Below, piece after piece: positions 1-64,000 of a DNA stretch of 64,000 nt (position 1 is its first letter; each line of letters begins with the position of its first letter). The stretch is from Prevotellaceae bacterium (GTDB lineage Bacteria > Bacteroidota > Bacteroidia > Bacteroidales > Bacteroidaceae). The DNA lies in contig JAUNOM010000001.1 of NCBI GenBank assembly GCA_030531085.1, positions 1 to 64,000 on the forward strand, read 5' to 3'. The notes beneath the pieces were generated by a model. The model did no database searches. It was not told the DNA's origin and saw only the letters and a program-made list of their open reading frames with translations. The position numbers were made by a program, and so were the translations under genes.

Positions 1-1
1 T

Positions 2-1789
2 AATTATACGCGTAACAGCCGCCGCTCCTTCTCGGTTAAGAATGGTTTTACACTGTTGAAGCCGTTTTGGATGCGCTCCACGACGGAAATATATGTGGGA
101 GGGTACAGGCAGGACACGCGTGTGCGCAGTTCAAGACTGACTGGCTTTACGAACCTGTACGGTGAGGCGGTGGAGACTCTCGACAGCATATTCCGTGTGG
201 ATATGCCGCAGGGGCTGCGCGAGATGCTGACGAACAGGAGGATAGAGACATCGCATAACGTGCAGGATAACTTCGCTGCATACCAGAAGGTGGAGATGAA
301 CAAGAAGCTGCCATGGGGCGATAACATCGAGTTTGAGGTGAACGGACGCTATCAGAAGTATGATACGGAATATTTCACAGACAGCCGTCTGGATTATTTC
401 AACTCGCAGACACCGGCGGATTACCGCAACATTTATTCTGACAATCCTGCACGTAACTACCGCTGGGAGGCGAGGGGAGAGTATTACCTCAACTTCCAGA
501 GCGGATGGACATGGAGGTTGTACAGCCTGTTCAACCAGACAAACGACAGGAACAGGAATGACCAGTACCGCCTGGAGCGCCTTGATGGGTGGCAGAACGG
601 GATGCACCAGCTGGGAGAGTATCCGCAGGATCCGGAGCTGCTGCAGCAGGCCTGGTCGGCATACGACAGCGAGCACACGCGCCGGTTGACACGTGTCAGC
701 CAGACGGGACTGCATTTCTACTATGACAAGAGGACGGACAGCACCAGCAGGTTCATACGTTTCCACCTGCCGATGTTTGTGAACAACTACAAGTATGCGT
801 ACAACCGTGGGGATGTGGACACCTGTTTCTCGCGGAACAGCACCATATTCGAGGGGAACATCAATGTGAACATCTGGTGGGACCGATGGCGTCAGGGCTT
901 TCAGGCAAACTTCTGGCACAACGTGACGGAGCCGGACATGAACAGTTTCGTCAATATGCGCGATGACAGAAACCCGCTCAGCGTCACGGTGGGTAACCCT
1001 AACCTGAAGAACTCTCACCAGTACAGGTGGACGGCATACTACACTTACAACACAAAGAACAAGAGACTGGGCACATGGATGAATCTGAACGCAGCCTACC
1101 GCACCGACCCTCTGCTGCAGAGTTACAGCTTTGACAGACGGACGGGTGTGTACACCTACCGCAGGGAGAACGGAGACTATGCCTGGAACGGGTCCATTAA
1201 TATGGGCGCGAGAGTGGCGCTGGACAAGAAGAGTGAATGGTATGCCATAGTGAATGGTGTGTATTATATGGATGTCAATCAGACATTCAGAATGGAGAAT
1301 GGTATGGAGAAGGCGCAGCTGTATGACGTGCGCTCATACAACAAGAATGTAAGTGCCAGCCTGAGATATGACAAGAACACGCTGCACGCGGGATTTTCCA
1401 CATATTATCACTACCGTAAGATTGACTACAAGACCGCAGTGCCCATGGAGAACGTGATGAAGAATATCGGAGTGTCGTACAACATACAGTACACCATACC
1501 GCTGATTGATTTGCAGATCAGTTCAAACCTGGACTATTACCACACATACAGCTCTGTGGAGGGCACGCCAACGCAGAATGACTGGTTCTGGTACATATAC
1601 CTGAGCCGTGCGCTGACAAAGGACAAGTCACTGCTGTTGAAGCTGAGTGCGTTTGACATTCTGAATAGTATGTCGCACTATAACTACAGCAGTTACGACA
1701 ATGTCTATAGTGTTAACAAGTACGAGCGCCTGAACCGCTACGTAATGCTGAGCGTAGCATGGCAGTTTAAAGCTAAGCCGAAGAAGTGA
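2..1789 (+). CDS. Outer membrane beta-barrel protein, C-terminal part (5' end outside window)
   Basis: The frame is open from the first bases of the window, so this is the 3' part of a longer gene; the TTG at 56 is only an artefact start. About 595 residues are visible. They alternate aromatic and polar residues in the way of outer-membrane barrel strands and include a GNPNLKNSHQYRW stretch typical of the OMP_b-brl_3 / TonB-dependent receptor-like barrel family. The chain ends in a short basic tail (AKPKK) after a final strand rich in aromatic residues. Related proteins carry an N-terminal carboxypeptidase-like and plug region, which would lie upstream of the window. The ligand cannot be told from sequence. 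Followed by a terminator-like hairpin and a convergent gene. Confidence 0.8.
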   Translation, partial: NYTRNSRRSFSVKNGFTLLKPFWMRSTTEIYVGGYRQDTRVRSSRLTGFTNLYGEAVETLDSIFRVDMPQGLREMLTNRRIETSHNVQDNFAAYQKVEMNKKLPWGDNIEFEVNGRYQKYDTEYFTDSRLDYFNSQTPADYRNIYSDNPARNYRWEARGEYYLNFQSGWTWRLYSLFNQTNDRNRNDQYRLERLDGWQNGMHQLGEYPQDPELLQQAWSAYDSEHTRRLTRVSQTGLHFYYDKRTDSTSRFIRFHLPMFVNNYKYAYNRGDVDTCFSRNSTIFEGNINVNIWWDRWRQGFQANFWHNVTEPDMNSFVNMRDDRNPLSVTVGNPNLKNSHQYRWTAYYTYNTKNKRLGTWMNLNAAYRTDPLLQSYSFDRRTGVYTYRRENGDYAWNGSINMGARVALDKKSEWYAIVNGVYYMDVNQTFRMENGMEKAQLYDVRSYNKNVSASLRYDKNTLHAGFSTYYHYRKIDYKTAVPMENVMKNIGVSYNIQYTIPLIDLQISSNLDYYHTYSSVEGTPTQNDWFWYIYLSRALTKDKSLLLKLSAFDILNSMSHYNYSSYDNVYSVNKYERLNRYVMLSVAWQFKAKPKK

Positions 1790-1877
1790 TGTGGGAATAA
1801 AAAAACGACCCGCTCATTTGAGCATCGTTGAGAGGCTTGGCGGGTTCTAATGCTGCAAAGTTACTATAATTATTGAG

Positions 1878-1918
1878 TTTGTGCAAGAGTTAGGCTAAAA
1901 AACTAATTCTTGCACAAA
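1878..1918. terminator. Bidirectional terminator-like hairpin
   Basis: Sixteen-base arms TTTGTGCAAGAGTTAG (1878-1893) and CTAATTCTTGCACAAA (1903-1918) pair with one mismatch around a 9-nt A-rich loop. The hairpin sits between the convergent genes ending at 1789 (+) and 1934 (-). U-runs beside it are short, so intrinsic termination is inferred mainly from position and stem strength. Confidence 0.6.
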
Positions 1919-1933
1919 CATTTTTATGAAGTT

Positions 1934-3211
1934 CTATTGTTTTGGGAATGACTCTTGGTCTGTGTTGTTGGTTACTTTCATTACGAAATAAGGTACGTAA
2001 TTGCTTATGTTTCCCCATACTCCTTTCCATCCGGATATAATTGTACCAAACATATTATTTAGATAATAATGTGAAGATAGAACTTTTTCAGATGTGCAGC
2101 TTTCGGATTTGGCGTATGCTACAAAGAAAGACATCTTTATTGGTGAACTGTCAAAGCTGTAAACATAGTGGTCTCCAAACATCATTGCTCCACTCTGAGA
2201 TTTTGGAGAGAAATTAGCCGTGGCGCAATAGAGGTACGAAATGTTCGCAAATAATAGTTCATACCTCAATCCCTTTGAGATACTTTTAATTTCATTACCA
2301 AAGATATATTTAGCAGACAAGTCTATAGTTGATAATGGTGCTATGGCTATTATGCGCTGTGAATAAGTCGTATTTGTTGTGGTGTTTGAAGAACCGCCAC
2401 CTACATTAACCCCATTGGCTACCGTTCCTGCAATTCCTCCTATTCCTAATGCTCCAGTTACTGCTCCCAAATTTAGACCAGCACCACTTGACGATGTAGA
2501 TGATGTGGTTGTGGATGTGGGAACATAATAGCATGAGGATTGTCCCATTGATACATAAAACGTATTTGCAAGGTCTAAGTATATGGTTTGTGATGTCTTG
2601 TTCTTTATTGAGAAAAGTATTGCAGGATTATCAGTACCTTTAAAATACGCATTAAAGACAATGTTTTGCCACTCTGCAGGAGTGTTCTTACTACTTTTCA
2701 TTAATTTTCCAAAATGACAAGTCACTTCTATATTATCGTCACATAATATAGAATTAGGTGTAACACCAAAACAGGCATAACTTGAACTTGCTTCTTTCTT
2801 CCCGATGTCTTTTTGATGTTTTTCTACTACATTCAATTTAACAGGTGCATTAATCTTAGCAATAAGCTTATCGTTGGCCGCTTTCGCTTCTGTTGACAAG
2901 TCTTCTATTTTTACGTGAGTGATGCCTGTTTTCTCTTCTGTTTCAGTTCGTGTTGTCTGGCTTGACGCAGTGGTTTGCTCTGTCATATCAATCTTTGTTC
3001 CATCCTTTTTCTTTATCATCAGGACGTCACCTTTGGCTATCTTCTGCAATGCAGCACCGTCCTTGTCCTCCTTTGTGTAATAGATGTATGTGCCGCCTAT
3101 GTCTATACGGTATGCGTCAAACACGTCGCCTTCCTTGGTTATCACTCTGTCTTGAGCAAAGGCATGACCTGCGCACAAGAGCGCAAGCGCAATAATACTT
3201 AGTGTCTTCAT
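1934..3211 (-). CDS. Secreted hypothetical protein, 425 aa
   Basis: I do not recognise a family. The N-terminus has a clear signal peptide (MKTLSIIALALLCAGHAFAQ), so the mature protein should be periplasmic or at the outer membrane. Residues after it (DRVITKEGDVFDAYRIDIG) resemble the short N-terminal module of other Bacteroidales secreted proteins that describe a parameter or pathway stimulus, but no function follows from that. A Ser/Thr-rich linker and a Gly/Ala/Val-rich hydrophobic segment (about residues 245-275) lie mid-protein, possibly membrane-interacting. It is 18 bp downstream of another secreted protein gene (3230-3958) in the same direction, so the two are probably co-transcribed. 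Confidence 0.75.
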   Translation of the reverse strand: MKTLSIIALALLCAGHAFAQDRVITKEGDVFDAYRIDIGGTYIYYTKEDKDGAALQKIAKGDVLMIKKKDGTKIDMTEQTTASSQTTRTETEEKTGITHVKIEDLSTEAKAANDKLIAKINAPVKLNVVEKHQKDIGKKEASSSYACFGVTPNSILCDDNIEVTCHFGKLMKSSKNTPAEWQNIVFNAYFKGTDNPAILFSIKNKTSQTIYLDLANTFYVSMGQSSCYYVPTSTTTSSTSSSGAGLNLGAVTGALGIGGIAGTVANGVNVGGGSSNTTTNTTYSQRIIAIAPLSTIDLSAKYIFGNEIKSISKGLRYELLFANISYLYCATANFSPKSQSGAMMFGDHYVYSFDSSPIKMSFFVAYAKSESCTSEKVLSSHYYLNNMFGTIISGWKGVWGNISNYVPYFVMKVTNNTDQESFPKQ

Positions 3212-3229
3212 CTTTTGTCGTTATAATGT

Positions 3230-3958
3230 TTAATAGAACATATTTCTCATTAATCTGTAATTGTCTATTTGTTCCTGCAAATTGCGCATTCCCTGCATTT
3301 GTCCTGTAACGTTCCTGTATTCAGTATAAGCAGACTGGTATTTGTTATATAGTTGCTGAAAGATGGCATATAAATCGCTGGGAAGTTGCAGCAGTGGCGC
3401 AATCTTGGCAAGTTCCTGATCGTGACTGTTCTTTACGGCATCAATGCTCTGCACGGTATCGTGTCTATAACTGCAGAGTGCCATATTCCGATTAAAGTAT
3501 ACAGTCCCATCATTCATAATATTCCGGTACTTTATCCAGTTCTTTGCCAGTGTAGGGTCGCTTTTTATCAGGCTCTTAGTGATGGCATCCTCTTCGTCAG
3601 TATATGGCAGTCCGTATTTTATATCGTATGCGATGCTCCTTGCCAGCATTCCTTCTGGGGAGTCCGGGTCGTATGTTACTTTGTCTCTATTTCTGCTGCT
3701 GTAACTGTTGCTGCTGCTGTTGCCTCGCCTGCCAGTACCTCCACAATGGCTGCAATGAATGTGTGAGTGCCCCGTTGATTTCAAGGTTATAGCCCCACAC
3801 GTGGGACATTTGACTTTGTAGTCTGCCGCGCCGTAGCGTGAGACCATGACGTTCTTAACCACTTTGCCTGTTCCGTTACAGTAAGGGCAGTTGCCTTGTG
3901 CCATCGCTGCTGTCATCATGAGGCATAGAAGTAATAATGTAGTAAGTAATTTCTTCAT
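3230..3958 (-). CDS. Secreted protein with zinc-ribbon-like cysteine motifs, 242 aa
   Basis: Begins with a signal peptide (MKKLLTTLLLLCLMMTAAMAQG). Directly after it are three CxxC pairs, CPYCNGTGKV, CPTCGA and CSHCGGTGRRG, spaced over about 45 residues. The CxxCxGxG pattern is that of the DnaJ-type zinc finger, here without a J domain. The remainder (about residues 80-242) is polar and helical with no recognised domain. A zinc-ribbon in an exported protein is unusual but is seen in small Bacteroidales secreted proteins. Pairs with the downstream secreted protein gene at 1934-3211. Upstream lies a 0.5-kb gene-free stretch that may be its leader or a separate RNA. Confidence 0.75.
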   Translation of the reverse strand: MKKLLTTLLLLCLMMTAAMAQGNCPYCNGTGKVVKNVMVSRYGAADYKVKCPTCGAITLKSTGHSHIHCSHCGGTGRRGNSSSNSYSSRNRDKVTYDPDSPEGMLARSIAYDIKYGLPYTDEEDAITKSLIKSDPTLAKNWIKYRNIMNDGTVYFNRNMALCSYRHDTVQSIDAVKNSHDQELAKIAPLLQLPSDLYAIFQQLYNKYQSAYTEYRNVTGQMQGMRNLQEQIDNYRLMRNMFY

Positions 3959-4062
3959 AATTATGTTTTGTATCTATAGAACTCTCAAGTTTCGATGAAT
4001 GGATAAATAAAATAGGTTCTATAAATGAAAATAGCGTGAGAGTCTATATCTGTTACTCGTCT

Positions 4063-4287
4063 CGCTACTTGAGGCCTTCGCATTGCCCAATCCTGCAAAA
4101 CGAGCAACGCCAAGAAACCCACGCCGATGTATTAATATAAGAATCACTATGTACACACTTACATCTGTCTACAACAACGTATAGACAGATAACAGCATAC
4201 ATAGAACTGTTATATAAACATCCCATGAGCATCTATCGTTGCTATGTTCTTGGCAGGATTTGAAGTTTTGCGAAGTTTCAAGTAGCC
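4063..4287 (-). ncRNA. Candidate structured RNA: rod-like 225-bp imperfect palindrome
   Basis: GCTACTTGA (4063-4071), TTCGCA, AATCCTGC, GCAACG, then CTATGTA and ATCTGTCTA each recur as reverse complements in mirrored order, ending with TCAAGTAGC (about 4278-4286). The whole folds into one long rod with internal loops and an apical hairpin near 4161-4191. A good minus-strand promoter lies at 4449-4480 and no gene is present until 3958, so this is either a free RNA or a roughly 480-nt leader of the 3230-3958 gene. A 9-bp long-range pairing, CCCACGCCG (4119-4127) with CGGCGTGGG (4364-4372), suggests structure extending towards the promoter. A rod with internal loops is the general shape of 6S RNA, but a palindromic mobile repeat is also possible. 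Strand is inferred from the promoter. Confidence 0.45.
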
Positions 4288-4448
4288 AAAACAAAGCGCA
4301 TGATAAACGCTTTCCCATAAATAGTGATTTCAACCATCCCAATCGTCTGTTGACAGACGGTTAACGGCGTGGGCGTTATGTGAGACAGACGCATGGATGC
4401 CAAACGCTTCTGGCTGCATCGTGAATGCCATAACTATAGAAATCTGCT

Positions 4449-4480
4449 GCAAATATAGCAATTATTTATTTCCTATACAA
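4449..4480 (-). promoter_or_regulatory. Promoter upstream of the structured-RNA region
   Basis: On the minus strand TTG (4478-4480) and TATATTTGC (4449-4457) are separated by 20 nt, matching the Bacteroidetes TTG / TAnnTTTG consensus. Transcription would start near 4442 and run through the palindromic region. The Rnf operon terminator lies just upstream at 4553-4594, so this promoter begins a separate unit. Confidence 0.65.
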
Positions 4481-4552
4481 ATTTTTTAATGTCTTTTTCT
4501 TCCTCTCTCCTTATATATATATAATGTAGTGAAATTCTTTTTTCCATGTAAC

Positions 4553-4594
4553 GGTATAAAAAAGATCTCCCCTCGACATCACGTCGAGAGGAGA
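4553..4594 (-). terminator. Rho-independent terminator of the Rnf operon
   Basis: Arms TCTCCCCTCGAC (4566-4577) and GTCGAGAGGAGA (4583-4594) pair with one mismatch around ATCAC. Read on the minus strand the stem is followed by TCTTTTTTATACC, a clear U-tract. A second small perfect stem, AAGAGACGC/GCGTCTCTT (4633-4652), lies between it and rnfA. Confidence 0.8.
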
Positions 4595-4710
4595 CAACAA
4601 CACAAACACAAATAAACCTGCGCTCCAAATGCAAGAGACGCAGGCGTCTCTTTATCATATTAAGGCTTTCACCTTTATACAATTGTCTTGTTTTCTTTAT
4701 AATATCTGGA

Positions 4711-5313
4711 TTACTCCAGTCCGAAAAGCTGTTTCAGACCGCCGTCCACACCGGAGAAGCCCATAAAGGCAAGGGAGAGTAGGGAGGCGGTGATGAGGGT
4801 GATGGACACTCCTCGCATTCCTTTTGGTATTGCTGCGAACTCCTGCTGCTCTCGTAGTCCAGCGAAGAGTACCAGTGCCAGTCCGAAGCCTAAGGCTGAT
4901 GCTATGGCATAGTCAAGCGACATCAGCAGGCTGTAGTCCTTTTGCACCACAGAGATTGCCACACCGAGTACGGCGCAGTTGGTTGTGATGAGTGGCAGGA
5001 ATACTCCAAGTGCCTGGTATAGCGGTGGAGATACTTTCTTGAGTACTATCTCGACCATCTGCACCAGTGAGGCTATGACGAGGATGAATGAAAGCGTTTG
5101 CAGATAGCCCAGTCCCAATGGGTCAAGGACATATATCTGTACGAGCCATGTTACAAGTGTTGCCAGCAGCATTACGAAGGCTACAGCCGCGGACATGCCC
5201 AGTGATGTGTTCACCTTCTGGCTGACACCCAGAAATGGGCAGATGCCGAGGAATTGTGACAGGACGATATTGTTGACGAATATCGCTGCGATGAAAATCA
5301 GTATATATTCCAT
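4711..5313 (-). CDS. rnfA: Rnf electron transport complex subunit RnfA
   Basis: Integral inner-membrane subunit of the ion-translocating ferredoxin:NAD+ oxidoreductase. The 200-residue length and six hydrophobic segments fit the RnfA/NqrE family. The start (MEYILIFIAAIFVNNIVLSQFLGICPFLGVS) and the TNCAVLGVA segment are characteristic; cysteines in these two half-membrane segments bind the intramembrane [2Fe-2S] cluster shared with RnfE. It is the last gene of the rnf cluster, 3 bp after rnfE, and is followed by a strong terminator. Confidence 0.95.
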   Translation of the reverse strand: MEYILIFIAAIFVNNIVLSQFLGICPFLGVSQKVNTSLGMSAAVAFVMLLATLVTWLVQIYVLDPLGLGYLQTLSFILVIASLVQMVEIVLKKVSPPLYQALGVFLPLITTNCAVLGVAISVVQKDYSLLMSLDYAIASALGFGLALVLFAGLREQQEFAAIPKGMRGVSITLITASLLSLAFMGFSGVDGGLKQLFGLE

Positions 5314-5316
5314 AGT

Positions 5317-5901
5317 TTATGCCTTCTTGAAACGGTTTATTATTGCGATGATGTAACCTAATGTGAGGAATGCTCCCGGAGGGAGGATGAAGATAAGCAT
5401 ACTGAACTCCTCTGGGATGATGCCAAGTCCGAAGACGGTACCGTTGCCTAACAGTTCACGGGCTATGCCGAGGAGTGTCAGGCCGATGGTGAAGCCAAGG
5501 CCTATGCCTATTCCGTCGAGTGCGGAGTCGAATGGCGAGTTCTTGCCGGCGAAAGACTCTGCGCGGCCAAGGATAATGCAGTTCACCACGATAAGTGGGA
5601 TGAACAGACCGAGGGACTTGTTTACCTCTGGAGCGTAGGCCGCCAGTACAAACTGCACTATGGTTACAAGAGTAGCTATTACTACGATGTATACCGGTAT
5701 GTGCACCATGTCCGGTGTTATCTTCTTTATGCAGGATATGATGATGTTTGAGAAGATGAGGACCACCATTGTGGCAAGTCCCATCATCATGCCATTCATG
5801 GCGCTGGTGGTAGTGGCCAGGGTAGGACACATGCCGAGCATCAGTACAAAGGTAGGATTCTCCTTTATGATGCCGTTAAGTATTAATCCGAGTTTTGACA
5901 T
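5317..5901 (-). CDS. rnfE: Rnf electron transport complex subunit RnfE
   Basis: Inner-membrane partner of RnfA (RnfE/NqrD family), 194 residues, mostly hydrophobic helices. MLGMCPTLATTTSAMNGMMMG near the N-terminus and VNCIILGRAESFA mid-protein hold the two conserved cysteines that, with those of RnfA, coordinate the membrane iron-sulfur centre. The start is taken at MSKLGLILNGIIKENP, typical of the family. It lies 24 bp downstream of rnfG and 3 bp upstream of rnfA. Confidence 0.95.
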   Translation of the reverse strand: MSKLGLILNGIIKENPTFVLMLGMCPTLATTTSAMNGMMMGLATMVVLIFSNIIISCIKKITPDMVHIPVYIVVIATLVTIVQFVLAAYAPEVNKSLGLFIPLIVVNCIILGRAESFAGKNSPFDSALDGIGIGLGFTIGLTLLGIARELLGNGTVFGLGIIPEEFSMLIFILPPGAFLTLGYIIAIINRFKKA

Positions 5902-5925
5902 ATTATGAATCTCCTTTGCTTTGTA

Positions 5926-6564
5926 TTATTGTTCCTGTGTGTTGAGGCCTCCGGCGTTGTCAGCGCGCTGCTGTGTGGTAGCACCCGTTGTGGCATCGCT
6001 CTTCTCGTTGAATGTATTGTATGCCTGCTGTACGGCGCGCAGGAATGCGCGTGATGTTATCGTTGAAGCTGTTATTGCGTCAATGTCACCGCCATCCTTG
6101 CTGACAGTCATGTTGGTCTTGCCTGGGTTGATACCTACGATACAGCCTGGCTGATCTTTCTGAAACCATTCACCGGCCTTTGCTCCCAGTCCCGGAGTCT
6201 CTGCGTGTTCGAGCACGGTGTAGCCGAGAATGTTGCCTTCTGCGTCAAAGCCCACAAGGACTTTAAGGTTTCCGCCAAAGGCATTGGGATCAGTTGACTG
6301 GACTGCGGTTCCGTTCTCCATCTTATAGACAACGAAAGTCTGTTCCTTTCCGTCCACAGTGCGGGTCTTGGTCTCCTCGCCCAGCTTGTTGCCGGCATTG
6401 CCGCCAAGCACTGCTGATATGCCTTCGTTGAGAGTCTTCTCTGCCTGTGCGTCTATTGTCGGCTTGGTGAGGTTGTTGATGTAGGCAAGAAGGCCGCCGC
6501 AGATGAGTGCTGCCCCTGTAAGGACGAGCATCATGTTCTGAAGATTAGATTTTATTTTTTCCAT
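5926..6564 (-). CDS. rnfG: Rnf electron transport complex subunit RnfG (covalent FMN)
   Basis: Single N-terminal membrane anchor (about residues 11-30) and a periplasmic FMN-binding domain. DAITASTITSRAF (about residues 162-174) contains the flavinylation site; Thr168 of TAST is the expected FMN phosphothreonine. HAETPGLGAKAGEWF is the family's conserved flavin-domain motif. The last 20 residues are a Thr/Gln-rich tail. The FMN would be attached by an ApbE-type transferase, and an apbE gene occurs at 51685-52707. It sits between rnfD and rnfE with short spacers. Confidence 0.93.
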   Translation of the reverse strand: MEKIKSNLQNMMLVLTGAALICGGLLAYINNLTKPTIDAQAEKTLNEGISAVLGGNAGNKLGEETKTRTVDGKEQTFVVYKMENGTAVQSTDPNAFGGNLKVLVGFDAEGNILGYTVLEHAETPGLGAKAGEWFQKDQPGCIVGINPGKTNMTVSKDGGDIDAITASTITSRAFLRAVQQAYNTFNEKSDATTGATTQQRADNAGGLNTQEQ

Positions 6565-6579
6565 TGTGTAGCCTCCTGT

Positions 6580-7575
6580 CTATTTTGTTGCCGGTACTTC
6601 GCCGAAGCGTTTTGGCTTGATATACATATTTATAAGTGGTGTGAAGGCGTTCATGATGAGTATGGCGAATGACATACCCTCTGGATATGCGCCCCAGTTA
6701 CGGATGATGATGGTCAGCACACCTATGCTGATGCCGTATATAAGCTGTCCTTTATGGTTCATTGGCGATGTGACGTAGTCTGTAGCCATGAATATTGCGC
6801 CAAGCATCAAGCCTCCGGCAAAGATTACCTGGAACGGGTCAGCGTATGTCTTGCAGTCACAAGCCCACAGTATGGATGATAATACGAATACCGTGGCGAT
6901 GATGCTTACAGGTATGTGCCATGTGATTATCTTCTTCCACAGCATATATGCAAGACCGAGAAGAAGTGCAAGGGCGCATATCTCGCCAATGGTTCCTGCA
7001 CCGGTATTAACATTTCCGAGGAACATATCCCATGCGTTAGGCAGCTGTGCCAGTGCGTCACTGTCACCCTTTATGGCTTGTTTCATCAGTGCGAGTGGTG
7101 TAGCGCCCGTCTCGGCATCGGTATAAGCGGTCCATTGTCCTTCCACAGGCCATGATGTCATGGCTGTCGGGAAGCTGACAAGAAGGAAACAGCGGCCCAC
7201 AAGAGCCGGATTGAAAGGATTCTGACCCAGTCCGCCGAATGTCATCTTGCCAACGCCGATGGCTATCAGCGCACCTACGATAATCATCCATAGAGGAAAG
7301 TTTGACGGCAGGTTCATGCCGAGCAGAAGACCTGTTACGAGTGCGGAACCGTCAAGGAGTGACGGTGTGCGGTTCAGCAGTGCTTTACAGATTGCCCATT
7401 CAAAGAAAAGGCAGGCTGCCACGCTCACAAGGCATACAATGAGTGAACCGAGGCCGAAGAAGTAGAATGATGCAAGCAGTGCGGGGAGCAGTGCTATGAC
7501 TACACCGTACATATTCTTCTCCACAGAGTCTGTGCCATGGGCGTGAGGGGAAAGGGAAACTATTAGTTTAGACAT
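6580..7575 (-). CDS. rnfD: Rnf electron transport complex subunit RnfD (covalent FMN)
   Basis: Multi-spanning membrane subunit of the RnfD/NqrB family, 331 residues. YTDAETGATPLALM (about residues 151-164) carries the TGAT flavinylation motif with Thr159 as the expected FMN attachment site. FGGLGQNPFNPALVGR is the conserved segment after the third or fourth membrane span. Residues near the end (FAILIMNAFTPLINMYIKPKRFGE) are typical of the family. The product moves electrons between RnfG and the RnfA/E cluster and is thought to form part of the ion path. Confidence 0.95.
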   Translation of the reverse strand: MSKLIVSLSPHAHGTDSVEKNMYGVVIALLPALLASFYFFGLGSLIVCLVSVAACLFFEWAICKALLNRTPSLLDGSALVTGLLLGMNLPSNFPLWMIIVGALIAIGVGKMTFGGLGQNPFNPALVGRCFLLVSFPTAMTSWPVEGQWTAYTDAETGATPLALMKQAIKGDSDALAQLPNAWDMFLGNVNTGAGTIGEICALALLLGLAYMLWKKIITWHIPVSIIATVFVLSSILWACDCKTYADPFQVIFAGGLMLGAIFMATDYVTSPMNHKGQLIYGISIGVLTIIIRNWGAYPEGMSFAILIMNAFTPLINMYIKPKRFGEVPATK

Positions 7576-7641
7576 TGTTGTTTTGTTTATTTGAAAGTGT
7601 TCGGGAGAACATGGAATGCCATCCTTACTGACTGATTAAAA

Positions 7642-8994
7642 CTATTTCTTGGCTGCTCTTGAGCGTATGATACCCATTACTGTCTGCTTGCCATAGCGTA
7701 TGTTGTCAAGCATAGGACGGTGGGCAGGGCACGTGAACTGGCATGAGCCGCATTCTATGCAGGAAGTTATCATCTCCTTCTCCATGAGATCCCATTTCTT
7801 CAATGCGCTGCCTGAGGCGAGCAGGAATGGTTCCAGTCCCATAGGACAGGCGCTGACACACTTGGCGCATCTGATACAAGGCTGTGGCGCCTTGCGGTGG
7901 GCATCGCTGTCAGTGAGTATCGTTATGGAGTTCTGGCCCTTGCCGACTGGAGTGCTGAGTGAGTTCACAGCCTTACCCATCATAGGTCCGCCTGCGAGCA
8001 CTTTGTTGTCACCCTCTGGCAGTCCGCCGCAAAGGTCTATTAACTCTCCAAATGACGTGCCCATTCTTACAAGGAAGTTGCTTGGGTTAGCCAGTTGCTT
8101 GCCTGTTACGGTAGTATAGCGCTCAAAAAGTGGCTTGTGTTTCATCACTGCCTCGTATACAGCAACAGCTGTTCCTGCGTTCTGGACTATGGCGCCCACA
8201 TTGATAGGTATGGCAGGTGGAGCCGGTACCTGTCGGCGTATGACTGCATCAATAAGCTGTTTCTCGCCTCCCTGTGGATACTTCTTCTCTAAAGGTACAA
8301 CCTCTATCTCGGGTGTGTTCTCCAGTTTCTTTGTTAACAGTTCTATAGCCTCCGGCTTGTTGTCCTCAATGCCGATGTATCCCTGCTTCACTTTTACCGC
8401 AGCCATGAGGATTTTCACACCCTCAATAAGCTCATCGGCCTTCTCCATCATCAGTCTGAAGTCTGATGTTATGTATGGCTCACACTCCACACCGTTGATG
8501 ATGACGCACTCTGCTGTTGTGCCAGGAGGCGGACAGAGCTTGACGTGTGTAGGGAAACAGGCGCCTCCCATTCCGACAACACCGGCTGCCTTGACACGGT
8601 TCACTATCTCTTCTGGTGTCAGTTCTGGATGATCCGCTAAACATTCGAGCTTGCTTGAGCGGTCAATGCTCTCCTCCCATTCGTCACCCTCCACGTTGAT
8701 GATGATTGCCGGACGCATATATCCGGACGCGTCAACAGCGTTGTCAACCTTGAACACAGTTCCGGAGACAGACGAATGTATTGGTGCACTGACGAAGCCG
8801 CCAGCCTCGGCGATCATGGTACCAACCTTAACCTTGTCACCTTTCTTTACTATTGGTTTGGCTGGCGCACCGATATGCTGTGACATAGGGAACACAGCCT
8901 GTTTGGGTAACGGTGCAGGTTGAGTGGCGGCATTATTGCTTAACTTGTTTTCCGCGGGGTGAATACCTCCTATTCTGAATGTACGTGTTTTCAT
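7642..8994 (-). CDS. rnfC: Rnf electron transport complex subunit RnfC
   Basis: Cytoplasmic peripheral subunit, 450 residues, that exchanges electrons with NAD(H). The N-terminal MKTRTFRIGGIHPAENKLS is characteristic. GMGGACFPTHVK and the ENKPEAIELL region form the NuoF-like NADH/FMN fold, followed by a SLBB-like segment. Two [4Fe-4S] ferredoxin motifs near the C-terminus read CIRCAKCVSACPMGLEP and CIECGSCQFTCPAHRP. The gene begins 4 bp after rnfB ends, consistent with translational coupling. Confidence 0.96.
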   Translation of the reverse strand: MKTRTFRIGGIHPAENKLSNNAATQPAPLPKQAVFPMSQHIGAPAKPIVKKGDKVKVGTMIAEAGGFVSAPIHSSVSGTVFKVDNAVDASGYMRPAIIINVEGDEWEESIDRSSKLECLADHPELTPEEIVNRVKAAGVVGMGGACFPTHVKLCPPPGTTAECVIINGVECEPYITSDFRLMMEKADELIEGVKILMAAVKVKQGYIGIEDNKPEAIELLTKKLENTPEIEVVPLEKKYPQGGEKQLIDAVIRRQVPAPPAIPINVGAIVQNAGTAVAVYEAVMKHKPLFERYTTVTGKQLANPSNFLVRMGTSFGELIDLCGGLPEGDNKVLAGGPMMGKAVNSLSTPVGKGQNSITILTDSDAHRKAPQPCIRCAKCVSACPMGLEPFLLASGSALKKWDLMEKEMITSCIECGSCQFTCPAHRPMLDNIRYGKQTVMGIIRSRAAKK

Positions 8995-8998
8995 GCTC

Positions 8999-9928
8999 TT
9001 ATGCCTCCTTTACTTGTGTTGGTTCACCTTTTACAGAATTGCAGACTGCTGCTTCCGGCTTCGCTGCGGTTTCGGTTTTCGGCTTTAATGCTGGCAGTTC
9101 CCATGTGGCGTGTATCGCATTCTTAGGACATTCGCGTACGCAAAGTCCGCAGGCCTTACATTTGTCTGGGTCGATATATGCTAAGTTGTTCTCGATGGTG
9201 ATGGCATCGAACTTGCATACCTTCTGGCACTTGCCGCAGGCTATGCAGCTGACCTTGCACAATTTGTTTGCAGCAGGACCTTTATCCTTGTTTACACACG
9301 CCACATATACACGGCGGGCCTTCTCCTTGATGACCTTACCCTTCTTGCGTAACTCTATGATATTGCGTGGACAGGCTTTAACGCAGGCTCCGCATGAAGT
9401 ACACTTCTCCTCGTCAACCTCTGGCAGTCCTGTCTCCTCGTTAATATGGATGGCATCAAAGGCACATGCGCTGACGCAGTCTCCTGCTCCCAGACATCCA
9501 TAACCACACGCCGTCTCTCCGGAGCCGGTAGCGTTTATCGCGGCGCAGGTGCGCAGACCGTCATACTCGCAGGTTCGCGGCCTATGAGCATAACATCCGT
9601 TACATCTTACTACAGCCACCTTCGGGTCACTGGCCGCAACTGCCATACCTAAAAGGTCGGCTACCTTTGTCATTAACTCTGCACCGCCTACAGGGCAGTT
9701 CAGTCCCTCCAGCGAACCGGCATCCGCGCCTTTTACAAGAGCATCGGCCATACCGGAGCAACCGGGAAAGCCACAGCCGCCACAGTTAGCCTGTGGAAGG
9801 ATTTCGGCGACTTGTCCGATGCGAGGGTCTTCTTGTACAGCGAACTTCTTGGAGCATACATAGAGGATAACTGCCGCTATCAGGGCTATTATGCCAAGGG
9901 TTAACACTGCTGATAGAATAAAGCTCAT
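8999..9928 (-). CDS. rnfB: Rnf electron transport complex subunit RnfB
   Basis: Ferredoxin-docking subunit, 309 residues. It has one N-terminal membrane helix (about 4-24), then the NCGGCGFPGC motif (Cys49, 52, 57, with Cys78) of the Fe4 domain, then several [4Fe-4S] ferredoxin motifs: CTSCGACVKACPRN, CIACGKCQKVCKFD and CKACGLCVRECPKN, plus a CNGC / CGYGCLGAGDC region. The tail is Glu/Lys/Ala-rich. First of the six rnf genes, 134 bp downstream of rseC. Takes electrons from reduced ferredoxin and passes them into the membrane complex. Confidence 0.96.
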   Translation of the reverse strand: MSFILSAVLTLGIIALIAAVILYVCSKKFAVQEDPRIGQVAEILPQANCGGCGFPGCSGMADALVKGADAGSLEGLNCPVGGAELMTKVADLLGMAVAASDPKVAVVRCNGCYAHRPRTCEYDGLRTCAAINATGSGETACGYGCLGAGDCVSACAFDAIHINEETGLPEVDEEKCTSCGACVKACPRNIIELRKKGKVIKEKARRVYVACVNKDKGPAANKLCKVSCIACGKCQKVCKFDAITIENNLAYIDPDKCKACGLCVRECPKNAIHATWELPALKPKTETAAKPEAAVCNSVKGEPTQVKEA

Positions 9929-10062
9929 AATTCAGTTGTTTTGTTAATTGTAGTTAGTTATTATGTTATCTATTCTGTTATTAGGTGCTGGATGGTTTGG
10001 TGTGTTGCTGCTATTCTTTTCTCATATTGATTACTTAGCTTGAAGACTCCTGTGTGAACATA

Positions 10063-10479
10063 TCATTCTGGACGTATCGTGAATGTCAGTTCTTTGGTTA
10101 ATGTGTCGTTTAGGAAGTATATGGCTAAATAGTATGGTACGAGGATAGCGATGCCTATCAGTGCGGATATGGCCTCTGACAGTCCACTGTATACACATCC
10201 GGCAATAGTGGCCATCAACAGTGCTGATGGTATGGCGAAAGCTAAGATAACAGCTTTAGTGCCATTTGATGTGTCAGTACTTACACAAACCGTCTGTCCA
10301 ACCTTGAATCTTGATGTGTCGTCGCATTTAACATCAATTAGTTTCTCTTTGCTTTCAGCTGAAGAACAGTATGTGGCTACCTTACAGGCGCTGCAGGCAC
10401 TGCTTTGTACTATGCGCACCTTCACCATCCCTTGCGAGATGCTGTCAATGATTCCAGAATGGGATATACTGCTACTCAT
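10063..10479 (-). CDS. rseC: RseC/MucC-like SoxR-reducing system protein
   Basis: 138-residue membrane protein of the RseC family. The N-terminal half (GIIDSISQGMVKVRIVQ) precedes the cysteine-rich motif CSACKVATYCSSAESKEK, then two hydrophobic helices (about residues 75-97 and 102-122). RseC homologues head rnf/rsx operons in Bacteroidales and are linked to Rnf/Rsx electron transfer. Here the gene is first in the cluster, directly behind a consensus promoter. Confidence 0.88.
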   Translation of the reverse strand: MSSSISHSGIIDSISQGMVKVRIVQSSACSACKVATYCSSAESKEKLIDVKCDDTSRFKVGQTVCVSTDTSNGTKAVILAFAIPSALLMATIAGCVYSGLSEAISALIGIAILVPYYLAIYFLNDTLTKELTFTIRPE

Positions 10480-10549
10480 AGTATTGCATTAAGCTGTTCT
10501 CAAAGTTCTTCAAGGCGGATTGTGAAATTGTAATGTCCACTTTGCAAAT

Positions 10550-10580
10550 GCAAAAGTACGACTAATATTTGGAAAAACAA
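10550..10580 (-). promoter_or_regulatory. Promoter of the rseC-rnf operon
   Basis: Minus-strand TTG (10578-10580) and TACTTTTGC (10550-10558) with 19 nt between them fit the Bacteroidetes consensus. The start point would be near 10543, about 64 nt before rseC. The divergent pyk promoter is 90 bp away. Confidence 0.7.
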
Positions 10581-10640
10581 AATATTTCAAAAAAAATATG
10601 AACTATTTATTAAAATATTGTTTGTTTTATATGGTTTTGC

Positions 10641-10671
10641 TTGGATGTATGACGGAAAAATAGTAAATTTG
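10641..10671 (+). promoter_or_regulatory. Promoter of pyk
   Basis: TTG (10641-10643) and TAAATTTG (10664-10671) are 20 nt apart. The start point would be near 10678, leaving a leader of about 60 nt before the pyk ATG at 10738. Confidence 0.7.
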
Positions 10672-10737
10672 CACGACAAAGTGTTATTGTTGATTGCATA
10701 AGGTTGAAAAAGCCTAAAATACAGAATATACATACAG

Positions 10738-12168
10738 ATGAAACAGACTAAGATTGTAGCTTCTGTGAGTGACCTTAGATGTGAGGTTGATTTTATCAGG
10801 GAGCTTTATGAGGCAGGTGTTAATGTGATACGTATGAATACTGCGCACGCCACAGAAGAGGGACTGCGTAAGATTATACGTAATGTGAGGGCGGTGTCAC
10901 CGCATATAGGTATTCTCATAGACACAAAAGGACCGGAGGTGAGAACTACTGGTACTGATAGCCCTATTAAATATAATGTAGGTGAGAAGGTCGTAATAGT
11001 CGGTAATCCCCAGCAGGACACGGCACATGATGTTATTTGTATGTCATATCCAGACTTCGTGAAAGATGTCAAGGTGGGAGATGATGTGCTGTTTGATGAC
11101 GGTGAGCTTGACATGAAAGTCGTTAAGAATGATGGCGTCAAGATTGTGGCGGAGGTTATGAATGACGGCGTGCTTGGATCGCATAAGAGTGTTAATGTGC
11201 CAGGTGAGCATATCGATCTGCCTGCATTGACAGAAAAGGACAAACGGAATATCCTGCTGGCGATAGAGGAGGATATAGACTTCATAGCACATTCTTTTGT
11301 ACGCTCAAAGGAAGACCTCCTCGCTGTTCAGAAAATTCTAGACGAGCACAACTCTGATATAAAGATAATCTCAAAGATAGAGAACCAGGAGGGAGTGGAT
11401 AATATTGACGAGATCTTGGACCATTGTTATGGTATAATGGTGGCACGTGGTGATCTTGGTATTGAGATTTCTGCGGAAAAGATACCTGGCATACAGCGTA
11501 TGATTATCAAGAAGTGTGTGTTCAAGAAGAAGCCAGTCATTGTGGCAACTCAGATGCTGCACACCATGATAAAGAACCCTCGTCCTACCCGTGCAGAAGT
11601 CAGTGACATAGCAACTGCCGTGTTTAATAATACGGATGCGCTTATGTTATCTGGTGAGACTGCAAGTGGAGCGTATCCCGTAGAGGCTGTACGTACCATG
11701 GCGCGTATTGCAGAACAGGCAGAGGCTGACCGTGCGCTGTATTCACACAAGGTGGATGTGGATGGCGCAGACTGTAACTTGCGTGACTTTCTGTGTAAGG
11801 CTGCGATAGAGACTACATCAAAACTGGATGTGAAGTGTATTCTTACTGATTCTGGCAATGGTCATGATGCGCGTACACTTGCCGCATACCGTGGACCGCA
11901 TCCTGTGGTCGCTATATGCAAGCATGACAAACTACAGCGCTGGCTCGCTTTGTCATACGGTGTCATTGCAACTTATCCGAAACAGGACGAACTGGACAAG
12001 ATGTTCTATCATACTGTACGTAAACTGTATCAGCGTGGTATGGTGGCAATAGATGATAAGGTGACCTATCTGTCTGGACACATGAATATAGGTATATCCG
12101 ATAAGACAGATGGCGTATCCATGCTGGAAGTGAATACTGTTAGTGAGGTGTTCGCAAACTTTGAATGA
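10738..12168 (+). CDS. pyk: Pyruvate kinase
   Basis: Catalyses phosphoenolpyruvate + ADP to pyruvate + ATP in glycolysis. 476 residues, the normal bacterial length. Visible signatures are the N-terminal NVIRMNTAHA segment, DTKGPEVRTTG, the ISKIENQEGVDNIDEIL active-site helix with its catalytic lysine, MVARGDLGIE, and ATQMLHTMIKNPRPTRAEVSD followed by LMLSGETASGAYP. The C-terminal allosteric domain (about 345-476) is present. NTAHAT in place of the commoner NFSHG is a variant of the substrate loop. Single gene with its own promoter; rnf is divergent. Confidence 0.96.
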   Translation: MKQTKIVASVSDLRCEVDFIRELYEAGVNVIRMNTAHATEEGLRKIIRNVRAVSPHIGILIDTKGPEVRTTGTDSPIKYNVGEKVVIVGNPQQDTAHDVICMSYPDFVKDVKVGDDVLFDDGELDMKVVKNDGVKIVAEVMNDGVLGSHKSVNVPGEHIDLPALTEKDKRNILLAIEEDIDFIAHSFVRSKEDLLAVQKILDEHNSDIKIISKIENQEGVDNIDEILDHCYGIMVARGDLGIEISAEKIPGIQRMIIKKCVFKKKPVIVATQMLHTMIKNPRPTRAEVSDIATAVFNNTDALMLSGETASGAYPVEAVRTMARIAEQAEADRALYSHKVDVDGADCNLRDFLCKAAIETTSKLDVKCILTDSGNGHDARTLAAYRGPHPVVAICKHDKLQRWLALSYGVIATYPKQDELDKMFYHTVRKLYQRGMVAIDDKVTYLSGHMNIGISDKTDGVSMLEVNTVSEVFANFE

Positions 12169-12203
12169 TGCGGTGAAAGTGCAGACGTCGTAGAGTAAAG
12201 TAA

Positions 12204-12217
12204 ACATTACGTAATGT
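12204..12217. promoter_or_regulatory. Perfect 14-bp palindrome before the pseudouridine synthase gene
   Basis: ACATTACGTAATGT is fully self-complementary and ends 6 bp before the ATG at 12224. It could be a regulator site or a start-proximal RNA hairpin. No partner site was seen. Confidence 0.3.
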
Positions 12218-12223
12218 ACAAAT

Positions 12224-13138
12224 ATGTACAATCCTAAACTAAAAGAATATAAACAGTATGTATGCGATCAGAAGTCTCCATTGCTGGAATTCCTTTTGGC
12301 AAAGCTTCCCGGTAGTCGCAATAAGATAAAGGACACGCTGCGCGGTCGTGGCATTAAGGTCAACGGCAAGATGGTTACAAGGCATGACTTCCCGTTGACC
12401 CCGGGCGATAAGGTTAGCGTCAGCAACTCCAAGCAGAATGATACGTTCAAGAGCCGCTATGTCAGCATAGTCTATGAGGACCAGTATCTTGTCGTGATAG
12501 AGAAGAAACCGGGTATCCTCTCTATGGCCGCAGGTCACTCGACGCTCAATGTCAAGACTGTGCTTGATGACTATTTCAAACGTACCCGTCAAAAATGCCA
12601 TGCTCATGTAGTGCACCGTCTTGACAGGGACACAAGTGGACTGATGATTTATGCGAAGGATATTCAGACGGAGCAAATCCTTGAGCATGAGTGGCATGAC
12701 ATAGTCTTTGATCGCCGTTATGTGGCACTTGTAAGCGGAGAGATGCAGGAACAGACCGGCACCGTTGCCAACTGGCTGAAGGATAACAAGGCGTATGTTA
12801 CATACTCTTCACCGTATGACAATGGCGGAAAATATGCCGTGACACATTTCTATGTTATGGACCGCTCCACGGAACATTCACTTGTCGAGTTCAAACTTGA
12901 GACAGGACGTAAGAACCAGATACGTGTGCATTCTGCGGACATGGGGCATCCTGTATGTGGTGATGTTAAATATGGTAATGGTGACAGTCCGTTGCGGCGT
13001 CTGTGTCTTCATGCGTATATGCTGTGCTTCTATCATCCCGTGACACGTAGATCCATGGAATTCTCCACTCCAATACCATCCCAGTTCCGAGAGGTGATAA
13101 ACAGGGACAAGACAGCAGATAATATAAAAAACATTTAA
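12224..13138 (+). CDS. RluA-family 23S rRNA/tRNA pseudouridine synthase
   Basis: 304 residues. An N-terminal S4 RNA-binding domain (about residues 14-65) is followed by the RluA catalytic domain. HRLDRDTSGL at about 131-140 contains the catalytic aspartate, and ETGRKNQIRVH and GHPVCGDVKYG are the other family motifs. The enzyme isomerises specific uridines in structured RNA; which position is not predictable. It is 55 bp downstream of pyk and followed 4 bp later by a small membrane protein gene. Confidence 0.92.
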   Translation: MYNPKLKEYKQYVCDQKSPLLEFLLAKLPGSRNKIKDTLRGRGIKVNGKMVTRHDFPLTPGDKVSVSNSKQNDTFKSRYVSIVYEDQYLVVIEKKPGILSMAAGHSTLNVKTVLDDYFKRTRQKCHAHVVHRLDRDTSGLMIYAKDIQTEQILEHEWHDIVFDRRYVALVSGEMQEQTGTVANWLKDNKAYVTYSSPYDNGGKYAVTHFYVMDRSTEHSLVEFKLETGRKNQIRVHSADMGHPVCGDVKYGNGDSPLRRLCLHAYMLCFYHPVTRRSMEFSTPIPSQFREVINRDKTADNIKNI

Positions 13139-13142
13139 AGTT

Positions 13143-13304
13143 ATGACCGAATATATAATAGGTATAGTGGCTGTCATAATAGCCATAATCCTAATAAAGC
13201 GTTTCGTGGGCTGCCTTGTACGCATATTGGTTACATTGGCTCTGTTGGCGGTACTGCTTTATCTTTACTATAACTATATGCAGGGAGGGTTGGCTTGTCT
13301 CTGA
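13143..13304 (+). CDS. Small membrane protein, 53 aa
   Basis: An ATG at 13143, 4 bp after the pseudouridine synthase stop, opens a 53-residue frame ending at TGA 13302-13304. It encodes two hydrophobic stretches (IIGIVAVIIAIILI and LVRILVTLALLAVLLYLYY) separated by a short basic loop, KRFVGC. No family is recognised. The tight spacing and dense hydrophobic composition support a real gene. Confidence 0.55.
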   Translation: MTEYIIGIVAVIIAIILIKRFVGCLVRILVTLALLAVLLYLYYNYMQGGLACL

Positions 13305-13361
13305 CAGCCGCTGCGTACTTCCTGCAACCTTAAAAAATAAATGAATCACAAATCAAGAACT

Positions 13362-14045
13362 ATGATTATGAAGAAACTTATGTTATCCATTTGCCTGCTT
13401 ACCTTCATGGTGACAGCGAACGCACAGATTACTGGTAAATACTCAAAGCCACAGGATACTTATATTATGACATCTGACGGTAAGATGGTAAAGAAGGAAA
13501 AACGTGGTCTCTTTGAACGTAGTAAGGAACCTGTTAATCCCAAATACCTTGCAGGTGCGTGTCCGGAGATTGGTGGCAAGGTACAGTGGGACACCACCGT
13601 TGAGGTGCCAGGGAAGACAGCGCAACAGATATACGATAAGATGCTTACATTCCTTCAGGCCTTCTGCAAGAGCAACGGCATGACACAGCTCAGCAACGTC
13701 TCTGTTGTCAATGAGAGTGACAAGGAGATTGGTGCCAGCATCCAGGAGTGGCTTGTATTTGAGAACAAACCGCTGTCTCTTGACCGTACAAAGTTCAATT
13801 ATCAGCTTATCGTAAAATGCTTTGATGGCCGTTGCGTTGTCACAATGCGCAACATGAGCTATATATATGAGGAGGAGCGTGGTGGCGGACAGTTCCCAGC
13901 AGAGGATATGATTAGTGACGCAGAGGCTCTTAATAAGAATAAGGATGGTTTCAAGAAAGGTGGAGTACGTAAGTTCCGCGTTAAGACCATAGACCGTAAG
14001 GATCAAGTGTTTAGCATGATTAACGACTATCTGCATGACAAGTAA
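13362..14045 (+). CDS. Secreted DUF4468 domain protein
   Basis: Signal peptide MIMKKLMLSICLLTFMVTANAQ; starting at 13362 (or 13368) gives a better signal than the upstream ATG at 13341, which adds nine polar residues. The mature part contains VQWDTTVEVPGKTAQQIYDKML, the opening of the DUF4468 domain, an all-beta/helix fold found in Bacteroidetes exported proteins of unknown role. Length is about 227 residues. It overlaps the next gene by 11 bp, indicating co-translation. Confidence 0.8.
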   Translation: MIMKKLMLSICLLTFMVTANAQITGKYSKPQDTYIMTSDGKMVKKEKRGLFERSKEPVNPKYLAGACPEIGGKVQWDTTVEVPGKTAQQIYDKMLTFLQAFCKSNGMTQLSNVSVVNESDKEIGASIQEWLVFENKPLSLDRTKFNYQLIVKCFDGRCVVTMRNMSYIYEEERGGGQFPAEDMISDAEALNKNKDGFKKGGVRKFRVKTIDRKDQVFSMINDYLHDK

Positions 14046-14316
14046 AAATAACAACTCCGAGATAACAGAGACAGAGGTGTCACATGAATATCACGCCCAA
14101 CGCCCAGTGCGCCATACCAAGCCGAAAACCGCGCGTGGTATGGTGTTCCATATACGGCAGGTGTTGAATGTGTTGTTTATGTTGACGGGTATCGTAGGTG
14201 CGTTGATGTATGCCGGTGTCATGGGACAGGGGCTTGTGGAGCGTCAGGGAATCATTGTCATCATCATTGCCGTGTCAATCAAGATGGCAGAGTGTATGCT
14301 GAGGTTCAAGAAGTAG
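14035..14316 (+). CDS. Small membrane protein, 93 aa
   Basis: The ATG lies inside the last codons of the DUF4468 gene. About 40 polar, basic residues are followed by two hydrophobic helices (VLNVLFMLTGIVGALMYAGV and GIIVIIIAVSIKMAECML). No family is recognised. The position between an exported DUF4468 protein and a porin suggests a role in the envelope, but that is inference only. Confidence 0.65.
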   Translation: MTSKNNNSEITETEVSHEYHAQRPVRHTKPKTARGMVFHIRQVLNVLFMLTGIVGALMYAGVMGQGLVERQGIIVIIIAVSIKMAECMLRFKK

Positions 14317-14323
14317 ATTATAT

Positions 14324-16675
14324 ATGTTGCTTATTAATTCTATAAGGTTTCTGAATGGACAGATGACGCAGAGGGTACTGCTGGCACTGCTGCTGTTTGC
14401 TGTTGGGCTATGCCGCGGTATTGCGCAGATAGACGATAACAGCATGGATGGGTTCACAGTGACAGATAACACTTTTAACCCCAACCGCGCCATGGACTCT
14501 TTGAATGCCAGTCATAAGCAAGTGCCGAAGGGAATGTATGTGTGGACCATTGACGAGAACTTCGGGGATATAACACGTCAGGTTCCGGACACAGCCCAGC
14601 ATCTTGTGATGAATACTATCTTTACGGAAGGTATGTACGGAGAGTACAATACCACGGGAAACCTTGGCTCACCACGTATAGCGCGTATAGCTACCGACAG
14701 AGATTTCTCACCACGTATGGCGTTTCTTGAACCGTATAGTTATTTTATAACAAAGCCGTCAGAGCTGCGCTTCACCAATACCCTCTCGCCAATCACCAAC
14801 CTTTATTATAACAGCTGTGGCAACAAGACTAACGGTGAGGACCATCTGAAAGCATTATTCGCCTCAAATATCAATAAACAGGCGGGGTTCGGCTTTAAGT
14901 TTGACTATCTTTACGGACGCGGATATTATCAAAATCAGAGCAATGCCTACTTTGATTATACCCTGTGGGGGTCATACCTTGGTGAGCGTTATCAGGCTCA
15001 TGCCATTGTGTCCTTCGACCACATGAAGACAACCGAGAATGGAGGCATAGAGAATGATGAGTATATTACACATCCAGAGGCACAGTCAGACACTTACACT
15101 TCTAATGAGATACCAACTATTCTTTCTGACAACTGGAACCGTAATGATGGCTTTCATGCTACTTTGTCACATCGTTATAATATAGGATTTCATAAGGAAG
15201 TCCCCATGACAGAGGAGGAGAAGGAGGCAAAGCGTTTTGCACTGAAGGCCAAGGCGGAACAGGAGATACAGGAAGGAGCGAAGGAAGGCGGCAGCACTGC
15301 TACAGAGACACCGTCGGGGAGACCTTCAGGGCGTCCGGACGATGCTGTCATTGTCGGTGATCTTCCAAATGATTCCATTATGGATGAGAACCGTAGACTT
15401 GCCGAGCAGAATGCAAGGGAAATGGCAGACAGTCTGATGGCGGTAAAGAATTCGGAACAGTCAGACACCTCATGGATGAAGCAGATATATGTTCCTGTAA
15501 CGAGTTTCATCCATAATCTGAATTATGATACCAATGACCGCACATATATAGCCTACCAGACGCCAAAGGACTATTATCAGAACCGTTACCAGACAGTTAT
15601 GGACAAGGCGTATGGCGATTCTGTTTATGATGATATAAAATATTACTCTCTGCGCAATAAGTTTGCCATAGCCTTGATGGAGGGCCTTAATAAATATGTG
15701 CCAATGGGCGTGAAACTTTTTGTGGGGCATGAGTTAAGAAACTACAGACTGCCGGAAGTGGGCACTAATGCATACGGTTCATATAATGAAACGAATTTCA
15801 GTATAGGTGGACAGCTAATCAAGACACAAGGTAATGCTCTGCATTATAAGGCCACTTTCGAGACTGTTGTAGTGGGCGAGGACATTGGCGACATAAGGGT
15901 TGATGGTGATGGAGATATAAATATACCTATGTTCAAGGATACAGTAAATGTAGCCTTGAAGGCATTCTATCATCTTACCAATCCTACATTCCTTCAGCGT
16001 CATTACCATTCCAAGCATTTCTGGTGGGATCATGATGGCTTCAACAAGCAGATGCACACCCATATAGAGGGGCTGTTCTCATATCCACGCACAGGCACCA
16101 GATTAAGACTGGCTTACGATAATCTGCAGAATTATGTGTATCTGGCTACAAGTTACGACCGTCCTACGCCCTCAACAGTGACGAACCTGACGGCGGACGT
16201 GAGGCAGTCATCTAAAAACATAAGTCTGCTGACGGCGGCATTGGAGCAGAACTTTAAAGTGGGGCCGCTAGTATGGGAGAACAGAGTGACGCTGCAGAAG
16301 AGTTCCGACGCGGATATCTTGCCTGTGCCAACGCTGAATGTATGGACAAATCTGTACCTTAACTTCCGCATTGCCAAGGTGCTTCGCGTACATTTCGGAG
16401 CGGATGTGTACTGGTTCTCGGAATATCATGCACCTGAATACTGTGCGCAGCTCGGACAGTTTGCAGTGCAGGAGAATCAGGCTGTAAGGACCACGCAGGG
16501 CAATTATCCCGTAGTCAGCGCCTATCTTAACTTCAAGTTGAAGCAATGCCGCTTCTTTATCATGATGTCACATCTGAATGCAGGCTCCGGCAATAAGAAT
16601 TATTTTCTCACCCCACATCATCCGATTAATGACAGTGTCTTGCGCATGGGACTGGTGTGGACATTCCATAACTAA
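14324..16675 (+). CDS. Putative porin (Porin_10-like outer-membrane barrel)
   Basis: 783 residues with an N-terminal signal (QRVLLALLLFAVGLCRGIAQ). The body has the features of the Bacteroidetes putative porin family: an early RATDRDFSPRMAFLEPYSYFITKPSELRF-like region (split here for length), paired aromatic beta strands, and a C-terminal barrel ending in VLRMGLVWTFHN with terminal aromatic residues. An unusual Glu/Lys/Ala-rich, probably coiled insertion (about residues 290-385) with GRPSGRP lies between barrel strands and may be an extracellular or periplasmic loop. It follows the 93-aa membrane protein by 7 bp and precedes queC. Confidence 0.8.
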   Translation: MLLINSIRFLNGQMTQRVLLALLLFAVGLCRGIAQIDDNSMDGFTVTDNTFNPNRAMDSLNASHKQVPKGMYVWTIDENFGDITRQVPDTAQHLVMNTIFTEGMYGEYNTTGNLGSPRIARIATDRDFSPRMAFLEPYSYFITKPSELRFTNTLSPITNLYYNSCGNKTNGEDHLKALFASNINKQAGFGFKFDYLYGRGYYQNQSNAYFDYTLWGSYLGERYQAHAIVSFDHMKTTENGGIENDEYITHPEAQSDTYTSNEIPTILSDNWNRNDGFHATLSHRYNIGFHKEVPMTEEEKEAKRFALKAKAEQEIQEGAKEGGSTATETPSGRPSGRPDDAVIVGDLPNDSIMDENRRLAEQNAREMADSLMAVKNSEQSDTSWMKQIYVPVTSFIHNLNYDTNDRTYIAYQTPKDYYQNRYQTVMDKAYGDSVYDDIKYYSLRNKFAIALMEGLNKYVPMGVKLFVGHELRNYRLPEVGTNAYGSYNETNFSIGGQLIKTQGNALHYKATFETVVVGEDIGDIRVDGDGDINIPMFKDTVNVALKAFYHLTNPTFLQRHYHSKHFWWDHDGFNKQMHTHIEGLFSYPRTGTRLRLAYDNLQNYVYLATSYDRPTPSTVTNLTADVRQSSKNISLLTAALEQNFKVGPLVWENRVTLQKSSDADILPVPTLNVWTNLYLNFRIAKVLRVHFGADVYWFSEYHAPEYCAQLGQFAVQENQAVRTTQGNYPVVSAYLNFKLKQCRFFIMMSHLNAGSGNKNYFLTPHHPINDSVLRMGLVWTFHN

Positions 16676-16689
16676 AGAACCCAATCAGA

Positions 16690-17343
16690 ATGAAAGACTG
16701 TATACTGATACTATCCGGTGGTATGGACTCCGTTACCATGCTGTATGAATACAGACAGCGCATAGCCATGGCCGTAACCTTTAATTATGGCAGCAAGCAT
16801 AATGAGAAGGAGATAGCCTTTGCGCGTCTGCACTGCAAGCGCCTTGGCATTGAGCACATCGTCATACCACTGGCATTCATGCAGCACTACTTCAAGTCAT
16901 CGCTGCTTATAGGCGGAGAGGATATACCCGAAGGACATTACGAGGATGAGAACATGAAGTCTACGGTAGTGCCGTTCCGCAATGGTATCATGCTGGCGGT
17001 AGCGGCAGGGCTGGCTGAGAGCTATGGGTTGAAGCACGTAATGCTTGCCAACCACGGTGGAGACCATGCCATTTATCCCGATTGTCGTCCAGAGTTTATA
17101 GATGCGATGAGTCAGGCCATAGCCAACGGTACGTATGAGGGGCTGACAATACTTGCCCCCTATACCAACATAACCAAGACGGACATAGCACGCAGAGGGG
17201 CTGCTTTAGGCATAGACTATAGCGAGACATGGTCGTGCTATAAGGGTAACAGCAGGCACTGCGGCAAGTGTGGTACGTGCACAGAGAGAAAGGAGGCGCT
17301 GCGCGATGCCGGTATCCCCGATAATACCCAGTATGAAGATTAG
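16690..17343 (+). CDS. queC: 7-cyano-7-deazaguanine synthase
   Basis: Converts 7-carboxy-7-deazaguanine to preQ0 in queuosine biosynthesis, using ATP and ammonia. The N-terminal PP-loop LSGGMDSVTM (about residues 8-17), FNYGSKHNEKE and the zinc-binding CYKGNSRHCGKCGTC near residues 185-200 identify the family; 217 residues is the usual length. It is 14 bp downstream of the porin gene. No other queuosine genes are in the window. Confidence 0.95.
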   Translation: MKDCILILSGGMDSVTMLYEYRQRIAMAVTFNYGSKHNEKEIAFARLHCKRLGIEHIVIPLAFMQHYFKSSLLIGGEDIPEGHYEDENMKSTVVPFRNGIMLAVAAGLAESYGLKHVMLANHGGDHAIYPDCRPEFIDAMSQAIANGTYEGLTILAPYTNITKTDIARRGAALGIDYSETWSCYKGNSRHCGKCGTCTERKEALRDAGIPDNTQYED

Positions 17344-17552
17344 GGCGCAATCATAGCTGACATAACTATGTGCTGCATGAAATAATGAGATGATGCTCGA
17401 TGAATAGTAGGCTGGCTGTGTATGCTATGTGTTGTCTTGAGGTGAGAATTGAAGTCTTTATCTTTGTGAAAATGTAGTTAATTTATGTTCTATATAGATT
17501 GTCGTATGTCATATTTTACATAATAAACTCAAAAAAGTGCGTTGAGTTTTCT

Positions 17553-17581
17553 TTGTTCTTACAAATAAATATGTAACTTTG
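17553..17581 (+). promoter_or_regulatory. Promoter of the DUF5686 gene
   Basis: TTG (17553-17555) and TAACTTTG (17574-17581), 18 nt apart, lie about 35 bp before the GTG start at 17616. The rest of the 272-bp interval after queC shows nothing recognisable. Confidence 0.65.
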
Positions 17582-17615
17582 CAGCAAAATAACATATAGT
17601 GTAAAGAGGAAGACT

Positions 17616-20174
17616 GTGATAAAGATTGGGAGACTTTTTATAGTGATACTGCTTTGCCTTTTCACCATAGTGGCGAAAGGGCAGATTTCCGGTACTGTTA
17701 CAGATGAGGAGACAGGGTTCAGCATTCCCAGTGCAAGCGTTATATATAAAGGTAAGCACGTGGCGGCTGTAAGTGATGTCAATGGCTTCTATAAGATAGC
17801 CAAGCACGAGGGCTGGACTTTGACATTCTCTGCCTTAGGCTATAAGAGCCGTACTCTAAAGGTGTCAGCGTCTACTCCCGCCACATTCAATGTGAAGCTC
17901 AAGCCGGAGTCCACTCATCTTGATGAGGTAATGGTTAGTTCCAAGAAGTCAAAGTACTCGCGAAAGGATAATCCTGCGGTGGAGTTGATGAAGCGTGTCA
18001 TTGCAGCCAAGCACCAGACCAAGCTTGAGAACAAGGACTTCTATCAGTACCGCACGTATGAGAAGGTCACAGTATCGCTGAATGACATCAGTAAGTCGCA
18101 GCTCGACTCTGGCGTTTATTCACGTAAATCGTGGTTGAAGGACCAGGTTGAGAAGAATCCTATAACGGGTAAGAATGTACTGCCGGTTATGGTGACGGAG
18201 AAAATCTTCCGAAAGTTCTACCGTAAGGATCCGTCCAAGGAGCGTATCTTTGTGGATGCGGAGAAATCGTATGGTGTGAATGAACTCATAGAGACAGGTG
18301 ATATCTTTACAGTCATGGCCAATGAGGTGTTCAGTGAGGTGGACATATATGACGATCAGGTACGACTGCTACAGTTCCCGTTTACATCTCCAATAGGTAA
18401 GCACGCCATAGGCTTCTACAGATATTATATAGTGGATACATTGAAGATAGACAATGACTCATGTATCCATGTCAGCTTCTTGCCAAACAACCAGCAGGAC
18501 TTCGGATTTCGTGGTGAGTTGTACATATTGAAAGACTCCACCCTGCACGTGAGGCGTGTCAGACTCAGCATACCGGCACGTTCTGATGTGAACTTCGTTA
18601 AGAATATGCAGATTGAGCAGGAGTATCTGCGCCTGCCTTCAGGAGACTGGGTGCTGTCTGTCAATGACATGATTGTGGAACTGTCTGTTACGGGACGTTC
18701 CGGTAACTTCCTTGTGTCTCGAGTCTCGCGGCGTAATGATTATGATTTCGGAGCTATAGATCCGAAGATGTTCCGTGGTAAGGCGAAGGAGAAACGTGAC
18801 CCGTACTCCGAGATGCGCACCAATGACTATTGGACAGACAACCGCGAGACAGGACTGACTACAGGCGAAGAGGGAATGGGCAAGTTCCTTAACGGCATCA
18901 GGAACATCAAGGGTTTCGGATGGCTTATCGCCGGTGTGAAGGCCGTTATGGAGAACTATATAGAGACATCCAAGGCTGGTGTGCCAAGCAAGGTGGACAT
19001 TGGTCCGGTGAATTCCATGGTGTCATCAAATGACATAGACGGCTTCCGTATGAAGATGTCTGCGCAGACAACGGCGCATCTTAACCCACACCTGTTCCTA
19101 AACGGCTATGTTTCTCATGGATTTAAGTCTGATAATAATTATTATGGCGGTGAGTTCGTGTACTCGTTCAATAAGAAGGCGTATACGCCCGATGAGTATC
19201 CAAAGCGTAACATTAGGGTAGGGGCGTCATACGACATCTGTTCACCTTCTGACAAGTTCAAGAGTGTGGATAAGGATAACTTCTTCACCTCACTGCGCTG
19301 GAGCAAGGTGGAGAAGATGGCATATTATCACAGGCAGACAATAGACTTTGAACGTGAGGAGGACTGGGGCTTCGGTGTCTTTGGTGGATTGAAGTTCGAG
19401 AGTAACAGGGCCGTCGGCGACTGGAAGTTCGAGAAGATTGGCGAGACTCTCGCACCCGGACAGTTGGGTAAGTTCCGTATTTCAGAAGCGTATATCCAAA
19501 TGGTGTATTCTCCAGGCCAGTCATACGTCAACACCAAGCAGCGCCGCCGTCCCACCAATCTCGACTCACCTGTGATGAAGTTGAAACACACTGTGGGCAT
19601 GAAGGGCTTCATGGGCGGTGAATATGATTATCATGTAACGGAAGCCTCTATATATAAGAGAGTATGGCTAAACAGCTGGGGCAAGGTGGACGCATACCTG
19701 AAGGGTGGAATACAGTGGAGCCAGGTACCGTTCCCATTGCTCATAGCCCCTGCGGCCAACCTGTCTTATATCTGGCAGCCCGAGACCTTTGAGCTGATCA
19801 ATAATATGGAGTTCCTTAATGATAAGTATGTGTCACTGACACTGGAATGGAACGCCAACGGAAAACTGTTTAACCGCATTCCCCTTATAAAGGAACTGCA
19901 GTGGCGTGAGCTTATCGGATTCAACATACTGTATGGCGGACTGTCAGATAAGAACAATCCTGCCTTACCGCAGAATTTCGGTAACAACCGTCTGATGTCA
20001 TTCCCCGACGGATGCTATGTCATGGATCCCAAGAACCCGTATATGGAGTTCCGTGTGGGAGTGCAGAATATATTCAAGTTACTTTCTGTTGAGTATGTAC
20101 GCAGACTGACATATCTGAAGCTGCCTACTGCTACCAAACACAGTGTGCGTTTTGGCTTTAAAATGACGTTTTAG
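17616..20174 (+). CDS. DUF5686 outer-membrane protein with carboxypeptidase-like N-terminal domain
   Basis: 852 residues. The signal peptide is followed by a CarboxypepD_reg-like beta-sandwich (ISGTVTDEETGFSIPSASV to about residue 105), as in TonB-dependent receptors, and then the DUF5686 region ending in barrel-like strands. The start is GTG, preceded by AGAGGAAGA, and begins the signal peptide (MIKIGRLFIVILLCLFTIVAKG); no ATG fits as well. Function is unknown; related proteins are predicted surface or outer-membrane factors. The gene faces the LytTR regulator gene across a repeat block. Confidence 0.82.
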   Translation: MIKIGRLFIVILLCLFTIVAKGQISGTVTDEETGFSIPSASVIYKGKHVAAVSDVNGFYKIAKHEGWTLTFSALGYKSRTLKVSASTPATFNVKLKPESTHLDEVMVSSKKSKYSRKDNPAVELMKRVIAAKHQTKLENKDFYQYRTYEKVTVSLNDISKSQLDSGVYSRKSWLKDQVEKNPITGKNVLPVMVTEKIFRKFYRKDPSKERIFVDAEKSYGVNELIETGDIFTVMANEVFSEVDIYDDQVRLLQFPFTSPIGKHAIGFYRYYIVDTLKIDNDSCIHVSFLPNNQQDFGFRGELYILKDSTLHVRRVRLSIPARSDVNFVKNMQIEQEYLRLPSGDWVLSVNDMIVELSVTGRSGNFLVSRVSRRNDYDFGAIDPKMFRGKAKEKRDPYSEMRTNDYWTDNRETGLTTGEEGMGKFLNGIRNIKGFGWLIAGVKAVMENYIETSKAGVPSKVDIGPVNSMVSSNDIDGFRMKMSAQTTAHLNPHLFLNGYVSHGFKSDNNYYGGEFVYSFNKKAYTPDEYPKRNIRVGASYDICSPSDKFKSVDKDNFFTSLRWSKVEKMAYYHRQTIDFEREEDWGFGVFGGLKFESNRAVGDWKFEKIGETLAPGQLGKFRISEAYIQMVYSPGQSYVNTKQRRRPTNLDSPVMKLKHTVGMKGFMGGEYDYHVTEASIYKRVWLNSWGKVDAYLKGGIQWSQVPFPLLIAPAANLSYIWQPETFELINNMEFLNDKYVSLTLEWNANGKLFNRIPLIKELQWRELIGFNILYGGLSDKNNPALPQNFGNNRLMSFPDGCYVMDPKNPYMEFRVGVQNIFKLLSVEYVRRLTYLKLPTATKHSVRFGFKMTF

Positions 20175-20180
20175 GGTGTT

Positions 20181-20386
20181 GGTTTTAGGTTGTGGGTTAT
20201 TGGTTTTATGTTGTAGGTTATTGGTTTTGGAGTGTGGGTTTAAGGGGTAAAGCCCACCAACAAAATCATTTATAAACCTTAAACCTTAAACCAATAACCT
20301 AAAAACTATAACCTACACCCCAAGACCTATAACAAAAGAACCCCAAACCCACAACCACCAACCTAAAACCTACAACCACCACCTCC
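20181..20386. repeat. G/T-rich tandem 21-bp repeats followed by an inverted A/C-rich array
   Basis: Three tandem 21-bp units (20181-20201, 20202-20222, 20223-20243), each starting GGTTTT and containing a TGTGGGTT- or TGTAGGTT-like core, are nearly free of C on the top strand. From about 20252 the top strand switches to almost G-free sequence with units like CCAATAACCTA and ACCTACACC, the reverse complement of the first type. The block fills the gap between two convergent genes and can form a large imperfect hairpin, possibly acting as a two-way terminator. Confidence 0.75.
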
Positions 20387-21097
20387 TCAACCCAACGTAT
20401 GTCCGTTCAGGTATTGCATTATGTTATTCTTGTAGCTGTCAGAGATAGGAATCATGACATCACCTATCATAATGCGCATTCTGTCCAAAGCCTCCACCTT
20501 TTTCATGTTTACGATGTATGAGCGGTGTACGCGCAGGAACTCCGGCTGTGGCAGATAGTCCTCCAGAGTCTTTATGTTCATTATGCAGTGCACACTGTGT
20601 TGAGGTGAGGACAGCCTTATCTTGACATAATCCTTCAATCCCTCTATGTACAGAATATCATCCAGCATGATGCGAACCAGTTTGTGCTCACTTCTCACAT
20701 AGAAGAAATTGTCATCAAGTTTCATCTGTTGTGCTTTATTACGCTCCTCAAACAACTGCAGAGCCTTGTTTGCCGAGTGCATGAACGCATCGTAAGATAT
20801 GGGCTTCAGCAAATAGTCTATGGTGTTGACCTTGTAGCTTTCCACCGCGTAGCGGTCAAATGCCGTGGTGAACACAATCATAGTCTGCGGTGACAGGATG
20901 GTTGCAAACTCCAGTCCCGACAGTTCCGGCATCTGTATGTCAAGAAACAGAAGGTCTACAGGTGTGGTGCGTATCACCCTCATGGCCTCAATGGCACTGT
21001 TGTATGTCCCTGTCAGTTCCAGGAAAGTGGTCTTCTCCGCATACGATGCAAGAAGTTCCGCTGCAAGCGGCTCGTCATCAATGATAGCACAGGTCAT
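20387..21097 (-). CDS. LytTR-family response regulator
   Basis: 236 residues. An N-terminal receiver domain (DDEPLAAELL; phospho-acceptor Asp in LFLDIQMPELSGLEF; Lys in YLLKPIS) is followed by a C-terminal LytTR DNA-binding domain (about 135-236: FFYVRSEHKLVRI, YIEGLKDYVKI, FLRVHRSYIVNM). The gene is 16 bp after its cognate sensor kinase and last in the efflux operon, so the likely target is that operon. It binds DNA as a transcription factor in response to kinase phosphorylation. Confidence 0.93.
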   Translation of the reverse strand: MTCAIIDDEPLAAELLASYAEKTTFLELTGTYNSAIEAMRVIRTTPVDLLFLDIQMPELSGLEFATILSPQTMIVFTTAFDRYAVESYKVNTIDYLLKPISYDAFMHSANKALQLFEERNKAQQMKLDDNFFYVRSEHKLVRIMLDDILYIEGLKDYVKIRLSSPQHSVHCIMNIKTLEDYLPQPEFLRVHRSYIVNMKKVEALDRMRIMIGDVMIPISDSYKNNIMQYLNGHTLG

Positions 21098-21113
21098 GGT
21101 TAGTAGTTGTTTT

Positions 21114-22202
21114 TTATGTGTTCAGAGTCTTGTATATTGTTATTCTTGAATGATAGAGGTTGTTAGTGTCTGTCCATCTTGCCCATTTGTGCATATTGGG
21201 ATATATGGACTCCAGTCGCTGCTGTACCAAAGTCAGGCCTATGCCGTGTCCGGAATGGTCAGAAGACTGTTTCGGATTGTTTGAGTTGAAGATATCACAC
21301 ACAATACTTTCACTGTCCTCTTTCAGTGAAATGCTTATTATGCAGTCCCTGCTTCCAGACACTCCGTGCTTGAAGGCGTTCTCCACAAGAGAGATGAATA
21401 TCAGTGGTGCCACCATGGTCTTTGAGTCCTGTTCCACACTTATGTCCGTTTCAATCCTTACATTCGTTGCCATACGCAGCTTCATCAGGTCAATGTATGA
21501 GCGTATGAAGTCCGCTTCAGACAGCAGAGAGACCATCTCCTGCTGATTATTATATAAGGTGTGCCTCAGAAGTCTTGACAACTGCATCACCGCACTCTGT
21601 GTCCTCTCGCTGCTTATGGCCGCCAGCGCGTATATGTTGTTCAGGGTGTTAAGCAGAAAGTGCGGTGAGATCTGGTTGCGCAGCCCCCGCAGTTCCGCCT
21701 CCTGTCTTGCCACCTCCGCCTCCTGCTGTTGCTTCTCCAGACTCCTGATGTGCTCCTTTGAGCGTATGGAATATGCCACAAAGGCGGCGAATGTAAGGTT
21801 CATTCCGTCAAGAAAGGCCGTTATCCAGATACGCCTGCCATTGTCCGGCCTGTTGTGTGGTGCGGGTCTCAGCTGCTTCTTGCCCGTTCCTGCCGTTGCG
21901 GCAGCGGCCTTTTCCACCTCCTTTTGATATTCCCTGAACTCAATGTTGTGCCATCCGGCCAGTGCGGTGCTGCACAGCACTATCACCACAGTGTTTGACA
22001 GCACAATGCTGCGCTTGCCGTGGTGCCACAATGCCTGTGGGATTATCTTGTAATAGTTCAGGCAGAATACCATCACCATTGTCAAGGGGAACACACACCG
22101 CATGATGTATCCCTTGAATGTCAGGGTGTCCCTTGCCCCAAGGAACATAAGGGGCAGGAGCAGCACTACCGCCGCGCCTGCCAATGCTATCTTTCTGTTC
22201 AT
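21114..22202 (-). CDS. Sensor histidine kinase, LytS/YehU type
   Basis: 362 residues with several N-terminal membrane helices and a short coiled-coil (about 150-180). The His_kinase family motif LRNQISPHFLLNTLNNI holds the phospho-acceptor His, and an ATPase part includes SLVENAFKHGV and GHGIGLTLVQQRL. This class pairs with LytTR regulators, as here. It lies 16 bp downstream of the efflux permease gene, suggesting the kinase senses envelope stress or the pump's substrate; the signal is unknown. Confidence 0.92.
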   Translation of the reverse strand: MNRKIALAGAAVVLLLPLMFLGARDTLTFKGYIMRCVFPLTMVMVFCLNYYKIIPQALWHHGKRSIVLSNTVVIVLCSTALAGWHNIEFREYQKEVEKAAAATAGTGKKQLRPAPHNRPDNGRRIWITAFLDGMNLTFAAFVAYSIRSKEHIRSLEKQQQEAEVARQEAELRGLRNQISPHFLLNTLNNIYALAAISSERTQSAVMQLSRLLRHTLYNNQQEMVSLLSEADFIRSYIDLMKLRMATNVRIETDISVEQDSKTMVAPLIFISLVENAFKHGVSGSRDCIISISLKEDSESIVCDIFNSNNPKQSSDHSGHGIGLTLVQQRLESIYPNMHKWARWTDTNNLYHSRITIYKTLNT

Positions 22203-22217
22203 CCTCTCCTGCTGCTG

Positions 22218-23438
22218 TTATTCAAACCTTATGGCCTCTATCGGGTCCATCCGCGCCGCCTTCTGTGCAGGGAAGTATCCGAAGCCCACACCAATCACTG
22301 TACATACAAGGAACGACACCATGATGCTCCACATGGGAACAGATGTGGGCAGGTGGAATATGAGCCTTGCCCCCTCCGCCAGTGACACCCCGAGCAGTAT
22401 GCCGAGTGCGCCACCTGTTATGGATATTATGATGGACTCTATCAGGAACTGGTTGCTGATGTCTATGCCCCTTGCTCCAACCGCCATTCTCAGGCCTATC
22501 TCTCTGGTTCGCTCCGTCACGCTCACCAGCATGATGTTCATGATGCCTATGCCGGCTACGAGTAGCGAGAAGGCCGCCGCCACCACAAGTATGATTGTCA
22601 CGGTGTCCATTGTGGACGACATTGTCTCCATCATCTCCTGCTGCGAGCGTATGGTGAAGTCATCGTCAGCGTCCTCCTTCAGCTTGTGCTGTTCGCGCAG
22701 TATGCTTGTCAGTTCCGCAATGGCGTCGTCCGTCATCTCCTCTGACAGCGCGGAACAGTTTATGCTTGACAGGTACGTCTGCGCTGTGATACGTTTCATG
22801 ACAGTGGTGTATGGGGCGATGATAAGGTTGTCCTGGTCCATGCCGAATGTGTTGTACCCCTTGCTCTTCAATACCCCTATGATGCGGAATGGTATGCTCT
22901 TGAAGCGTATCATCCTGCCGACAGGGTCCTGACCGTTAGGGAACAGCTCATCAACCACGGTCTTTCCCACAAGGCATACCTTTGCACTCTTCTTCACATC
23001 CTCGTCGGTAAACACTCCTCCGCTGGTCACTTCCCACTGCTTTATGCTGAGATATTCCTCCGTCTCTCCGTACATGGTGGTCAGCGTGTTGTTGTTGCCG
23101 TTGATGCACTGTCCGCTTGCTGACACCTCCGGTGACACGTTAGTGATGTATTTCGCCTCGTCCTTTATGGCCTGATAGTTCTCCACCTTCAGTGTCTGCA
23201 TGGCCGACGGGTCCTGCCTTATGCCGCCCCTCATGTCGGCTCCCGGGCGTATCATGATGATGTTGGTGCCCATCTGCGACAGGTTCTCCCTGATAGACTC
23301 CTTGGAGCCCTGTCCTATAGCCATCATCACTATCACCGCTGCCACGCCTATGATGATGCCGAGCATGGAGAGGAACGACCTGAACTTGTTGCTTGCTATT
23401 GCCTTGATGGCAACTTTCATTAGGTTAATGAAACTCAT
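22218..23438 (-). CDS. MacB-like ABC transporter permease (FtsX family)
   Basis: 406 residues. One N-terminal membrane helix with MLGIIIGVAAVIVMMAIGQG, a large periplasmic MacB-type domain, and three C-terminal helices starting near VAAAFSLLVAGIGIMNIMLV are the standard topology. In MacB of Proteobacteria the ATPase and permease are one chain; here they are separate genes, the ATPase being encoded 58 bp upstream. With the adaptor and TolC proteins it would form a tripartite exporter of antibiotics, lipids or peptides. Confidence 0.93.
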   Translation of the reverse strand: MSFINLMKVAIKAIASNKFRSFLSMLGIIIGVAAVIVMMAIGQGSKESIRENLSQMGTNIIMIRPGADMRGGIRQDPSAMQTLKVENYQAIKDEAKYITNVSPEVSASGQCINGNNNTLTTMYGETEEYLSIKQWEVTSGGVFTDEDVKKSAKVCLVGKTVVDELFPNGQDPVGRMIRFKSIPFRIIGVLKSKGYNTFGMDQDNLIIAPYTTVMKRITAQTYLSSINCSALSEEMTDDAIAELTSILREQHKLKEDADDDFTIRSQQEMMETMSSTMDTVTIILVVAAAFSLLVAGIGIMNIMLVSVTERTREIGLRMAVGARGIDISNQFLIESIIISITGGALGILLGVSLAEGARLIFHLPTSVPMWSIMVSFLVCTVIGVGFGYFPAQKAARMDPIEAIRFE

Positions 23439-23496
23439 TGTTGTAATGGTTTAGGTGTTTTAGTGTACCTTCCGCATCCATTCCTGTGGTTGCGGC

Positions 23497-24261
23497 TTAG
23501 TCATCCTGCGGTGCCGGCAGTGCAGCGAGGGCCTCGGCCGCCGACAGAATGTTGGTGTTCTCCACATCCTCGCGTATCTTTCCGTCGCGCAGCATAATGT
23601 TGCGTGACGAATATTGCGCTATCTCCGGGTTGTGGGTTACGAATATTATCGTCCTGCCCTCCCTGTGCAGCTGCTGGAAAAGCACGAGCATCTCGAACGA
23701 GGTCCTTGTGTCAAGGTTGCCCGTAGCCTCGTCCGCCAGTATCACCGCAGGGTTGTTCACCAGTGCCCTCGCTATGGCTACCCTCTGCATCTGTCCGCCC
23801 GACATCTGGTTTGACTTGTGCTCAAGCCTGTTTCCAAGCCCTACAGCCTCCAGAGCCTTTATCGCCGCCTCCCTGCGCTGTGCGGCATTGTACTCCGCGT
23901 TGTACATTAACGGCAGTTCCACATTCTCCACTGATGTGGTCTTGGCCAGCAGATTGTAGTTCTGGAACACGAACCCTATATTGCGGTTGCGCAGCTTTGC
24001 CCTCTGGCTCTTGGACATATTCCTGACTGATGTGCCGTTGAGGTAGTACTCACCGCTTGTCGGTGTGTCAAGGCATCCTAACTGATTGAGCAGTGTTGAC
24101 TTTCCGGAACCGGATGTACCCATGATAGTCACGAACTCCCCCTCGTATATCTTGAACGATATACCGCGCAGGGCCTTGACGGTCTCGGAGCCAACCTTGA
24201 ACTCCCTCCTTACGTTGTCAAGCTCTATGACGACCTTTCTGTCCTTCTTCTCTGTATTCAT
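23497..24261 (-). CDS. ABC transporter ATP-binding protein (MacB/LolD type)
   Basis: 254 residues. Walker A GTSGSGKST, Q-loop FVFQNYNLLAKTTSVENVELPL, signature MSGGQMQRVAIARAL and Walker B VILADEATGNLD are all intact. The sequence belongs to the MacB/LolD/FtsE subclass. It supplies ATP hydrolysis for the adjacent FtsX-type permease. It follows the adaptor gene by 20 bp in a six-gene operon. Confidence 0.95.
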   Translation of the reverse strand: MNTEKKDRKVVIELDNVRREFKVGSETVKALRGISFKIYEGEFVTIMGTSGSGKSTLLNQLGCLDTPTSGEYYLNGTSVRNMSKSQRAKLRNRNIGFVFQNYNLLAKTTSVENVELPLMYNAEYNAAQRREAAIKALEAVGLGNRLEHKSNQMSGGQMQRVAIARALVNNPAVILADEATGNLDTRTSFEMLVLFQQLHREGRTIIFVTHNPEIAQYSSRNIMLRDGKIREDVENTNILSAAEALAALPAPQDD

Positions 24262-24281
24262 GTCTTTCCGGTTATGAATGC

Positions 24282-25454
24282 TTATTTCTTCTTCTTGCTT
24301 GGTGGTTTCGGCATGAAGGGGTTGTCATTCTTCTGCTTTCCCTCCTCTGTGGCCTCGCTGTCCATGCTGAAGTCCGTCACCACCTTCTGTCCTTTGCCTA
24401 TTCCAGACTTTATCTCGGTCAGTATTCCGTTGCTCATGCCCGTGGTTACGCTGTGTGCCCTGAACACGTTGTTCTCCAGAGTCCATACCTTTTCCTTGCC
24501 ATGGCAGTCCTGTATGGACTGTTCCGGTGTCAGCATCTTCTCGTTCGGAGTGAATTTCAGCGCCTTGGCCGGTACGCACATCACGTCCTTCGCCTCCTTG
24601 GTGAATATGGTGACGTTGGCTGTCAGACCCGGTTTCAGTTTCAGATCCGCATTCGGTGCGGATATAACCACCTCGTATGTCACCACGTTACTCTCTGTTG
24701 TAGCCTCCTGTCTTACCTGTGTCACGTGTCCCGTGAATGTGTCATCCGGAAACGCGTCGACAGAGAACTCCACACGGCTTCCCTCGCGCACCTCGCCTAT
24801 GTCGGCCTCGTCAATGTCTGCTATCACCTGCATATTGGTCAGATCCTGCGCTATGGTGAACAGCTCCGGTGTGTTGAAGGACGCCGCCACCGTCTGTCCC
24901 TCCTCCACGGACTTGGACAATACGGTGCCGTCGATGGGTGATGTGATGGTGGCATATCCGAGATTGGTCTCCGCCTTGCGCACACTCTCCCTCGCAGTGT
25001 TCACAGACTGTACCGCCTGATCGTATGTCAGCCTTGCCTGCTCGTAGTCATTTGCGGCAATAAGTCCCTTTGCATACAGCGTCTTGTAACGTTCATGGTT
25101 GGCCTTCTCGTAGTTCAGCTTGCTCTGCGCCGATGTCAGTTGCGCCTTGGCCGATGCCAGCTCGCTCATCAGGTTGGTCTTGTCCAGCTCGGCTATCACC
25201 TGTCCTTTCTTCACCACGCTGTTGTAGTCCACGTACAGATGCGCCACGATGCCGCTCACCTGTGTGCCCACCGTGACGCTTGTCACAGGTTCTATGGTTC
25301 CCGTTGCGGTGACGCTTGTGGTGATGTCCTTATTCTCCACGGTGGCGGTGTTGTACGTCACGCTGTCCTTCTTCTTCTCTCCTGTGAGGAGCCACACTGC
25401 GATGCCGGCCACTGCAGCTATGGCTATCGCTATGTATATGTTCTTTTTCTTCAT
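24282..25454 (-). CDS. Periplasmic adaptor (membrane fusion) protein, MacA-like
   Basis: 390 residues. An N-terminal membrane anchor (KNIYIAIAIAAVAGIAVWLL) is followed by a lipoyl half-domain (TVGTQVSGIVAHLYVDYNSVVKKGQVIAELD), a long alpha-hairpin (about 90-165), the second lipoyl half (ATITSPIDGTVLSKSVEEGQTV) and beta-barrel and membrane-proximal domains. The C-terminus is Lys/Pro-rich. It bridges the inner-membrane ABC unit to TolC. 26 bp downstream of tolC. Confidence 0.94.
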   Translation of the reverse strand: MKKKNIYIAIAIAAVAGIAVWLLTGEKKKDSVTYNTATVENKDITTSVTATGTIEPVTSVTVGTQVSGIVAHLYVDYNSVVKKGQVIAELDKTNLMSELASAKAQLTSAQSKLNYEKANHERYKTLYAKGLIAANDYEQARLTYDQAVQSVNTARESVRKAETNLGYATITSPIDGTVLSKSVEEGQTVAASFNTPELFTIAQDLTNMQVIADIDEADIGEVREGSRVEFSVDAFPDDTFTGHVTQVRQEATTESNVVTYEVVISAPNADLKLKPGLTANVTIFTKEAKDVMCVPAKALKFTPNEKMLTPEQSIQDCHGKEKVWTLENNVFRAHSVTTGMSNGILTEIKSGIGKGQKVVTDFSMDSEATEEGKQKNDNPFMPKPPSKKKK

Positions 25455-25480
25455 CGTTGTGTAATGTTTGTTGATATAGG

Positions 25481-26809
25481 TTATCGCTGATACAGTTCCA
25501 GCATCTTCAGGTTAAGTATAGTCATGTATTTGGATTGCAGCTCACTCTGCTGTGCTGTCAGCAGCCTTGTCTTTCCCGTCTGCAGCTCTACGATGTTCTT
25601 CAGTCCCACCGCAAACTGTTCCGACAGCAGGTCGTAGCTGTCCTTGGCGCTCTGCGTGCTTGTCTTTGCCGCCTTGTACTGGTTCTGGTAGTTCGCCGCC
25701 TGTATCCAGTAGTTCTCTATTGTGCTGTACAGTGTGGTCTGCTGGTCACGTATGTTGAACATGGCCTCCTGCCTTTGCAGCTCTGCTTTGTTCCTGGCAG
25801 TGCGCGTAGAGCGCTGGTCCAGTATCGGCACACTTACCGTTATTCCTGCCCCGATGTTCAGGTTTGTCTTCATCTGCTCCTCCCATGCCTTGCTGTTCAT
25901 GTTGTTGGTGCTGGCTCCCACGGATGCGTTCATGCTCACTGTAGGCATTCTTTGCGCCTTGGCAATCTTGCTTTGAACCTCCGCACTCTTCAGTCCCAGG
26001 GCGGCACTTTTCAGTTCCGGGCGGTTCTCCAGTGCCGTTTCGTACACCGTTGTCAGTGTCGGCACGCCCTTTAAGGCCATTGCGTCCGTCAGTTCAGGTG
26101 TCACTATGTCAAACACTTCCTCGCCGGTAATCTGCAGCAGCTGTTTCAGTTGCCGTGTATATGAGCGTACCTGACTCTCGGCCTGCACCACATTGTACTC
26201 GTCCTCGGCCCTCTGCGCCGTCAGCTGTGACAGGTCCGCCTTGCTCAGGCTGCCCACCTCGCACATCTGTATGCCGCGGTTCTCGTTCACTCTCGACGCC
26301 TCCAGAGTGGCCTTGTTCACGTTTACGGCCTCCTTGGTGTACAGTATCTGTATGTATAGCTGCGTGATCTGCTCCTCAATGTTACGCGCCGATGTCACGC
26401 TGTCCATCTCCGCCTGTTCCTCGGCGATGCTGTTCAGCCTGATTTGGTTACGGTTTCTGTTGCCGTTCCATACAGTCCAGTTTGCGCCCACGGTGTACTG
26501 TCCGTTGTAGCTCACCTTGTCTATGCTCGACTCTACCCTGCCGTCGGCCACTGTCGCGGTGCCAGTCTCGCGCCATGGGGTATAGTTCATGCTCTGACTG
26601 GTAGAGAAATTCAGCGATGGCAGCAGCTGCGCCTTGGACTGTCTGGTGCTCTCGGCGGCCGACTGTCTGCTGATGCCCTGCCTTTGCAGGGTGATGTTGT
26701 TCTCCATCGCATACTGTATGCACTCCTCCAGGGTCCATGTCTTGGCCGCTGACGGTGCGGACAGTAGCAGCAGTGACGCCAGTAATGCGCTTGAAACTTT
26801 TTTCTTCAT
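25481..26809 (-). CDS. TolC-family outer-membrane efflux protein
   Basis: 442 residues with a signal peptide (KKKVSSALLASLLLLSAPSAAKTWTLEECI), then two repeats of the TolC architecture: coiled helices separated by beta strands (ATVADGRV, SKAWEEQMKTNLNIGAGITVS). The opening TWTLEECIQYAMENNITL is typical. It provides the outer-membrane exit duct for the MacA/MacB parts encoded downstream. First gene of the operon, preceded by a consensus promoter. Confidence 0.94.
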   Translation of the reverse strand: MKKKVSSALLASLLLLSAPSAAKTWTLEECIQYAMENNITLQRQGISRQSAAESTRQSKAQLLPSLNFSTSQSMNYTPWRETGTATVADGRVESSIDKVSYNGQYTVGANWTVWNGNRNRNQIRLNSIAEEQAEMDSVTSARNIEEQITQLYIQILYTKEAVNVNKATLEASRVNENRGIQMCEVGSLSKADLSQLTAQRAEDEYNVVQAESQVRSYTRQLKQLLQITGEEVFDIVTPELTDAMALKGVPTLTTVYETALENRPELKSAALGLKSAEVQSKIAKAQRMPTVSMNASVGASTNNMNSKAWEEQMKTNLNIGAGITVSVPILDQRSTRTARNKAELQRQEAMFNIRDQQTTLYSTIENYWIQAANYQNQYKAAKTSTQSAKDSYDLLSEQFAVGLKNIVELQTGKTRLLTAQQSELQSKYMTILNLKMLELYQR

Positions 26810-26859
26810 TGTCGTGTCCTTGTTGTTTGTTGTCGTCGTGTACTTGATTTTGTCCGCTG

Positions 26860-26891
26860 CAAAAGTACATATTTTCGGCTAATGCGCCAAA
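26860..26891 (-). promoter_or_regulatory. Promoter of the tolC-mac-lyt operon
   Basis: Minus-strand TTG (26889-26891) and TACTTTTGC (26860-26868) are separated by 20 nt, with the tolC start 50 nt further on. No obvious direct repeat for the LytTR regulator was seen beside it. Confidence 0.7.
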
Positions 26892-27001
26892 TGGAGCGTG
26901 AGTAATCAGGCGGTTTTAATTTTTCTTATCTATAGAATGAAGTGAAAGAATATACGAAATGACGTACCGCGACTATGTGTTTACATTTTTTTGCATATCA
27001 T

Positions 27002-28252
27002 TCACGTCCTGTCAAAGACAGAACTGAAGGCGTCGATGTCGTGTTTGCTGGCACCAAGACGTACGGCCACCTCCCTCCAGCACGCCACTGCGGCCCGCAC
27101 CTCATTGACAATCTTCTCCGCCACATCATTGCCAAGCATATAGTCGCCTGCCGATGCCAGGAGAATGTCAGTGTCCGCCTCATTGGTGTTCTTGTTGATA
27201 AGAAGGCTCAAGTGTCTGTTTGCGGTTGGATTCATGTCGTATGCAGGAGACAATGTCCACCCGTTAACGGTGAGAAGGAAACCGTGATTGCGGAAATGGT
27301 CATCGCTGTTACCCACAGATATGTTGAAGGCCACACGGCGATACAGCTCACACAGGTTCTGCTGCACGTCACAGCAGTGCTGCAACATGAAGTCCACTAT
27401 GTCCAGATAACCATAACCGTCATCTGCGTTGTCACCGTCTGTCAGCCCTAAAAGGGTCATGGCGGAGGCGAAGTGTACGCGGTGCCCATCGGGAGTCCTG
27501 TCAAAGCGCCTTGAGAGAAGGGTGTGAAACCTCTCTCCGGCATTGACAATCCTTGTCCTGGCCGCATTGATACCAGCCTTGCTGGCTATGATGTGACAGA
27601 GATGTTCCCATAACGCCACATCGTAACCGTCGTTATGCGACGGGAATTTAGCGACATACAGTGTGTTGTCTGTATCTACAACTCCCGCTTTGGGCCGTGC
27701 GCCACCGAGGGATGTGCCCGGCTGCACAAGCTGCATGAGCCATTTCTTGTCGGGTAGGGTATTGGCCTCCTCGCTCTTTTCCACCTCATGGCTGGCGGCA
27801 ATGAGCGTGCGCAAGTCTGTCAAAGGGGGTATGCGCAGCGATTTGTCAGTGCAGATATAGTCACCGTCCATCTCTTCCTTGAAGCGGAACCCTCCCATGC
27901 GCGAGAAGTCATCGATGCCTGTGAGAAAGTCAAATGAGCTTAACCGTCTCACGGCTCTGCCCTGTTCGCCTGCAAGTATCTGCTCGCGGCGTTTCAACAG
28001 CGTTCTTCCCCATCTGTCAGGAAGTGCATCGGCAAAGCAGCCAAAGATGTCACGCCCCTGCTTGGTGTACTGATAACCGGGGTAATTGTAAAGGTCATCG
28101 CTTATATGAAGGTTGCCGTAATCCCGCAACCAGTCATTGTCAAAGCAGAAGGAGTAACTGTCCTGACCTCGGAGTGACTCATAGCTCAACTCACCGACAA
28201 GGCGTGGGGCTTTCAGCCAGTTAAAGTCTGCATAAACATATAGTCTCTTCAT
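27002..28252 (-). CDS. hipA: HipA-family serine/threonine kinase toxin (full length)
   Basis: 416 residues with both the N-terminal subdomain (about 1-110, containing DIFGCFADALPDRWGR) and the kinase core. A Gly-rich loop GTSLGGARPK (about 179-188) precedes the kinase lobe, the catalytic loop reads GNSDDHFRNHGF (about 314-325), and the metal-binding motif is DMNP (339-342). HipA of Escherichia coli phosphorylates glutamyl-tRNA synthetase and slows growth; the target here is unknown. It is 5 bp downstream of an Xre-type gene, giving a standard hipBA pair. Confidence 0.9.
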   Translation of the reverse strand: MKRLYVYADFNWLKAPRLVGELSYESLRGQDSYSFCFDNDWLRDYGNLHISDDLYNYPGYQYTKQGRDIFGCFADALPDRWGRTLLKRREQILAGEQGRAVRRLSSFDFLTGIDDFSRMGGFRFKEEMDGDYICTDKSLRIPPLTDLRTLIAASHEVEKSEEANTLPDKKWLMQLVQPGTSLGGARPKAGVVDTDNTLYVAKFPSHNDGYDVALWEHLCHIIASKAGINAARTRIVNAGERFHTLLSRRFDRTPDGHRVHFASAMTLLGLTDGDNADDGYGYLDIVDFMLQHCCDVQQNLCELYRRVAFNISVGNSDDHFRNHGFLLTVNGWTLSPAYDMNPTANRHLSLLINKNTNEADTDILLASAGDYMLGNDVAEKIVNEVRAAVACWREVAVRLGASKHDIDAFSSVFDRT

Positions 28253-28257
28253 CGCTC

Positions 28258-28596
28258 TTATTTGTTATTAGTGGCTTTCTTTTTGGATGCCCTCTCTCTC
28301 TTCCTTGTAAGCGCAAGGTCCTGCAAGGCACGTCCCATCTCGTCCCTTTGTGCAAGGAGCAGGATGTCATCCTCAAGCTGCAGGGCGTAGAGTACCCTGA
28401 GATAGATGCCTATTGCCACTGTGGGCACACCCTTTTCTATGCGTGATACCGTCAGAGGTGAACACGTGGCACGCTCCGCCACCTGCGCAACGCTAAGATT
28501 ACGGCGCAGTCTTGCAAGTTTTATCTGCTCGCCTACCACCGCCATTTTCTGTTCTAACTTACGCGGCAGTTTTGTCCCCATTGTCGTCTTTGTCAT
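28258..28596 (-). CDS. hipB: HipB-like Xre-family antitoxin
   Basis: About 112 residues from MTKTTMGTKLPRK. An HTH_3 domain (QIKLARLRRNLSVAQVAERATCSPLTVSRIEKG) is followed by a helical segment and a very basic tail (RKRERASKKK). The frame stays open up to 28821, but that extension reads through the promoter and a non-coding repeat, and a TATCTTTGC -7 box sits at 28621-28629. So 28596 (or the ATG at 28581) is the start. It should repress its own operon and neutralise the downstream kinase. Confidence 0.85.
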   Translation of the reverse strand: MTKTTMGTKLPRKLEQKMAVVGEQIKLARLRRNLSVAQVAERATCSPLTVSRIEKGVPTVAIGIYLRVLYALQLEDDILLLAQRDEMGRALQDLALTRKRERASKKKATNNK

Positions 28597-28753
28597 AACT
28601 GTCAATATATAATACCGTTTGCAAAGATAATACTTTTTATTTATTTTATGATAGGTTGATGGTGAATATTTTGCAGAAAGGCCATGTTTTTTAACAAAAA
28701 GAGTGTATATTGGGGTGGAAACGGCCAGTCTCGCCACCAATTCCTCTATACCC

Positions 28754-29183
28754 CTATTTTGACAAAACGTCACAAAAAGGCCGTTTTTCGTGACGTTTTG
28801 CTTTTTTGAGAAAGTCGTCACGACTGAGCATTCTGGAGGAAAAAAGCACGCTTTACGTGCGTTTGGAAGGCGAAAAATACGTGCCGGTGCGCAATATGAT
28901 AGAGATTACGCGGTAATCTCTATCATATTGCATTGCTATCTCTATCAAATTGCAGTGTAAAAGCTATCTGATTACGGCGCAAAAAGGGCCATTTTCGTAC
29001 ACTTTTGCATACGTTTAAAATGCAGATTTTAGATAACTACAAGACTGTCAGGTGGTTGTCTGAAACGCGGAGAATGCGCTGTACGCGCCCGTCAGGAGAT
29101 AATTTTGAAACAATGGCATTCTCCGCGAGTTGGAAAAATCAAAGTGTCAGAAAAAAGCCTTGTTTTCTTACACTTTGATTTCA
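28754..29183 (+). repeat. Non-coding repeat, copy A (about 430 bp)
   Basis: Shares a modular layout with copies at 38826-39279 and 59769-60195. It opens with hairpin CAAAACGTCAC/GTGACGTTTTG (28763-28800, loop around GGCCG) and CATTCTGGAG (28829). A palindrome with perfect 19-bp arms (28891-28909 and 28913-28931) follows. The conserved stem GCGGAGAATGC/GCATTCTCCGC (29067-29126) encloses CGCTGTACGCG and TAATTTTGAAA, and the copy closes with AAATCAAAGTGT/ACACTTTGATTT (29136-29181). It has no coding potential. It fills most of the 760-bp gap between divergent genes, starting 158 bp upstream of hipB. Confidence 0.8.
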
Positions 29184-29214
29184 GCGGTATTGGTGTGGAG
29201 GCGTGGTCAGGCAA

Positions 29215-29280
29215 CCTAAAAAGTGGTACATACTGCCTAAAAAGTGGTATGGATATATTGGAGGATTATGACTAACTTTG
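29215..29280 (+). promoter_or_regulatory. Direct repeats plus -7 box before the CMD-cupin gene
   Basis: CCTAAAAAGTGGTA occurs twice, at 29215-29228 and 29236-29249, offset by 21 bp (two helical turns). A TAACTTTG -7 element follows at 29273-29280. No good TTG is found at the usual distance, so the promoter may need an activator bound at the repeats. This is inference from position. Confidence 0.5.
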
Positions 29281-29356
29281 CACCATGAAAAATCCGTTCT
29301 GATGGATGAACGGAAACGTGTAATATAAATAATGTGTAACGATAAAGACCGCGAAT

Positions 29357-30187
29357 ATGAGACAGCACAATTTTAACAGGCTTTCTTTGATTATATTATT
29401 AACCATGCTAACACTAAATGTTATGGCACAAAAGAAGATAGTACAGACAGCGGGACGCACCGCTCTCGGTGAGTTTGCTCCGCAGTTTGCAGAGCTTAAT
29501 GACGACATCCTGTTCGGTGATGCCGTTTGGAACGATTCCACTCTCAGTCTGCATGACCACAGTATGGTCACCATCTCCATCCTTCTCGGCAAGGGTCTTG
29601 TGGACTCTTCGTTCCGCTCTCATCTGGAACTGGGCAAGAAGCATGGAATAACCCGTAAGGAAATAGCCGCCCTGCTGACTCAGGCGGCCTTCTATGCAGG
29701 CTGGCCCAATGCCTGGGCAGGCTTCAGAATAGCCAAGGAGGTGTGGGCGGACATCGCTGATGAGGCTACGGAGAAGGAGCGTTTCCAGCAGGAGATGATA
29801 TTCCCGATTGGCGAGCCAAACACTGCCTACGCCAAATATTTCATTGGCAACAGCTATATCGCTCCCGTATCCGCGTCGCAGGTGAATGTGGCCAATGTCA
29901 CCTTTGAGCCGCGATGCCGCAATAACTGGCACATACACAAGGCCAAGAGCGGCGGCGGACAGATGCTGATAGGCGTGGCCGGCCGTGGATGGTATCAGGA
30001 AGAGGGCAAGCCCGCACAGCAGATTCTGCCCGGAACGGTTATACACATTCCGGCAAACGTGAAGCACTGGCATGGCGCGGCCGCAGACAGCTGGTTTGCA
30101 CATCTTGCTTTCTCCGTGCCGGGAGAGAAGACCTCAAACGAGTGGCTGGAGCCTGTTACTGACGAAGAATATGACAAGCTGAAGTGA
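29357..30187 (+). CDS. Exported carboxymuconolactone decarboxylase-cupin fusion
   Basis: 276 residues. The signal peptide ends near NVMAQ. Residues about 35-135 resemble the CMD/AhpD fold (FAELNDDILFGDAVWNDSTLSLHDHSM, YAGWPNAWAG), without the AhpD CxxC pair. Residues about 160-260 are a cupin: WHIHKAKSGGGQMLIGVAGRGWY, then VIHIPANVKHWHGA with metal-ligand histidines. Such fusions are common beside oxidoreductases, but the substrate is unknown. It overlaps the flavodoxin gene by one base, so the two are co-translated. Confidence 0.88.
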   Translation: MRQHNFNRLSLIILLTMLTLNVMAQKKIVQTAGRTALGEFAPQFAELNDDILFGDAVWNDSTLSLHDHSMVTISILLGKGLVDSSFRSHLELGKKHGITRKEIAALLTQAAFYAGWPNAWAGFRIAKEVWADIADEATEKERFQQEMIFPIGEPNTAYAKYFIGNSYIAPVSASQVNVANVTFEPRCRNNWHIHKAKSGGGQMLIGVAGRGWYQEEGKPAQQILPGTVIHIPANVKHWHGAAADSWFAHLAFSVPGEKTSNEWLEPVTDEEYDKLK

Positions 30188-30765
30188 TGAGAACGTTTAT
30201 ATTGTCTGCATTGTCCATGATTGTGGCGGTTGTCACATCATGTGCACAGGGAAAAGGGGCAGGAGAGGCTGCCAAGGATACTAAGGTGGAGCGCCGTGTG
30301 CTGGTGGCTTACTTCTCCGCCACGGGCACTACGGAGCGTGTGGCGGGCACCATTGCCAGGGTGACAGGGGCCACGCTGCATGAGATAGTGCCAGAAAAGA
30401 GATATTCCGCCGCAGACCTTGACTGGACGGACAGCCATTCACGGTGCTCAGTGGAGAACAGTGACGCTGCAAGCAGACCACCTATCGTGGCGGACACGCT
30501 GGATATGGACAGCTATGATGTCATATTCATAGGCTATCCTATATGGTGGAACATGGTTCCGAGGGTTGTTAACACCTTCATTGAGAAGCATGACTTGAAG
30601 GGAAGGACCGTGATACCGTTCGCAACATCTGGTGGCAGCGGCATATCAGGTAGTGTATCGAATTTAAGAGGATTGTATTCGGATATAAAATGGAGGGACG
30701 GAAAACTCCTTAACCGTACCAGTGAGAAGTCTATCCGGGACTGGGCGGAGAAAGAGTTGAGATGA
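30187..30765 (+). CDS. Flavodoxin-family lipoprotein
   Basis: 192 residues from ATG 30187, which shares its A with the stop of the previous gene (TGATG); a GTG three bases earlier is less likely. The lipoprotein signal VAVVTSC places it on the periplasmic side of a membrane. The FMN phosphate loop is VAYFSATGTTERVA, followed by YDVIFIGYPIWWNMVPRVVNTF and PFATSGGSGISGS. It probably exchanges electrons with, or accompanies, the CMD-cupin protein. A strong terminator follows. Confidence 0.88.
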   Translation: MRTFILSALSMIVAVVTSCAQGKGAGEAAKDTKVERRVLVAYFSATGTTERVAGTIARVTGATLHEIVPEKRYSAADLDWTDSHSRCSVENSDAASRPPIVADTLDMDSYDVIFIGYPIWWNMVPRVVNTFIEKHDLKGRTVIPFATSGGSGISGSVSNLRGLYSDIKWRDGKLLNRTSEKSIRDWAEKELR

Positions 30766-30801
30766 AGAATGGGGAGTGTATAGGTTTATAGAAACGTCCC
30801 G

Positions 30802-30835
30802 GCCGCGGAGTGTGAGTGCACACTCTGCGGCTTTT
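30802..30835 (+). terminator. Rho-independent terminator after the flavodoxin gene
   Basis: GCCGCGGAGTGT (30802-30813) pairs with ACACTCTGCGGC (30820-30831), with one G-T pair and a 6-nt loop, followed by TTTT. It lies between convergent genes. Confidence 0.8.
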
Positions 30836-30870
30836 GCGTGTAAAGGAGCGTCTGTGTGGATGTGGAGTGT

Positions 30871-31809
30871 TTATTTTAACGCTATCATGCGCGTCAGTAT
30901 CAGTCGCTTGTACTGCCGCTTCATGTCGTCAGGGAGGAAGGAACAGTCTATCAGTTCAATCCACTTCAGCAGACAGCGGCGGAATTTGCGCGCCATATTG
31001 TCAATAACCTTCTCGTTGATGCCTGATGCTGTGATGGCGTCCACGAAGTCATTGCGGCGCAGTTTGCGTTTTTTGCCGTTTAGGGTCAGTGCAAGCTCCT
31101 CCGGATCTTCTGGCATTACGAGGGTGGTGGATAACAGGTCGTATGCAGGGGTTAGTTGATGGCCCTTTCCTGTGTTGTATAAGGAGAAGTTTTTCAGGTG
31201 CATATCGGCATTACCTGTTATCCATGAGAAGATGACAACCTCCCAAAAGTTCACGAGATCAAGCTGCGGAACAGTGGAATATTTCTTTATCAGTTTTGCT
31301 ATCTGCTCGTATGAGCCTTTGTACTTGTATTCCGTAAGCCGTTCGGACAGCTGACAAGCATCCTCCATCGCTATCTTTCCGCCATCAGGCAGACGGTCTA
31401 TGCGACGTGTTATATAGCATATCTCTCCGTCGGCAAAGCGTATCAGTCCATGTGGTACAACGGTTATCTTTGCTACTTCTGCCAGATGCATTGTGAGATC
31501 TTCGAGTTCTGGCAGACAACGGTATGTTTCTGTCTGCGGTTTAAGTATGAAACGCCCCCATAGTCCTACGATGGTGAAGCGTTTAGGCTCGTTTCTCTGT
31601 CCTTGGTTGAGGTCAAGTGACAGTTTGGCCTGTACTCCTGTGAGCGTGGTCTGGCTGCGTATGACCTCCTTAGCCAAATCGCTTATTTGGCTGCGCACGT
31701 ATGGCAGGGTGGGGGCGGTGCGTGTTCCGAATAGTTTTTGGGAACACGTAGGATGGTAGTCTGTCTGTCCTTCCTTCAGATCTTTATAGCAATACAGGCA
31801 TTTGTCCAT
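30871..31809 (-). CDS. hipT: HipT-like kinase toxin of a tripartite HipBST system
   Basis: 312 residues, the HipA kinase core without the N-terminal subdomain, which is encoded separately upstream. Visible motifs are the loop TTLTGVQAK (about 54-62), catalytic loop GNADMHLKNF (199-208) and metal-binding DLL after PAY (Asp224). The N-terminus has a CxxC-x11-HxxC arrangement (Cys4, Cys7, His19, Cys22) that could bind zinc. E. coli HipT phosphorylates tryptophanyl-tRNA synthetase; the target here is unknown. TLT occupies the place of the autophosphorylated SIS residues of E. coli HipT, an inference from alignment by eye. Confidence 0.85.
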   Translation of the reverse strand: MDKCLYCYKDLKEGQTDYHPTCSQKLFGTRTAPTLPYVRSQISDLAKEVIRSQTTLTGVQAKLSLDLNQGQRNEPKRFTIVGLWGRFILKPQTETYRCLPELEDLTMHLAEVAKITVVPHGLIRFADGEICYITRRIDRLPDGGKIAMEDACQLSERLTEYKYKGSYEQIAKLIKKYSTVPQLDLVNFWEVVIFSWITGNADMHLKNFSLYNTGKGHQLTPAYDLLSTTLVMPEDPEELALTLNGKKRKLRRNDFVDAITASGINEKVIDNMARKFRRCLLKWIELIDCSFLPDDMKRQYKRLILTRMIALK

Positions 31810-31848
31810 GTGAATTTGGAGTGGTTTGATGTGGGTACAGTGATTGTC

Positions 31849-32199
31849 TTATTGTTTATGCTGCGCGTCCTGTGCGGTGCTGCCATCGGCGGGTATTACA
31901 CTGACAGCCCCGATGCAGTCCTTGCAGCAGGCTAACAGCAGCGACATACGGTCTCTCTGGTTTATCTTCCAACTGTTCTCTGCGATGTTTAGTAGCCATC
32001 CCTCGGGTATAAGACCGTCAAAGAAGGGGAATAGCACAGAGTCATGGTATGCTTCCTCACGCAGCGGCATGGTAAGACTGATGGCTACTGCGTCATCATG
32101 GTTGAGGTAGTCATGACTGTACAGGAAGGTATAGCCGTTCTCATCCTCTGTGAGCAGACCGGCCAAGCGGCTGTGCATATATACTTCTGCCTGTTTCAT
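31849..32199 (-). CDS. hipS: HipS-like protein (HipA N-terminal domain as a separate chain)
   Basis: 116 residues matching the N-terminal subdomain of HipA (YTFLYSHDYLNHDDAVAISLTMPLRE, LFPFFDGLIPEGWLL). In the E. coli HipBST system this small protein, not HipB, is the antitoxin that inhibits HipT. It overlaps hipB by 4 bp (ATGA) and ends 39 bp before hipT. The last ten residues (TAQDAQHKQ) extend past the domain. Confidence 0.83.
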   Translation of the reverse strand: MKQAEVYMHSRLAGLLTEDENGYTFLYSHDYLNHDDAVAISLTMPLREEAYHDSVLFPFFDGLIPEGWLLNIAENSWKINQRDRMSLLLACCKDCIGAVSVIPADGSTAQDAQHKQ

Positions 32200-32405
32200 A
32201 AGTCGTTATTTATAGGTACGGCACCTGCCTCATGGCCGAAAAGTGACAGTACCTGGTTCACTTTATCCATCCTTACGGTCTGTTTTCCCTGCTCAAGGTC
32301 ACGCACAAAGCGCAGGCCCACCCCTGATTTTGCGGCGAGGTCCTCTTGCGTAAGGTGGTGTTGTCTGCGCATTTCCTTTACAAATGCCGAAAGTTGCATA
32401 TCCAT
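32196..32405 (-). CDS. hipB: HipB-like Xre-family repressor of the HipBST operon
   Basis: 69 residues, essentially a single HTH_3 domain: MRRQHHLTQEDLAAKSGVGL and RFVRDLEQGKQTVRMDKVNQ. Short HipB proteins of this kind bind palindromes in their own promoter. Two 18-bp palindromes and a half-like site lie directly upstream (32422-32521), fitting autoregulation. First gene of the operon. Confidence 0.85.
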   Translation of the reverse strand: MDMQLSAFVKEMRRQHHLTQEDLAAKSGVGLRFVRDLEQGKQTVRMDKVNQVLSLFGHEAGAVPINNDL

Positions 32406-32421
32406 CTCCGTTATAATATTT

Positions 32422-32521
32422 TATACCTTATCTGATGCAAAGTTAATAAAAATATTTCAAAATACACCCTATAAGGTATAATTTATTATATAATTATAAG
32501 ATTTATACCATATAGGGTATA
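32422..32521 (-). promoter_or_regulatory. hipBST promoter with TATACC-N6-GGTATA operators
   Basis: TATACC-ATATAG-GGTATA (32504-32521) is a perfect inverted repeat. TACACC-CTATAA-GGTATA (32463-32480) differs in one arm base. TATACC at 32422-32427 is followed by a degenerate right half. The minus-strand -7 box TAACTTTGC lies at 32437-32445, between the first and second sites, so occupancy would block transcription. This resembles HipB control in E. coli, although the sequence of the sites differs. Confidence 0.65.
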
Positions 32522-32570
32522 AAAGAAAGATAGAAATAAACATTTATATGGATATTTTTCTATTCGTGAT

Positions 32571-32601
32571 TTGGCTATTCCGTGATAAAAACGTAACTTT
32601 G
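32571..32601 (+). promoter_or_regulatory. Promoter of the 5-formyl-THF cyclo-ligase gene
   Basis: TTG (32571-32573) and TAACTTTG (32594-32601) are 20 nt apart. The start point near 32608 excludes the upstream ATG at 32548 and supports a start at 32626. Confidence 0.72.
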
Positions 32602-32625
32602 CAGCGGTATAAACAGGATTATTTT

Positions 32626-33201
32626 ATGGACAAGAAAATGCTTAGACAGACCGTTAGAAGGGAGAAGGGCAGGCATGATAAGGCTGCACTTGCGGCGATG
32701 GATGAGGCTTTGTGCCGAAGAATAGAGGAGCATCCGCTGGTGAGAAAGGCTGATGTTGTGCTGCTTTACTGGTCGCTCCCCGATGAGGTCTGCACCCACG
32801 GACTGGTGGAAAGACTGTCTGTTAAGGGCAAGACAGTGTTGCTGCCCAAGGTGATTAGTGATACAGAGATGACCCTTCACCGCTTTTCTGCTGTCCGGGA
32901 TATGCAGGCTGGTGCTTATGGAATACTTGAACCGCAGGGGGATGCGGTAAGTGTTGAGTGGCTGGAGAATGCTGCACGGCAGGCAAAATTGAGTGGTGAT
33001 AGCGGTGATGTGGTGGGCATCATACCAGGAATGGCGTTCGATAAGGCCGGGCACCGCCTTGGACGGGGCAAGGGATACTATGACCGTATGCTGGCAAGGC
33101 TGCCGGATATGTACAGAATAGGGTTGTGCTATCCGTTTCAACTGTTGCCGGAAGTGCCGGCGGAGCGGCATGATGCGGTTATGGATGAGGTGATTTGCTG
33201 A
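32626..33201 (+). CDS. 5-formyltetrahydrofolate cyclo-ligase
   Basis: 191 residues from MDKKMLRQTVRREK, the usual family start. It converts 5-formyl-THF and ATP to 5,10-methenyl-THF in one-carbon metabolism. Motifs are LYWSLPDEVCTH for folate binding and IIPGMAFDKAGHRLGRGKGYYDRML for the ATP loop, near residues 135-160. The upstream ATG at 32548 would overlap the promoter and is rejected. Monocistronic as far as can be seen; relA/spoT follows with its own promoter. Confidence 0.93.
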   Translation: MDKKMLRQTVRREKGRHDKAALAAMDEALCRRIEEHPLVRKADVVLLYWSLPDEVCTHGLVERLSVKGKTVLLPKVISDTEMTLHRFSAVRDMQAGAYGILEPQGDAVSVEWLENAARQAKLSGDSGDVVGIIPGMAFDKAGHRLGRGKGYYDRMLARLPDMYRIGLCYPFQLLPEVPAERHDAVMDEVIC

Positions 33202-33311
33202 AGGACGGACAAGCAGATGGCATATCAGGGTGACAGGGATACATAAAGGAATTGTTTGTGCGGATTTTAGTGTTTTTTATAAATAAAGATACGATTTGTC
33301 CTTTTTAAATT

Positions 33312-33341
33312 TTGTCATGTAATATTTTTTTACTATTTTTG
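33312..33341 (+). promoter_or_regulatory. Promoter of the RelA/SpoT homologue
   Basis: TTG (33312-33314) and TATTTTTG (33334-33341) are 19 nt apart, with the ATG at 33380 about 30 nt after the predicted start point. Confidence 0.6.
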
Positions 33342-33379
33342 CATTCTATTACTGTTTTTATGTAACACCTTTTGTTGCT

Positions 33380-35269
33380 ATGAATACTCCAGAAATAACC
33401 GAAGATGAGATACGCCGTAGGGCAGGTGAAGTGTTTTCCGCAATGGAGAACCGTTCGACGCTGGCGGAGATGCAGCTGATGAGCAAGGCTTTCAACTTTG
33501 CTATGGAGACTCATAGGGACCAGAGACGTAAGACGGGAGAGCCTTATATAATACATCCCATAGCCGTAGCGCGCATCATAGCGAAGGAGATGCAGCTCGG
33601 GGCGGAGCCTGTCTGCGCGGCATTCCTGCATGATGTGGTTGAGGACACGCCGTGCACGATAGAGAAGATACGCGAGATGTTCGGGGAGAGTGTGGGCTTT
33701 CTTGTCAAGGTGGTTACCAAACAGAACAAGAAGAAGTATGCAATGTCAAAGCAGCTTGATAACTTCAAGCAGATGCTTGACTCTGTACACTATGACATCC
33801 GCGCCATACTTATAAAGCTGGCGGACCGTCTTCACAATATGCGTACACTTGATTCCATGCGTCCGGACAAGCAGATGAAGATAGCCGGAGAGACGGATTA
33901 TTTCTATGCACCGCTGGCTAACAGGCTTGGAATGTACGCTATCAAGATAGAACTTGAGAACCTTTCTTTCCGTTACCGTTGTCCGCAGATATACGAGAAG
34001 ATACTGAGGCTGATAGAGGAGGACAAGGAAAAGGACCGTGTTAAGCTGAAGGCCTTTGAGGATAAGATTGATGATATACTGACATCCAATGGCATTCGCT
34101 ACCGTAGAGAGCTGGTTTACAAGCAGCCTTATAATATTTGGCGCAGGATAAACCAGCAGAAGGTGGACTTCGAGCACCTGGAATGCAGACACTTCACGCA
34201 CATAGTGTTCCCCGAGGATATGTATATGTCAGAGAAGAATATGTGCCTTAACATATATTCCCTACTTACGGACTATTTCAAGGAGCGTCCTAACTCCATC
34301 ATCAACTATGTGGATCAACCCAAGCAGAATGGTTATCAGAGCTTCCACACGCTGCTTTTGTCCGACTATGGCGTGTGGGAGGAGATACATATACAGTCAG
34401 AACGTATGACCAAAAAGTCATATCTTGGCTATCTGATAGAGAATGGTAACCGTAACAAAGTTATCAACGAGTGGCTTGAATCGTTCCGGGCTGTGCTGAA
34501 GGAAGTGGCAAGAAACAGTGAGAAAGGTAAGAGCCTGTTCGTTGAGTCCGTACGCGCTTCGTTTTATAATGATGACATTCAGGTCTACACCCCGGATGGA
34601 AGAGCCATGAAACTGCCCAAGAACTCTACGGCATTGGATTTCGCTTTCGGCATACACACGCACGTTGGAATGCACGCCAAGTACGCAAAGATAAACGGAC
34701 ATCTTGCTTCTGTCAAGACAGTATTGAAGAGGGGAGACAGCGTGGAGATAGGCACTGACCCCAATTCATGGCCGCAGAAGGACTGGGTCAATCACATAAA
34801 GTCATATAAAGCGCTGAAGGGTGTTCATGAATATCTTGACAATAAGCCGCTGCCACAGTTCCACAGATGTCCTTTATGCAACCCTATTCCGGGAGAGGAG
34901 GTAATAGGTTTCAGGGACGAGGCGGACACTATCACCGTGCATCGCCGTGACTGTGCGGACGCTATCAGCCTTGCATCGCAGTTTGGGGACAGCATTGTGC
35001 CTGTGGACTATAAGGAACAGCGCGATGTACTGTATTCGGCAACGCTGACAGCAAAGGCTGTTGACAGGCAGCATCTGCTCAGTGACATCATAGACAGTAT
35101 CTCAAACAAACTGCAACTCAGCATACATTCCCTGCATACTGTTACGGAAGACGAGATAGTCACGTGCACAATCAACTTCATGGTGCACAGTTATCCCGAG
35201 CTGCAGACCATTGTTCAGAGCATATCCAGCATTCCTGATGTTGACGAAGTGACATACAAGAATGAATAA
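33380..35269 (+). CDS. RelA/SpoT-family protein with HD hydrolase and degenerate synthetase
   Basis: 629 residues. The N-terminal HD domain is intact (THRDQRRKTGEPYIIHP, AFLHDVVEDT with His84/Asp85 and Glu88/Asp89), so (p)ppGpp hydrolysis is likely. The synthetase region (about 230-345) keeps GYQSFHT (318-324), but the usual R-x-K...SIYRKM and DLxAVRI segments are replaced by YKQPYNIWRRINQQ and ECRHFTHIVF. TGS (about 400-460) and C-terminal ACT (about 555-629) domains follow. It may be a hydrolase-dominant alarmone enzyme; a second, complete Rel would then be elsewhere in the genome. Confidence 0.88.
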   Translation: MNTPEITEDEIRRRAGEVFSAMENRSTLAEMQLMSKAFNFAMETHRDQRRKTGEPYIIHPIAVARIIAKEMQLGAEPVCAAFLHDVVEDTPCTIEKIREMFGESVGFLVKVVTKQNKKKYAMSKQLDNFKQMLDSVHYDIRAILIKLADRLHNMRTLDSMRPDKQMKIAGETDYFYAPLANRLGMYAIKIELENLSFRYRCPQIYEKILRLIEEDKEKDRVKLKAFEDKIDDILTSNGIRYRRELVYKQPYNIWRRINQQKVDFEHLECRHFTHIVFPEDMYMSEKNMCLNIYSLLTDYFKERPNSIINYVDQPKQNGYQSFHTLLLSDYGVWEEIHIQSERMTKKSYLGYLIENGNRNKVINEWLESFRAVLKEVARNSEKGKSLFVESVRASFYNDDIQVYTPDGRAMKLPKNSTALDFAFGIHTHVGMHAKYAKINGHLASVKTVLKRGDSVEIGTDPNSWPQKDWVNHIKSYKALKGVHEYLDNKPLPQFHRCPLCNPIPGEEVIGFRDEADTITVHRRDCADAISLASQFGDSIVPVDYKEQRDVLYSATLTAKAVDRQHLLSDIIDSISNKLQLSIHSLHTVTEDEIVTCTINFMVHSYPELQTIVQSISSIPDVDEVTYKNE

Positions 35270-35284
35270 AAAATGTTAATATTC

Positions 35285-35315
35285 TTGCAGATAACAATTA
35301 TTAGTTATACCTTTG
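35285..35315 (+). promoter_or_regulatory. Promoter of the sigma factor gene
   Basis: TTG (35285-35287) and TACCTTTG (35308-35315) are 20 nt apart, 88 bp before the ATG at 35403. Confidence 0.68.
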
Positions 35316-35402
35316 CGGAGTGATTATACTCGTAAAAGTTCATCTTTATAAAACAATTATTGCCTATAGGACGACATTTACTTAACTAAAAAGATTAAGA
35401 AA

Positions 35403-36002
35403 ATGAAAAAACTCACTCGGCTTACCGATGAGGAGCTGGTGCTATTGTATGTGCAAGGCAATAACCGCGCATTCGATGAACTGCTTGCCAGGACGCAGAC
35501 TGGTATCTTCTCATATATAATATTTATCGTACATAATGAGGAAGTGGCGAACGATCTCTTCCAGGAAACCTTCCTAAAGGCTATTACCAAGCTGCAGGAG
35601 GGCAAGTATTCCATTACGGGAAAGTTCAATGCGTGGATGATACGCATAGCCCACAACACCATCATAGACTGGTATCGCAGACAGAGGACGCAGAACTTTG
35701 TCGACACATCCGTTGAGGATATGACGATAGCGCAGATGAGTGACACGGAGCTTATGGAGACTTCATGCGAGGATTTGCTTGCCAACAACCAGGTACTTGC
35801 CGATGTGCGCAGCCTTATGGACAGCCTGCCGGAGACGCAGCGCGAGGTGGTTCAGATGCGTTTCTATCAGAATTACTCCTTCAAGGAGATTGCGGAGCTT
35901 ACCGGTGTCAGCATAAACACAAGTCTGGGGCGTATGCGCTATGCTCTTATCAATATGCGCCGTCTTGCCAGGGAGCATAATATACAGCTGCAGTTCGCAT
36001 GA
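35403..36002 (+). CDS. RNA polymerase sigma factor, sigma-70/ECF family
   Basis: 199 residues. Region 2 is seen as DEELVLLYVQGNNRAFDELLAR and NEEVANDLFQETFLKA with FNAWMIRIAHNTIIDWYRR; region 4 as LPETQREVVQMRFYQNYSFKEIAELTGVS. Regions 1.1 and 3 are missing, so it is an ECF-type factor. No anti-sigma gene is adjacent, which is common for constitutively made Bacteroidetes ECF factors. The regulon is unknown. A strong two-way terminator follows. Confidence 0.9.
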   Translation: MKKLTRLTDEELVLLYVQGNNRAFDELLARTQTGIFSYIIFIVHNEEVANDLFQETFLKAITKLQEGKYSITGKFNAWMIRIAHNTIIDWYRRQRTQNFVDTSVEDMTIAQMSDTELMETSCEDLLANNQVLADVRSLMDSLPETQREVVQMRFYQNYSFKEIAELTGVSINTSLGRMRYALINMRRLAREHNIQLQFA

Positions 36003-36047
36003 CATAGTGTCGCTCACGCATATTCGTAGCGGTGGCGGCATAGCAAT

Positions 36048-36094
36048 AAAAACAGGTATTCAGTATGGGTTAGGCTTACTGAATACCTGTTTTT
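36048..36094. terminator. Bidirectional terminator between sigma factor and rpe
   Basis: Perfect 18-bp arms (36048-36065 and 36077-36094) begin with AAAAACAGG and end with CCTGTTTTT around an 11-nt loop, giving U-tracts in both directions. The flanking genes are convergent. Confidence 0.9.
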
Positions 36095-36121
36095 AGTATA
36101 TGCAAACGGCGCTATGCTGTT

Positions 36122-36769
36122 TTACAGTCTGCGTAATTGCGATATCACCGCATGAGGATCACTTGCGTTGAACACGTAGCTGCCCGACACAAGCACGTCT
36201 ACGCCGGCCGCAACGAGCCGTGGCGCCGTCTCTCCCTGTACTCCTCCGTCCGCCTCGATGAGCGCTTTGGAGCCAGATTCGGTTATCATCCGCTTCAGGC
36301 ACATGGCCTTTGCTATGGTGTTCTCTATGAATTTTTGTCCCCCAAATCCCGGGTTCACGCTCATCAGCAGCACCATGTCCACATCATTTATGATGTCCTC
36401 CAGGCAGCTTACGGGTGTGGCAGGGTTGAGAGTCACGCCTGCCTTCATTCCGGCATCGTGTATCTCCTGTATCGTTCTGTGCAGGTGTGTGCACGCCTCG
36501 TAGTGCACATTCATCATCATGGCTCCCAGTTTCGCCGTCTGCTTGATGTAACGCTCCGGGCTGTTTATCATATAGTGCACGTCCAACTGCTTGGTGCACG
36601 CCTTGGCCACAGCCTCCAGCACGGGGAAACCGAAAGATATGTTAGGTACAAAGGAGCCATCCATGACGTCAAGATGAAGCCATTCGGCCTCGCTTGTGTT
36701 TATCATTTCAATGTCGCGGTCCAGATGCAGGAAGTCCGCAGCAAGAAGTGATGGTGATATTATTGCCAT
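36122..36769 (-). CDS. rpe: Ribulose-phosphate 3-epimerase
   Basis: 215 residues, a (beta/alpha)8 enzyme of the pentose phosphate pathway that interconverts ribulose-5-P and xylulose-5-P. SPSLLAADFLHLDRDI, LHLDVMDGSFVPNISFG, MSVNPGFGGQKFIENT and IEADGGVQGETA are the expected metal- and phosphate-binding motifs. Start MAIISPSLLAADF is typical. Confidence 0.96.
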   Translation of the reverse strand: MAIISPSLLAADFLHLDRDIEMINTSEAEWLHLDVMDGSFVPNISFGFPVLEAVAKACTKQLDVHYMINSPERYIKQTAKLGAMMMNVHYEACTHLHRTIQEIHDAGMKAGVTLNPATPVSCLEDIINDVDMVLLMSVNPGFGGQKFIENTIAKAMCLKRMITESGSKALIEADGGVQGETAPRLVAAGVDVLVSGSYVFNASDPHAVISQLRRL

Positions 36770-36853
36770 TGTCGGGTGTGTCTTGTCTCTTATGGTGAAA
36801 CGTTTTTAGTGTTCTTTCTCTGATACCGGTATCCTTACAGGTGCCGCGTGCCC

Positions 36854-36982
36854 TCAGTTCAGGCAGAAGGGTATGTACTTCCCCTCAACGAGTATAGGGC
36901 GGTAGGTGTAGGCAAACTGTCTGATTATCTCAATAGTGGCCTTGGATGGTGTGAATGAGTAAGTGGAGTAACGTTGTTTCAT
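36854..36982 (-). CDS. Possible small protein, 42 aa
   Basis: An ATG at 36982 opens a 42-residue frame starting MKQRYSTYSFTPSKATIEII and ending ...GKYIPFCLN. The composition is protein-like, with a predicted helix followed by a Tyr/Pro-rich end, and it lies in an otherwise empty 420-bp gap between rplT and rpe. No family is recognised and no strong promoter was found. The rest of the gap, about 36983-37190, shows nothing recognisable. Confidence 0.4.
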   Translation of the reverse strand: MKQRYSTYSFTPSKATIEIIRQFAYTYRPILVEGKYIPFCLN

Positions 36983-37190
36983 AGGCGTGATAATGATGGT
37001 GTTTCTTTTCTGTTATAGTCTAATCCCATTGCCGTGTGCATCGTATGTCATGAATGTGCACACATTAAAGTAACGCTCTCCGTGCGCAAATATTATACTA
37101 TCTCTGATGTTTTTACAAAAAAATAGCAGCAACCGCAATCTCACATCGCAGTTACTGCACAAAAAGGTATGGTAATATGTGTTCGTCTAA

Positions 37191-37535
37191 TTACTTAACC
37201 TTGCCCACGATGGCCTTGAAAGCCTCGGGGTTGTTGACGGCGAGGTCAGCGAGCACCTTACGGTTAATCTCGATTCCTGCCTTGTGAAGCAGACCCATGA
37301 GCTGAGAGTAGCTGAGTCCCTCCATGCGTGCGGCAGCGTTGATACGCTGAATCCACAGTGCGCGGAATGTACGCTTCTTGTTCTTACGGTCACGGTAAGC
37401 GTAGGTAAGACCCTTCTCCCAGGTGTTCTTGGCTACAGTCCAAACGTTCTTGCGCGCTCCGTAGTAACCTCTGGTAAGCTTCAAAATTCTCTTGCGCTTC
37501 GCACGGGAAGCGACATGGTTCACTGATCTTGGCAT
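37191..37535 (-). CDS. rplT: 50S ribosomal protein L20
   Basis: 114 residues. [19 protein letters not shown], the basic [14 protein letters not shown] and [20 protein letters not shown] are the conserved L20 core. It assembles on 23S rRNA early in 50S formation. Last gene of infC-rpmI-rplT, 44 bp after rpmI. L20 represses this operon in other bacteria. Confidence 0.98.
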
Positions 37536-37579
37536 AGTTTTTTACTTTCTTTTACAAAAAGGTTCGACAATAAGGTTGA

Positions 37580-37777
37580 TTAACGGAGACACAGCAAGTC
37601 ACGAACCTGCTTAAGGTTAGACCTGTCGACGAGTGTAGAGCCGAGAAGGTTACGCTTTTGCTTCTTTGTCTTCTTGGTAAGAATGTGGCTGTGGTAAGCG
37701 TGATGTCTCTTTACCTTACCTGAACCGGTGAATGCGAAACGCTTCTTTGCACCGGAGTTTGTCTTTACTTTTGGCAT
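37580..37777 (-). CDS. rpmI: 50S ribosomal protein L35
   Basis: 65 residues, highly basic: [41 protein letters not shown], and a C-terminus that ends in CLR. Length and pattern are those of L35. Lies between infC and rplT, the usual order. Confidence 0.97.
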
Positions 37778-37860
37778 TTTTTCTTGTGTTTAATTAATTA
37801 TTAATATAGGTGGCAACGCATATACCGGGCGTTACTCACTCAATTATCCTTCTTTGTGGG

Positions 37861-38556
37861 TTATCCCTCTGTCGCTGTCTCGCGCAGTTTGGCGAGAGCC
37901 TCTATTCCCTTAGCGCTTGCAGCAAGACCGTCTCCCTCTGCAATGTCCTCCATTGCAGCGTTGTTGCTGGCCTCTGCCTCACGGCGCTCACGGTCCATTT
38001 TCTGCTGACTCTTCTTTGCCTGTCCCGCTTTCTTGGGCGCAATGAAGAGGAACATCTTCTTTCCCTCGAGCTTTGGCATCTGCTCCACCTTGCCCAACTC
38101 TTCAAGATCGTTGGCGAAACGTAGCAGAAGCACCTCTCCCTGCTCCTTGAAAAGGATGGAGCGCCCACGGAAAAACACGTACGCACGCACCTTGTTTCCC
38201 TCCTCAAGAAATTCCTTCGCGTGCTTCAACTTGAAGTTATAGTCGTGCTCATCGGTCTGCGGTCCGAAGCGAATTTCCTTAACTTCCACCTTTACCTGCT
38301 TCTGTTTCATCTCCTTAGCTTTCTTCTTCTGCTGGTAGAGGAACTTGGAGTAGTCAATGATACGACAAACAGGTGGCTGCGCATTTGGACTTATCTCTAC
38401 GAGATCAACACCTTTTTGGTGTGCTATGTCCAAAGCCTGCTTTGTTGGCATAACGGTTGCGCCGTTCTCGTCTACAATTCTTACCTCACGCACACGTATC
38501 TGTTCATTGATGCGGTATTGGTTTTTAGGGTTTTGTTTTCTGTTGTCTGTTCTCAT
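37861..38556 (-). CDS. infC: Translation initiation factor IF-3
   Basis: IF-3 binds 30S and proofreads initiation. Motifs are [19 protein letters not shown] (N-domain), [36 protein letters not shown] and [11 protein letters not shown] (C-domain). The start is placed at MRTDNRKQ (38556, 231 residues). An ATG at 38604 also fits the frame but lies only about 6 nt after the predicted transcript start (-7 box at 38617-38625). A non-standard start nearer the YRINEQ core, as in E. coli infC, is also possible. The C-terminus has an extra Ala/Glu-rich tail of about 45 residues. Confidence 0.95.
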
Positions 38557-38616
38557 TAACTGTTTTTGGGATTGTACGTTATTGTACTTTTGTATGCTTT
38601 TCATGTAAAAAGCTGT

Positions 38617-38646
38617 GCAAAGTTAGTAAATTTTATTTGAACACAA
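38617..38646 (-). promoter_or_regulatory. Promoter of infC-rpmI-rplT
   Basis: Minus-strand TTG (38644-38646) and TAACTTTGC (38617-38625), 18 nt apart. The predicted start near 38610 helps to decide the infC start. Confidence 0.68.
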
Positions 38647-38825
38647 AGTGTATCTGTCTTATTAATTTATGTATTTTAAAGTCTTTTAACAGTATTCGGT
38701 TCATATTTGGTTCAAACGCCAAGAATAATGCCTTGTAATGACATTTTTTCTCCTTTGTTACGGCGAATATTACAGTGCAGTCTCGGGTTGTAATCAACTA
38801 TGATTTCTGCATTCGGTGGCATAAG

Positions 38826-39279
38826 GCCGTTTTGACAAATCGTTACTTTTTCCCCACTTTTTGTGACGTTTTGCTTTTTCAGGAATGTCGTCCTCACTCT
38901 GCATTCTGGAGAAAAAGATGTCGTTATAAATCCTTTTCGAGGATGAAAAATGCGAGTTCGCCCGCAATGTGATAGAGATTACTCAGTGATTTGATAGAGA
39001 TTGCAGTGTAATCACTATCTTATTGCAATGTAATCTCTATCATATTACAAGGCAAAAGACGCTAAAAATGGCTCAAAAACGGTCTTTTCGGGGCGTTTTT
39101 ATATGCCTTCTCTAATTCTATATCTGCTAACTGTGTGATGTATAGGATGTTATCTCTAATCTCGGAGGATGCGCTGTACGCGGCCGTCAGGAAATAATTT
39201 TGAAACGATGGCATTCTCCGCAATCGCAAAAAATCAAAGTGTCAGAAAAGAGGCCGTTTTTGTGACACTTTGATTTTTG
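38826..39279 (+). repeat. Non-coding repeat, copy B (about 455 bp)
   Basis: Same module order as copy A. It opens with TTTTGACAAATCG and TTTTTGTGACGTTTTGC (the hairpin is partly decayed here), then GCATTCTGGAG (about 38900). Two or three GATAGAGATT / AATCTCTATC segments (38970-39050) follow. The conserved stem CGGAGGATGC/GCATTCTCCG (39163-39220) encloses CGCTGTACGCG and TAATTTTGAAA. It closes with a perfect 16-bp stem, AAAAATCAAAGTGTCA/TGACACTTTGATTTTT (39229-39278). It occupies the gap between the infC promoter and the end of the GH2 gene, 746 bp with no gene. Confidence 0.8.
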
Positions 39280-39350
39280 CGCATTGTCTCGCGACTGTCG
39301 GTCAGATGCACACAAAACGGGCGGCAGATGCTGCTGCCGCCCGTTAGCGC

Positions 39351-42146
39351 TTACTTGAACGAGAACCACAGTTTAAGGCGCAGTCCGTCGTCTCCCTTGT
39401 TTATGCGGACATTTGCCGGCTGTGCCTGTGGGCCGAGTTGCTCTATCGGCTTGTATGAGCGCATAGCGGGAATGTCAAGCAGGAAGGATATGTCTCCGTC
39501 CGGAAATGGCTGCATAGTGTCCTCTCCCTTGCGCCTCTGGTGCGGCTCCTCGGGTGTGAACAGTCTCAGGTACAGTCCGTCTGTCTCGCTCATTATGCTG
39601 ACATCCGCATTGTCCGAGAGCAGCGTTGCCCACCGTGTGTCGCCGTGATAGCCCTTGAACTCGGGGTATACCAGCCGTCCTGTGCTCTCGCCCGTGATGG
39701 TGTTGTTGTAGTCCTTCTGCCACAGTCCGTAGCATTGCCCACGGTATCTGTTGCGCCATACGCGGTATGGGCCTCGTCCCAGCCACCTTACACCCTTTAT
39801 CTGTTCCTCGGGATAGTTGAAGGAGAAGCCTATGTTCCCTACAGGAGATGTGATAAAGTCACCCTTGAAGCCGCCTCCGTCGCGGCGGTTCAGCATGAGT
39901 ATGTCCATGCCCAAAGTGCCCTGCGGAGTCATTCTCCATACTATGGAGTCCACAGCGCCCGTGTAGTGCGCCACCAGCAGTGCGTCCTTGCCGTCCTGCC
40001 TGTGCGCTATGCTCTTCAGAGTCATTTTCATGCCTACTGGCATAGGTCCTCCGTCAAGCGGCATTCTCTTTCCCTCACGGCTCACCTCTGCCAGCATACC
40101 CGTTGTCATGTCAAAGCGTGCGGCCACTCCTCCGCCCTCCAGCACATCGTCATGTCCGCTTGCCTGGGTTGCGGCCGTGGCGGTGTGGCTGTGCTTGGCC
40201 GCATGGTATGTGGCGGCCCTGTTCATCGGGAAACTCCATTGGTTGATGGTATCGCCGTTGGCGTTGAGGGCTGTGAGCCACAGGATGTCGCCTTTGCTGA
40301 AGTCATCAGGCAGCTTCATCCTTGCCCTTCCAGCCTCTCCCGGGCCTATTTGCGGCAGTGTCACCGTTCCCTCCGCCAGTGTCTCGCTCTGTCCGCCGTA
40401 TAGTGGCGCCGCCACTGTCTGCACCTTGTACGCCATGGTGCAGTCTTTTAGGGACGTGAACAGATAGTCATTGCTTACTAAGAAACTGCCGTTGAAGGAG
40501 GAAGTGATGGCAAGTGGCGCTATCTGTATTGGTGACCACACGTCTCGAACGGTGTACCAGCTGCCCTCTTTCTCACGGTGTGGGCCCACAATCCCGTCGG
40601 GCGCGTTTGGTCCGTCGGTATCTATTATGCCGTTCAAGTCCGTGCGTACTATCCCCTCATCGGCCCATGCCCATATAAATCCGCCAGAGAACAGAGGGTT
40701 GCGCTTGTAGTTTGCCCAATAGTCGTCAAGCGATGCTCCTGCTCCCTTGTCGTACTGCGCGTGCAGGAACTCTGTCGGCATGAACACATCATGGCCGTTT
40801 GCCAGCCGTCCCACGCCTGTCTGGTAGGCAGGATAGTGGTGTGTGTCAACGTCATTGGCCATGGCCCATGCGTGCACCACATGGCGGCGTTGCGGGTCAT
40901 AGTGCGTGAACAGGGTGTCCAGTGCGTTGTTGAAGCCTCCCTCGTTGCCGTTACCCCATACGAATATGCACGGGTGGTTGGCGTCATGTGTCACCATCTC
41001 CCTTACAATGCGGCTGCCTGCCGCTGTGCTGTAGCTGTTCTGCCAGCCTGGTAGCTCGTTGAAATAGAGGATGCCGAGTGAGTCGCACAGGTCAAGCAGA
41101 TGGCTGTCAGGCGGATAATGTGACCGTATGGCGTTGGCGTTCATCCCCTTTATCAGCTTCAGGTCCTCCAGATCCATGCGTCTGCTTGTTGTGCGTCCGG
41201 TCTCAGGATAGCAGCAGTGGCGGTTCACACCCTTGATGATGATGCGCGTTCCGTTGATGTAGAAACCGTCATGCGGACGGAAGTCCATGGTGCGGAAGCC
41301 TATGCGCTCCTGCGTCTCGTGCACTGTGCTGCCGTCAGGCGCCAGCAGTCTCATTCGCACGGTGTACATATTGGGCTGTTCAGGGTTCCACTGCCTGACG
41401 CCTTTCCATTCGGTCACCACCGTTTGCGTCTCCAATGCCTTCAGCTCTGATGTCTGTGTGCCAGCCCCTTCCACCGTTGTCTGCAACCTGTATCCCTCTC
41501 CAAGCTGCGGAATGGTGAGCCTCATGGACAACATTCCGTCACCGCGCGCGTCTATTCCGGCATGGGCTATGTGTGTCTGCGGTGTGGCCTTGAGCCATAC
41601 GGGGCGGTATATTCCACCGAACAGCCACCAGTCGGCTCGCCGTTCGGCAGCATTGACACTGCGGTCCTTTGACTGTTTCTCCACGATGACCTCCAGAGTG
41701 TTCCTGCCCCCATAGCGCAGCAGGTGTGATATGTCATAGCTGAAGGCGGTGAAGCCGCCCTGATGCTCCGCTCCGGCCTCATGCCCGTTTACGGTCACGC
41801 GTGCGTCTGTCATCACTCCCTCAAACACTATGTCCACCTTACGGCCCTTCCAGTTCCTGGGTACTGTGAATGTGTGGCGGTAATGGCCTGTCTCATCGCT
41901 TGCGCGGCCGTCCTTCTTCTTGTAGTATCTGCCGTATGTGTATTCTCCGAAGCCCTGCATCTCCCAGCATGAGGGCACGTTGATCTTCTTCCAGCGTCCG
42001 CTGTTCATGCCTTTGGAGCAGCGGAAGTTCCATTGTACGGTGTGGTCTGCGTCCGTACCCGACAGGTACTTTGTCTCCGTCTGTTGGCAATAGGCGGAGA
42101 GACAGGTACACATCATGCTAAGCAGTAATGCTGTGTAGCGTTTCAT
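39351..42146 (-). CDS. Exported glycoside hydrolase family 2, beta-galactosidase-like
   Basis: 931 residues from MKRYTALLLSMMCTCLSAYCQQ, a signal peptide; the 29 codons upstream in frame are not preceded by translation signals and run into the promoter. Domains in order are GH2 sugar-binding (about 55-190, with FEGVMTDARVTVNGHEAG), Ig-like sandwich, TIM barrel, further sandwich domains and a C-terminal beta-galactosidase small-chain-like region (GRGPYRVWRNRY). The acid/base glutamate is in WGNGNEGG; the nucleophile is probably Glu of FMPTEFLHAQ; GGFIWAWADEG is the conserved barrel motif. It would cleave beta-linked galactose or similar sugars in the periplasm. No PUL partner genes are adjacent. 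Confidence 0.9.
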   Translation of the reverse strand: MKRYTALLLSMMCTCLSAYCQQTETKYLSGTDADHTVQWNFRCSKGMNSGRWKKINVPSCWEMQGFGEYTYGRYYKKKDGRASDETGHYRHTFTVPRNWKGRKVDIVFEGVMTDARVTVNGHEAGAEHQGGFTAFSYDISHLLRYGGRNTLEVIVEKQSKDRSVNAAERRADWWLFGGIYRPVWLKATPQTHIAHAGIDARGDGMLSMRLTIPQLGEGYRLQTTVEGAGTQTSELKALETQTVVTEWKGVRQWNPEQPNMYTVRMRLLAPDGSTVHETQERIGFRTMDFRPHDGFYINGTRIIIKGVNRHCCYPETGRTTSRRMDLEDLKLIKGMNANAIRSHYPPDSHLLDLCDSLGILYFNELPGWQNSYSTAAGSRIVREMVTHDANHPCIFVWGNGNEGGFNNALDTLFTHYDPQRRHVVHAWAMANDVDTHHYPAYQTGVGRLANGHDVFMPTEFLHAQYDKGAGASLDDYWANYKRNPLFSGGFIWAWADEGIVRTDLNGIIDTDGPNAPDGIVGPHREKEGSWYTVRDVWSPIQIAPLAITSSFNGSFLVSNDYLFTSLKDCTMAYKVQTVAAPLYGGQSETLAEGTVTLPQIGPGEAGRARMKLPDDFSKGDILWLTALNANGDTINQWSFPMNRAATYHAAKHSHTATAATQASGHDDVLEGGGVAARFDMTTGMLAEVSREGKRMPLDGGPMPVGMKMTLKSIAHRQDGKDALLVAHYTGAVDSIVWRMTPQGTLGMDILMLNRRDGGGFKGDFITSPVGNIGFSFNYPEEQIKGVRWLGRGPYRVWRNRYRGQCYGLWQKDYNNTITGESTGRLVYPEFKGYHGDTRWATLLSDNADVSIMSETDGLYLRLFTPEEPHQRRKGEDTMQPFPDGDISFLLDIPAMRSYKPIEQLGPQAQPANVRINKGDDGLRLKLWFSFK

Positions 42147-42202
42147 TGTTTCTTCTTTAGTTTTGTTAGTTAGTACTGTAGGTGTGTTTATGTAATTCAG
42201 TT

Positions 42203-42233
42203 GCAAATATACAATAAAATGTTGACATGACAA
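42203..42233 (-). promoter_or_regulatory. Promoter of the GH2 gene
   Basis: Minus-strand TTG (42231-42233) and TATATTTGC (42203-42211), 19 nt apart, about 50 nt before the ATG at 42146. Confidence 0.7.
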
Positions 42234-42270
42234 AATATTTGCTGTGAATGTTACTGTTGCGCAACCTGTG

Positions 42271-42318
42271 GGTATAAAAACAGCGTGTCACGGAACTGGA
42301 AATGTTCCGTGACACGCT
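42271..42318 (-). terminator. Rho-independent terminator of the Phe/Tyr operon
   Basis: Perfect 15-bp arms AGCGTGTCACGGAAC (42282-42296) and GTTCCGTGACACGCT (42304-42318) with a 7-nt loop. On the minus strand the stem is followed by GTTTTTATACC. It lies 28 bp after tyrA. Confidence 0.92.
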
Positions 42319-42345
42319 CATGCTGGTGGTATTGCTTTCTTCGGG

Positions 42346-43140
42346 CTATTTCAGTCCTTCAATGTCCCGCTTTACATTACTTCTTATCTTTGTGAGATAC
42401 TGCTTCATTCTGTCGGCGTCCTTGTTGTCAATGATGTCGAGCAGCTCCTTCAGCTCTTGTCTTATCTGGTCCACCTGGTCGTGTGTGTAGGGGTTGAACA
42501 GCACCTCCTGCAGCAGATAGTCGTCCTCGTTGAGAACGCCTTTGGCTATGCGCAGGTGACGCTTGAAGGTGGTGCCCGGCGCATCCTGATGCTTCATTAC
42601 CGCCGAAAAGACGAATGTGGACACGAAAGGTATGGACAGTGAGTATGCCACGGTCTTGTCATGCTCCTCGAAAGAGTACTCGTATATGTTCAGACCCAGG
42701 CGGCTGTACAGGTCCTTGAAGAAGCATTGGCCCATGCAGTCACCCTCTGTTATGATGATGGCGTTCTCCTCTGACAGCTGGTTCAGGTTGGCAAATGTCG
42801 GACCGAACATAGGGTGGGTGCTGACATAGCGGCGTCCCGTGGATACATAGAACTCCTTCAGACCGGTCTTTACAGACGCGATGTCGCTGATAAGGCACTC
42901 GTCGCTGAGGTAGGGCAGCACCTCGTTGAATGCGGGGATGGTGTATTTGACTGTCGCCGCGTTGATAACCAGTTCCGGATTGAATGCGCGCACCTCCTCA
43001 AGGTCGGTGAACCGCTGGCAGTTATATGTGAAGCGCAGGCGCCTGGCGTCCTTCTCGTACACGCCAACCTCATGGTCAAAGCTTAGCAGGTCAATGAAGA
43101 ATGAGCCCATCTTGCCCGCTCCGAGAATAAGAATCTTCAT
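42346..43140 (-). CDS. tyrA: Prephenate dehydrogenase
   Basis: 264 residues. The NAD(P) fold starts MKILILGAGKMGSFFIDLL, with ISDIASVK and the substrate motif STHPMFGPT, followed by the helical dimerisation domain. It oxidises prephenate to 4-hydroxyphenylpyruvate for tyrosine. There is no fused chorismate mutase, which is provided by the gene just upstream, and no ACT domain, so feedback control may act elsewhere. Last gene of the operon, 21 bp after DAHPS/CM. Confidence 0.9.
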   Translation of the reverse strand: MKILILGAGKMGSFFIDLLSFDHEVGVYEKDARRLRFTYNCQRFTDLEEVRAFNPELVINAATVKYTIPAFNEVLPYLSDECLISDIASVKTGLKEFYVSTGRRYVSTHPMFGPTFANLNQLSEENAIIITEGDCMGQCFFKDLYSRLGLNIYEYSFEEHDKTVAYSLSIPFVSTFVFSAVMKHQDAPGTTFKRHLRIAKGVLNEDDYLLQEVLFNPYTHDQVDQIRQELKELLDIIDNKDADRMKQYLTKIRSNVKRDIEGLK

Positions 43141-43161
43141 CTTTGTAGTGTAATCCTTTGC

Positions 43162-44226
43162 TTATTTGTTTATTATCTCAAGCTGCTGGCGTACGGACTC
43201 CTCGTGGATGGCCTCGAAAACGGTCTTCACAAATTCCTCGCTCATGCCGCACAGTGCGCCCTGCGCGCCGCGCTTGTCCAGTATCTCGTTGTAACGTCCT
43301 GTCTGCAGCACTGTCATGTTGTGCTCCTTCTTGTACTGTCCTATCTCGCGGCATACGCGGAAACGCTGTGATAGCAGCTCCAGCAGTTTGTCGTCCTGCT
43401 CGTCTATCTGCTTGCGCAGAGCGGTTATGTTTTCTGTTGTCATGTTCTCGTCACGTATTTGCAGTAGGGTGAGGATGTAGTCGAGTACATCCGGTGTCAC
43501 TTGTTGCTTGGCATCGCTCCATGCCTTGTCCGGATCGCAGTGGCTTTCCACTATTAGTCCGTCAAAGCCAAGGTCCATAGCCTGCTGGCACAGTGGTGCG
43601 ACCAGCTCGCGGCGGCCTCCGATATGGCTTGGATCACATACTATAGGCAGTTCCGGTATGCGGCGGCGCAGCTCTATAGGTATCTGCCACATGGGCAGGT
43701 TGCGGTATATCTTCTTGTCGTATGATGAGAATCCGCGGTGTATCGCTCCGAGTCTCTTCACGCCGGCAAGGTTTATGCGCTCCAGTGCGCCTATCCACAG
43801 TTCCAGATCAGGGTTTACCGGGTTTTTGACAAGTACAGGTATCTCTATTCCCTTCATGGAGTCGGCAAGTTCCTGCATGGCGAATGGATTGGCCGATGTG
43901 CGTGCTCCTACCCAGAGGAGGTCAATGCCGTACTTCATTGCCAGCTCCACGTGCTCCGGTGTGGCCACCTCTGTGCACATCTGCATTCCTGTCTCCTTCT
44001 TGGCCTGTGCCATCCATTTTAGGGCAGGCTCGCCGTGACCCTCGAAACCGCCCGGCTTGGTGCGTGGCTTCCATACTCCTGCGCGGAACATGTGGCAGCC
44101 TTTATGCGCCAGCTGCTGCGCTGTTGTCATTACCTGCTCCTCTGTCTCTGCCGAACATGGGCCGGCGATTACGAATGGGCGTTTGTTATCACTTGGAAGA
44201 TTGAGTGCCTCAAGTTGTAAATCCAT
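43162..44226 (-). CDS. DAHP synthase fused to chorismate mutase
   Basis: 354 residues from MDLQLEALNLPSDNKRPFVI. The open frame continues 300 bases upstream, but those residues show no family similarity and overlap the end of the aminotransferase gene. Residues about 17-260 are the DAHP synthase barrel (AGPCSAETEEQV, FRAGVWKPRTKPGGFEG, WVGARTSANPF, CDPSHIGGRR); about 270-354 are an AroQ chorismate mutase (TALRKQIDEQDDKLLELLSQR). A C-terminal mutase that controls the synthase is known from Porphyromonas gingivalis. It carries out the first shikimate step and the chorismate to prephenate step. Confidence 0.93.
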   Translation of the reverse strand: MDLQLEALNLPSDNKRPFVIAGPCSAETEEQVMTTAQQLAHKGCHMFRAGVWKPRTKPGGFEGHGEPALKWMAQAKKETGMQMCTEVATPEHVELAMKYGIDLLWVGARTSANPFAMQELADSMKGIEIPVLVKNPVNPDLELWIGALERINLAGVKRLGAIHRGFSSYDKKIYRNLPMWQIPIELRRRIPELPIVCDPSHIGGRRELVAPLCQQAMDLGFDGLIVESHCDPDKAWSDAKQQVTPDVLDYILTLLQIRDENMTTENITALRKQIDEQDDKLLELLSQRFRVCREIGQYKKEHNMTVLQTGRYNEILDKRGAQGALCGMSEEFVKTVFEAIHEESVRQQLEIINK

Positions 44227-44294
44227 TGTATTGTATATTTGTTTATAATGTGTTGATGTTTCTGTATTATATAGTAATGTGTAGTGGCGGTGCG

Positions 44295-45467
44295 TTATGG
44301 CTGCATAACCTCCTTTATCCTGCCCAGCGCCTCCTGTATCTTCTCGTCCTTGGCGCATAGGGATATTCGGATATAGCGCTCGCCGTTGCTGCCGAATATG
44401 AAGCCGGGAGTGATGAATACGCGTGCCTTGTGCAGTATCATCTCTGTAAGGTCCTCCACGTTGTCGTACTTGTCTGGAATCCTGCCCCACAGGAACATTC
44501 CTACAGAGTCCTTGTCGTATGTGCATCCGAGGGTGTCCATTATCCTTTCAGCGATTACGCGGCGACGCTTGTAGTTGTCGTAATTGTTCACCCTATGCCA
44601 CTCGTCTGCGTTGTGGTAGGCCTCTGCGGCGGCCAGTTGCAGCCCTCTGAACGTTCCGGAGTCAATGTTTGACTTCACTTTCAGTATCCATGAGATGAAC
44701 TCGCTGTTAGTGGCTACCATTCCAACACGCCATCCCGGCATGTTATGGCTCTTGGACATGGAGTTGAACTCTATGCAGCAGTCCTTTGCTCCGGGTATCT
44801 GCAGCAGTGACTGTGGATTGTCGTTGATGATGAAGGAGTACGGATTGTCGTTTACCACAACGATATTGTGCTGCTTGGCGAACTGTACCAGCCTCTCGTA
44901 TGTCTCCCGTCGCGCATTGCCTCCAGTGGGCATATTGGGGTAGTTGGTCCACATTATCTTCACTTTGCTGAGGTCCATGCTCTCCAGTGCGTCGAAGTCT
45001 GGCTGCCATCCGTCATTCTCCTTCAGGTCATAGTTTACAATCTTCTGCCCGAGAATCTTGGACAGCGAGGTGTATGTGGGGTAGCCGGGATTGGGAACCA
45101 GCACCTCGTCACCGGGATTGCATAGTGCGAGTGTCACGTGCAGTATGGCTTCCTTGGAGCCAATCATAGGCTGTATCTCTGTCTTCGGGTCAAGCTCCAC
45201 GTTATACCAGCGCTTGTAGAAGTATGCCATGGCCTCTCTTAACTCCGGTATGCCCATTGTGGGCTGGTATCCATGTGCGGAAGGGTCGTGTGCCACTTCA
45301 CATAGTTTGTTGACTGTAGCCTCTGACGGCGGCATGTCGGGTGAACCGATGGCGAGGGAGATGATGTCCATGCCCTGCGCATTGAGCTGTGCCACCTCCT
45401 TCAGCTTGCGGCTGAAGTAGTATTCCTGTACTGACGACAGGCGGTCGGCTGGTTTGATGTTGTTCAT
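44295..45467 (-). CDS. PLP-dependent aminotransferase (class I/II)
   Basis: 390 residues from MNNIKPADRLSSVQEYYF; the ATG at 45539 lies inside pheA and is less likely. PLP-binding lysine in SMSKSHNMPGWRVG, cofactor segments MWTNYPNMPTGG, VVNDNPYSF and the phosphate-binding GSKEAILH are visible. The position between pheA and the DAHPS/CM gene suggests it makes phenylalanine and tyrosine from their keto acids, or prephenate to arogenate. Overall similarity is to the LL-diaminopimelate/aspartate aminotransferase group, so specificity rests on context. Confidence 0.88.
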   Translation of the reverse strand: MNNIKPADRLSSVQEYYFSRKLKEVAQLNAQGMDIISLAIGSPDMPPSEATVNKLCEVAHDPSAHGYQPTMGIPELREAMAYFYKRWYNVELDPKTEIQPMIGSKEAILHVTLALCNPGDEVLVPNPGYPTYTSLSKILGQKIVNYDLKENDGWQPDFDALESMDLSKVKIMWTNYPNMPTGGNARRETYERLVQFAKQHNIVVVNDNPYSFIINDNPQSLLQIPGAKDCCIEFNSMSKSHNMPGWRVGMVATNSEFISWILKVKSNIDSGTFRGLQLAAAEAYHNADEWHRVNNYDNYKRRRVIAERIMDTLGCTYDKDSVGMFLWGRIPDKYDNVEDLTEMILHKARVFITPGFIFGSNGERYIRISLCAKDEKIQEALGRIKEVMQP

Positions 45468-45516
45468 ATTGTGTTGTTGATTTATGTTTATAAGGTTTGT
45501 GTGCTGTCTCTTTCCT

Positions 45517-46347
45517 CTATGCCGACTTGTATTCACCAAGGATTATGAGGTCCTTTGTAAGCGGTGTTATGGCATCGATGCTCTGGCGGTATCTTGTCAG
45601 GTCGTCATACGTCACGTCCACGTAGAAAAGGTATTCCCATTCTCTGCCTATTATGGGCAGGGACTGTATCTTTGTGAGGTTTATCTTGTAGAAAGACAAT
45701 ATTGAAAGCACCTGTGACAGGGAGCCTTCCTCATGTGGCAGTGAGAAGACGATGCTCGACTTGTCAGACTCGTTGAGCGCTCTAAGGAAATCAGCCTTGC
45801 GTGGGTCTGTCATGACAAGGAAGCGGGTGTAGTTGTGTGGATTGTCCTCCACGTGGTTCTCCAGCACCTCCAGTCCGTAAAGTCTTGCCGCGTCGGCGTG
45901 GCACAGGGCCGCAACACCCTTCAGATTGTTTTCTGCTATCCACTTGGCGGAGCCTGCTGTGTCCTCGTCCTCAACCATCTTGAGGTTGGGATGCTTGGAA
46001 AGGTATTTGCAGCATTGAGCGAGGGCGACGGGATGTGAATGCACTTCTGTTATATCATCTGCCGTTTGCCCCGGAAGACAGCACAGACAGTGGCTTATAT
46101 GTGTCTTGTGCTCGCCTACGACAGACATGCCTGACTCGCGCAGCAGTTCGTAGTTATGGAGCAGTGAGCCTGCTATGGTGTTCTCTATTGCCATTATTCC
46201 CAATACGGTAGGGTCCTGTTTCATGTGCTCAAAGACTTCCTCGAACGTGGAGCAGCATATTATCTGCAGTTGTTCCCCTTGGAAGTAATGGTGTGCTGTG
46301 ATGTCGTGGAACGAGCCAATCTCGCCCTGTATCGCTATTCTCTTCAT
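45517..46347 (-). CDS. pheA: Prephenate dehydratase
   Basis: 276 residues. A prephenate dehydratase domain (QGEIGSFHDITAHHYF, IMAIENTIAGSLLHNYELL, NYTRFLVM) is followed by an ACT domain (about 195-270). The ACT phenylalanine-binding motifs usually written GALV and ESRP appear here as GSLSQVL and KIQSLPI, so feedback by phenylalanine may be weakened. It makes phenylpyruvate from prephenate. First structural gene of the operon, behind a 255-nt leader with an attenuator. Confidence 0.92.
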   Translation of the reverse strand: MKRIAIQGEIGSFHDITAHHYFQGEQLQIICCSTFEEVFEHMKQDPTVLGIMAIENTIAGSLLHNYELLRESGMSVVGEHKTHISHCLCCLPGQTADDITEVHSHPVALAQCCKYLSKHPNLKMVEDEDTAGSAKWIAENNLKGVAALCHADAARLYGLEVLENHVEDNPHNYTRFLVMTDPRKADFLRALNESDKSSIVFSLPHEEGSLSQVLSILSFYKINLTKIQSLPIIGREWEYLFYVDVTYDDLTRYRQSIDAITPLTKDLIILGEYKSA

Positions 46348-46412
46348 CTTTTTTGTCTTTGTGTTTCTTTTATTTCTGTGTAGTCTGACTGTTAGTGTTT
46401 ATGTATAAAATT

Positions 46413-46448
46413 AAAGTCCCGTATAGATGTTATTCTATGCGGGACTTT
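46413..46448 (-). terminator. Attenuator terminator in the pheA operon leader
   Basis: On the minus strand AAAGTCCCGCATAGA (46434-46448) pairs with TCTATACGGGACTTT (46413-46427) around a 6-nt loop (one G-U pair), followed by AATTTTATAC. It lies 66 nt before the pheA ATG and downstream of the Phe/Tyr-rich leader peptide. TCCCGC in its first arm can instead pair with GCGGGA at 46502-46507, inside the leader frame. Confidence 0.8.
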
Positions 46449-46489
46449 GCAAATATGATGCTTTTGCTTGTTTATCCTTAAGTTGAACT

Positions 46490-46573
46490 CTACACGCAAC
46501 TTCCCGCTTCACAGTGTCCTGTAAAGTAAAAGTAAAAATAAAAGAAAGATGCGTATGAATTGTTCATGTTCAT
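46490..46573 (-). CDS. Phe/Tyr-rich leader peptide, 27 aa
   Basis: An ATG at 46573, about 30 nt after the predicted transcript start, opens a 27-codon frame ending at TAG (46490-46492). Residues 10-17 are FFYFYFYF, five Phe and three Tyr in a row, followed by TGHCEAGSCV. The downstream operon makes exactly these two amino acids. Too short for ordinary ORF calling. The pattern is that of regulatory leader peptides such as PheL, where ribosome stalling on scarce charged tRNA sets the choice between terminator and antiterminator. Confidence 0.82.
   Translation of the reverse strand: MNMNNSYASFFYFYFYFTGHCEAGSCV
46502..46507 (-). promoter_or_regulatory. Putative antiterminator arm in the leader
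   Basis: GCGGGA on the minus strand is encoded by the Ala-Gly codons near the end of the leader peptide. It is complementary to TCCCGC of the terminator's first arm (46439-46444). A ribosome stalled at the Phe/Tyr codons would leave it free, and one at the stop codon would cover it. A small stem, AAGTTG/CAACTT, directly follows. Confidence 0.55.
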
Positions 46574-46608
46574 TGCTTCGTCTTTTTACGTGTTGGTTTT
46601 AAATCGTT

Positions 46609-46640
46609 GCAAAATTACATCTTTTTATTGAAACTTGCAA
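46609..46640 (-). promoter_or_regulatory. Promoter of the Phe/Tyr operon
   Basis: Minus-strand TTG (46638-46640) and TAATTTTGC (46609-46617) are 20 nt apart. Predicted start near 46602, giving a leader of about 255 nt. Confidence 0.7.
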
Positions 46641-46758
46641 ATTTTTTCTGTATAAAATTGATGATTTGTTACAAAAAGACCGTTTTCCTGTCATTGTAGT
46701 ATGTGTGTGCCGTTACATTTCAAGTCTGATACATTATTTATATTATGGATATGAAAAA

Positions 46759-46799
46759 ACAGTTTGTAGGCAAAATGGTATGTTTAGCCTACAAACTGT
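46759..46799 (-). terminator. Rho-independent terminator after the S41 peptidase gene
   Basis: Perfect 13-bp arms ACAGTTTGTAGGC (46759-46771) and GCCTACAAACTGT (46787-46799). On the minus strand the stem is followed by TTTTTTCATA. It ends the long minus-strand gene run that starts near 55.5 kb. Confidence 0.9.
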
Positions 46800-46819
46800 A
46801 ACTCGTGTTTATCCGTTTT

Positions 46820-48424
46820 TTATCTGTTTCTTTTTTTCTTGAAGAAGTCAAGTGCTGCCTTTATGGTTCTGTCGTCACGGTTCAGGTATTCCGTCCAGGC
46901 CTGTTCGTCGAGCATGGAGTATATGATGCGCGAGGTTATGTATGTCTCTAACAGGTGATATGATTTCTTTATCATCAGGTTGCGACGCTGCAGTCCGCGC
47001 GTGTTGGCGTATGTGGCAAACTTGTCCACCAGCTTTTGTTTGTCGAGGTATCTGGCCAGTTCTTCCATCTCATCATACTCCTGCAGTGTCTTCCTGTTGT
47101 CGTCGGTGTATGTGTATGCGAACTGAAGTATGAGTCCTGTGGAACTTGCCGCGCGGTAATAGGATGTGAAGTCGGTGGTGTCCTCCGCCACAAAGATGTC
47201 TGGTGTTATGCCACCTCCGCCATAAACGGTTCTGCCGCTGACGGTATGATACGCCGGACCGTTATGCTTTATGCTGTCCTTGCTGAAGAACTCGCCGTGC
47301 TCATAGCGTGTGAAGATGTCATTCTTGTACGCATCGCTCTCACCGCCGCTGTAGGGCTTCTGTATACATCTGCCTGATGGGGTGTAGTAACGGGCTATGG
47401 TGAGGCGTATCATCGAACCATCCGGGAAACCAATCTGCTGTTGTACCAGTCCCTTGCCGAATGATCGGCGGCCTATTATCGTGCCTCGGTCATTGTCCTG
47501 CATTGCTCCTGCGAATATTTCACTGGCAGATGCAGAGTTCTCATTGATTAACACCACCAGTGGCATTTTCTGATATGAGCCGCGTCCGTCGCTCTTGTAT
47601 TCCTGCCGTTGTGACTTGCGGCCTTGGGTATATACAATGAGCTTGTTGTCGGGCAGGAATTCATTGGCCATCTGTACAGCGGCCTCCAGATAGCCGCCCG
47701 TATTGTCCCGCAGGTCTATGACAAGGTTTCTGAATCCATGTTGGGACAGCTCGGCCAGTGATACAAGCATCTCCGCGTATGTATTCTCTCCGAAATTCTT
47801 TATGCGGATATAGCCTGTATTCTCATCGAGCATATATGTAGCCATGATGCTTCTCGTCTTCACCTCTCCGCGAGTGATCTCCACGGAGATGGGTTTCTTG
47901 GCCCCATATCGCATTATGCCGACCCTCACCTTTGACTTGTCGGGGCCTTTGAGCTTGTGCATGGCGTCCTCACTGGTAATGCCCTTGCCTACGAATGGTT
48001 TGCCGTCGATGCTTACTATCTTGTCTCCTGCAAGTAATCCTGCCTTTTGTGCCGGGCCGCCGCTTATCACATTCTGCACGTGCAGGGTGTCCTGACGTAT
48101 CACGAACTCTATGCCTATGCCGTAGAATGAGCCTTTTAGGTCATCGCTTGCGCTCTGTGCGTCCTTGGCGGATATGTATACGGAGTGGGGATCGAGCTCT
48201 GACAGTATCTGTGGTATGGCTTTCTCCACAAGATCATTAATGTTTACGGTGTCAACATACTGGTCATCGACGATGTGGAGCAGGTTGTTAAGACGGTTGC
48301 TGCCAGAGTTGATGATGTTGAGGCGGTTGCCGGAGAAGTGGTTGGCGTAGAATGTGCCTACCATTATGCCGATAACGACACACAGTGCCATTATCAGCGG
48401 CATGTATCGTGAGTTATTGTTCAT
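46820..48424 (-). CDS. S41-family C-terminal processing peptidase (CtpA-like)
   Basis: 534 residues. N-terminal membrane anchor (about 8-27), then a PDZ domain (about 95-190) and the S41 protease core. The catalytic Ser lies in NENSASASEIFAGAMQD (about 295-311) with Lys324 in RRSFGKGLVQ; DLRDNTGGYLEAAV is the conserved substrate strand. About 150 residues follow the core, including a helical C-terminal extension. It acts in the periplasm on C-termini of envelope proteins. It overlaps the deaminase gene by 11 bp. Confidence 0.93.
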   Translation of the reverse strand: MNNNSRYMPLIMALCVVIGIMVGTFYANHFSGNRLNIINSGSNRLNNLLHIVDDQYVDTVNINDLVEKAIPQILSELDPHSVYISAKDAQSASDDLKGSFYGIGIEFVIRQDTLHVQNVISGGPAQKAGLLAGDKIVSIDGKPFVGKGITSEDAMHKLKGPDKSKVRVGIMRYGAKKPISVEITRGEVKTRSIMATYMLDENTGYIRIKNFGENTYAEMLVSLAELSQHGFRNLVIDLRDNTGGYLEAAVQMANEFLPDNKLIVYTQGRKSQRQEYKSDGRGSYQKMPLVVLINENSASASEIFAGAMQDNDRGTIIGRRSFGKGLVQQQIGFPDGSMIRLTIARYYTPSGRCIQKPYSGGESDAYKNDIFTRYEHGEFFSKDSIKHNGPAYHTVSGRTVYGGGGITPDIFVAEDTTDFTSYYRAASSTGLILQFAYTYTDDNRKTLQEYDEMEELARYLDKQKLVDKFATYANTRGLQRRNLMIKKSYHLLETYITSRIIYSMLDEQAWTEYLNRDDRTIKAALDFFKKKRNR

Positions 48425-48875
48425 GCTTATCGTTGTCAGAATCGCTGTTGTTGTTGTCTAACTGTATGTGTATTGCCTCTATGCCGGCCTCCTGGAGCAG
48501 TGATATCCCATCGGCAAGGCGGTACTCCTCTCCGTATATCACCCTTCTTATCCCAGCCTGTATTATCAGCTTTGCACATTCTATACATGGTGCCGCGGTG
48601 ACATACAGTGTGGCTCCCTCGCTGTTGTTGCTGCTTCTTGCCAGCTTTGTTATGGCGTTGGCTTCGGCGTGCAGCACGTATGGGAACGTCTTGTTGTTCT
48701 CCTCACAGACATTGCTGAATCCGCTTGGAGTACCGTTGTATCCATCGCTGATAATCATGTGGTCCTTTACCACAAGTGCGCCTACTTGCCGGCGTTTGCA
48801 GTAGCTGTTCTCTGCCCAGATGCGCGCCATGCGCAGATAGCGGCGGTCCAATAGATTCTGTTTCTTGTTGTTCAT
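48414..48875 (-). CDS. dCMP deaminase (ComEB type)
   Basis: 153 residues. Zinc-binding motifs HAEANAIT and PCIECAKLI place it in the cytidine/deoxycytidylate deaminase family; ENSYCKRRQVGALVVKD and SDGYNGTPSGFSN are typical of dCMP deaminases, which supply dUMP for thymidylate. The last residues (NNNSDSDNDKHEQ) are acidic and overlap the start of the next gene. Confidence 0.92.
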   Translation of the reverse strand: MNNKKQNLLDRRYLRMARIWAENSYCKRRQVGALVVKDHMIISDGYNGTPSGFSNVCEENNKTFPYVLHAEANAITKLARSSNNSEGATLYVTAAPCIECAKLIIQAGIRRVIYGEEYRLADGISLLQEAGIEAIHIQLDNNNSDSDNDKHEQ

Positions 48876-48933
48876 ATTTAAAGGATGAAAGTTCTTTTTT
48901 GTCTATGTGGAGGGATAGGGTGGGGATGGCTTG

Positions 48934-50994
48934 TCAGCTGTCCGCCTTCTTGATGTCATTCCTTTCAAGCAATGCGTCAATGGTTGGCTCCGCGCCCTTG
49001 AACCTCTTGTATAAGGTCATCGGATGCTCTGTGCCGCCTTTGGAAAGGATGCAGTCTCGGAAACGCTGTGCGGTGGCAGGATTGAAGATACCTTCCTTCT
49101 TGAATACTGCAAAGGCATCGGCATCGAGAACTTCTGCCCACTTGTAGCTGTAGTATCCTGCTGAGTATCCGCCGGCCATGATGTGTGAGAACTGTACCGT
49201 CATGCAAGTGTCTGGAAGCTGTTTGCCAATGATGGCATCTTTCCATGCCTCTTTCTCGAATTGCATGATGTCGGCGTTGAACTCTTCCTTCTGAGTGTAG
49301 TATGCCATATCCAGCAGGCCGAAACTTACCTGACGCAGGCAGGCGCAGGCACAGTTGTAGTTTCTGCCCTTGATGAGACGGTCTATCAGTTCGTCTGGCA
49401 TTGGCTCGCCAGTCTCATGATGGAATGCGAAAGTGCTTAGGAATTCCTTCTCGAGTGAGAAGTTTTCCATGAACTGTGACGGCAGTTCCACAAAGTCCCA
49501 CCATACGTTTGTGCCGGAGAGTGACTCAAATCGTGTGTTGGCGAATATACCGTGCAGGGAATGTCCGAACTCATGCAGGAATGTTTCAACCTCTCCAAGT
49601 GTCAATAGTGCAGGCTTGTTATCTGTAGGCTTGGTGAGGTTCATAACTACACTTACGTGCGGTCTTATGTTTCTGCCTTTGCGATCAATCCATTGTCCCT
49701 GATATTCTGTCATCCATGCACCGCCCTGCTTGCCTTTGCGTGGGTGGAAGTCTGCGTAGAACACAGCCAGATAGGAGCCGTCCTTATCAAAGACCTCGTA
49801 TGCCTTCACGTCAGGATGGTATACGGGAATGTCCTTGTTCTCTTTGAATGTTATGCCATACAGACGTTCTGCCAGTCCGAAGACTCCGTCAATTACCTTT
49901 GACAGCTCAAGATATGGGCGTAGCATCTCTGAGTCAACGTTGAATTTCTCAAGTTGCAGCTTATGGGAATAATAAGAACTGTCCCATGGCTCCATCTCAA
50001 AGTCATCGCCTTCCATGCGCTTTGCCTTTGCTTTTACTTCCTCGCGCTCCTTTATTGCTGTAGGCTTATATGCTTTAATGAGGTCATTTAGCAGCTTGTA
50101 TACATTGTCAACATTAGTAGCCATGCGCTTTTTCAACACATAGTCGGCGTATGTCTCGTAGCCTAACAGTTGTGCCAGTTCACGGCGCAGGTTAACAAGA
50201 CGCTTGCATATCTCCAAATTGTTGGAATCATTGTCGTGTGTACACTCTGTGTTCCGTGCCATATACAGTTTCTTGCGCAGTTCCCTGTTTTGTGCGTATT
50301 GCATGAAAGGGCCGTATGATGGAGCGTCAAGAGTTATAACCCATCCGTCAAGGTTACGCTCTTTCGCAGCTGCTAAAGCCGCTTCACGCTGGCTGTCAGG
50401 CAATCCGGCAAGGTCATTCTTGTCCGTGATGTGCAGTGTGAATGCCTTGTTCTCCTTTAAAAGGTTCTGTGAGAACTGTAGGGAAAGCATTCCCGCTTCC
50501 TCGGTCAGTGCGCGCAGACGCTCCTTTCCTGCCTCATCAAGCATTGCTCCGGAGCGTACAAAACCGTCATAGCATTTATTCAGCAGCATTTCCTCTTCCG
50601 GTGTCAACTCGCGATGGTTGTCATATACCGCCTTGATGCGTTGGAAGAGTTTTTCGTTCAGCGTCACATCATTGTCATGCTTGGTAAGCAGCGGCTGCAT
50701 CTTCTGTGCCAGTTCTTCCATTTCATCACAGGTCTCGGCAGAAAGAAGGTTGAAGAATACAGTAGACACATTGTCAAGCAGGTCATAATAGCCTTCATCG
50801 TCATAGTCCGGGTCTATGATAGTATTGTCGAATGTCGGTGGTTCTGGGTTGTTGATGATTTTGTTGATATGCTCATCGTCACGTCTTATGCCTTCAAGGA
50901 AAGCAGGTTCAAAATGCTCTATCTTTATCTTGTCGAACGGCACAGTCTCATGTGGCGTTGTGTATTTCTGAAAGAATGGGTTTGTATTGCTCAT
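48934..50994 (-). CDS. M3-family zinc oligopeptidase (Dcp/OpdA-like)
   Basis: 686 residues, the usual length. The zinc motif HEFGHSLHGIF (about 460-470) and downstream Glu region FVELPSQFMENF are intact; WMTEYQGQWIDRKGRNIRPH is a conserved substrate segment. There is no signal peptide, so it is probably cytoplasmic, degrading short peptides; a dipeptidyl carboxypeptidase role is equally possible. 22 bp after the Crp/Fnr gene. Confidence 0.93.
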   Translation of the reverse strand: MSNTNPFFQKYTTPHETVPFDKIKIEHFEPAFLEGIRRDDEHINKIINNPEPPTFDNTIIDPDYDDEGYYDLLDNVSTVFFNLLSAETCDEMEELAQKMQPLLTKHDNDVTLNEKLFQRIKAVYDNHRELTPEEEMLLNKCYDGFVRSGAMLDEAGKERLRALTEEAGMLSLQFSQNLLKENKAFTLHITDKNDLAGLPDSQREAALAAAKERNLDGWVITLDAPSYGPFMQYAQNRELRKKLYMARNTECTHDNDSNNLEICKRLVNLRRELAQLLGYETYADYVLKKRMATNVDNVYKLLNDLIKAYKPTAIKEREEVKAKAKRMEGDDFEMEPWDSSYYSHKLQLEKFNVDSEMLRPYLELSKVIDGVFGLAERLYGITFKENKDIPVYHPDVKAYEVFDKDGSYLAVFYADFHPRKGKQGGAWMTEYQGQWIDRKGRNIRPHVSVVMNLTKPTDNKPALLTLGEVETFLHEFGHSLHGIFANTRFESLSGTNVWWDFVELPSQFMENFSLEKEFLSTFAFHHETGEPMPDELIDRLIKGRNYNCACACLRQVSFGLLDMAYYTQKEEFNADIMQFEKEAWKDAIIGKQLPDTCMTVQFSHIMAGGYSAGYYSYKWAEVLDADAFAVFKKEGIFNPATAQRFRDCILSKGGTEHPMTLYKRFKGAEPTIDALLERNDIKKADS

Positions 50995-51016
50995 ATTTAA
51001 TAGGATATGTTATGCG

Positions 51017-51676
51017 TTACAGTAGTTGCAGTGCTGGGATTTCAATCATGCCGCGTTTCAATATTATCTTTTCCTCATCGTTCATGCTGTTTAATGTGTT
51101 TGATATCTCCAGCCTGCTTACGTTCAATTCGTCTGCCAGTTGTGACATCTTGATGTGAAGTATCTTACGTCCGGTAGCGTATCGTGAGTGTTGTTTGATG
51201 AATTGTGTTATACGTTCGGTCATATTTGTAGTGTGTGTCTGCCATAACAGCTCCTCCAGCTGCTGCGACATCCGGCATAACAGGTTCAGATAGTTAAGCC
51301 TGACTATGATATAGCGTTCAAGTAGCTGTGTCATCTCTTCTTTTGATATGCTTATAGACTCGCATGGAGTGTACGCAGTGCAGGTAGATCTGTACCGTTG
51401 TGCAAGTCCGAAGAGCTTGTCTGGCTCCATCATCTGTGTGGATTCGATAAGTTCTTTCAGATGGTAAGTGCGGTTGTCGGAGTATGTGTCTGTTTCCATC
51501 CATCCCTCCATGACACATATCAGTGACGTGCATGGCTGGCCTTCCTCAATGATGACACTACCTTTCTTGTGGTGTCTTAAATTGAAGCGGGTGTTGTGTA
51601 CTATGTCTGTGAGGTCTTTCTCTGAAAGTCCCAGGAAGATAGGCAGTCCTCCGAGTGTTTTGCTGCTTATGTGCAT
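51017..51676 (-). CDS. Crp/Fnr-family transcriptional regulator
   Basis: 219 residues. An N-terminal cyclic-nucleotide-type beta barrel (about 15-110: KKGSVIIEEGQPCTSLICVMEG) is followed by a dimer helix and a C-terminal helix-turn-helix (KMSQLADELNVSRLEISNTLNSM). There is no Fnr-type N-terminal cysteine cluster, so it is not an iron-sulfur oxygen sensor; the effector is unknown. It starts 8 bp after apbE, so the two are likely co-expressed. Confidence 0.88.
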   Translation of the reverse strand: MHISSKTLGGLPIFLGLSEKDLTDIVHNTRFNLRHHKKGSVIIEEGQPCTSLICVMEGWMETDTYSDNRTYHLKELIESTQMMEPDKLFGLAQRYRSTCTAYTPCESISISKEEMTQLLERYIIVRLNYLNLLCRMSQQLEELLWQTHTTNMTERITQFIKQHSRYATGRKILHIKMSQLADELNVSRLEISNTLNSMNDEEKIILKRGMIEIPALQLL

Positions 51677-51684
51677 AGTGCTTA

Positions 51685-52707
51685 TTATTCCGTTATGTTA
51701 TCTTTCAACTCCGGTGAACACCATACGGCTGTCTTTCCTTTGTCGTCAGAATATATTATATAGGCTTTGATGTCATTATGTCTGCTGAGCACTTTCTGTG
51801 CCTTGTTCAGTCCCAAGACCATAAAGGCGGTGGCGTATGCGTCAGCCTTTGCACAGTTGTCTGCTATGACAGTCGTTGACAGTATGCTGTGTTGCACGGG
51901 ATATCCAGTTTTCGGGTCGATGGTGTGCGCGTATTTCTTGCCGTTCTTGTAGTAATAGTTACGGTAGTTGCCAGATGTTGCCATTGCAATGTCTGTCATT
52001 GTCAGTACTGCTTGAATGTCCTGCTTTACCGCCAGCGTGTCGTCTGTAGGCTTTGTCACTCCTATTTTCCATGCGTTGCCATTGGCATTGTGGCCTTTTG
52101 CCGCTATCTCGCCACCAATCTCTACCATATAGTTCTTTATTCCCTGCGACTTCAGATAGTCTGCAACCATGTCCACGCCGTATCCCTTAGCTATTGCGCT
52201 GCAGTCGAGTAGTGTGCGTGGGTCCTGCTTCTCTATAGTCCTGCCGTTGAGGCTTATCTTTTCCATTCCAACATAGCCGCGTATTCTGTCCACTTCCTTG
52301 TCTGTTGGCATTGTTCCAGACTTGAATCCGAACCCCCATGCGTTGACCAATGGGCCCACAGTTATGTCGAAAGCGCCGTCTGTGTCCACATATACCTGTC
52401 TTGCCAGACCGTACACGTCGGCGAACATCTTGTCAACCTTCATGTCACGGTTCTCGTTCACAGCCGTTATTACAGACTCTTTGTTGAATGGTGACAGTGA
52501 GTTGTCTACCTCTGCCAGTGTCTGTTCTATTCCTTTTTTGAGACTGTTGTCACTCTGATAGATTATATTATATGATGTGCCGAATATAAAACCGGAATCA
52601 CGCTGGTATGCAGTGTTGTTGCGACGTTCACCAAATACGGCTACGGCCACTATGGACAGTATAGCCAATGGCAGTATCAGGAGTCTGCATATATTCTTCT
52701 TTTTCAT
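51685..52707 (-). CDS. apbE: FAD:protein FMN transferase
   Basis: 340 residues with an N-terminal membrane anchor (RLLILPLAILSIVAVAVFG), so the enzyme is periplasmic. Motifs are FDITVGPLVNAWGFG, LDCSAIAKGYGVDMVADYL, VEIGGEIAAKG, WKIGVTKP and MATSGNYRNYYY with HTIDPKTGYP. ApbE attaches FMN to Thr in S/TGAT-type sites; RnfD and RnfG in this window carry such sites and are probable substrates, although the genes are about 40 kb apart. Confidence 0.94.
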   Translation of the reverse strand: MKKKNICRLLILPLAILSIVAVAVFGERRNNTAYQRDSGFIFGTSYNIIYQSDNSLKKGIEQTLAEVDNSLSPFNKESVITAVNENRDMKVDKMFADVYGLARQVYVDTDGAFDITVGPLVNAWGFGFKSGTMPTDKEVDRIRGYVGMEKISLNGRTIEKQDPRTLLDCSAIAKGYGVDMVADYLKSQGIKNYMVEIGGEIAAKGHNANGNAWKIGVTKPTDDTLAVKQDIQAVLTMTDIAMATSGNYRNYYYKNGKKYAHTIDPKTGYPVQHSILSTTVIADNCAKADAYATAFMVLGLNKAQKVLSRHNDIKAYIIYSDDKGKTAVWCSPELKDNITE

Positions 52708-52741
52708 ATTGTCTCTTATTATATTATATAAAGGTGTGCCT

Positions 52742-53470
52742 CTATTTGTTCGTCTTTACCGTCTTGTTCCTTTTAGCCAGTTCTATACTTACATTGAATG
52801 TGCCCCCAAGTGCGTCGCCGTCCTTTCCATATCCAGGAACATACCACAGCTTTTCCCCATCATGGGCCTTGCCGTGTATCTTTGTCTTGTATCTGAAACT
52901 CCATCCAAGTCTCACTGGTCCCCATAGCTTTGCATCGACAGCGAACAGCAGTTCTGCCCAATGGTATGATATGTTGCTGCCGTTCATGGAGTATTCCACG
53001 GTACCGCCCCAGTATGGCTCGTTGATATTGCCTGTTATTTCCTGTTTGAAATTAGTGTAAGCATATCGTGCGCCCACCAGTACACGGTAGTCATCGTGCT
53101 TGTTCTTCGCAATGTTTATGTCACATCCTATCCTGCCAAACGGTGCATTGGTCTTTGCCTGTATTCCTGTAACGGGGTCAGTGTCGTGCTTTGCGGTTCC
53201 ATATCCCAGTTCCAGTATAGGGAAATACTTGTCTTTAAGGTTCACACGCACCGCACCTTCAATCTGTCCGTAGTCACCGACCATCCGCATTACAGTTCCT
53301 GCGAGATCGTATGATACGGAAAGACCACGGAATAATGGCACTGTGTCCACTTCCTCCTGCTGTGCCGTTTTGTTTTTCCTCTGGCCTTGCGCCATGATTG
53401 TTGCAGGCCAGAGCAGACTAACCGTTGCTATTGCGCAGGCGAATATGTATGTTCGAAGCAGATGCGTCAT
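52742..53470 (-). CDS. Exported DUF6048-type protein
   Basis: 242 residues with a signal peptide (LLRTYIFACAIATVSLLWPATIMAQG) followed by a basic, Gln-rich linker. The rest has barrel-like strands (FPILELGYGTAKHDTDPVTG, RVLVGARYAYTNFKQEITG) and is likely in the outer membrane. It is probably DUF6048, a Bacteroidales family often found next to DUF6452 as here. Role unknown. Its start overlaps the DUF6452 gene by 53 bp. Confidence 0.72.
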   Translation of the reverse strand: MTHLLRTYIFACAIATVSLLWPATIMAQGQRKNKTAQQEEVDTVPLFRGLSVSYDLAGTVMRMVGDYGQIEGAVRVNLKDKYFPILELGYGTAKHDTDPVTGIQAKTNAPFGRIGCDINIAKNKHDDYRVLVGARYAYTNFKQEITGNINEPYWGGTVEYSMNGSNISYHWAELLFAVDAKLWGPVRLGWSFRYKTKIHGKAHDGEKLWYVPGYGKDGDALGGTFNVSIELAKRNKTVKTNK

Positions 53471-53990
53471 TGCTTACTTTGGGATTGTTTATTATAACGG
53501 TATCAATGAAGTTGTGTGTGCTGCGCACGCCTTGTATCGTATGTTTGTATCGTGGTGCGCAGTCTACAGACTCGAACTGTGGCACGTTGGTCTTTGTTAT
53601 CCATATCACATCATATATTTCAGTAGAGTCAGTAAGGTGCAGCGTCATGGACAACTCGTCCGTATCGGCACCGTAGCTCATTGGCAGATCGAAGTCTGCC
53701 ACATTTGTCATTCTGTTGATGAATACAGTGTCACCGTTTGCAGTCTTGCGGTGGAAGGATATGGACAGTGGGTAATTAAGTGTGCCACCGTTTCCTTCGC
53801 TGTCCTCAATCTTATAGTGGCACATCACGCGTCCCTCAATGTCACAGTCTATGGACGAGCAGGCTGTTACCATACGTATTGTAAATGCCAGCAACAATAG
53901 CAGTACTCCTGTCGCTATCCCAGTGGTTAGTCGTTTCCTTTTCCTTTCCATTTCAGTTCGTCTCTCTTGTCCGGTGTTGTGTTTCCTCAT
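53418..53990 (-). CDS. DUF6452-type lipoprotein or membrane-anchored protein
   Basis: 190 residues. A basic N-terminus precedes a hydrophobic segment ending in TACSS, which resembles a lipobox within a long n-region (start could be MERKRKR, residue 15). Beyond this is a beta-rich domain with YPLSISFHRKTANGDTVFI. Probable DUF6452, adjacent to DUF6048. No function is known. It overlaps the glycosyltransferase gene by 4 bp. Confidence 0.7.
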   Translation of the reverse strand: MRKHNTGQERRTEMERKRKRLTTGIATGVLLLLLAFTIRMVTACSSIDCDIEGRVMCHYKIEDSEGNGGTLNYPLSISFHRKTANGDTVFINRMTNVADFDLPMSYGADTDELSMTLHLTDSTEIYDVIWITKTNVPQFESVDCAPRYKHTIQGVRSTHNFIDTVIINNPKVSNDASASNIHIRLRNSNG

Positions 53991-54946
53991 ACAGTCTTTT
54001 CTATATGATATTCATTCCTGCCCTGTGATGAACGGCTTACAAGGTCCGCCACAAAACCTGCGAGAAACAGCTGTGTGCCTATAATCATCATCGTCAGGGA
54101 TATATAGAAATACGGTGAGTCCGTGACAAGACGCTGCGGTATGCCATGACTAAGTGACCATAATTTGTCTGCGCCGATAATCATTGCGGCCACCATACCT
54201 ATGAGGAACATCAGTGATCCCAGAAAACCGAACACGTGCATAGGCTTGCGGCTGAAGGTACTCAGGAACCATAGCGTGATAAGATCAAGGTATCCGTTTA
54301 CAAAACGGTTCCATCCCATGAACTTGGACTTGCCGAATTTGCGTGCCTGATGGTGCACCGGCTTCTCTCCGATCTTGCTGAAACCAGCGTTCTTTGCCAG
54401 GTAAGGCATATAACGGTGCATCTCTCCATACACTTCTATGTGCTTGACAACGTCCACACGGTAGGCTTTCAGTCCGCAATTGAAGTCGTGCAGGTTATGT
54501 ATACCGCTGACCTTGCGCGCTGTTGCGTTAAACAGTTTGGTTGGTATCGTCTTTGATAGAGGATCGCCCTGTGAGCGGTTCTGCTTATATCCGCTTACAA
54601 GGTCGTAGCCCTCATCCTTTATCATGTGGTACAGTGCGGGTATCTCGTCCGGAGAATCCTGCAGGTCAGCATCCATAGTGATAACCACATCCCCTTTCAC
54701 TATATTGAAACCACAGTACAGTGCCGGGGACTTGCCGTAGTTGCGGCGGAACTTTATGCCATGCACGTGCTCGTCATGCTTTGCCAAATCCTCAATGATG
54801 TCCCACGAATGGTCCGTGGAGCCGTCATTGACAAATATCACTTCATACGTGAACTTATTAGCCGCCATCACACGTTCTATCCATGCGTATAGCTCAGGTA
54901 TTGATTCTTCCTCGTTATATAGTGGTATTACTACTGATATGTCCAT
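53987..54946 (-). CDS. GT2-family glycosyltransferase (DPM1/ArnC-like)
   Basis: 319 residues from MDISVVIPLYNEEESIPEL; the 28 codons upstream in frame lack family similarity and overlap DUF4199. Nucleotide-sugar motifs are FVNDGSTDHSWDI, MDADLQDSPDEIP and YKQNRSQGDP. Two C-terminal membrane helices (VFGFLGSLMFLIGMVAAMIIG and a second at about 275-300) anchor it. It likely transfers a sugar to polyprenyl phosphate or lipid. The acceptor is unknown. Confidence 0.9.
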   Translation of the reverse strand: MDISVVIPLYNEEESIPELYAWIERVMAANKFTYEVIFVNDGSTDHSWDIIEDLAKHDEHVHGIKFRRNYGKSPALYCGFNIVKGDVVITMDADLQDSPDEIPALYHMIKDEGYDLVSGYKQNRSQGDPLSKTIPTKLFNATARKVSGIHNLHDFNCGLKAYRVDVVKHIEVYGEMHRYMPYLAKNAGFSKIGEKPVHHQARKFGKSKFMGWNRFVNGYLDLITLWFLSTFSRKPMHVFGFLGSLMFLIGMVAAMIIGADKLWSLSHGIPQRLVTDSPYFYISLTMMIIGTQLFLAGFVADLVSRSSQGRNEYHIEKTV

Positions 54947-54977
54947 TGCTCTTGTTTGATTAATGTCGTGTATTCTG

Positions 54978-55529
54978 TTAGTTGCTTTGCTCCTGTCTTT
55001 TCTGCCGCTTACCTGCCAGTGCGATGACAATGGCCATAAGACCCGATGTTATGATGCAGTTAAAGAATATGCTGAAGGTAAAGTCTATAGGCCTTAGCCG
55101 TCCCATCTCCGCCAGTTGTGTCTCCAGTTTCTCCGGGTCCATACCGGCCTGTTTCAGTGACTGCTGCATCTCCGGCATGGTGATGTTCCTTTGCAGTGTG
55201 CTCATCAGCATACCATCATCGAAGAATGTCATGTATATCATTGTGGCGGCGGCGATTATCAGTGATGCGTATGCTGTGGTCAGGAGGCAGAATGTCAGTG
55301 CCCTGCCGTATGAGATGCTGCCACCCAGTATGTTGTTCCTGAACCTTTTCAGCCTGTAATACATCACAAACGGTGTGGCAATGACCCCGGCAATGAAACC
55401 TATCTGTATGTCCGGAGCGCTCATGCTGCCTACGAAGCAGCCAAATGTTATGATCCATAATGCACCTATCAGCAGTCCGTCCTGACGGGCAAAGGCCTTT
55501 AGCTGTATATATTCTTCTTGTGAAATCAT
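54978..55529 (-). CDS. DUF4199 membrane protein
   Basis: 183 residues with four hydrophobic helices (LLIGALWIITFGCFVGSM, IGFIAGVIATPFVMYY, ALTFCLLTTAYASLIIAAATMIY, CIITSGLMAIVIALAG) and a polar loop of about 50 residues before the last. This is the DUF4199 pattern. DUF4199 genes commonly precede a GT2 gene in Bacteroidetes, as here. First gene of the long minus-strand run; the region between it and the SRP RNA has no other gene. Confidence 0.82.
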   Translation of the reverse strand: MISQEEYIQLKAFARQDGLLIGALWIITFGCFVGSMSAPDIQIGFIAGVIATPFVMYYRLKRFRNNILGGSISYGRALTFCLLTTAYASLIIAAATMIYMTFFDDGMLMSTLQRNITMPEMQQSLKQAGMDPEKLETQLAEMGRLRPIDFTFSIFFNCIITSGLMAIVIALAGKRQKRQEQSN

Positions 55530-55648
55530 GCTACAAAGTTACGCATTTAATTTCAAAAACAGCATTTTTACACTGCTCTAAAACTTAAAAAATATTAAAC
55601 AGAGCTACTTTTTAATCTCTTTTTACCAAAAGTGTCAATAAAAATGCT

Positions 55649-55656
55649 TACCTTTG
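55649..55656 (+). promoter_or_regulatory. -7 box upstream of the SRP RNA
   Basis: TACCTTTG at 55649-55656 fits the -7 element, with start near 55662. No TTG lies at the usual distance. The transcript would carry about 50 extra bases before the GGGCAAG end of the RNA. Confidence 0.4.
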
Positions 55657-55713
55657 CATCGCTTTTGAAAAAGGATGCTGCAACAGGCTTAATTCTTCAG
55701 AAGTGGAATACAT

Positions 55714-55809
55714 GGGCAAGTCTTGCACGACCAGCTCCCTCGGAATCCTCCAGGACGGGAACGTAGCAAAGGTACTTGGTTGTAGCGGTGCGATGTAAGT
55801 AGCTTGCCC
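55714..55809 (+). ncRNA. ffs: Signal recognition particle RNA, small bacterial type
   Basis: GGGCAAG (55714-55720) pairs with CTTGCCC (55803-55809), closing a 96-nt rod. The apical part reads CAGGACGGGAACGTAGCAAAGGTA, with GGAAC, AGCAA and GGTA matching the conserved Ffh-binding core in shortened form, followed by GTGCGATGTA. Length and structure fit the 4.5S-type SRP RNA. Confidence 0.85.
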
Positions 55810-55813
55810 ACCT

Positions 55814-55887
55814 GCCTCTTTAGCTCAGTTGGCCAGAGCACGTGATTTGTAATCTCGGGGTCGTTGGTTCGAATCCGACAAGAGGCT
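55814..55887 (+). tRNA. tRNA-Thr (anticodon TGT)
   Basis: Acceptor arms GCCTCTT (55814-55820) and AAGAGGC (55880-55886), D-arm AGCTCAGTTGGCCAGAGC, anticodon loop TTTGTAA with TGT at 55848-55850, and T-arm GGTTCGAATCC. It begins 4 nt after the SRP RNA, so both are presumably cut from one transcript. CCA is not encoded. Confidence 0.95.
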
Positions 55888-55892
55888 CTACA

Positions 55893-55936
55893 AAAAGCGC
55901 AACGGGATACTGTGATAGGTGTCCCGTTGCGCTTTT
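55893..55936. terminator. Bidirectional terminator after tRNA-Thr
   Basis: AAAAGCGCAACGGGA (55893-55907) and TCCCGTTGCGCTTTT (55922-55936) form a perfect 15-bp stem with A- and U-rich ends. It separates the tRNA from the convergent Rpn-family gene. Confidence 0.88.
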
Positions 55937-55987
55937 ATTGTGTTAGGGATGATACGTTATAATGCGCTGTCCCTGACATTGTTTCTG

Positions 55988-56875
55988 TTACTTAATGCGT
56001 TCTATCTCCTCTTTAGACAGGTTTGTGAAACGCTGAATGTCTTCTGTAGACAGCCCTGCCATCTTCATGTTGCGCACCATATCGCTGACAGCCTCGGCCC
56101 GGCCTTCTGCCCTTCCTTGTTCCCGGCCTTCCGCTCTTCCTTCCCTCTTGGCTGTGTCCAGCACATCATTCTGCACCATGAGGTTGTCCATGTGCACGTC
56201 GTATGCGCGCCTGTCACTTTCGTTCATTGTCATGTACAGCAGCTTCTGTTTGGCTTCCTGTAGTCCTGGTGTGGTGGTGTCCTCGCGTATGCGGTTGTTT
56301 TTTAGATAGTCCAGCCATTCCTCGATAGGAGTCTTGGCCACATCGTTGAACTGGTTTACGCGTATCAGGAAGTATTCGGGGAACACTTCGTCCGGTGTGC
56401 GCATCCTTAGTTCCGCATCCTCCTTGGTATTCACCTTCAGATAGTCGCCTGTGTGCACCCCTTTGAACACCGTCTTGCCATGGTATAGATAGTCAGAACC
56501 CTGTCCAAGGTCGAAATAGAGCACGTTTATTGAGTACACCTTCTTCACATTGTCATACTTCTCACCAATGTGTATGTGCTCCGTTATGGCCTTTGACACT
56601 CCATAGAGCATACGCTGCAGGTAGTACAGCTGCCTTGTCAGCTGCACTTCAACGATAATAATCTCGTCCTTACTGTTCACGGCCTTGATGTCCACCCTGT
56701 TGAACTTGTCCGTCTCATCATTCTGGTTGCCCTCGCTCTCCAGTATTTCCCGTATCTTGATTCTTTCTCCGAGCAGTACGGTTATGAAGCCCTCAAGGAC
56801 TGCGAAGTTCGCCTTGTCGCGCAGAATGCGCTTTACGGCCCAGTCAAAGCGTATGTACTTGTTGTTTGCCTCCAT
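55988..56875 (-). CDS. Rpn-family PD-(D/E)XK nuclease / transposase-like protein
   Basis: 295 residues. FNRVDIKAVNSKDEIIIVEVQL (split across the active site) supplies the D...ExQ triad of the PD-(D/E)XK fold, and the start FDWAVKRILRDKANFAVLEGFI is typical of the Bacteroidales family annotated as PDDEXK transposase. E. coli RpnA-type relatives raise RecA-independent recombination. A charged repeat, GRAEGREQGRAEGRAEA (about residues 250-266), and a helical tail end the protein. Multi-copy families are usual for this protein, so a stand-alone genome copy is expected. Confidence 0.87.
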   Translation of the reverse strand: MEANNKYIRFDWAVKRILRDKANFAVLEGFITVLLGERIKIREILESEGNQNDETDKFNRVDIKAVNSKDEIIIVEVQLTRQLYYLQRMLYGVSKAITEHIHIGEKYDNVKKVYSINVLYFDLGQGSDYLYHGKTVFKGVHTGDYLKVNTKEDAELRMRTPDEVFPEYFLIRVNQFNDVAKTPIEEWLDYLKNNRIREDTTTPGLQEAKQKLLYMTMNESDRRAYDVHMDNLMVQNDVLDTAKREGRAEGREQGRAEGRAEAVSDMVRNMKMAGLSTEDIQRFTNLSKEEIERIK

Positions 56876-56900
56876 GGTGATATAAGTTTTCGTTCTGTGC

Positions 56901-56932
56901 GCAAAGATAAGAATTTTTTATGATACGTACAA
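56901..56932 (-). promoter_or_regulatory. Promoter of the Rpn-family gene
   Basis: Minus-strand TTG (56930-56932) and TATCTTTGC (56901-56909), 20 nt apart and 26 nt before the ATG at 56875. Confidence 0.65.
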
Positions 56933-56960
56933 ATATTTGGCGGTATTATTGTCCGTATTC

Positions 56961-57473
56961 CTATATGTACTCGTATGAGTTGCCCACAACCTCAAGGTAT
57001 TTCTCAAAGTCCTCACGTTTGATTACCACTGTTCCGCGGCAGTCGTTGGGATGAAAGGACAGTGTGGCGGCCTGTTTCAGGCACGAGTCAAGGAACAGAT
57101 GCACATGGTTCTCTGTGTCATTGATGAGTCCGAAGGGCGACACGCTGCCTGGTTCCAGCCCCAGATAGCGCATCATGCGTTCTGCTGACGCGAACGACAG
57201 TTTGCCGCATGACGGCAGACCACGTGAGGTCAGCGACTCCTTCAGCCGGTGTTCCAGGTCGTGGACATCCAGATCTCTGTCGCAGTGTATACATACCAGA
57301 TAGTGCTTGTTACCCTTGTGGTTGCGGAAGAACAGGTTCTTGCAGTGTATGCTGCCGTCATCCTTCCACCATCGTTTGGCCTCCTCTATCGTCTTGCCCT
57401 CGGGATGGTGGTAGCAGGTGAATGGTATGCCGTGTTCTTTAAGATAGTTCAGTACTGTTTCCTCGCGTGTCAT
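56961..57473 (-). CDS. ProX/YbaK-type aminoacyl-tRNA deacylase
   Basis: 170 residues of the prolyl-tRNA-synthetase-associated (INS-like) family. HPEGKTIEEAK, KNLFFRNHKGNKHYLV and the invariant lysine are in place, and GLEPGSVSPFGLINDTENHVHLFLD is the C-terminal substrate-pocket motif. It hydrolyses mischarged tRNA, typically Ala-tRNA(Pro). It lies downstream of glmM beyond a weak hairpin. Confidence 0.9.
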   Translation of the reverse strand: MTREETVLNYLKEHGIPFTCYHHPEGKTIEEAKRWWKDDGSIHCKNLFFRNHKGNKHYLVCIHCDRDLDVHDLEHRLKESLTSRGLPSCGKLSFASAERMMRYLGLEPGSVSPFGLINDTENHVHLFLDSCLKQAATLSFHPNDCRGTVVIKREDFEKYLEVVGNSYEYI

Positions 57474-57497
57474 GTCTCTGTAAGTGTTGGATAATCA

Positions 57498-57527
57498 AAA
57501 GGGAAACCCATGTGTGGGTCTCCCTTT
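57498..57527 (-). terminator. Hairpin after glmM
   Basis: AAAGGGAAACCCA (57498-57510) pairs with TGGGTCTCCCTTT (57515-57527) with one mismatch and a 4-nt loop. On the minus strand TTTTGATT follows, a weak U-tract. Confidence 0.6.
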
Positions 57528-57531
57528 GTTG

Positions 57532-58923
57532 TTATTTTGTATAGCTGTATACTATGTCCATTATGCTCTTTCCTATGGCATCCGCCTCTTCCATGGTGTG
57601 TGCCTCGCTGTAGACACGTATTATAGGCTCGGTGTTTGATTTGCGCAGGTGCACCCATTTGTCAGGAAAGTCGAGTTTAACTCCGTCAATGTCATTGACA
57701 GACACGTCAGGTATCGTCTCGTACTTCTTCTTTACCTCCGCTAACAGAGCGTCCACGTCAGTGTCGGGTGTCAGGTCTATGCGGTTCTTTGCAATGAAGT
57801 ATTCTGGGAAAGTCTTGCGCAGCTCGCTGACCTTCATGCCCTTTTGCGCCAGTGAAGACAGGAACAGCGCTATTCCTACAAGCGCGTCACGTCCGTAATG
57901 GCTTTCCGGATATATCACTCCACCGTTGCCCTCGCCGCCTATAACGGCTCCAACCTCCTTCATCTTGGTGGTGACATTGACCTCGCCGACGGCTGCCGCG
58001 CTGTATTGTCCGCCATGTCGCTCCGTCACATCGCGCAGCGCACGGGTGCTTGACAGGTTGCTGACAGTGGCGCCGGGGGTGTGGCTTAGTACGTAGTCGG
58101 CCACACTGACCAGCGTGTACTCCTCTCCATACATACTGCCGTCCTCACATATAAATGCCAGACGGTCCACATCGGGGTCCACAACGATGCCGAGGTCATA
58201 TCCACCCTTTCGCAGTTCGCCCATTATGCCGGACAGGTTCTTCTCCAATGGCTCTGGGTTATGCGCAAAGTCACCGTTCACGTCACCGTTGAGTATGGTG
58301 TATTCCACACCGAGACGGTCAAGCAGCGGTGGCAGTATTATGCCTCCCACACTGTTTATCACATCCACCACAACCTTGAAGCCTGCTTTCCTTACGGCTT
58401 CTGTGTCCACCAGCTTGAGGTTTATCACGGATTCTATATGGCGCTTGTCGAAACTCTCCTCGCTGTATTTGCCGAGATGGTCCACGTCAGCGTACTCAAA
58501 GCTCTCCGACTCGGCTATGGCGAGAACTTCAGCACCGTCTGCTGCCGTCAGGAACTCACCGTTGGCGTTGAGCAGCTTCAGTGCGTTCCAATGGCGCGGG
58601 TTATGTGAGGCGGTGATGATTATGCCGCCATCCGCTTTCGCCATGGTTACTGCCAGCTCTGTTGTTGGGGTTGAGGCCAGACCGATGTTTACCACGTCAT
58701 AGCCCATACCGAGCAGAGTGCCGCAAACAACGTTCTTAACCATCTCTCCAGAGATGCGCGCATCGCGTCCCACCACTATGCGGTTGCTTCCGTTAGGGGT
58801 GGACTTGCGTATGAATGTGGCGTATGCAGATGTGAACTTTACTATGTCAAGCGGATTGAGTGTGTCACCGGCAGCGCCACCTATGGTGCCGCGTATGCCG
58901 GATATGGATTTGATTAGTGACAT
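57532..58923 (-). CDS. glmM: Phosphoglucosamine mutase
   Basis: 463 residues, a phosphohexomutase that makes glucosamine-1-P for peptidoglycan and LPS precursors. Phosphoserine loop TASHNPRHWNALK, metal loop DPDVDRLAFICEDG, sugar-binding GEGNGGVIYP and phosphate-binding RKSNTEPIIRVYSEA are all present, with IRGTIGG at the N-terminus. TASHNP and length favour GlmM over phosphomannomutase, though dual activity occurs. 32 bp downstream of a lipoprotein gene. Confidence 0.9.
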   Translation of the reverse strand: MSLIKSISGIRGTIGGAAGDTLNPLDIVKFTSAYATFIRKSTPNGSNRIVVGRDARISGEMVKNVVCGTLLGMGYDVVNIGLASTPTTELAVTMAKADGGIIITASHNPRHWNALKLLNANGEFLTAADGAEVLAIAESESFEYADVDHLGKYSEESFDKRHIESVINLKLVDTEAVRKAGFKVVVDVINSVGGIILPPLLDRLGVEYTILNGDVNGDFAHNPEPLEKNLSGIMGELRKGGYDLGIVVDPDVDRLAFICEDGSMYGEEYTLVSVADYVLSHTPGATVSNLSSTRALRDVTERHGGQYSAAAVGEVNVTTKMKEVGAVIGGEGNGGVIYPESHYGRDALVGIALFLSSLAQKGMKVSELRKTFPEYFIAKNRIDLTPDTDVDALLAEVKKKYETIPDVSVNDIDGVKLDFPDKWVHLRKSNTEPIIRVYSEAHTMEEADAIGKSIMDIVYSYTK

Positions 58924-58955
58924 TTGTGTTGCTTTAGGTTATTGTTTTTTTTAGA

Positions 58956-59594
58956 TTATTCTGCCCTCATATAGTGTATGTCATACTCGCAGGCGTACAC
59001 GTTCGTGGTTGCGTATGCCTGTCCCTTGTCATGAGGTACAATGATTTTCACGTGTGCTATCTCCTCGTCAGCGCTCTTTGGACGGCCGATGTTGATGTAG
59101 GTAAGTGGCACCAGCCAGCCTGCGGGCACTTGTGCGCTGCGGTACTGGTTTAGCATTATGCCGTATATGAATGATGCGCTGAAGGTGCCGCTTGTGTTGC
59201 GCACGGCCATCTTGTCAACGGCGGTGGCGGTATAGAAACTATCCGAGTTGGTGAGTTGCAGCGAGTCACCGTTAATATTGTACTCCTTGAAGCGGCACAG
59301 CACCTCCGCACTCTCGTTGTTCTTCAGCTTTTCGCCGCATCCCTTGTTGATTATCTGCATATATATGCCCGTGCTCTTGAAGAACACGTATTCGTTTTTC
59401 TCTACAGAAGTAGTCTCGCCCTGCGCCCGGAACTGGTCCTCACTGATGGCGTTGATGCCGTATTTGACTATGTATCTTGATATTGAGCTCTCCTCGCGTT
59501 CCTTCTGCTCTGCGTATGTCTCTGTTTCTGAACAGGAGACAAGGCTCATCATCGCCAGCATTATTGAACAGATGATGTAAAGTGTTTTGTTCAT
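58956..59594 (-). CDS. DUF4827 lipoprotein
   Basis: 212 residues. Lipoprotein signal LAMMSLVSCSETE; the mature protein is acidic and related to FKBP-like domains of the DUF4827 family (VLCRFKEYNINGD, GTFSASFIYGIMLNQY, VPAGWLVPLTYINIG). FKBP-type proline isomerase activity is not certain. It precedes glmM and is probably co-transcribed with it. Confidence 0.83.
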   Translation of the reverse strand: MNKTLYIICSIMLAMMSLVSCSETETYAEQKEREESSISRYIVKYGINAISEDQFRAQGETTSVEKNEYVFFKSTGIYMQIINKGCGEKLKNNESAEVLCRFKEYNINGDSLQLTNSDSFYTATAVDKMAVRNTSGTFSASFIYGIMLNQYRSAQVPAGWLVPLTYINIGRPKSADEEIAHVKIIVPHDKGQAYATTNVYACEYDIHYMRAE

Positions 59595-59622
59595 TATGAT
59601 TGAATAAAAATGTTATTTTGGT

Positions 59623-59631
59623 GCAAAGATA
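59623..59631 (-). promoter_or_regulatory. -7 box of the DUF4827-glmM unit
   Basis: Minus-strand TATCTTTGC at 59623-59631, 29 nt before the ATG at 59594. No TTG at the expected distance. Confidence 0.5.
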
Positions 59632-59768
59632 CATAAAATCCTTGACATATCGCACTTGGAACAGGAAAAAACTATATTCGTGCGCCTGCTAATTACCATT
59701 TTTTAAGAAACGGAGTCCTTTGTTGACGAAGAATAGAGCGTAGGACATGGGGTGTTTTTTGCATTTGC

Positions 59769-60195
59769 CCATTTTGACAAAACGTCACAAAAATGGCCGT
59801 TTTGCTTACGTTTTGCTTTTTCGGAAGAGTCGTCTTCACCTTGCGTTTTAGAGAGAAAGATGCAGCTTTTGCATGGTGTCAGAGGGCCGGAAATGCGTGA
59901 TTGAGTGCAATAACTATCTAATCGGCCGGTAATCACATAGTGATTGCATTGCTATTTGTATCCTTTCGCAGTGCGAAAGCATTGAGATTACGGTGTAATA
60001 TCTATGCTTTTGTAGCGCTTTTGCATACACTTGATATGCGGTATGAAAGGTAACGCTGTTATTTACAGTGTGTTAGCTATGTTGGCGGAGAATGCGCTGT
60101 ACGCGTCCGTGGAAAAATAATTTTCAAATACGCGATTCTCAGCGATTGGAAAAAATCAAAGTGTCAGAAAAACACCGCTTTTTCTGACACTTTGT
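59769..60195 (+). repeat. Non-coding repeat, copy C (about 425 bp)
   Basis: Third copy of the element. Opens with CATTTTGACAAAACGTCACAAAA and a partly changed hairpin arm GCTTACGTTTTGC, then AATGCGTGATTGAGTGCAATA and a TATCTAATCGG segment where copies A and B have the GATAGAGATT elements. The core GCGGAGAATGC (60085-60095) with CGCTGTACGCG and TAATTTT is kept, but its right arm is decayed (GATTCTCAGC). It closes with a perfect 16-bp stem, CAAAGTGTCAGAAAAA/TTTTTCTGACACTTTG (60157-60194). It lies between divergent genes; the rest of the 780-bp gap shows only a weak promoter for PAP2. Confidence 0.78.
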
Positions 60196-60322
60196 AAATT
60201 GGGTGTTATGGATGATAAGGGATATTCTTGTAGTGCGACAGAATGATTTCCGCGAGATGTTAACATGGTGTTACGATGCAGTTACGGTTTTGTGACAAGC
60301 GGAATAGGTATGAAATAATGTA

Positions 60323-60330
60323 TAATCTTG
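60323..60330 (+). promoter_or_regulatory. Possible -7 box of the PAP2 gene
   Basis: TAATCTTG, one change from TAnnTTTG, 42 bp before the ATG at 60373. No TTG at the usual spacing. Confidence 0.35.
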
Positions 60331-60372
60331 CATCGTTATAGTGATTAGAAATACTAATGAAGCAAGAGGAAT

Positions 60373-61158
60373 ATGATGAAAAGATGTGAGAAAGCCGTGA
60401 AAATGCTGCTGATAGGAATGATGTTGTCAGTGTATGTGCCTGTGTATGCAACACCGCCAGATTCTGTATTTATGCCGAATGATACGGTTCAGCGCATTAC
60501 CCCATACAAGTTTAAGGCAATGCAGCTCATTGTACCGGCCACGTTGATAGGGGTGGGTGTCATAGGTCTGGAAAGTGACTGGATGAAGGGACAGAATCAT
60601 GAGATACGTGATGAGTTACAAGAGAATATAGACCATCGCCTTACGCTGGATGACTTTACACAATACGCTCCTGCTGCGGCTGTATATGGGTTGGAACTGT
60701 TTGGGGTAAGGGGCAGGCATGATGCCATTGACAAGACCATTATATTGGGTACGGCGTACGCGTTGACAGGTGTTATTGTCAATTCTTTGAAGACGGTGAC
60801 AAAGGTGGAGCGTCCTGACGGCAGCAGCCGTAACTCGTTTCCATCGGGACATACCGCCACAGCCTTTATGGGAGCGGAAATATTGCGCCGTGAATATTGG
60901 GATGTGTCACCGTGGATAGGAGTGGCAGGTTATGCTGTAGCCGCAGGTACGGGTTTCTTTCGTATGTACAACAACCGTCATTGGCTGACGGATGTCATAG
61001 CTGGTGCGGGCATTGGCATTCTTAGTGTGGAGGCGGCTTACTGGCTGTATCCTGCAATTACAAAGGCTTTATTCCGTAAACGGTATCTGAATAATGTGTG
61101 TTTGTCTCCTTACGCCTCGTCAAATGAGAAGGGAGTGATGTTCCGCCTCGTTTTCTGA
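60373..61158 (+). CDS. Exported PAP2-family phosphatase
   Basis: 261 residues with a signal or membrane segment (KMLLIGMMLSVYVPVYA). The three PAP2 motifs are K-x6-RP in KTVTKVERP, PSGHTATAF and R-x5-H-x3-D in RMYNNRHWLTDV. It dephosphorylates lipid phosphates such as phosphatidic acid, undecaprenyl diphosphate or PGP on the periplasmic side. The start could also be the second Met. Confidence 0.9.
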   Translation: MMKRCEKAVKMLLIGMMLSVYVPVYATPPDSVFMPNDTVQRITPYKFKAMQLIVPATLIGVGVIGLESDWMKGQNHEIRDELQENIDHRLTLDDFTQYAPAAAVYGLELFGVRGRHDAIDKTIILGTAYALTGVIVNSLKTVTKVERPDGSSRNSFPSGHTATAFMGAEILRREYWDVSPWIGVAGYAVAAGTGFFRMYNNRHWLTDVIAGAGIGILSVEAAYWLYPAITKALFRKRYLNNVCLSPYASSNEKGVMFRLVF

Positions 61159-61188
61159 TGACAGTCATTTTGCCTTGAAGAATACAAA

Positions 61189-61225
61189 AACGGCCTGCAG
61201 ACTAATGCCATGTCTGCAAGCCGTT
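61189..61225 (-). terminator. Terminator of the thiL-nrnA run
   Basis: AACGGCCTGCAGAC (61189-61202) and GTCTGCAAGCCGTT (61212-61225) form a 14-bp stem with one mismatch; on the minus strand TTTTTGTATT follows. It lies between convergent genes. Confidence 0.82.
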
Positions 61226-61272
61226 GATTGTAAGAGGGTAGGGTTCTATAATGCTGTGTATAACTACTACTG

Positions 61273-62307
61273 CTAAAGTCTGTCAGCGTATTTGCGTATG
61301 GCCGCCCTTACTGTCAGCTCTGCCTCTGTAAGTGAGCAGTATAGTCTTCCGCCGGATGCGTTCTTGTGTCCTCCGCCATTGAAGAACTCCTCTGCCATGA
61401 GGTTACATGGGAAGTCGTCAACGCTTCTAAGGCTTACCCATACGAGGTTATTTTTCTCCGTGTCCTCCCGTAAGGAAATGGAAAGTCTGTGTCCCTTTAT
61501 CTGTAACGGCATATTGACTAACCCCTCAGCGTCACCTTTTGTGAAGTGGAAGCGTTTCTGGTCATCGCGTGATATTGTGTAGTACGACGCCCTGTATGGT
61601 GTCAGTACCTTAAGTTTCTGATATAGTACATAGCCTGTAAGGCGCAGGCGGTCAACACTGAATACATGATATACGTTGCGGTATATCTTGTCTTTGTCTA
61701 TGCCTTTGGCAAGGAGCAGAGATATGATGTGGTATATCTCCGGGCGTGTGGAGTTGTATGTGAAGCCGCCCGTGTCCGTCATCATGCCCGTGTATGCCGT
61801 TATTGCCATATCTTTTGTCATGGCATCGTATCCGCCTAATTGCCATATAATGCGGAAAACCAGTTCTGCTGTGCTGGATAGCTCTGGTCTTGATATGCTT
61901 AGCGCGGCGTTTATGTTCGGATTGAGATGGTGGTCTATGAGCATTATGGGCGCCTTGCTTTTACCTACTGCATCCTCTATGCCTGCTCCGGCACGTGACA
62001 GAGCCCCAAAGTCCATACAGCATATCAGGTCAGCGTTGGCGATGGATGTTCCTGCCTCATAGGGATGCTTGTCAAAGCGTATTACTTTGTTGGTGCCTGG
62101 AATCCATTGCAGAAAGTCAGGATATAGGTCTGGAGCTATTACTGTAACCGCTTTGTCTTGTTGTTCCAGATATCCGGCCCATGTCAGGGATGAGCCAAGT
62201 GCGTCACCATCAGCGTTGATGTGACAGATTATAACAATATTGTGTGCAAACGAAACGAGGTCGCTCAATTTTGCGACCTCGTTGTTGTTCAGTAGGTTTA
62301 TATCCAT
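61273..62307 (-). CDS. nrnA: Bifunctional oligoribonuclease / pAp phosphatase (DHH family)
   Basis: 344 residues. DHH-family metal motifs CHINADGDALGSS, CCMDFGALSR and LIDHHLNPN are intact, and a DHHA1 domain with EFFNGGGHKNASGG near the end completes NrnA. It degrades nanoRNA and pAp, linking RNA turnover and sulfur metabolism. It starts 9 bp after the nucleotidyltransferase gene. Confidence 0.93.
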   Translation of the reverse strand: MDINLLNNNEVAKLSDLVSFAHNIVIICHINADGDALGSSLTWAGYLEQQDKAVTVIAPDLYPDFLQWIPGTNKVIRFDKHPYEAGTSIANADLICCMDFGALSRAGAGIEDAVGKSKAPIMLIDHHLNPNINAALSISRPELSSTAELVFRIIWQLGGYDAMTKDMAITAYTGMMTDTGGFTYNSTRPEIYHIISLLLAKGIDKDKIYRNVYHVFSVDRLRLTGYVLYQKLKVLTPYRASYYTISRDDQKRFHFTKGDAEGLVNMPLQIKGHRLSISLREDTEKNNLVWVSLRSVDDFPCNLMAEEFFNGGGHKNASGGRLYCSLTEAELTVRAAIRKYADRL

Positions 62308-62316
62308 ATTCGGGAT

Positions 62317-63240
62317 TTAGAACAGTTTGTTTGGATATACACCGTCCTCCACAAGTTTCGCGATGCGTGCCACCGTGTCAGGACGATCCTCGGAGTATGT
62401 TACACCAAACCATTTGCTGGTAGTGTCAAGGACCTTGCAGGTTGCTGTGCCCTCGTTGATGAGCTTGTTCACCATCAGTGGGATAAAGAACTCTGACTTC
62501 AGATTGGCGATGTTGGCAGGGTCTGAGAGGAACTCCTTGAAGTATGCCTCTGAGTGTTCAAAGTAGTCTGGAGTGAAGCCCCACATATTCATGCTTACAG
62601 GACACTTCTCATCCACGGTCACCCATGCTCCGTCATCAGCGTTGTTGTCACGGTATGCCACTGTACCGTCTTCCTGACGTGCTATCTTTGTGCGCTCCAC
62701 ACAGGTGGTGAGGCATCCGTTAGCGTCTGTGGAGCATATACCGCGGCTTACAGTTCCGTTCTCGCTCAATGTGTTTCCTACGCGGAAGCCTACCATTGCA
62801 TACTGGCCCTTGGCGCCATCCGGCAGTTCTGAGAGGAACTTGCCTACAACCTTGAAGGCGTCGCGGTTGTAGAAGTCATCGCAGTTGATGACACAGAATG
62901 GTTCCTTGATTATGTCTTTGCCCATCAGCACGGCATGGTTCGTGCCCCATGGCTTCTGACGACCTTCCGGTACACTGAAGCCCTCTGGCAGTGCGTCAAT
63001 GCTCTGGAAGCAGAGCTCGCATTTTACCTTGCCCTCATACTTTGACAGTATCTGGGTTCGGAACTGCTCTTCAAAATCCTTGCGTATCACCCAGACGATC
63101 TTGCCGAAGCCGGCTTCGATAGCGTCATAGATGCTGTAGTCCATAATTGTCTCGCCGTTAGGGCCAAGACCGTCAAGCTGCTTCAGGCCACCGTAGCGGC
63201 TTCCCATTCCTGCAGCGAGGAGAAATAGTGTTGGTTTCAT
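62317..63240 (-). CDS. Sugar-phosphate nucleotidyltransferase-like protein
   Basis: 307 residues from MKPTLFLLAAGMGSRYGG; the in-frame ATG at 63324 lies inside thiL and its extension lacks family similarity. LAAGMGSRYGGLKQL is the nucleotide-binding G-x-G-x-R loop, CVINCDDFYNRDAF is the metal-binding aspartate region and KCPVSMNMWGF is a later active-site segment. It probably activates a sugar phosphate, but the sugar is not predictable. It follows thiL. Confidence 0.85.
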   Translation of the reverse strand: MKPTLFLLAAGMGSRYGGLKQLDGLGPNGETIMDYSIYDAIEAGFGKIVWVIRKDFEEQFRTQILSKYEGKVKCELCFQSIDALPEGFSVPEGRQKPWGTNHAVLMGKDIIKEPFCVINCDDFYNRDAFKVVGKFLSELPDGAKGQYAMVGFRVGNTLSENGTVSRGICSTDANGCLTTCVERTKIARQEDGTVAYRDNNADDGAWVTVDEKCPVSMNMWGFTPDYFEHSEAYFKEFLSDPANIANLKSEFFIPLMVNKLINEGTATCKVLDTTSKWFGVTYSEDRPDTVARIAKLVEDGVYPNKLF

Positions 63241-63302
63241 AATATAGTAGTTAATAAAAAAGTAAAGACTTATGCTGTCGTGTACGGTTGTTATAGGATA
63301 TT

Positions 63303-64000
63303 CTATTTCTTCAGAGGATTCCATCCTTGTGACAGTAGCTCAAACTCGTTGCTGTCCCGCGACACAAGCTGCATACCGAGTTCTGCGCGTGTGATGTGTC
63401 CTATCACCTTTATCCCCTCCATGTTCTGTAATGTCTCGTTGTCGCCGATAGGGCAGGTGAACAATAACTCATAGTCCTCTCCGCCATTCAGTGCACAGGT
63501 GGTTACATTCATGTTCAGTTCCTCCGCCATTACAGCGGTCTGGTAGTCTATAGGCAGGAACTTCTCGAATATGCGGCATCCTGTACCCGACTGTTTACAG
63601 ATGTGATGCAGCTCAGAGGACAGACCGTCTGATATGTCCATCATGGCAGTAGGACGTATACCGGCTTCTCTTAACTTTATAAGGATGTCACCACGTGCCT
63701 CCGGCTGTATCTGTCTTTGTATAAGATATTCTTTTCCTGCAAAGTCCGGCTGCCATGCCTCGTTGAGCTGACGTTGTAATGCTTCCCTCTGTGCTGGCGT
63801 CTTGGCGTTCTTCAGCTTTTTATGTATATCGTTTACCTGGCTGTAGTACACCATCTTCTCTCGTTCAAGAAGCTGTAGTCCCATGTATGCGGCTCCAAGA
63901 TCTCCTGACACACATATCAGGTCAGTGTCCTTCGCGCCGTTTCTATAGAGTAAATCATCCTTCTTTGCCTCGCCTATGCAGGTTATGCTGATTGCCAGAC
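63303..64000 (-). CDS. thiL: Thiamine-monophosphate kinase, C-terminal part (5' end outside window)
   Basis: The frame is open to the window edge, so the start is beyond 64000; the visible part is about 232 residues. It includes ITCIGEAKKDDLLYRNGAKDTDL, CVSGDLGAAYMGLQLL, MDISDGLSSELHHICKQS and NGGEDYELLFTCP, which are ThiL motifs. ThiL makes thiamine pyrophosphate from thiamine monophosphate and ATP. The GTG at 63911 is internal. Confidence 0.92.
   Translation of the reverse strand, partial: LAISITCIGEAKKDDLLYRNGAKDTDLICVSGDLGAAYMGLQLLEREKMVYYSQVNDIHKKLKNAKTPAQREALQRQLNEAWQPDFAGKEYLIQRQIQPEARGDILIKLREAGIRPTAMMDISDGLSSELHHICKQSGTGCRIFEKFLPIDYQTAVMAEELNMNVTTCALNGGEDYELLFTCPIGDNETLQNMEGIKVIGHITRAELGMQLVSRDSNEFELLSQGWNPLKK

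Follow-up and report, generated by a model that had tools for sequence, protein, structure and literature searches.

A candidate phenylalanine/tyrosine attenuator ahead of the pheA operon in a Prevotella-like genome and its relatives in Bacteroidia

The window, the whole 64,000-nt stretch of DNA analyzed here, carries on its minus strand a four-gene operon for phenylalanine and tyrosine synthesis, located downstream of ctp:

46754-46799, minus strand: likely ctp terminator, a hairpin with a T-run (ACAGTTTGTAGGC...GCCTACAAACTGTTTTTT) directly after ctp
45517..46347, minus strand: pheA (prephenate dehydratase), the first gene of the operon; best NCBIfam match PRK11898
44295..45467, minus strand: aminotransferase gene (ORF listed as 44295-45539 from an upstream TTG)
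43162..44226, minus strand: DAHP synthase/chorismate mutase fusion (DAHPS/CM; ORF listed as 43162-44526)
42346..43140, minus strand: tyrA (prephenate dehydrogenase), the last gene of the operon

The first-pass annotation of this DNA had proposed an operon of these four genes, and both the NCBIfam matches and the gene order bear it out; its coordinates, re-read in the sequence, were all correct on the minus strand. The order pheA-aminotransferase-DAHPS/CM-tyrA recurs in 72 of 80 fetched loci, with matches in the other eight stopping after DAHPS/CM (five loci) or after the aminotransferase (three loci). The pheA match to PRK11898 reaches 194 bits, below the curated cut-off of 219, and the tyrA match likewise falls below the curated cut-offs. 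Start codons for the aminotransferase (ATG at 45467; the gene-order query began one codon later) and for the DAHPS/CM fusion (ATG at 44226) are our own choices. Since a hairpin and T-run of its own follow ctp, the region ahead of pheA looks like a separate transcription unit, in which the following elements were delineated:

46610..46641, minus strand: promoter motif, TTTG (46641-46638), a 20-nt spacer and TAATTTTG (46617-46610)
46490..46573, minus strand: leader peptide frame of 27 codons, from ATG at 46573 to the stop codon TAG at 46492-46490; peptide MNMNNSYASFFYFYFYFTGHCEAGSCV
46523..46546, minus strand: putative control codons FFYFYFYF (five Phe and three Tyr), read from the sequence
46519..46526, minus strand: segment 1, CTTTACAG, the end of the run, predicted to pair with 46514-46507
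46496..46514, minus strand: segment 2, CTGTGAAGCGGGAAGTTGC; predicted antiterminator 5′ arm, GCGGGA (46507-46502) plus TTGC (46499-46496)
46480..46501, minus strand: putative accessory hairpin over the stop codon, AAGTTG (46501-46496) with CAACTT (46485-46480)
46434..46450, minus strand: segment 3, GCAA (46450-46447) plus the predicted terminator 5′ arm AAAGTCCCGCATAGA (46448-46434)
46405..46427, minus strand: segment 4, the predicted terminator 3′ arm TCTATACGGGACTTT (46427-46413) plus an interrupted U-tract (46412-46405)

A promoter had been claimed upstream of the leader, and a motif of the Bacteroides type, TTTG-N20-TAATTTTG, is indeed present there; its two elements fit the Bacteroides promoter consensus TTTG/TAnnTTTG. 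A search for TTTG-N18-22-TAnnTTTG within 130 nt upstream of the leader found the motif in 71 of 78 Prevotella-like leaders, 41 of 101 leaders from the family sample, and 25 of 58 others (i.e., in fewer than half of the leaders outside the Prevotella-like set), compared with 2 of 3580 shuffles.

The 27-codon frame with five Phe and three Tyr codons described in the first-pass annotation is likewise present, with the run FFYFYFYF at 46546-46523. Frames of 8-45 codons lying no more than 450 nt from pheA were scored by aromatic residues per nine; the window leader scores 8.5, and 2000 shuffles of that 450-nt stretch score 7 at best. A pattern of five Phe/Tyr codons has four overlapping matches at this run and recurs at one further place in the 64-kb window, where chance would give 0.07. 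In the 2.37-Mb assembly (81% complete), a seven-codon pattern is confined to this run and one poly-T tract. A backwards version of the seven-codon pattern gave equal raw counts in the assembly (5 and 2) and none in the window, so the genome count alone proves nothing, and the argument against chance rests on the shuffles upstream of pheA and on the five-codon count in 64 kb. None of the 2000 shuffles held a run this dense. As judged from sequence, the element is real and deeply conserved. Searches of the same genome for comparable leaders, covering the first 1.7 kb of loci starting 1.5 kb before the match, found no frame with four His in nine residues at hisG and no frame with two Trp in nine residues at trpE. 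His-codon runs do occur elsewhere in the genome.

Among relatives, an aromatic-run leader (at least six aromatic residues in nine) precedes pheA in 294 of the 334 class-Bacteroidia upstream regions read, although these are not independent events, as many of the genomes are related and the collections may share species. By set, leaders were found in 78 of 80 regions from the named contigs and the window, 97 of 103 from the family, 61 of 68 from the order, 47 of 72 from the class, and all 11 additional class members read from the phylum sample. Reading 49 other families of the order gave a leader in 44. In a control on 272 upstream regions, 238 leaders were found, compared with 4 when the 272 antisense strands were read and 6 among 1360 shuffles. 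Two loci cut by a contig end (L026 and L131) and one in which the anchor failed (L277) were left out, six of seven re-read loci were counted in the order sample, and the PheA hits whose upstream regions were not read number 6 of 79 (class), 18 of 128 (family), and 5 of 80 (order). From the phylum sample (172 genomes with a PheA hit), upstream regions were read for 38 genomes from outside the class and for 11 additional Bacteroidia.

At a stricter threshold of at least seven aromatic residues in nine, 77 of the 80 fetched named-contig pheA loci have a leader frame; of the remaining three, L026 is the one cut by the contig end, and L012 and L013 are without a leader. In these two, the ctp frame ends 6 nt and 26 nt, respectively, before pheA, leaving no room for a ctp hairpin, a promoter, or a leader. 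Forty of the 334 Bacteroidia regions lack a leader at the cut-off, including L230, L231, and L245, where pheA appears to follow directly a gene that we take to be aroA-like; a Trp-rich frame before pheA in L230 and L245 was considered as a leader and set aside, since it lies inside that gene and appears to be due to chance. Three members of family f20 (L093, L094, and L096) fall under the cut-off and yet look leader-like, which makes 294 of 334 a conservative count. They share a frame MK.TQTYFW[FY]YP... before pheA, with Trp among Tyr and Phe, and GC-rich hairpins with T-runs lie downstream of it in L093 and L094; this frame is possibly a Phe/Tyr/Trp leader. Outside the class, leaders were found in 4 of the 38 upstream regions read (L289, L292, L297, and L388). 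The PheA proteins of these four genomes score best of the 38 (201-248 bits), suggesting possible transfer.

The composition of the runs indicates which amino acids the leader might read. Over 238 leaders, the runs average 3.9 Phe and 4.0 Tyr codons, TTT, TTC, TAT, or TAC account for 1890 of 2068 run codons, and 237 of 238 runs contain both amino acids, as do 292 of 294 leaders in the wider set. The order of the two residues drifts (e.g., FFYFYFYF, YFYGYYFYF, and FFFFFYYFYF), as it would if the total of hungry codons were all that counts. Since run codons are all Phe/Tyr and about equal in number across relatives, a single leader would sense both of the amino acids that the operon makes. It is also conceivable that the attenuator is real and responds mainly to one amino acid, the codons for the other arising because TTY and TAY interconvert by a single mutation; the free drift in order and the two leaders of 294 without Phe or without Tyr would be compatible with this view. 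However, the near-equal means and the presence of both residues in 237 of 238 runs suggest that both are kept, and a response to mainly one amino acid is considered unlikely. In five Prevotella-like leaders (L008, L010, L023, L027, and L042), Trp replaces one aromatic codon of the run (e.g., YYYFWFYF and WFYGFYFYF).

Downstream of the frame, the strong terminator claimed at 46413-46448 was confirmed in part: a strong, terminator-like hairpin spans 46448-46413, but the U-tract that follows it is interrupted (AATTTTAT), and a strict promoter/terminator scan reported no terminator at this hairpin, probably because of that interruption. Our own hairpin search found a hairpin with a T-rich tail before pheA after 288 of 294 leaders; the hairpin of the window leader is referred to here as a predicted terminator.

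Between the run and the hairpin, most Prevotella-like and family-sample leaders share a conserved AGCGG core, whose reading frame varies. In the 78 Prevotella-like leaders, this core lies in frame 0 in 74, in frame 2 in one, and after the stop codon in one, with two unmatched; of 102 family-sample leaders, 57 have it in frame 2, 26 beyond the stop codon, nine in frame 0, and two in frame 1, with eight unmatched. The frame 0 reading is CEAG, CEAV, CEAE, and variants, and that of frame 2 is VKRE, VERE, and variants. Since the same nucleotides, GTGAAGCGG, are found in different frames or beyond the stop codon, it is the RNA, not the peptide, that is kept. The distance from the end of the run to the core is 15 nt in 72 of 76 Prevotella-like leaders and 13-23 nt in all 94 family-sample leaders with a core, and such a constant distance combined with a free reading frame would fit a ribosome footprint. 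An arm held in place across reading frames is strong natural evidence that selection sees RNA pairing rather than peptide.

These observations bear directly on a different kind of switch, in which the nascent peptide would sense a free aromatic amino acid and stall the ribosome. TnaC is an example of such an arrest peptide. A similar tail (CEAG/CEAV/CEAE, often then SCV) does follow the run in most Prevotella-like leaders. However, the tail is conserved as nucleotides, with GTGAAGCGG read as CEA. or VKR. or falling past the stop codon; the leader of L009 is frame-shifted and that of L045 stops before the core, and both retain TGTGAAGCGG; L060 has a stop codon within the arm; and the order of residues in the run varies, as in the three examples above. 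An arrest-peptide switch is thus very unlikely.

The competing pairing provides the second line of evidence for an attenuator. The antiterminator named in the first-pass annotation, GCGGGA (46507-46502) with TCCCGC (46444-46439), is present, but the pairing is longer than the 6 bp given there, with a TTGC:GCAA helix added. As folded in nascent RNA of the window leader, it consists of GCGGGA:TCCCGC, a 2x2 AG/AG internal loop, and TTGC:GCAA (-19.4 kcal/mol). The duplex of segments 2 and 3 reaches -20.1 kcal/mol, a value attained by 2 of 2000 shuffles; if internal loops are disallowed, the helix shrinks to 6 bp and is no better than the median swap. In most Prevotella-like leaders, the leader sequence GTGAAGCGG(G) pairs with CCGCTTCAC in the terminator 5′ arm, whereas in the window and its near relatives this arm now reads CCGCATAGA or similar, and the upstream half of the pairing is lost. 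GCAA directly precedes the terminator arm in 10 of the 14 leaders without TTCAC, these 10 being related genomes and not independent gains, and in none of the 64 with TTCAC. The predicted second helix, TTGC:GCAA, is a feature of this lineage.

Over the class as a whole, the arms have been rewritten, e.g., GCCGGGACT:AGTCCCGGC, GACAGGATTTTGTATGT:ATATATAAAATCCTGTC, and GTGAAGCAG:CTGCTTCAC. In 115 leaders of the broad set (window excluded), segments 2 and 3 paired with their own partners average -17.7 kcal/mol, compared with -11.8 kcal/mol (sd 0.28) for swapped arms; the best of 5000 arm permutations reached -12.8 kcal/mol, and own arms were better than the median swap in 111 of the 115. A smaller set of 62 leaders agrees (-18.2 own versus -11.9 swapped). 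The antiterminator pairing thus covaries across Bacteroidia. A lack of conservation in related leaders would have refuted the original proposal; the short frame, the terminator-like hairpin, and the competing pairing are all conserved. In the Prevotella-like set alone, whole-arm shuffles reached the observed value in 115 of 2000 cases, and shuffles of the upstream part did so in 269 of 2000; a signal was confined to the two positions downstream of GCGG (1 of 2000 shuffles). Since the Prevotella-like arms hardly vary, shuffles within that set are uninformative over the whole arm, and the broad set was relied upon.

Another account of the short frame is that it merely aids translation of pheA by reinitiation, the hairpin being an ordinary insulator. 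For many groups, Bacteroidetes among them, leader peptides have been proposed to act through reinitiation (PMC4833913). The window leader, however, ends 142 nt from the pheA start, far from the 11-14 bp peak given there for Bacteroidetes, and reinitiation would leave both the Phe/Tyr run and the covarying competitor pairing unexplained. It is therefore barely credible as an explanation of this locus.

Two further hairpins may form around the antiterminator arm. Segment 1 would join the end of the run to the leader arm through an 8-bp hairpin with a GACA loop (CTTTACAG:CTGTGAAG). In 76 leaders, including the window (L009 and L045 were left out as their spacing differs), this CTTTRCAR:YTGTGAAG pairing holds in 605 of 608 cells, compared with at most 592 in 2000 shuffles and 198-377 in slid versions. 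Its innermost pair is G-C in 38 leaders, A-T in 32, and C-G in one, providing one clearly compensated pair. The hairpin overlaps the pairing of segments 2 and 3 in leaders with a TTCAC arm and does not overlap GCGGGA in the window; for the window, the proposal that it must block the antiterminator was dropped for this reason. The accessory hairpin over the stop codon would be an alternative to the TTGC:GCAA helix. Compensated changes were found in L006 (ATGTTG:CAACAT) and in L039, L053, and L067 (TCGTTG:CAACGA), and a search of the Prevotella-like leaders did not find this hairpin in many of them.

Taken together, the conserved frame, the terminator-like hairpin, and the covarying competing pairing support the original attenuator reading: the leader is very probably a ribosome-mediated transcription attenuator, predicted to turn the Phe/Tyr operon on when charged tRNA-Phe or tRNA-Tyr is short. 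In replete cells, the ribosome would reach the stop codon, located 15 nt past the start of GCGGGA, and would thereby cover segment 2, leaving segments 3 and 4 to form the terminator. When Phe or Tyr is scarce, the ribosome would stall within the run, and segment 2 would stay free to take segment 3 (GCGGGA:TCCCGC plus TTGC:GCAA) before segment 4 is made. With the antiterminator formed, RNA polymerase would transcribe on into pheA.

Folding calculations were compared with this scheme. With segment 1 masked, the core of the segment 2:3 pairing forms in all 78 nascent leaders, and with a ribosome placed at the stop codon, the terminator forms in all 78. At equilibrium, full-length folding with segment 1 masked favors the terminator in 56 of 78 leaders, including the window, and so the choice of the antiterminator would have to be kinetic, i.e., a matter of timing. 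In classical attenuators, too, the choice between folds is kinetic. Folds without translation gave the segment 1:2 hairpin in 27 of 78 leaders, the 2:3 pairing in 50, and both in three; for the window leader, two such folds with different ends disagree. Of 76 Prevotella-like leaders, 71 have a core that starts 15 nt before the stop codon. This spacing grows to 31-37 nt in 10 of 94 family-sample leaders, which is too far for easy cover by a stop-bound ribosome.

Attenuators of this general kind are already known. In the E. coli pheL-pheA attenuator, a short frame rich in Phe codons is followed by a terminator and a competing antiterminator before pheA, and the working of the window leader would resemble this class, to which trpL also belongs. 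As in pheL-pheA (E. coli and relatives, RF01859), a Phe-rich frame and competing folds are found upstream of pheA; in contrast, the window leader alternates Phe and Tyr codons and precedes an operon for the synthesis of both. In E. coli, the leaders of ilvGMEDA and thrABC also read more than one amino acid, though the likeness, drawn without sequence comparison, concerns other amino acids and another phylum. The Phe/Tyr version in Bacteroidia is not recognized by Rfam Phe_leader: on the window leader, the RF01859 match has the expected strand and position but scores 14.7 bits (E 8.1), the gathering score being 55, and a permissive-threshold Rfam search of the leader gave nothing significant. 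The element could have been missed because no Rfam family reaches threshold on it.

The Rfam result is also relevant to the suggestion that a ligand- or tRNA-binding RNA (a riboswitch or T-box-like element) controls the terminator, the short frame being incidental. A structured leader with a terminator is typical of both kinds. No Rfam family reaches its gathering score in the window leader, however, and the coding run is conserved across the class (1890 of 2068 codons being TTT, TTC, TAT, or TAC), making this explanation highly improbable compared with ribosome-mediated attenuation.

Among the literature matches listed, a Phe/Tyr leader in Prevotella or Bacteroides is not described. Work by Lopatovskaya et al. 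(2010) on attenuation in bacteria may overlap with the present subject and, to go by its title, may already predict attenuators in this phylum. A word search through the main text of a premature-terminator survey from the same year found none of Bacteroid-, Prevotella, phenylalanine, and pheA (PMC2965389). For Bacteroides thetaiotaomicron, leader-like small frames in long 5′ UTRs have been reported; the available part of that article names no Phe/Tyr leader, and the word phenylalanine is absent from its main text (PMC7366714). Closest is Flavobacterium psychrophilum, for which the available part of a transcriptome study describes a conserved structured 5′ element upstream of pheA, as well as clues for leader-peptide attenuation before amino-acid operons (PMC9723704). 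That element shares phylum and gene with the window leader, and is given in that part without a peptide, a pairing, or a survey past Flavobacteriaceae (PMC9723704). The first-pass remark that no description was known for Prevotella-like bacteria is narrowed by the F. psychrophilum element.

The distribution of the leader also has a bearing on its age. A 2013 survey placed the possible origin of amino-acid attenuators in gamma-proteobacteria (PMC3766115); a leader in 294 of 334 Bacteroidia upstream regions is an argument for attenuation being ancient and widely distributed in another phylum. We lean toward the view that a dual Phe/Tyr attenuator dates back to the common ancestor of Bacteroidia and has persisted across the class, with its arms rewritten many times, selection fixing the distance of the RNA arm from the run while leaving the frame free to slide. 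If so, amino-acid attenuators would not simply have spread from gamma-proteobacteria, and ribosomes and RNA polymerase would be closely coupled in Bacteroidota, with leaders that have no Shine-Dalgarno sequence. If the leader works as proposed, it would offer a ready-made reporter of transcription-translation coupling and of aromatic amino-acid status in these bacteria.

Two other RNA matches were recorded by Rfam in the window. A small SRP RNA of Bacteroidales (RF04183), followed at once by a tRNA match, lies at 55707-55887 on the plus strand, and an abiF RNA match (RF03085, 51.3 bits) lies at 1808-1844 on the minus strand; abiF RNAs are linked to Abi-type phage defense genes.
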